NCBI GenBank assembly: GCA_002712305.1
Contig: PATE01000089.1
Location: 1-10,569, forward strand
From: Gemmatimonadota bacterium
GTDB lineage: Bacteria; Latescibacterota; UBA2968; UBA8231
Direction: 5' to 3'
DNA length: 10,569 nt
Shown here: piece by piece, positions 1 to 10,569 of the stretch
Layout of the letters: each line of letters opens with the position of its first letter
Numbering within the stretch: the first letter of the stretch is position 1
The notes under the pieces: generated by a model
The model's database searches: none
What the model was told of the DNA's origin: nothing
Seen by the model: the letters and a program-made list of their open reading frames with translations, nothing else
Made by a program: the position numbers and the translations under genes

Positions 1-554
1 ATATTTTTCCAATCCCAACCTCTCCAAATGTCTTCGTCATTTTCCTCACATATCTCAATACATTTACCATTTTTCCAAATGTCTTCGTCAATTACGTTTT
101 CTTCTTTGTCATAGTAAATCCACTTCCCGTCTTGTTCCCCATCTTTATAATTTCCTTCTTCATACACCTTCCCGCTTTTGTAATACCTAACAAACTTACC
201 CTCCCTCTTCCCATTAACATAGTTTACTTCATACGCTACCTTCCCAGTAGCGTAATACTTCTTGTAGAAACCTTCAGTAGCCCTTTCAAGGCGGATTAGT
301 CCAGCAAGACAATCAGCATCGACAGATGTGCCACCGTAGCCGTAGTCTATTACTAAGCCATTGGCGCCACTTTTTTCGAAAAGCAGAGCATCTTCCTCGG
401 TATCCCAACCTCTGCGCCGAATTACTTCTTTCAGCTCTTCTACATGATCGTCAGCGACATCTCCACACACTGCCCGCTCTTCGTCCGTGATGCAACATCC
501 AGCTGCCTCCCTCCATCCGAGAGGATCTCCACACCCTGCTCCCCAACCCACCAT
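1..554 (-). CDS. MORN-repeat (YwqK-like) protein, partial at left edge
   Basis: Open frame from ATG at 554 running off the left edge; 184 codons are visible and the stop lies outside the window. Residues about 95-165 hold MORN-variant repeats with the typical G-K-x-x-Y-E ... NGKREGKFxxYY and YKDGEQDGKWIYYD pattern, as in YwqK-family proteins, often labelled antitoxins. A WKNGKC element follows, and then a 17-residue tandem repeat beginning DEDIW. The first ~90 residues match no family I recognise. They hold cysteines at 8, 20, 21, 30 and 82 and a GLVIDYGYGG stretch. No signal peptide is apparent. The GC-rich first ~190 bp (about 60% GC) give way to AT-rich repeats (about 35% GC at the left edge), so the gene may be chimeric or horizontally derived. 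There is no good Shine-Dalgarno before the ATG. MORN repeats usually mediate binding or scaffolding; no catalytic role can be assigned. The repeat call is solid, the function unknown. Confidence 0.75.
   Translation of the reverse strand, partial: MVGWGAGCGDPLGWREAAGCCITDEERAVCGDVADDHVEELKEVIRRRGWDTEEDALLFEKSGANGLVIDYGYGGTSVDADCLAGLIRLERATEGFYKKYYATGKVAYEVNYVNGKREGKFVRYYKSGKVYEEGNYKDGEQDGKWIYYDKEENVIDEDIWKNGKCIEICEENDEDIWRGWDWKN
23..90 (-). repeat. 51-bp-period tandem repeat inside the MORN gene
   Basis: A 17-base perfect direct repeat (plus strand TCCAAATGTCTTCGTCA) occurs at 23-39 and 74-90. The period is 51 bp, exactly 17 codons, so both copies encode DEDIW in the same frame of the minus-strand gene. 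The first copy reads DEDIWKNGKCIEICEEN and the second starts DEDIWRGWDWKN. In-frame spacing suggests duplication of a coding module rather than a non-coding repeat. Confidence 0.8.
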
Positions 555-600
555 GATCAGTATTCCAAGTGGTCGTATCGTTCGTTATGACTTCAGCCGT

Positions 601-920
601 TCACCGGGCGAATATTTGCTGTATTGAGCGTTCACATTGGCCAAGCTTCTGGCCCGGGTCTTCCAGAATGTTGGCCCAGAACTTTGCTGATGGCGATCTT
701 CGCGTTCTCGATCGCCGCCTCCAAATCGCCGACGAATGATATAGGCCATCGCCCGCATGCCAAAAAAAGCCCAAACATTGTGGTCATGAGGACTGAGCCT
801 TTCAGCCGTCTCGAAGTGCACGATCGCCGCTTGGGTGATTGGTGATATTGATGCGGCCCAAAAACACGATGCCGAGCACAGCGCGGCACACCTTTCTGAG
901 CGTGCCAGGATAGAAGCGGA
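601..920 (-). pseudogene. Decayed TPR-repeat protein remnant (frameshifted)
   Basis: Three minus-strand frames together spell a tetratricopeptide-type protein. About 885-850 reads RAVLGIVFLGR. A second frame, about 839-741, reads AIVHFETAERLSPHD followed by NVWAFFGMRAMAYI. A third, about 738-688, reads FVGDLEAAIENAKIAISK. A last shift gives FWANILEDPGQKLGQ from 681, ending at a TGA at 601-603. The order and spacing match the helical repeats seen C-terminal to adenylate-cyclase-type or transcriptional-activator ATPase-type TPR regions (family knowledge). At least two, probably three, frame changes are needed, near 845, 738 and 685, so no intact product is expected. No start or N-terminal effector domain remains. 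The rest of the 490-bp space between the MORN gene and the mannonate dehydratase gene holds no recognisable intact gene. A sequencing or assembly error could mimic the shifts, but several within 300 bp favour real decay. Confidence 0.6.
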
Positions 921-1044
921 CCCAGTGACTCGACGCCGTTCAGTCGAGGCACGTCGACCTCTTCACAGACCTCTATGCCAAGACCTACCTCTCAACAAGA
1001 GACGATCGTCCGAGTGATCTCACCGACGAGACCGTGCCAAGCAG

Positions 1045-2013
1045 CTACCTCCCGTACACCGCCTGAATACAAGCCCGGATATACCCCGTCGCCAGCGCAT
1101 GCCCCGCTCGCGCCATGGCATCGTCCCCTGGAATCGATGGCGTATGATCCATCATGAAGGGTCCCTCGAAGCCAACGGCCTTGTAGATCTGCATAGCCTT
1201 GAGCATGTCCACGTCACCCTCGTCGACGAAGACCTCCTCGAAATACTTGCCCGTGCCCTTCACATTACGAAAGTGGACATAGACGATCTTTTCCTGTGAG
1301 CCGATCCGCCGGATCCCCTCATACACATCGTCGTTCTCCATCTCTGTCACACAGCCCTGGCAGAACAACATGGCATTGGACGAACTCGGGGCAAGCGAGA
1401 AGATGCGCTCGTATTGATCGAGGGTGGACACGATGCGGGCAGCGCCGCCCATGGCCTCGGGAATCGGCGGATCATCCGGATGAAGTGCCATCCGCACACC
1501 ACACTCCTCGGCGACAGGAATCACACGCGTGAGGAAGTATTCGATGTTCGCCCACATGGACGCCTCATCGATCTGTTTGTCGGGATACTCCTTCGGCGTA
1601 CGCTCCCACTCCTCGTAATCGAAGGTTGAGTACTTCGCACCGCCTCGACCAGTCGCCGATGTCGTGCGGAAGTTGCCGATGGGCTTGAAGTTGTACCCGA
1701 GCGTGGGCACACCGGCATCCCCCATGGCCCGTAACATCTCACACCACTGCTCGATCTTTTCGTCACGCTCGGGTTGTGCCAGCGTGACCGTATCGGGGCC
1801 AGACAGGGCGATGTTTGTGAAGACGAGACCGTGATTCTCTGCCTGTCTACGCACGTCCTTGAGATAGTCCGCCATCTCGGCACGTGTCTGCAGATCTCCG
1901 TGATGACCGAATGGCGGCGGATAGATCGTCAGGTCGTCGACACCGATGGCTCGATAGAACGCGAGATTCTCGTCGGTGAGATGAGCATGATTTACCTGAT
2001 CCTGGATCCTCAT
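1045..2013 (-). CDS. uxuA: Mannonate dehydratase-like TIM-barrel enzyme (UxuA family)
   Basis: 322 residues, last gene of the operon. UxuA enzymes dehydrate D-mannonate to 2-keto-3-deoxygluconate in hexuronate breakdown, in the cytoplasm, using a divalent metal. Family landmarks are present in order: YNFKPIGNFRT (107-117), MALHPDDPP (175-183), FCQGC (217-221), YVHFRNV (245-251), EVFVDEGDVDM (260-270) and GPFMMDH (284-290). His178, Cys218, His247 and Asp289 fit the metal-binding set known for this family. The segment usually reading R/K-PDHG is MMDHTP here, and the N terminus lacks the WYG-type opening of classical UxuA, so this is a divergent, shorter subgroup whose substrate may not be mannonate. 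Start ATG at 2013 lies 9 nt after the oxidoreductase stop with no good Shine-Dalgarno, suggesting translational coupling. A general xylose-isomerase-like epimerase or dehydratase is the alternative. Confidence 0.85.
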   Translation of the reverse strand: MRIQDQVNHAHLTDENLAFYRAIGVDDLTIYPPPFGHHGDLQTRAEMADYLKDVRRQAENHGLVFTNIALSGPDTVTLAQPERDEKIEQWCEMLRAMGDAGVPTLGYNFKPIGNFRTTSATGRGGAKYSTFDYEEWERTPKEYPDKQIDEASMWANIEYFLTRVIPVAEECGVRMALHPDDPPIPEAMGGAARIVSTLDQYERIFSLAPSSSNAMLFCQGCVTEMENDDVYEGIRRIGSQEKIVYVHFRNVKGTGKYFEEVFVDEGDVDMLKAMQIYKAVGFEGPFMMDHTPSIPGDDAMARAGHALATGYIRACIQAVYGR

Positions 2014-2022
2014 GGTCGCGCT

Positions 2023-3117
2023 CTACTTGTCGTCCTTCATCCAACTCATTCCCTCGCCCCGCACCAGGAACGAACGTTCATCCCACCAACCCGGACGTTC
2101 CACGGGAATGCGCCCCTCCTCGACGGCCACATCCAAAGGATTCGCTCGTGTCTGCAGGGGTAACTGCACGCGTTCGTGAACTCTGGCCGACTCATAGACG
2201 GCCATCATGATCTCGAGAGCCGCCTTGCCCTTCTCTCCGTTCCCCCTGTAGTCCTCAACCTTCCCTTCGATCCACTCACAGATCCCATAGGCCTGATGGA
2301 CGAAGGCATTGCCATAACCCGTGTCTTCTTTGTCAGGCGGATCGAAGACCTGCCAGCCAGCCTTGTCTTCCGTCATGTATTTGAGACTGTTCCCCTGCAC
2401 ATCCATCATGCCCTTCGTCCCATAGAGCAGGGCGCCGACCATGTATTTACCTGACAGTTCGTTCTCGATGACGCCCGTAGCGCCGTTGGCATAACCGATC
2501 AAACCGCAGCATCGGTCTTCGACGCGATGGCCGAAGATGTGATGGTCCGTCTTGCGCTCCACAGAGCCCATCACCCACTCGGCCGGACAGTCGCTCATGG
2601 CATACGCCTGAAAATCGATCCCATGGGTTCCCGTGTTCATCATGCCCGCACGCACGCCGGTCCAGAGTCGTTCAACCTCACCGATCGCCCCATCGGCGAT
2701 CAGGCGGCGTGCCTCTGTCCACGAGCTGAAGAAGCGGCGCTGGTGTCCGATGGCTAGCTTCACATCATTGCGTTTGCAGGCGATGATCATCGCCTCTCCC
2801 TCTCCCAGGGAGATGGCCATCGGCTTTTCCGTCAGTATGACCTTTGGACGATACGCGGCGGCAGCGACGGTCATCTCAGCGTGCTGCGGATCCCACGAAC
2901 AGACGCTGACGATGTCGAGATTCTCCTTCTCCATCATTTCTCGATAGTCGAGATAGGTCGACTTCACATTGAAGTCCTGAGCGTAGGAGGCGAGAGCTTC
3001 TGGATGTGAATCGGCGCACGCGACGATATCCGTGTGCTCACACTCCGCCCAACCGCGACCGTGTTCGCGGGCAATCCGCCCAGAGGCGATGACGCCAACG
3101 CGATACTTGGGTGCCAT
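2023..3117 (-). CDS. Gfo/Idh/MocA-family NAD(P)-dependent sugar oxidoreductase
   Basis: 364 residues. The family oxidises or reduces hydroxyl groups of sugars and cyclitols (for example myo-inositol, glucose, sugar acids) with NAD(P) in the cytosol. The N-terminal Rossmann fold starts with RVGVIASGRIA (6-16), a variant of the GxGxxG loop, followed by acidic residues near 30-36. The signature EKP is at 97-99; Lys98 is the usual catalytic lysine. GHQRRF at 124-129 and a MNTGTHGIDF segment at 160-169, with His165 and Asp168, align with the family's catalytic D-x-x-x-H region. The C-terminal half is the alpha/beta substrate and oligomerisation domain. ATG at 3117 is supported by AGGAAGGA seven bases upstream. 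The gene sits 37 bp after the Ldh_2 gene and 9 bp before the dehydratase, consistent with one pathway. The exact substrate cannot be read from sequence. Confidence 0.92.
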   Translation of the reverse strand: MAPKYRVGVIASGRIAREHGRGWAECEHTDIVACADSHPEALASYAQDFNVKSTYLDYREMMEKENLDIVSVCSWDPQHAEMTVAAAAYRPKVILTEKPMAISLGEGEAMIIACKRNDVKLAIGHQRRFFSSWTEARRLIADGAIGEVERLWTGVRAGMMNTGTHGIDFQAYAMSDCPAEWVMGSVERKTDHHIFGHRVEDRCCGLIGYANGATGVIENELSGKYMVGALLYGTKGMMDVQGNSLKYMTEDKAGWQVFDPPDKEDTGYGNAFVHQAYGICEWIEGKVEDYRGNGEKGKAALEIMMAVYESARVHERVQLPLQTRANPLDVAVEEGRIPVERPGWWDERSFLVRGEGMSWMKDDK

Positions 3118-3124
3118 GAAGAGA

Positions 3125-3132
3125 TCCTTCCT
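3125..3132 (-). promoter_or_regulatory. Strong ribosome-binding site of the Gfo/Idh/MocA gene
   Basis: AGGAAGGA on the minus strand, seven bases before the ATG at 3117. It fixes the start of this gene and lies in the 37-bp gap after the upstream stop codon, with no room for a separate promoter. Confidence 0.8.
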
Positions 3133-3154
3133 ATGGATGCCTTTGATTCAGCTG

Positions 3155-4156
3155 CTAAAACCGGCTGTCTTCGAACTCGGCGAAGGAAACCTGCACACCG
3201 CACTCATCTGCGTGCCCTTCGAGATATTCCCGCTGCTCGTCGCTGACGATGATGCCCAACTGTTTCGCCTCCGCTTCCCATGCCCACTCCATGCCACCCG
3301 CCAATTCGGCCCGTTCCATACCGGGCAGGGGTTTCGTCGCCCGCGCTTCACCGATGTATCGATCCATCTCGGCCTTGAAGGCAGCTACATCGGCAAAGTG
3401 AGCCACATTCCAGGCGGTCAGATGTGAACCTTGGTTCGATTCCCAACGGCTCGCGGGTGGCTTCACCTCAGGCCGATAGATGCCGGCGAAGATTCCACCG
3501 AGACTCACGATCACCGCGCCGAGACCGAGGCCCTTGAAGACCGCCCCGGGCGAGTGCTCCATGTTCTGCTCCGACGCAGAGACCATGTGGCCTCCCATGT
3601 CGAGCACGATAGGCGGCTGCTTGTCTGCGGGAATTGCGAAACTGATGGGCGAACTTGCCGCGGCGCTGCTCACCATCCCCTGTGGGTTTGGATAGAATCG
3701 ATGGGAAGAAGTCGACATGCCGATGCAGTCGTGTTGCAACGCCATTCGCGACCACTTTCCTGCCGAGCCGAAGTGGTAGTGGTTGTACGTCGTCACCGAC
3801 CCGACGCCGAGTCTCTTCGCCTTCTCGATCGCCATGGTCATGCCAACATGGCAGGCGATGTGTCCCAGGCCCCCATCCCCGTCGATGACGGCCGCTGCCC
3901 CACCATCACGCTCGATCTTGACCTCGGGGCGAGGATTCACAACACCGGCGCGAATCTGATTCAGATACTCTGTGAGTTTCTTGGTGCCATGGCTGTAGAC
4001 GCTCCGTTGGTCATTGGCCACCAGAAGGCCTGCCACGAGAGTTGCCGATTCGTCGTCCATGTCCACGGACAACAGCATTTCACGTACAACGTTTTCGAGA
4101 TATGCCGCGGGCACGCGAATTCCATGCTCGGGCGGGTAGTTACGGAACTTTGCCAC
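3155..4156 (-). CDS. Ldh_2-family malate/L-lactate/sulfolactate-type dehydrogenase
   Basis: 333 residues, normal for the Ldh_2 family (malate, sulfolactate, ureidoglycolate dehydrogenases and 2,3-diketo-L-gulonate reductase YiaK). These NAD(P)-dependent enzymes interconvert 2-oxo and 2-hydroxy acids and have a fold distinct from the Rossmann LDHs. Visible landmarks: YSHGTKKLTEYL (54-65) with the presumed catalytic His56; IDGDGGLGH (91-99); NHYHFGSAGKW (125-135); and PIVLDMGG (182-189) in the nucleotide-binding region. The YSHG form resembles YiaK-type sugar-acid reductases more than classical DSHG malate dehydrogenases, which fits the neighbouring sugar enzymes. The start is GTG at 4156, chosen because GAAAGGA precedes it by about four bases; an ATG overlapping at 4158 is in another frame. 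It lies 32 bp after the GH127 gene. Substrate undetermined. Confidence 0.9.
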   Translation of the reverse strand: MAKFRNYPPEHGIRVPAAYLENVVREMLLSVDMDDESATLVAGLLVANDQRSVYSHGTKKLTEYLNQIRAGVVNPRPEVKIERDGGAAAVIDGDGGLGHIACHVGMTMAIEKAKRLGVGSVTTYNHYHFGSAGKWSRMALQHDCIGMSTSSHRFYPNPQGMVSSAAASSPISFAIPADKQPPIVLDMGGHMVSASEQNMEHSPGAVFKGLGLGAVIVSLGGIFAGIYRPEVKPPASRWESNQGSHLTAWNVAHFADVAAFKAEMDRYIGEARATKPLPGMERAELAGGMEWAWEAEAKQLGIIVSDEQREYLEGHADECGVQVSFAEFEDSRF

Positions 4157-4188
4157 ATTTTCCTTTCATGGTCGGTTGGAAGGGTGAG

Positions 4189-6069
4189 TTAGCGATGCGA
4201 ACGCAGGGGATTGTCGCGCCGGAAAGCTCGGGCTCGACCTGCCTTGCGAATCGGCAACCAACTCCGATAGGGCGCCCCCCCCTCTCCGGCGCTGGCGAAA
4301 TCAACCAATCGAACTCGGCGCCCGTCGGTTCCCTGCGCCGTCATCGTCAACATCGCCGGTGCACCGTGTTTCTCAGGCGTGGCCCGACGCAGACGCAGAT
4401 CGGTCGCATCCAGAGCAGGCACATCGTCCGGGTCCATCTCGTTGTGCCGTCGATCGTAGGTCAGTAGTACGGGTCCTCGATACAGACTGACGAGCCCCTT
4501 GCATTCACGTTCACCGACCCACCAATGGGGGCGCATATCGAATTGGATCTCGACGACATCACCACGTCGCCAGCGCCTCTGTAGTGTCAGATACGAGCCG
4601 GCCTCGATGCCGCCCACCTTCTCGCCATTGACGGTGACTCGAGTACGCTCAGACCAGTAGGGAATCCTGAGGGCCAGTGAGAACTCACACACGCGCTCGG
4701 GCTGGACGGTGAGTTTCACACTACCCTCGGCCGGATACTCCGTCTCCTGCTTCAGCGTCACTTGTGTATCGTCCACCTGTGCAGAGATCGCACCCAGACC
4801 ATACCAGTTGAGCACGAGACCACCTGCCTCTTCCATCAGCGCCCAATCGGAAATCATCCCCAGGATCCGTGGGCCATTCACGCTGCAGCAATTGAGTTCA
4901 GGACTTCCCTCTCGTGCTTGGAAGACGATGTCATGAGCACTTGCCCGGCGCACACCATCCATCGGCGTGTTATACGTCACCCATCGACCCGACGCCGAGT
5001 GAAGACCGATGCCGGAGTTGATCGTCGACAGTTCAAGTTCATCTGCCACCAGCGACGATCCGGTCAAACGAAGCATGTCGATGGACATGGCTGCCCAGGC
5101 TACGGTGCAACACGTCTCGATGGCTCCCTGATGGAATGGATTGCCTTGCGCCTTTTCTGCCGAGGTAAAACCACCATTGTTATGGCGGTCCGTCTCGACG
5201 ATGCTCCACCACAGATGCTCGAAGGCAGTGCGTCCGTCCTCATTTCCATCCAGCCAGTGCAATTCGAGCATCCCCTGGATCGGATGCAGACTCTCCCAGC
5301 GAGGTTTGGGCCCTTCGAAGAAGGGAACCTCCGCCAGACCCGCCTCCAGATAGTCTCCGGCGAGAGGCTCACCATCTCGCCCCCGTGATGCAAACTCATC
5401 CTGGATCTGGCGGGCCAGTTGCAGATACTGAGCGTTGCCGGTTCGTCGATACAGAAGGCAGAGCGAATGAATGGGTGCCAGATTCATCTCGGTGCTTCCC
5501 GTATCGACGAGACGACGGCCCCGCCGTTTCTGCCCGAGGAATTTCTCGCAGAACAGGTCGCCGATCTTCTTGGCGCAGCGCAGGGCAGCTCTGTCTCCGG
5601 TGTCTTCATGCCACAGCAGCAGGCCGAGCATGATGTGGTAGTGCCCCCAGGCGTCCCAGGTCGCCCCGACCCCGCGGCGCCCACGCACGTTGTACCCCTT
5701 ACCTGTGAGCCGGTTGTCGCGATCCCACGGTCCCAGGTACCCATCCTCACCTTGAAGGGTCACCAGTTCCTGAACGAACTGGGCGGTTCGTTCATGCAGA
5801 GCTTCGTCACGCGTAAGTCGAAGGACCTGCACACAAGCCGTGATGTGTTTTCCCGCAAACTCTCCCGCCCACGGAACCATATCCCGATGCGGTTGACGAT
5901 CCCGGTCTCTGAAGATGTCGAGCATCGCCGGATTCGCAGACGGCGCGGGTAGCAACCACTGATCGGTGACCGCTCGCAGGTAGTCGGCCATGGGGCCCTG
6001 CAGATCGAACTTGGCAGTTGGTGATCGGTCGTAGACCGGTTTCAGGGTAGCACTCGCTTTGGGCATCAT
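4189..6069 (-). CDS. GH127 (DUF1680) beta-L-arabinofuranosidase-like glycoside hydrolase
   Basis: 626 residues, close to the usual 600-700 for DUF1680/GH127. Characterised members remove terminal beta-L-arabinofuranose with a zinc-bound cysteine nucleophile. An N-terminal (alpha/alpha)6 barrel is suggested by GYLGPWDRD (110-118), ATWDAWGHYHIMLGLL (136-151) and an ETCC motif at 318-321. The zinc set fits: Glu318, Cys320, and Cys394-Cys395 in ELNCCSVNGPR (391-401). Beta-sandwich regions follow (about 430-600), with LRIPYW, and a DFASAG...YRSWLP ending typical of the family. The post-cysteine loop SVNG replaces the common PPN, so it is divergent and may act on another sugar. No signal peptide: cytoplasmic. 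ATG codons at 6069 and 6066 both exist; AAGGA lies 4 or 7 bases upstream respectively, so 6066 may be the real start. It follows mmsA by 28 bp. Confidence 0.9.
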   Translation of the reverse strand: MMPKASATLKPVYDRSPTAKFDLQGPMADYLRAVTDQWLLPAPSANPAMLDIFRDRDRQPHRDMVPWAGEFAGKHITACVQVLRLTRDEALHERTAQFVQELVTLQGEDGYLGPWDRDNRLTGKGYNVRGRRGVGATWDAWGHYHIMLGLLLWHEDTGDRAALRCAKKIGDLFCEKFLGQKRRGRRLVDTGSTEMNLAPIHSLCLLYRRTGNAQYLQLARQIQDEFASRGRDGEPLAGDYLEAGLAEVPFFEGPKPRWESLHPIQGMLELHWLDGNEDGRTAFEHLWWSIVETDRHNNGGFTSAEKAQGNPFHQGAIETCCTVAWAAMSIDMLRLTGSSLVADELELSTINSGIGLHSASGRWVTYNTPMDGVRRASAHDIVFQAREGSPELNCCSVNGPRILGMISDWALMEEAGGLVLNWYGLGAISAQVDDTQVTLKQETEYPAEGSVKLTVQPERVCEFSLALRIPYWSERTRVTVNGEKVGGIEAGSYLTLQRRWRRGDVVEIQFDMRPHWWVGERECKGLVSLYRGPVLLTYDRRHNEMDPDDVPALDATDLRLRRATPEKHGAPAMLTMTAQGTDGRRVRLVDFASAGEGGAPYRSWLPIRKAGRARAFRRDNPLRSHR

Positions 6070-6073
6070 TTCA

Positions 6074-6078
6074 TCCTT
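6074..6078 (-). promoter_or_regulatory. Ribosome-binding site choosing between two adjacent GH127 ATGs
   Basis: AAGGA on the minus strand in the 28-bp gap after the dehydrogenase stop. It is four bases from ATG 6069 and seven from ATG 6066; the second spacing is more usual, so the mature protein may be one residue shorter. Confidence 0.6.
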
Positions 6079-6097
6079 GATGAGTGGCGGTGTCAGG

Positions 6098-7576
6098 TCA
6101 CAACCAACGATTCAAGACCGTTTTCTGGCGCGTGTAGAACAACACTCCCTCATGCCCCTGCACGTGGAGATCCCCATAGAAAGAATCATCCCAGCCGGTG
6201 AACGAGAACAGGGCCATCGGGGCTGGCACACCCACATTCACACCGACCATGCCACAGCTCACCTCGCGCGTGAACTGCCGTGCCGCACTGCCATCACTGG
6301 TGAAGATCGTGGCCGCATTGCCGTAGGGGATGCGATTGAGGGTATCGATCGCCTCCTGCAGGCTTTCGAGTCGCATCATGCCCAGGACCGGACCAAACAG
6401 CTCTGAGGTGAACACGTCATGGTCGGGTGTCACCCCATCCAGAAGCGTAGGTCCCACGAAGAAACCGTCATTCGGCACCCCCTCGCGGCCATCGCGGGCG
6501 ATGACCAGATCAGCAGACGCAGCGGCCGCAACGGCCTTGTTCAGGCGATCTCGAGATCCACCATCGATGACGGCCCCCATGTCGACATCCGAATCGAGTG
6601 GATCTCCGACAGTCATCGCTTCCATGGCGGACACGAGCTGATCTCGCAGAGGATCACAGTGATCGCCGATACCCATCAGCAGCGATCCGGCCATACAACG
6701 TTGACCGGCGCAACCGAAGGCCGAACTCAGCACGCCGGTCATTGCCATGTCGGCCACTATTGCCGCCCCCATGACGTCCGATTCGACGGCATCGGGCATG
6801 ACGAGGATCACGTTCTTGGCGCCACCTGCCGCCTGACATCGCTTGCCGTGTTGAGTCGATAGTTCGTAGACATGTTTGGCCACTGCCGAGGATCCAACGA
6901 AAGAGACGGCCACGATCCGAGGATGCCTACAGAGGGCATCCACCACTTCGCGCCCGCCGTGCACGATGTTGAAAACCCCGGGAGGCAGGCCTGCCTCCAC
7001 GAACAGCTCGCCCAGGCGATTCGCCGTGAGAGGCACCTTCTCGCTCGGCTTGAGCACGAAGCAGTTGCCACATGCGATGGCCACGGGGAACATCCACATG
7101 GGCACCATGGCCGGAAAATTGAAGGGCGTGATCCCCGCACAGACGCCAAGCGGTTCCCGACTCGAGAAACCGTCGATCCCATTGGCAATCTGTGGGAGAT
7201 GTTCACCCTTCGACAGATGACCAATACCGCAGGCCAGTTCGACCACCTCGATCCCCCGACGTACATCGCCGCGGGCTTCGTCCATCGTTTTGCCATTTTC
7301 CCGACAGACGATCTGCGCGAGCTCTTCAAAGTGTGCTTCGAGAAGCTCGCGATAGCGAAACAACACGCGTCCCCGATCCGGAGCCGGCGTGTTTGCCCAG
7401 TCGGGGAAGGCGGCGTGCGCGTCCTGCACAGCCATATCGACATCGACGACACCACAGTGGGGTGTGCGTGCGATGACCTCGCCCGTCCCAGGTCGATGGA
7501 CCGGCGTGAACTGCGTGACCTCCGGTTCCAGCCATTGTTCGCCCACCAGGACGGGTACGACAGATGGGGTCGTCAC
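6098..7576 (-). CDS. mmsA: CoA-acylating methylmalonate/malonate-semialdehyde dehydrogenase
   Basis: 492 residues. MmsA/IolA enzymes convert (methyl)malonate semialdehyde with CoA and NAD+ to propionyl- or acetyl-CoA plus CO2, in valine, thymine or myo-inositol degradation. Aldehyde dehydrogenase landmarks: PFNFPAMVPMWMFP (151-164), which is characteristic of the MMSDH subgroup; LKPSEK (175-180); SFVGSS (225-230); the catalytic Cys294 in AGQRCMA; ELFGPVL at 393-399; and a C-terminal SFTGWDDSFYGDL (451-463) typical of MmsA. The RENGKT motif (92-97) is also present. The segment between PDA (261-263) and SAFG is about ten residues longer than I expect for the family. Start is GTG at 7576, with GAAGGAG seven bases upstream overlapping the preceding stop. 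In an operon with sugar-acid enzymes and a Gfo/Idh protein, an IolA-like role in inositol or sugar degradation is more likely than valine catabolism. Confidence 0.93.
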   Translation of the reverse strand: MTTPSVVPVLVGEQWLEPEVTQFTPVHRPGTGEVIARTPHCGVVDVDMAVQDAHAAFPDWANTPAPDRGRVLFRYRELLEAHFEELAQIVCRENGKTMDEARGDVRRGIEVVELACGIGHLSKGEHLPQIANGIDGFSSREPLGVCAGITPFNFPAMVPMWMFPVAIACGNCFVLKPSEKVPLTANRLGELFVEAGLPPGVFNIVHGGREVVDALCRHPRIVAVSFVGSSAVAKHVYELSTQHGKRCQAAGGAKNVILVMPDAVESDVMGAAIVADMAMTGVLSSAFGCAGQRCMAGSLLMGIGDHCDPLRDQLVSAMEAMTVGDPLDSDVDMGAVIDGGSRDRLNKAVAAAASADLVIARDGREGVPNDGFFVGPTLLDGVTPDHDVFTSELFGPVLGMMRLESLQEAIDTLNRIPYGNAATIFTSDGSAARQFTREVSCGMVGVNVGVPAPMALFSFTGWDDSFYGDLHVQGHEGVLFYTRQKTVLNRWL

Positions 7577-7583
7577 GGGAATA

Positions 7584-7590
7584 CTCCTTC
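7584..7590 (-). promoter_or_regulatory. Ribosome-binding site overlapping upstream stop codon
   Basis: GAAGGAG on the minus strand, seven bases before the GTG start at 7576. Its first two bases are the last two of the TGA that ends the upstream hydrolase gene (7589-7591), so the two genes are probably translationally coupled. It also fixes the non-ATG start. Confidence 0.8.
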
Positions 7591-9652
7591 AGTCGCCTTG
7601 CAGGTGCACGACGCAGATTGCGTAGACCAATACGGGGGGAACCTCAAATTCCAGATGCGGGCCATCCTGACGGAAGTCGATCTGCGTCATGCCGTCCACC
7701 TCTGGATCGAGCCAGCGGATCTCCTCGCAGAGCCGGTCTGGCGGCAACAGGAGCTTCACGTAGATGGAGCCGGTGGGCACGGGACTCTCGCCATCCACGC
7801 CCTCTTCCTGATGGTAGTTGACCCAATGCAGCACGACCCGCTCCTCTGCCATCGCCGGACACCAAGCCCGCACACGCACCGTCCATGGCGCCTGAGTCCG
7901 CAGGCGACGTGTCTCAACGAGGGTTTCCAGATCGTTGAGGAACTGCTGAGCGAAAGGATCGGTCGCCGTGATCGGATGCACTTGGATCTGGCCGCCTGGT
8001 GTTTCGACGGGCTGCGTCCCCCAATCGTCTTTGTGCAGACTCAGAACGCGACCGCCATCGTGGATCTGCGTCGAGGGGGACGTTCCAACACCCTCCCCTG
8101 CCCCGAAAGCTGATTCGGCGCGCGGGTGACCGCCTTCGTCCATGGTCCCATTTTGGCCCGCAAGCACCAGACGTCCGTCGCACTCCTCCAGCCACCATCG
8201 CAGATGGGCCACCTCTTTGGGGGACAGGCGCTCGACCCCTGCCAGGACCAGCGTGTCATAGTCCCTCGCGCGCTCGAGAATCTGTTCGTCGAGAATCATG
8301 TCGAAGAGCCAGTGGTCGTCCTCCAGCCATCGGCCGATCTGCCGTAGGGCATCGGTGCACGTGGCGTCCCCTGCGACCTCGCCCCGCCGGGGATAGACGA
8401 TGGCCAGTTCTCCCCAGGGGTGGGCCCCACGAATCAGAGGTTCGTGGTCAGCGACAAATCGCTGATACCGATAGACCGGCTCCTTGTAGGCATCCAGGTC
8501 GAGATCGGCGGCGGCGTCGTAGTGTTCTGCCCAATGAACGGCGAGTGACGCACCGCCATGGGCGGCCATCTCGGCGATGGACAACCGATACCGCTTCCAA
8601 TCGTATTTGTTGATGATAAAGGGGCGCCCAGCTGCGGCGGCATGCAGAAACCGTGCGGGCATCCCCATGTCGGCGATGTAGCCATGCTCGACGTAGGAGA
8701 CGCCCTTCTGCGCCCCCTGACTGTACCAGATGAAATCCTCGTCCTTCGCCCAACTCGTCGAGGGCAGACGACTGCGCTCATCGTGTGGGCCGAAGTCGTA
8801 TTTGTGATACCACTGACCCAGCAACAGATCCGGCTTCAATGAGCGTGCGTAGTGCACGAACAGATCGTCGAAACCTTCCTTGCGCAGGTCGTTGGTGGCG
8901 CGCTCCAGAAGAGATCCGAATCGAGCGCGCTGATCCCTAGTGGAGGTATCTTGCGCCGTGCTCAGGTCCCCCGCCTCCTCCAGCGTATCACCACCGAACA
9001 GTGCCACCCGTTCGTCCGTGTCGAAGGCCTCTACGAGGCGTGGCCACAGGAACGCACGACAGTGTTCACACCGACATGGCGACTCGAAGTTGTGGTGAAC
9101 GTTGAGTCCATCGACACCCAGATCGATCGCCTTGCGGATCATGGGCCGGAGAATCGCCCGCCAGAGCAAATTGTTCAGACACCCTGAATAGGTTCGATAG
9201 GGCCGCCCCTCAATGGGCCATGATCTGACCATTCCCCCTTCATCGATCTGGCACGCAGCGACGGGGTCGTCACATGGAGCGTCCCCGAGCAAGTCGGGCG
9301 TCCACATGCGGGGCCATGCCTCCCACAACCCTTTTCGCGTCTCGTGGTCACCGTAGTGCCACGACACCGACATCTGCCCGATATACCGCGCACCTGCCGC
9401 CTGCACATCAGCGATTCGCGTACGAGCCTCATCGAGACACGTTTCGAGACCATACGACGGTTGTCCGGGAAACCAGCGGGTGACAGACTCGTCGTCGGCC
9501 AGGCCATAGAGCATGGGGCCAAAATTGCCCGCCTGCACGACCTGTAGCCGGCCTTCCCGAACATGCTCGGCCAGGTCGATCCGCGGTGATGGGCTCCAGT
9601 GGACGGTGACTCGCTGAAACCAGTCTTTGGTCGGTGTCATTGAGGATGGCAT
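7589..9652 (-). CDS. TIM-barrel glycoside-hydrolase-like protein (GHL6-like) with trimerisation-like domain
   Basis: 687 residues from ATG 9652 (683 if ATG 9640 is used). The N-terminal ~400 residues look like a (beta/alpha)8 barrel of the uncharacterised GHL6 type. DGLNVHHNFESPCRCEHC (181-198) carries the CxCxxC trio (Cys193, 195, 198), which follows a barrel strand in such families. A GATase-like domain as in beta-galactosidase trimerisation regions follows (about 415-505): ELAIVYPRRG, YDTLVLAGVERLSPKEVAHL and GRLVLAGQNGTMDEGGHPR segments. The C-terminal 580-687 appears beta-rich. No signal peptide: cytoplasmic. It is probably the first gene of the operon and likely acts on the same glycoside as the GH127. 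The frame is open further upstream to 9868, but that extension overlaps the divergent dioxygenase gene and is low in family-like content. The domain call is by eye, and no substrate can be named. Confidence 0.75.
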   Translation of the reverse strand: MPSSMTPTKDWFQRVTVHWSPSPRIDLAEHVREGRLQVVQAGNFGPMLYGLADDESVTRWFPGQPSYGLETCLDEARTRIADVQAAGARYIGQMSVSWHYGDHETRKGLWEAWPRMWTPDLLGDAPCDDPVAACQIDEGGMVRSWPIEGRPYRTYSGCLNNLLWRAILRPMIRKAIDLGVDGLNVHHNFESPCRCEHCRAFLWPRLVEAFDTDERVALFGGDTLEEAGDLSTAQDTSTRDQRARFGSLLERATNDLRKEGFDDLFVHYARSLKPDLLLGQWYHKYDFGPHDERSRLPSTSWAKDEDFIWYSQGAQKGVSYVEHGYIADMGMPARFLHAAAAGRPFIINKYDWKRYRLSIAEMAAHGGASLAVHWAEHYDAAADLDLDAYKEPVYRYQRFVADHEPLIRGAHPWGELAIVYPRRGEVAGDATCTDALRQIGRWLEDDHWLFDMILDEQILERARDYDTLVLAGVERLSPKEVAHLRWWLEECDGRLVLAGQNGTMDEGGHPRAESAFGAGEGVGTSPSTQIHDGGRVLSLHKDDWGTQPVETPGGQIQVHPITATDPFAQQFLNDLETLVETRRLRTQAPWTVRVRAWCPAMAEERVVLHWVNYHQEEGVDGESPVPTGSIYVKLLLPPDRLCEEIRWLDPEVDGMTQIDFRQDGPHLEFEVPPVLVYAICVVHLQGD

Positions 9653-9659
9653 CGTGGTC

Positions 9660-9687
9660 AAGATAGCGGCACCCCATAGGGGGTCAA
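9660..9687 (-). promoter_or_regulatory. Candidate sigma70-type promoter of the six-gene operon, possibly leaderless
   Basis: Minus strand: TTGACC at 9687-9682 (5 of 6 to the -35 consensus), 16 bp, then TATCTT at 9665-9660 (4 of 6 to the -10). Seven bases later is ATG 9652, so transcription would begin at or next to the start codon. No Shine-Dalgarno precedes that ATG, in agreement with a leaderless mRNA. Predicted from pattern only. Confidence 0.45.
9671..9684. promoter_or_regulatory. Inverted repeat in promoter spacer, possible operator
   Basis: ACCCC (9671-9675) and GGGGT (9680-9684) form perfect 5-bp arms around a 4-base centre. The element lies mostly between the -35 and -10 hexamers of the minus-strand candidate promoter, where a bound repressor would block polymerase. 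It is short and could be chance. Confidence 0.3.
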
Positions 9688-9721
9688 CCGCCCCTGGCGT
9701 GCATCTTCCTCTGGGGTGAGT

Positions 9722-9727
9722 TATCAT
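9722..9727 (+). promoter_or_regulatory. -10-like hexamer of the dioxygenase gene
   Basis: TATCAT (5 of 6 to TATAAT) ends seven bases before ATG 9735, mirroring the distance on the other strand. There is no convincing -35 or extended -10 element, and no Shine-Dalgarno at usable spacing, so a leaderless start is plausible but weakly supported. Confidence 0.35.
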
Positions 9728-9734
9728 TCCCGCC

Positions 9735-10463
9735 ATGTTTGGCCGACCGACTGACATCGACTGCGATCTGTGGCGGACCGACGGCGCCCTGCTCATCGAA
9801 AACGCCATCTCGGGCGATGAGTTGGCCGGACTGCGCGAGGCCTTTTCACGGTGCGCCGAACAGGCCAAACCCGACTGGCTTTCAGGCGTCAGGGCGGGTA
9901 CGAGACCTGCGGCCTTCTTCGACCTGCCCGACCCGATGGGTCTGGACGATCGTTTCCTTGAAATCGTCGATCACCCGAGTTTCTATGGCCATCTGATGGC
10001 CTTCTCTGAAGGTCAGGTCATCTTTCTCAGTCCTCAGTTCCGCACCGTGCCCGCCGCCCCTCTCAGCTATGTGGGCTGGCACTACGACGTGCATCGCGAG
10101 TCGACGCCGCTGCATATGAAGGTGCAGATCTATCTGGATGACACGAGTGACGAGGATGGCGCCTTCGGATACATCCCCGGCAGCCATCTTGAAGACTCGG
10201 GTCCCTATCCCCTCGTGCGAGATCCGGCGAGCATGCCGGGGCATCGTGTTTTTTCGGGTAGCGCCGGATCTGCCGTTCTCTTCAACAGCTACGGCATGCA
10301 CACGTCCATGGTGAATCGCTCAGGCCGAGCCCGCAGATCGATCATCCTGATCTATGAAGTCTTCAGCGAAGCGACCTTCTCGCCGGAACAGTATCAGCGT
10401 TTTTCGGAGCGACTCACGACCCCCGATCGCCGACAGCTGTTCCGGCTGGAACGACGACCGTGA
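9735..10463 (+). CDS. Phytanoyl-CoA dioxygenase (PhyH) family Fe(II)/2-oxoglutarate oxygenase
   Basis: 242 residues, at the short end for PhyH-family proteins (commonly 250-300). These enzymes hydroxylate varied small molecules using Fe(II), O2 and 2-oxoglutarate. The facial triad is visible: WHYD with His116 and Asp118, and distal His189 in SYGMHTSMVNRSG. Asn194 and Arg200 or Arg201 fit the 2-oxoglutarate-binding region that follows. GYIPGSH at 145-151 is the family's characteristic loop, and an N-terminal DGALLIENAIS (16-26) matches the usual opening strand. All key residues are present, so it is probably active. It is divergent from the sugar operon across 82 bp and overlaps the next gene by four bases, so it likely works with that amidohydrolase. 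The substrate cannot be inferred. ATG 9735 is the first start in frame after the intergenic region. Confidence 0.9.
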   Translation: MFGRPTDIDCDLWRTDGALLIENAISGDELAGLREAFSRCAEQAKPDWLSGVRAGTRPAAFFDLPDPMGLDDRFLEIVDHPSFYGHLMAFSEGQVIFLSPQFRTVPAAPLSYVGWHYDVHRESTPLHMKVQIYLDDTSDEDGAFGYIPGSHLEDSGPYPLVRDPASMPGHRVFSGSAGSAVLFNSYGMHTSMVNRSGRARRSIILIYEVFSEATFSPEQYQRFSERLTTPDRRQLFRLERRP

Positions 10464-10569
10464 ACGATCGCTCGCCCGTCATCGACGCCCATCTGCATGT
10501 GTTTGCCCAGGCGAGCAGGCAGTTTCCCCGGGAGCCCACCGATCATGTGCCGCCCGAGCGTGAGGCGAC
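10460..10569 (+). CDS. Amidohydrolase_2-type metal-dependent hydrolase, N-terminal fragment
   Basis: Begins at GTG 10460, whose bases overlap the TGA of the dioxygenase gene (GTGA), and runs off the right edge after 36 codons. VIDAHLHVF at residues 7-15 is the opening strand of amidohydrolase_2 (TIM-barrel) enzymes, where His11 and His13 of HLH bind the metal. QFPREP with a nearby acidic stretch is common just after in this family (lactone, decarboxylating or dehydrating hydrolases). The overlap points to translational coupling with the dioxygenase. Too little is visible to name the substrate. Confidence 0.8.
   Translation, partial: MNDRSPVIDAHLHVFAQASRQFPREPTDHVPPEREA

Follow-up and report, generated by a model that had tools for sequence, protein, structure and literature searches.

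The closest described counterparts of the gene cluster analysed here are the iol inositol operon, the uxu/yia operons and the OGE/HYD/Gfo deglycosylation operon of Agrobacterium. The iol operon shares with our locus an IolA-type dehydrogenase, a Gfo/Idh oxidoreductase and a TIM barrel, but no IolD-type gene is present here. The uxu/yia operons share relatives of UxuA and of Ldh_2, whereas our locus lacks a kinase and an aldolase, and its Ldh_2 protein scores 67.7 bits against NF009750 (cut-off 316), the model of the 3-dehydro-L-gulonate 2-dehydrogenase YiaK. The Agrobacterium operon has in common the pairing of Gfo/Idh with a metal-dependent TIM barrel; the parts of its published account that we drew on list no GH127, Ldh_2 or MmsA, and the barrel encoded here is closer to UxuA. 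An inositol pathway was rejected, since the Gfo/Idh protein scores far below the cut-off of the inositol 2-dehydrogenase (IolG) model TIGR04380 (104.5 against 355 bits) and iol-type partner genes are absent. The initial annotation of this DNA had held that the combination fits neither inositol nor hexuronate operons, and our analysis agrees. Of the glycosidase families concerned, GH127 enzymes use a Zn-bound cysteine nucleophile (PMC10728902) and have been assigned to extensin breakdown in a Latescibacteria genome study (PMC4454575), while the catalytic pair of GH151 consists of a nucleophile Asp where strand 4 ends and an acid/base Glu at strand 6 (PMC10154630). No description of the present cluster was found in the open-access literature, and we regard it as a new variant on known sugar-acid catabolic clusters, with several member subfamilies uncharacterised.

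Layout of the six-gene cluster

The window, that is the whole stretch of DNA analysed, comprises the first 10.6 kb of a 23.8-kb contig (C8) within a 4.77-Mb genome bin, and its host is probably an uncultured, Latescibacterota-type marine bacterium. Six intact minus-strand ORFs span 1045-9652 (Table 1). The co-oriented unit and its gaps of 12, 28, 32, 37 and 9 bp (genes 1 to 6), as initially annotated, match the ORF coordinates exactly, and the absence of a transporter or regulator likewise holds for all six genes. Shine-Dalgarno-like sequences lie upstream of the start codons of genes 2-5, and 82 bp separate gene 1 from the start of the divergent PhyH gene. The intervening region contains a promoter-like TTGACC-16-TATCTT (9687-9660, minus strand); the promoter and terminator scan returned no more sites than shuffled sequence and hence offers no evidence on transcription. 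We infer that the six genes form a single transcript.

Table 1. Features of the window, with positions, strand and basis of assignment
Feature	Positions	Strand	Basis or remark
GH151/GH42-like three-domain protein ("GHL6-like"), gene 1	7589-9652	-	Fold and profile; without Pfam/NCBIfam family
MmsA/IolA-type CoA-acylating semialdehyde dehydrogenase, gene 2	6098-7576	-	GTG start; TIGR01722
GH127-type glycosidase, gene 3	4189-6069	-	PF07944 and PF20736
Ldh_2 family NAD(P)-dependent oxidoreductase, short form, gene 4	3155-4156	-	GTG start; PF02615
Gfo/Idh/MocA oxidoreductase with EKP motif, gene 5	2023-3117	-	PF01408
UxuA-like metal-dependent TIM-barrel protein, gene 6	1045-2013	-	PF03786
Divergent intergenic region, 82 bp	9653-9734		Promoter-like sequence scan
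PhyH-type 2-oxoglutarate dioxygenase, divergent	9735-10463	+	PF05721, E 8e-16

Five of the six proteins received a Pfam family (Aldedh/MmsA, GH127, Ldh_2, Gfo/Idh and UxuA), and among the curated NCBIfam enzyme models MmsA alone exceeded its cut-off, the rest of the set falling below. The family labels first given to genes 2 to 5 thus stand by Pfam, and the proposed NAD-type oxidation and the presence of two proteins with glycosidase folds are likewise supported; "GHL6-like" gives way to GH151/GH42-like, and "ManD" to the UxuA family.

Conservation of the gene order

Of the 64 genomes in the phylum set, 17 have an orthologue of the GH127 gene, and the genes around these orthologues were called by codon-scored ORF prediction. 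The core order GH127-Ldh_2-Gfo/Idh-UxuA recurs in three genera (g1, g2 and g5), and other genera keep the gene order to a degree that chance falls far short of explaining. The sister genome, G001, carries GH127-Ldh2-Gfo-UxuA without MmsA and the GHL6-like gene; G002 has MmsA-M28-GH127-Ldh2-c3-Gfo-UxuA, where c3 is an unnamed barrel protein; G009 has GHL6-GH127-creatininase-Ldh2-(Gfo2 antisense)-c3-Gfo-UxuA-sulfatase, and G005 has the parts of this order spread over two contigs. The most complete order is found in G012, a member of another genus, where MmsA-GH127-creatininase-Ldh2-(Gfo2 antisense)-c3-Gfo-Gfo3-UxuA lies on one contig and a second contig (C99) ends inside GHL6. Because an exact 24-bp overlap joins C99 to the start of the MmsA-GH127 contig, and the GHL6 reading frame continues across the join to a stop, this genome holds all six genes in window order with extra genes inserted. 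We checked for the alternative of a neighbourhood not conserved in relatives, which the initial annotation had raised, and found the order kept in three genera with variable content. For the four genes common to the window and the sister genome, differences at codon positions 1, 2 and 3 amount to 5-13%, 2-10% and 43-50%, respectively, and on this sequence comparison the four genes are under purifying selection.

MmsA and the first glycosidase are accessory to the conserved core because the cluster of the sister genome has neither; the best MmsA copy elsewhere is only 47% identical. As the sister retains the core without it, we take MmsA to be an optional pathway tail. A simple acyl-CoA pathway was rejected on the same ground, and the linear route to acetyl- or propionyl-CoA first suggested for this locus gains no support, given that core without MmsA and MmsA orthologues in g7 that sit beside M28 and hydantoinase A/B genes.

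The conserved unit is wider than six genes and includes the divergent PhyH-Amidohydro_2 pair. The pair recurs in G015 and, arranged as in the window, in G012, each time divergent from MmsA or GHL6, and the sister genome conserves divergent PhyH, Amidohydro_2, M15, a class-III aminotransferase and a second PhyH. Relatives add a creatininase, an M28 peptidase, a second Gfo/Idh, a sulfatase and c3. For c3, the PDB search gave no believable relative; comparison with the GHL6-like profile gave only a weak link (hhalign probability 20, E 0.001), located around the CxCxxC stretch that both families have.

Enzyme families and active sites

Direct observation here covers the gene order, its conservation, the families, the GH127 and MmsA active-site residues and the UxuA-like metal-ligand positions. 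The gene 3 protein matches PF07944 (E 4.7e-34, 118 bits) and PF20736 (81 bits), both above cut-off, and alignment to GH127 structures places its E318-T-C320 and C394-C395 at their Zn/Cys-nucleophile site. It shares with the GH127/GH146 cysteine glycosidases HypBA1 and BT1003 the catalytic and middle domains and the Glu-x-Cys and Cys-Cys site, but differs in cluster context and, at 124 bits, does not reach the 950-bit cut-off for aceric acid hydrolase. By its sequence it is a GH127-type glycosidase and a candidate beta-L-arabinofuranosidase. The methylated or arabinofuranosyl substrate named in the initial annotation has GH127 membership as its sole pointer, and nothing direct was found.

The gene 2 protein scores 553.8 bits against TIGR01722 (cut-off 448.5), in agreement with its annotation as an MmsA-type CoA-acylating dehydrogenase. 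The active-site motifs are kept (RGIE with Arg107; GQRCMA with Arg293-Cys294), and Arg107, Arg293 and Cys294 align with those of five solved MSDHs, B. subtilis 1t90 included. The protein therefore keeps the Arg and Cys residues of MmsA/IolA methylmalonate-semialdehyde dehydrogenases; unlike those described, it is encoded beside glycosidases, not valine, inositol or beta-alanine genes, and is accessory in relatives.

Of the oxidoreductases, gene 4 matches PF02615 (E 3.6e-59) and, by alignment, is about 38 residues shorter than the solved 1v9n, with a gap after residue 194; this short length is common to its relatives. The YiaK-like function once assigned to it finds no backing in the score given above. 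Gene 5 matches PF01408 (E 3.6e-21) and is 95% identical to its sister member and 82-83% identical to those of g2/g5.

No Pfam or NCBIfam model matched the gene 1 protein, and the GHL6 model PF14871 was not among its Pfam matches up to E 10, where filters may drop weak ones. No signal peptide was evident. The protein comprises a TIM barrel, a Rossmann-like domain and a beta-sandwich, and its AlphaFold model (pLDDT 69, pTM 0.74) has as best Foldseek match 6tvk, a GH151 alpha-L-fucosidase (E 2.8e-23; Z 19.0, rmsd 4.2, 518 aligned by VIA-align), with a GH42-type beta-galactosidase practically level (Z 18.8). A profile built from ten homologues also placed 6tvk top by sequence (E 2.3e-5), the match covering the Rossmann and C-terminal domains. 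The three-domain architecture is thus that of GH151 and GH42, but identity to GH151 is about 15%. Where strand 4 carries the nucleophile Asp in GH151, the model (strand 182-186) shows an invariant His186-His187, and CxCxxC comes after it; nor is any Glu obvious at strand 6. Both readings are by strand position and not by residue-level superposition, in a model of modest pLDDT. It is because of the strand 4 end that GH151-type catalysis appears doubtful.

Gene 6 matches PF03786 (E 7.2e-54, 183.3 bits against 23.7), and its model resembles the UxuA structures 3ban, 1tz9 and 4eac with Z of 27.5-29.1 (3ban: Z 29.1, rmsd 2.6, 291 aligned), the next family reaching 23.4. His178, Cys218, His247, Asp289 and His290 are invariant among the aligned relatives and, matched by position to the 3ban sequence, correspond to the metal and catalytic positions of S. 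suis UxuA. Fold and these positions are thus common to gene 6 and UxuA D-mannonate dehydratase; what separates them is about 30 residues of the capping insert and the GYGLYDR motif with its tyrosine. Gene 6 and all ten close relatives aligned lack both, and the subfamily as a whole lacks the motif, whereas 1tz9 and distant relatives have them. The protein also lies below both NCBIfam mannonate dehydratase cut-offs (NF003027, 155 against 191; TIGR00695, 101.3 against 199.55), so that ManD function, as initially annotated, is not upheld. An enolase-type ManD was rejected, as PF03786 is the UxuA family and not the enolase superfamily. The contig does carry an enolase-superfamily gene (L117:845-1846), but it lies outside the unit, at a distance of about 18 kb from the gene for the UxuA-like protein.

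Proposed pathway and competing readings

The short gaps, the Shine-Dalgarno-like sites, the order in G012 and the core order in g1, g2 and g5 support a six-gene unit that is real and probably catabolic. We tentatively favour, at a little less than an even chance, a cytoplasmic, non-phosphorylative oxidative operon that would break down a small glycoside or oligosaccharide after import. The families and conserved residues, the UxuA fold of gene 6, the profile and fold matches of gene 1 to GH151 and the conserved PhyH-Amidohydro_2 pair also speak for it. In the scheme that we infer, comprising substrate, order of steps, site of oxidation and product, the two glycosidase-fold proteins (genes 1 and 3, the latter a cysteine glycosidase) would first trim the substrate, and Gfo/Idh would then oxidise the sugar with NAD(P). 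If C1 were oxidised, the lactone could next be opened by the divergently encoded Amidohydro_2 protein, which on the window's contig shows a weak similarity to L-fuconolactonase (E 3.5e-4) that does not come near the cut-off. In a fourth step the UxuA-like metal-dependent barrel would dehydrate or rearrange the oxidised sugar or sugar acid, after which the short Ldh_2 might interconvert 2-hydroxy and 2-oxo acids, and MmsA, where present, would convert a carboxy-semialdehyde product to an acyl-CoA. Counting against this scheme are the lack of an aldolase or kinase in the unit, the poor fit of the nearby aminotransferase, peptidases, creatininase and PhyH to a pure sugar route, the absence of MmsA and the first glycosidase from the sister cluster and their splitting elsewhere, and the absent UxuA tyrosine. 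So does the GH151-like barrel, in which strand 4 ends in the invariant His-His and a carboxylate is not obvious there.

The sulfatase that follows UxuA in G009 suggests a sulfated glycan. Taken with the resemblance of gene 1 to the GH151 fold and with some relatives being apparently marine, it gives a hint of sulfated algal or exopolymer sugars as substrate. A more specific proposal, which we consider unlikely, is that the cluster encodes a novel non-phosphorylative pathway whose substrate is a rare sugar of marine glycans that may be sulfated. Three uncharacterised subfamilies would carry it out (a histidine-pair GH151-like barrel, a UxuA without tyrosine and cap, and a short-form Ldh_2), and MmsA, where present, would add a step to acyl-CoA.

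Somewhat unlikely, yet the strongest of the rivals, is a route by analogy with the Agrobacterium OGE/HYD and gut CGE systems, in which Gfo/Idh would act on the intact glycoside, oxidising it at C3, beta-elimination, hydration or epimerisation would fall to the UxuA-like Mn-type barrel, and the hydrolases and sulfatase would do no more than prepare the substrate. Published operons do couple Gfo with Mn TIM barrels (PMC10628242), several of the clusters carry two or three Gfo/Idh genes, and the looser fold matches of gene 6 include AtHYD (8ro4, a 2-hydroxy-3-keto-glucal hydratase; Foldseek E 5.9e-12) and the 3-keto-glucoside 4-epimerase YcjR (6wn6), although the true UxuA structures are much closer. 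The sequence relatives of gene 5 include DgpA and aldose-aldose oxidoreductase, and it matches the levoglucosan and UDP-GlcNAc 3-dehydrogenase models at scores that do not reach their cut-offs. Such a route leaves Ldh_2 and MmsA unexplained. The sequence would be compatible with oxidation at C1 (lactone/sugar-acid) as well as at C3 (keto-glycoside elimination).

Quite improbable, in our judgement, is an island for glycopeptides, for example hydroxyproline-rich glycoproteins, in which GH127 would remove beta-L-arabinofuranose, peptidases and amidases would cut the peptide, and the class-III aminotransferase and MmsA would handle beta-amino-acid or semialdehyde products. It would account for an M28 peptidase that lies between MmsA and GH127 in G002, adjoins GH127 in G015 and directly follows MmsA in g7, where hydantoinase A/B is nearby; for the creatininase-family gene after GH127 in g5; and for the M15 and class-III aminotransferase genes of the divergent cluster, an aminotransferase directly following GH127 in G013 and G024. 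The extensin assignment in Latescibacteria is also in its favour, but no hydroxyproline pathway genes were seen and the Gfo-UxuA-Ldh_2 core goes unexplained. We give an equally low probability to a loose, co-regulated collection in which the enzymes belong to several short pathways and not to one linear chain, with gene content shuffled between relatives, for although in g4, g7, g16 and g19 GH127 occurs apart from the other five genes, the sister cluster lacks MmsA and the GHL6-like gene, and a paralogous Ldh2-c3-UxuA module exists elsewhere, the core order is strongly conserved in three genera and G012 holds all six genes.

Returning to the catabolic operon that we favour, its compactness, conservation and defined order offer expressible proteins with which to probe expanded families and the sugars consumed. 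Latescibacterota-type bacteria are uncultured, and the window genome is rich in relatives of these genes, with 25 UxuA-like, 100 Gfo/Idh and 24 Ldh_2 candidates at first look. The paralogous Ldh2-c3-UxuA module of the same genome lies on C57, upstream of an oligopeptide-type ABC transporter.

A paralogous module and the c3 family

The genome to which the window belongs (G000) carries on contig C57 a second Ldh2-c3-UxuA module, whose UxuA and Ldh2 are 76% and 46% identical to their window counterparts. TPR and FG-GAP/ASPIC genes stand before it, and SBP_bac_5 and ABC permease genes come after it; the order from TPR to UxuA is kept in UBA8231 (L038) and the sister genome G001 (L156). The c3 genes adjoin Ldh2/Gfo/UxuA, and their products, which gave zero matches in Pfam and NCBIfam and no credible one in PDB, contain a CTCxxC motif resembling that of the GHL6-like protein. 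The window cluster lacks c3.

Features located in the window, its genome and compared loci
Feature	Location	Strand
MORN_2-repeat ORF, cut by contig start	window 3-554	minus
BMC shell domain matches (n=12)	G000:C11:14481-20938	
Ldh2-c3-UxuA module, paralogous to window genes	G000:C57:60475-63745 (= L118:6467-9755)	
c3, conserved protein, 422-430 aa	L037:7572-8840; L039:5642-6931; L118:7473-8765	

Contig start and shell genes

No MORN_2-repeat ORF was found adjoining the relatives' clusters. Besides the BMC shell domain matches on C11 there is one each on C86 and C101. They fit a microcompartment for fucose and rhamnose use that is reportedly present in Latescibacteria, and show no link to the window cluster.

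GH127 and MmsA in other surroundings

In genus g4 (L121-L124, L132) GH127 adjoins a Tol-Pal-like group (ExbB/TolQ, TolB-like, OmpA, TPR/YfiO), unrelated to its window neighbours. At L143 and L144 an MmsA orthologue is followed by an M28 peptidase, with hydantoinase A/B, SDR and enolase-superfamily genes nearby, possibly reflecting beta-amino-acid or hydantoin catabolism.
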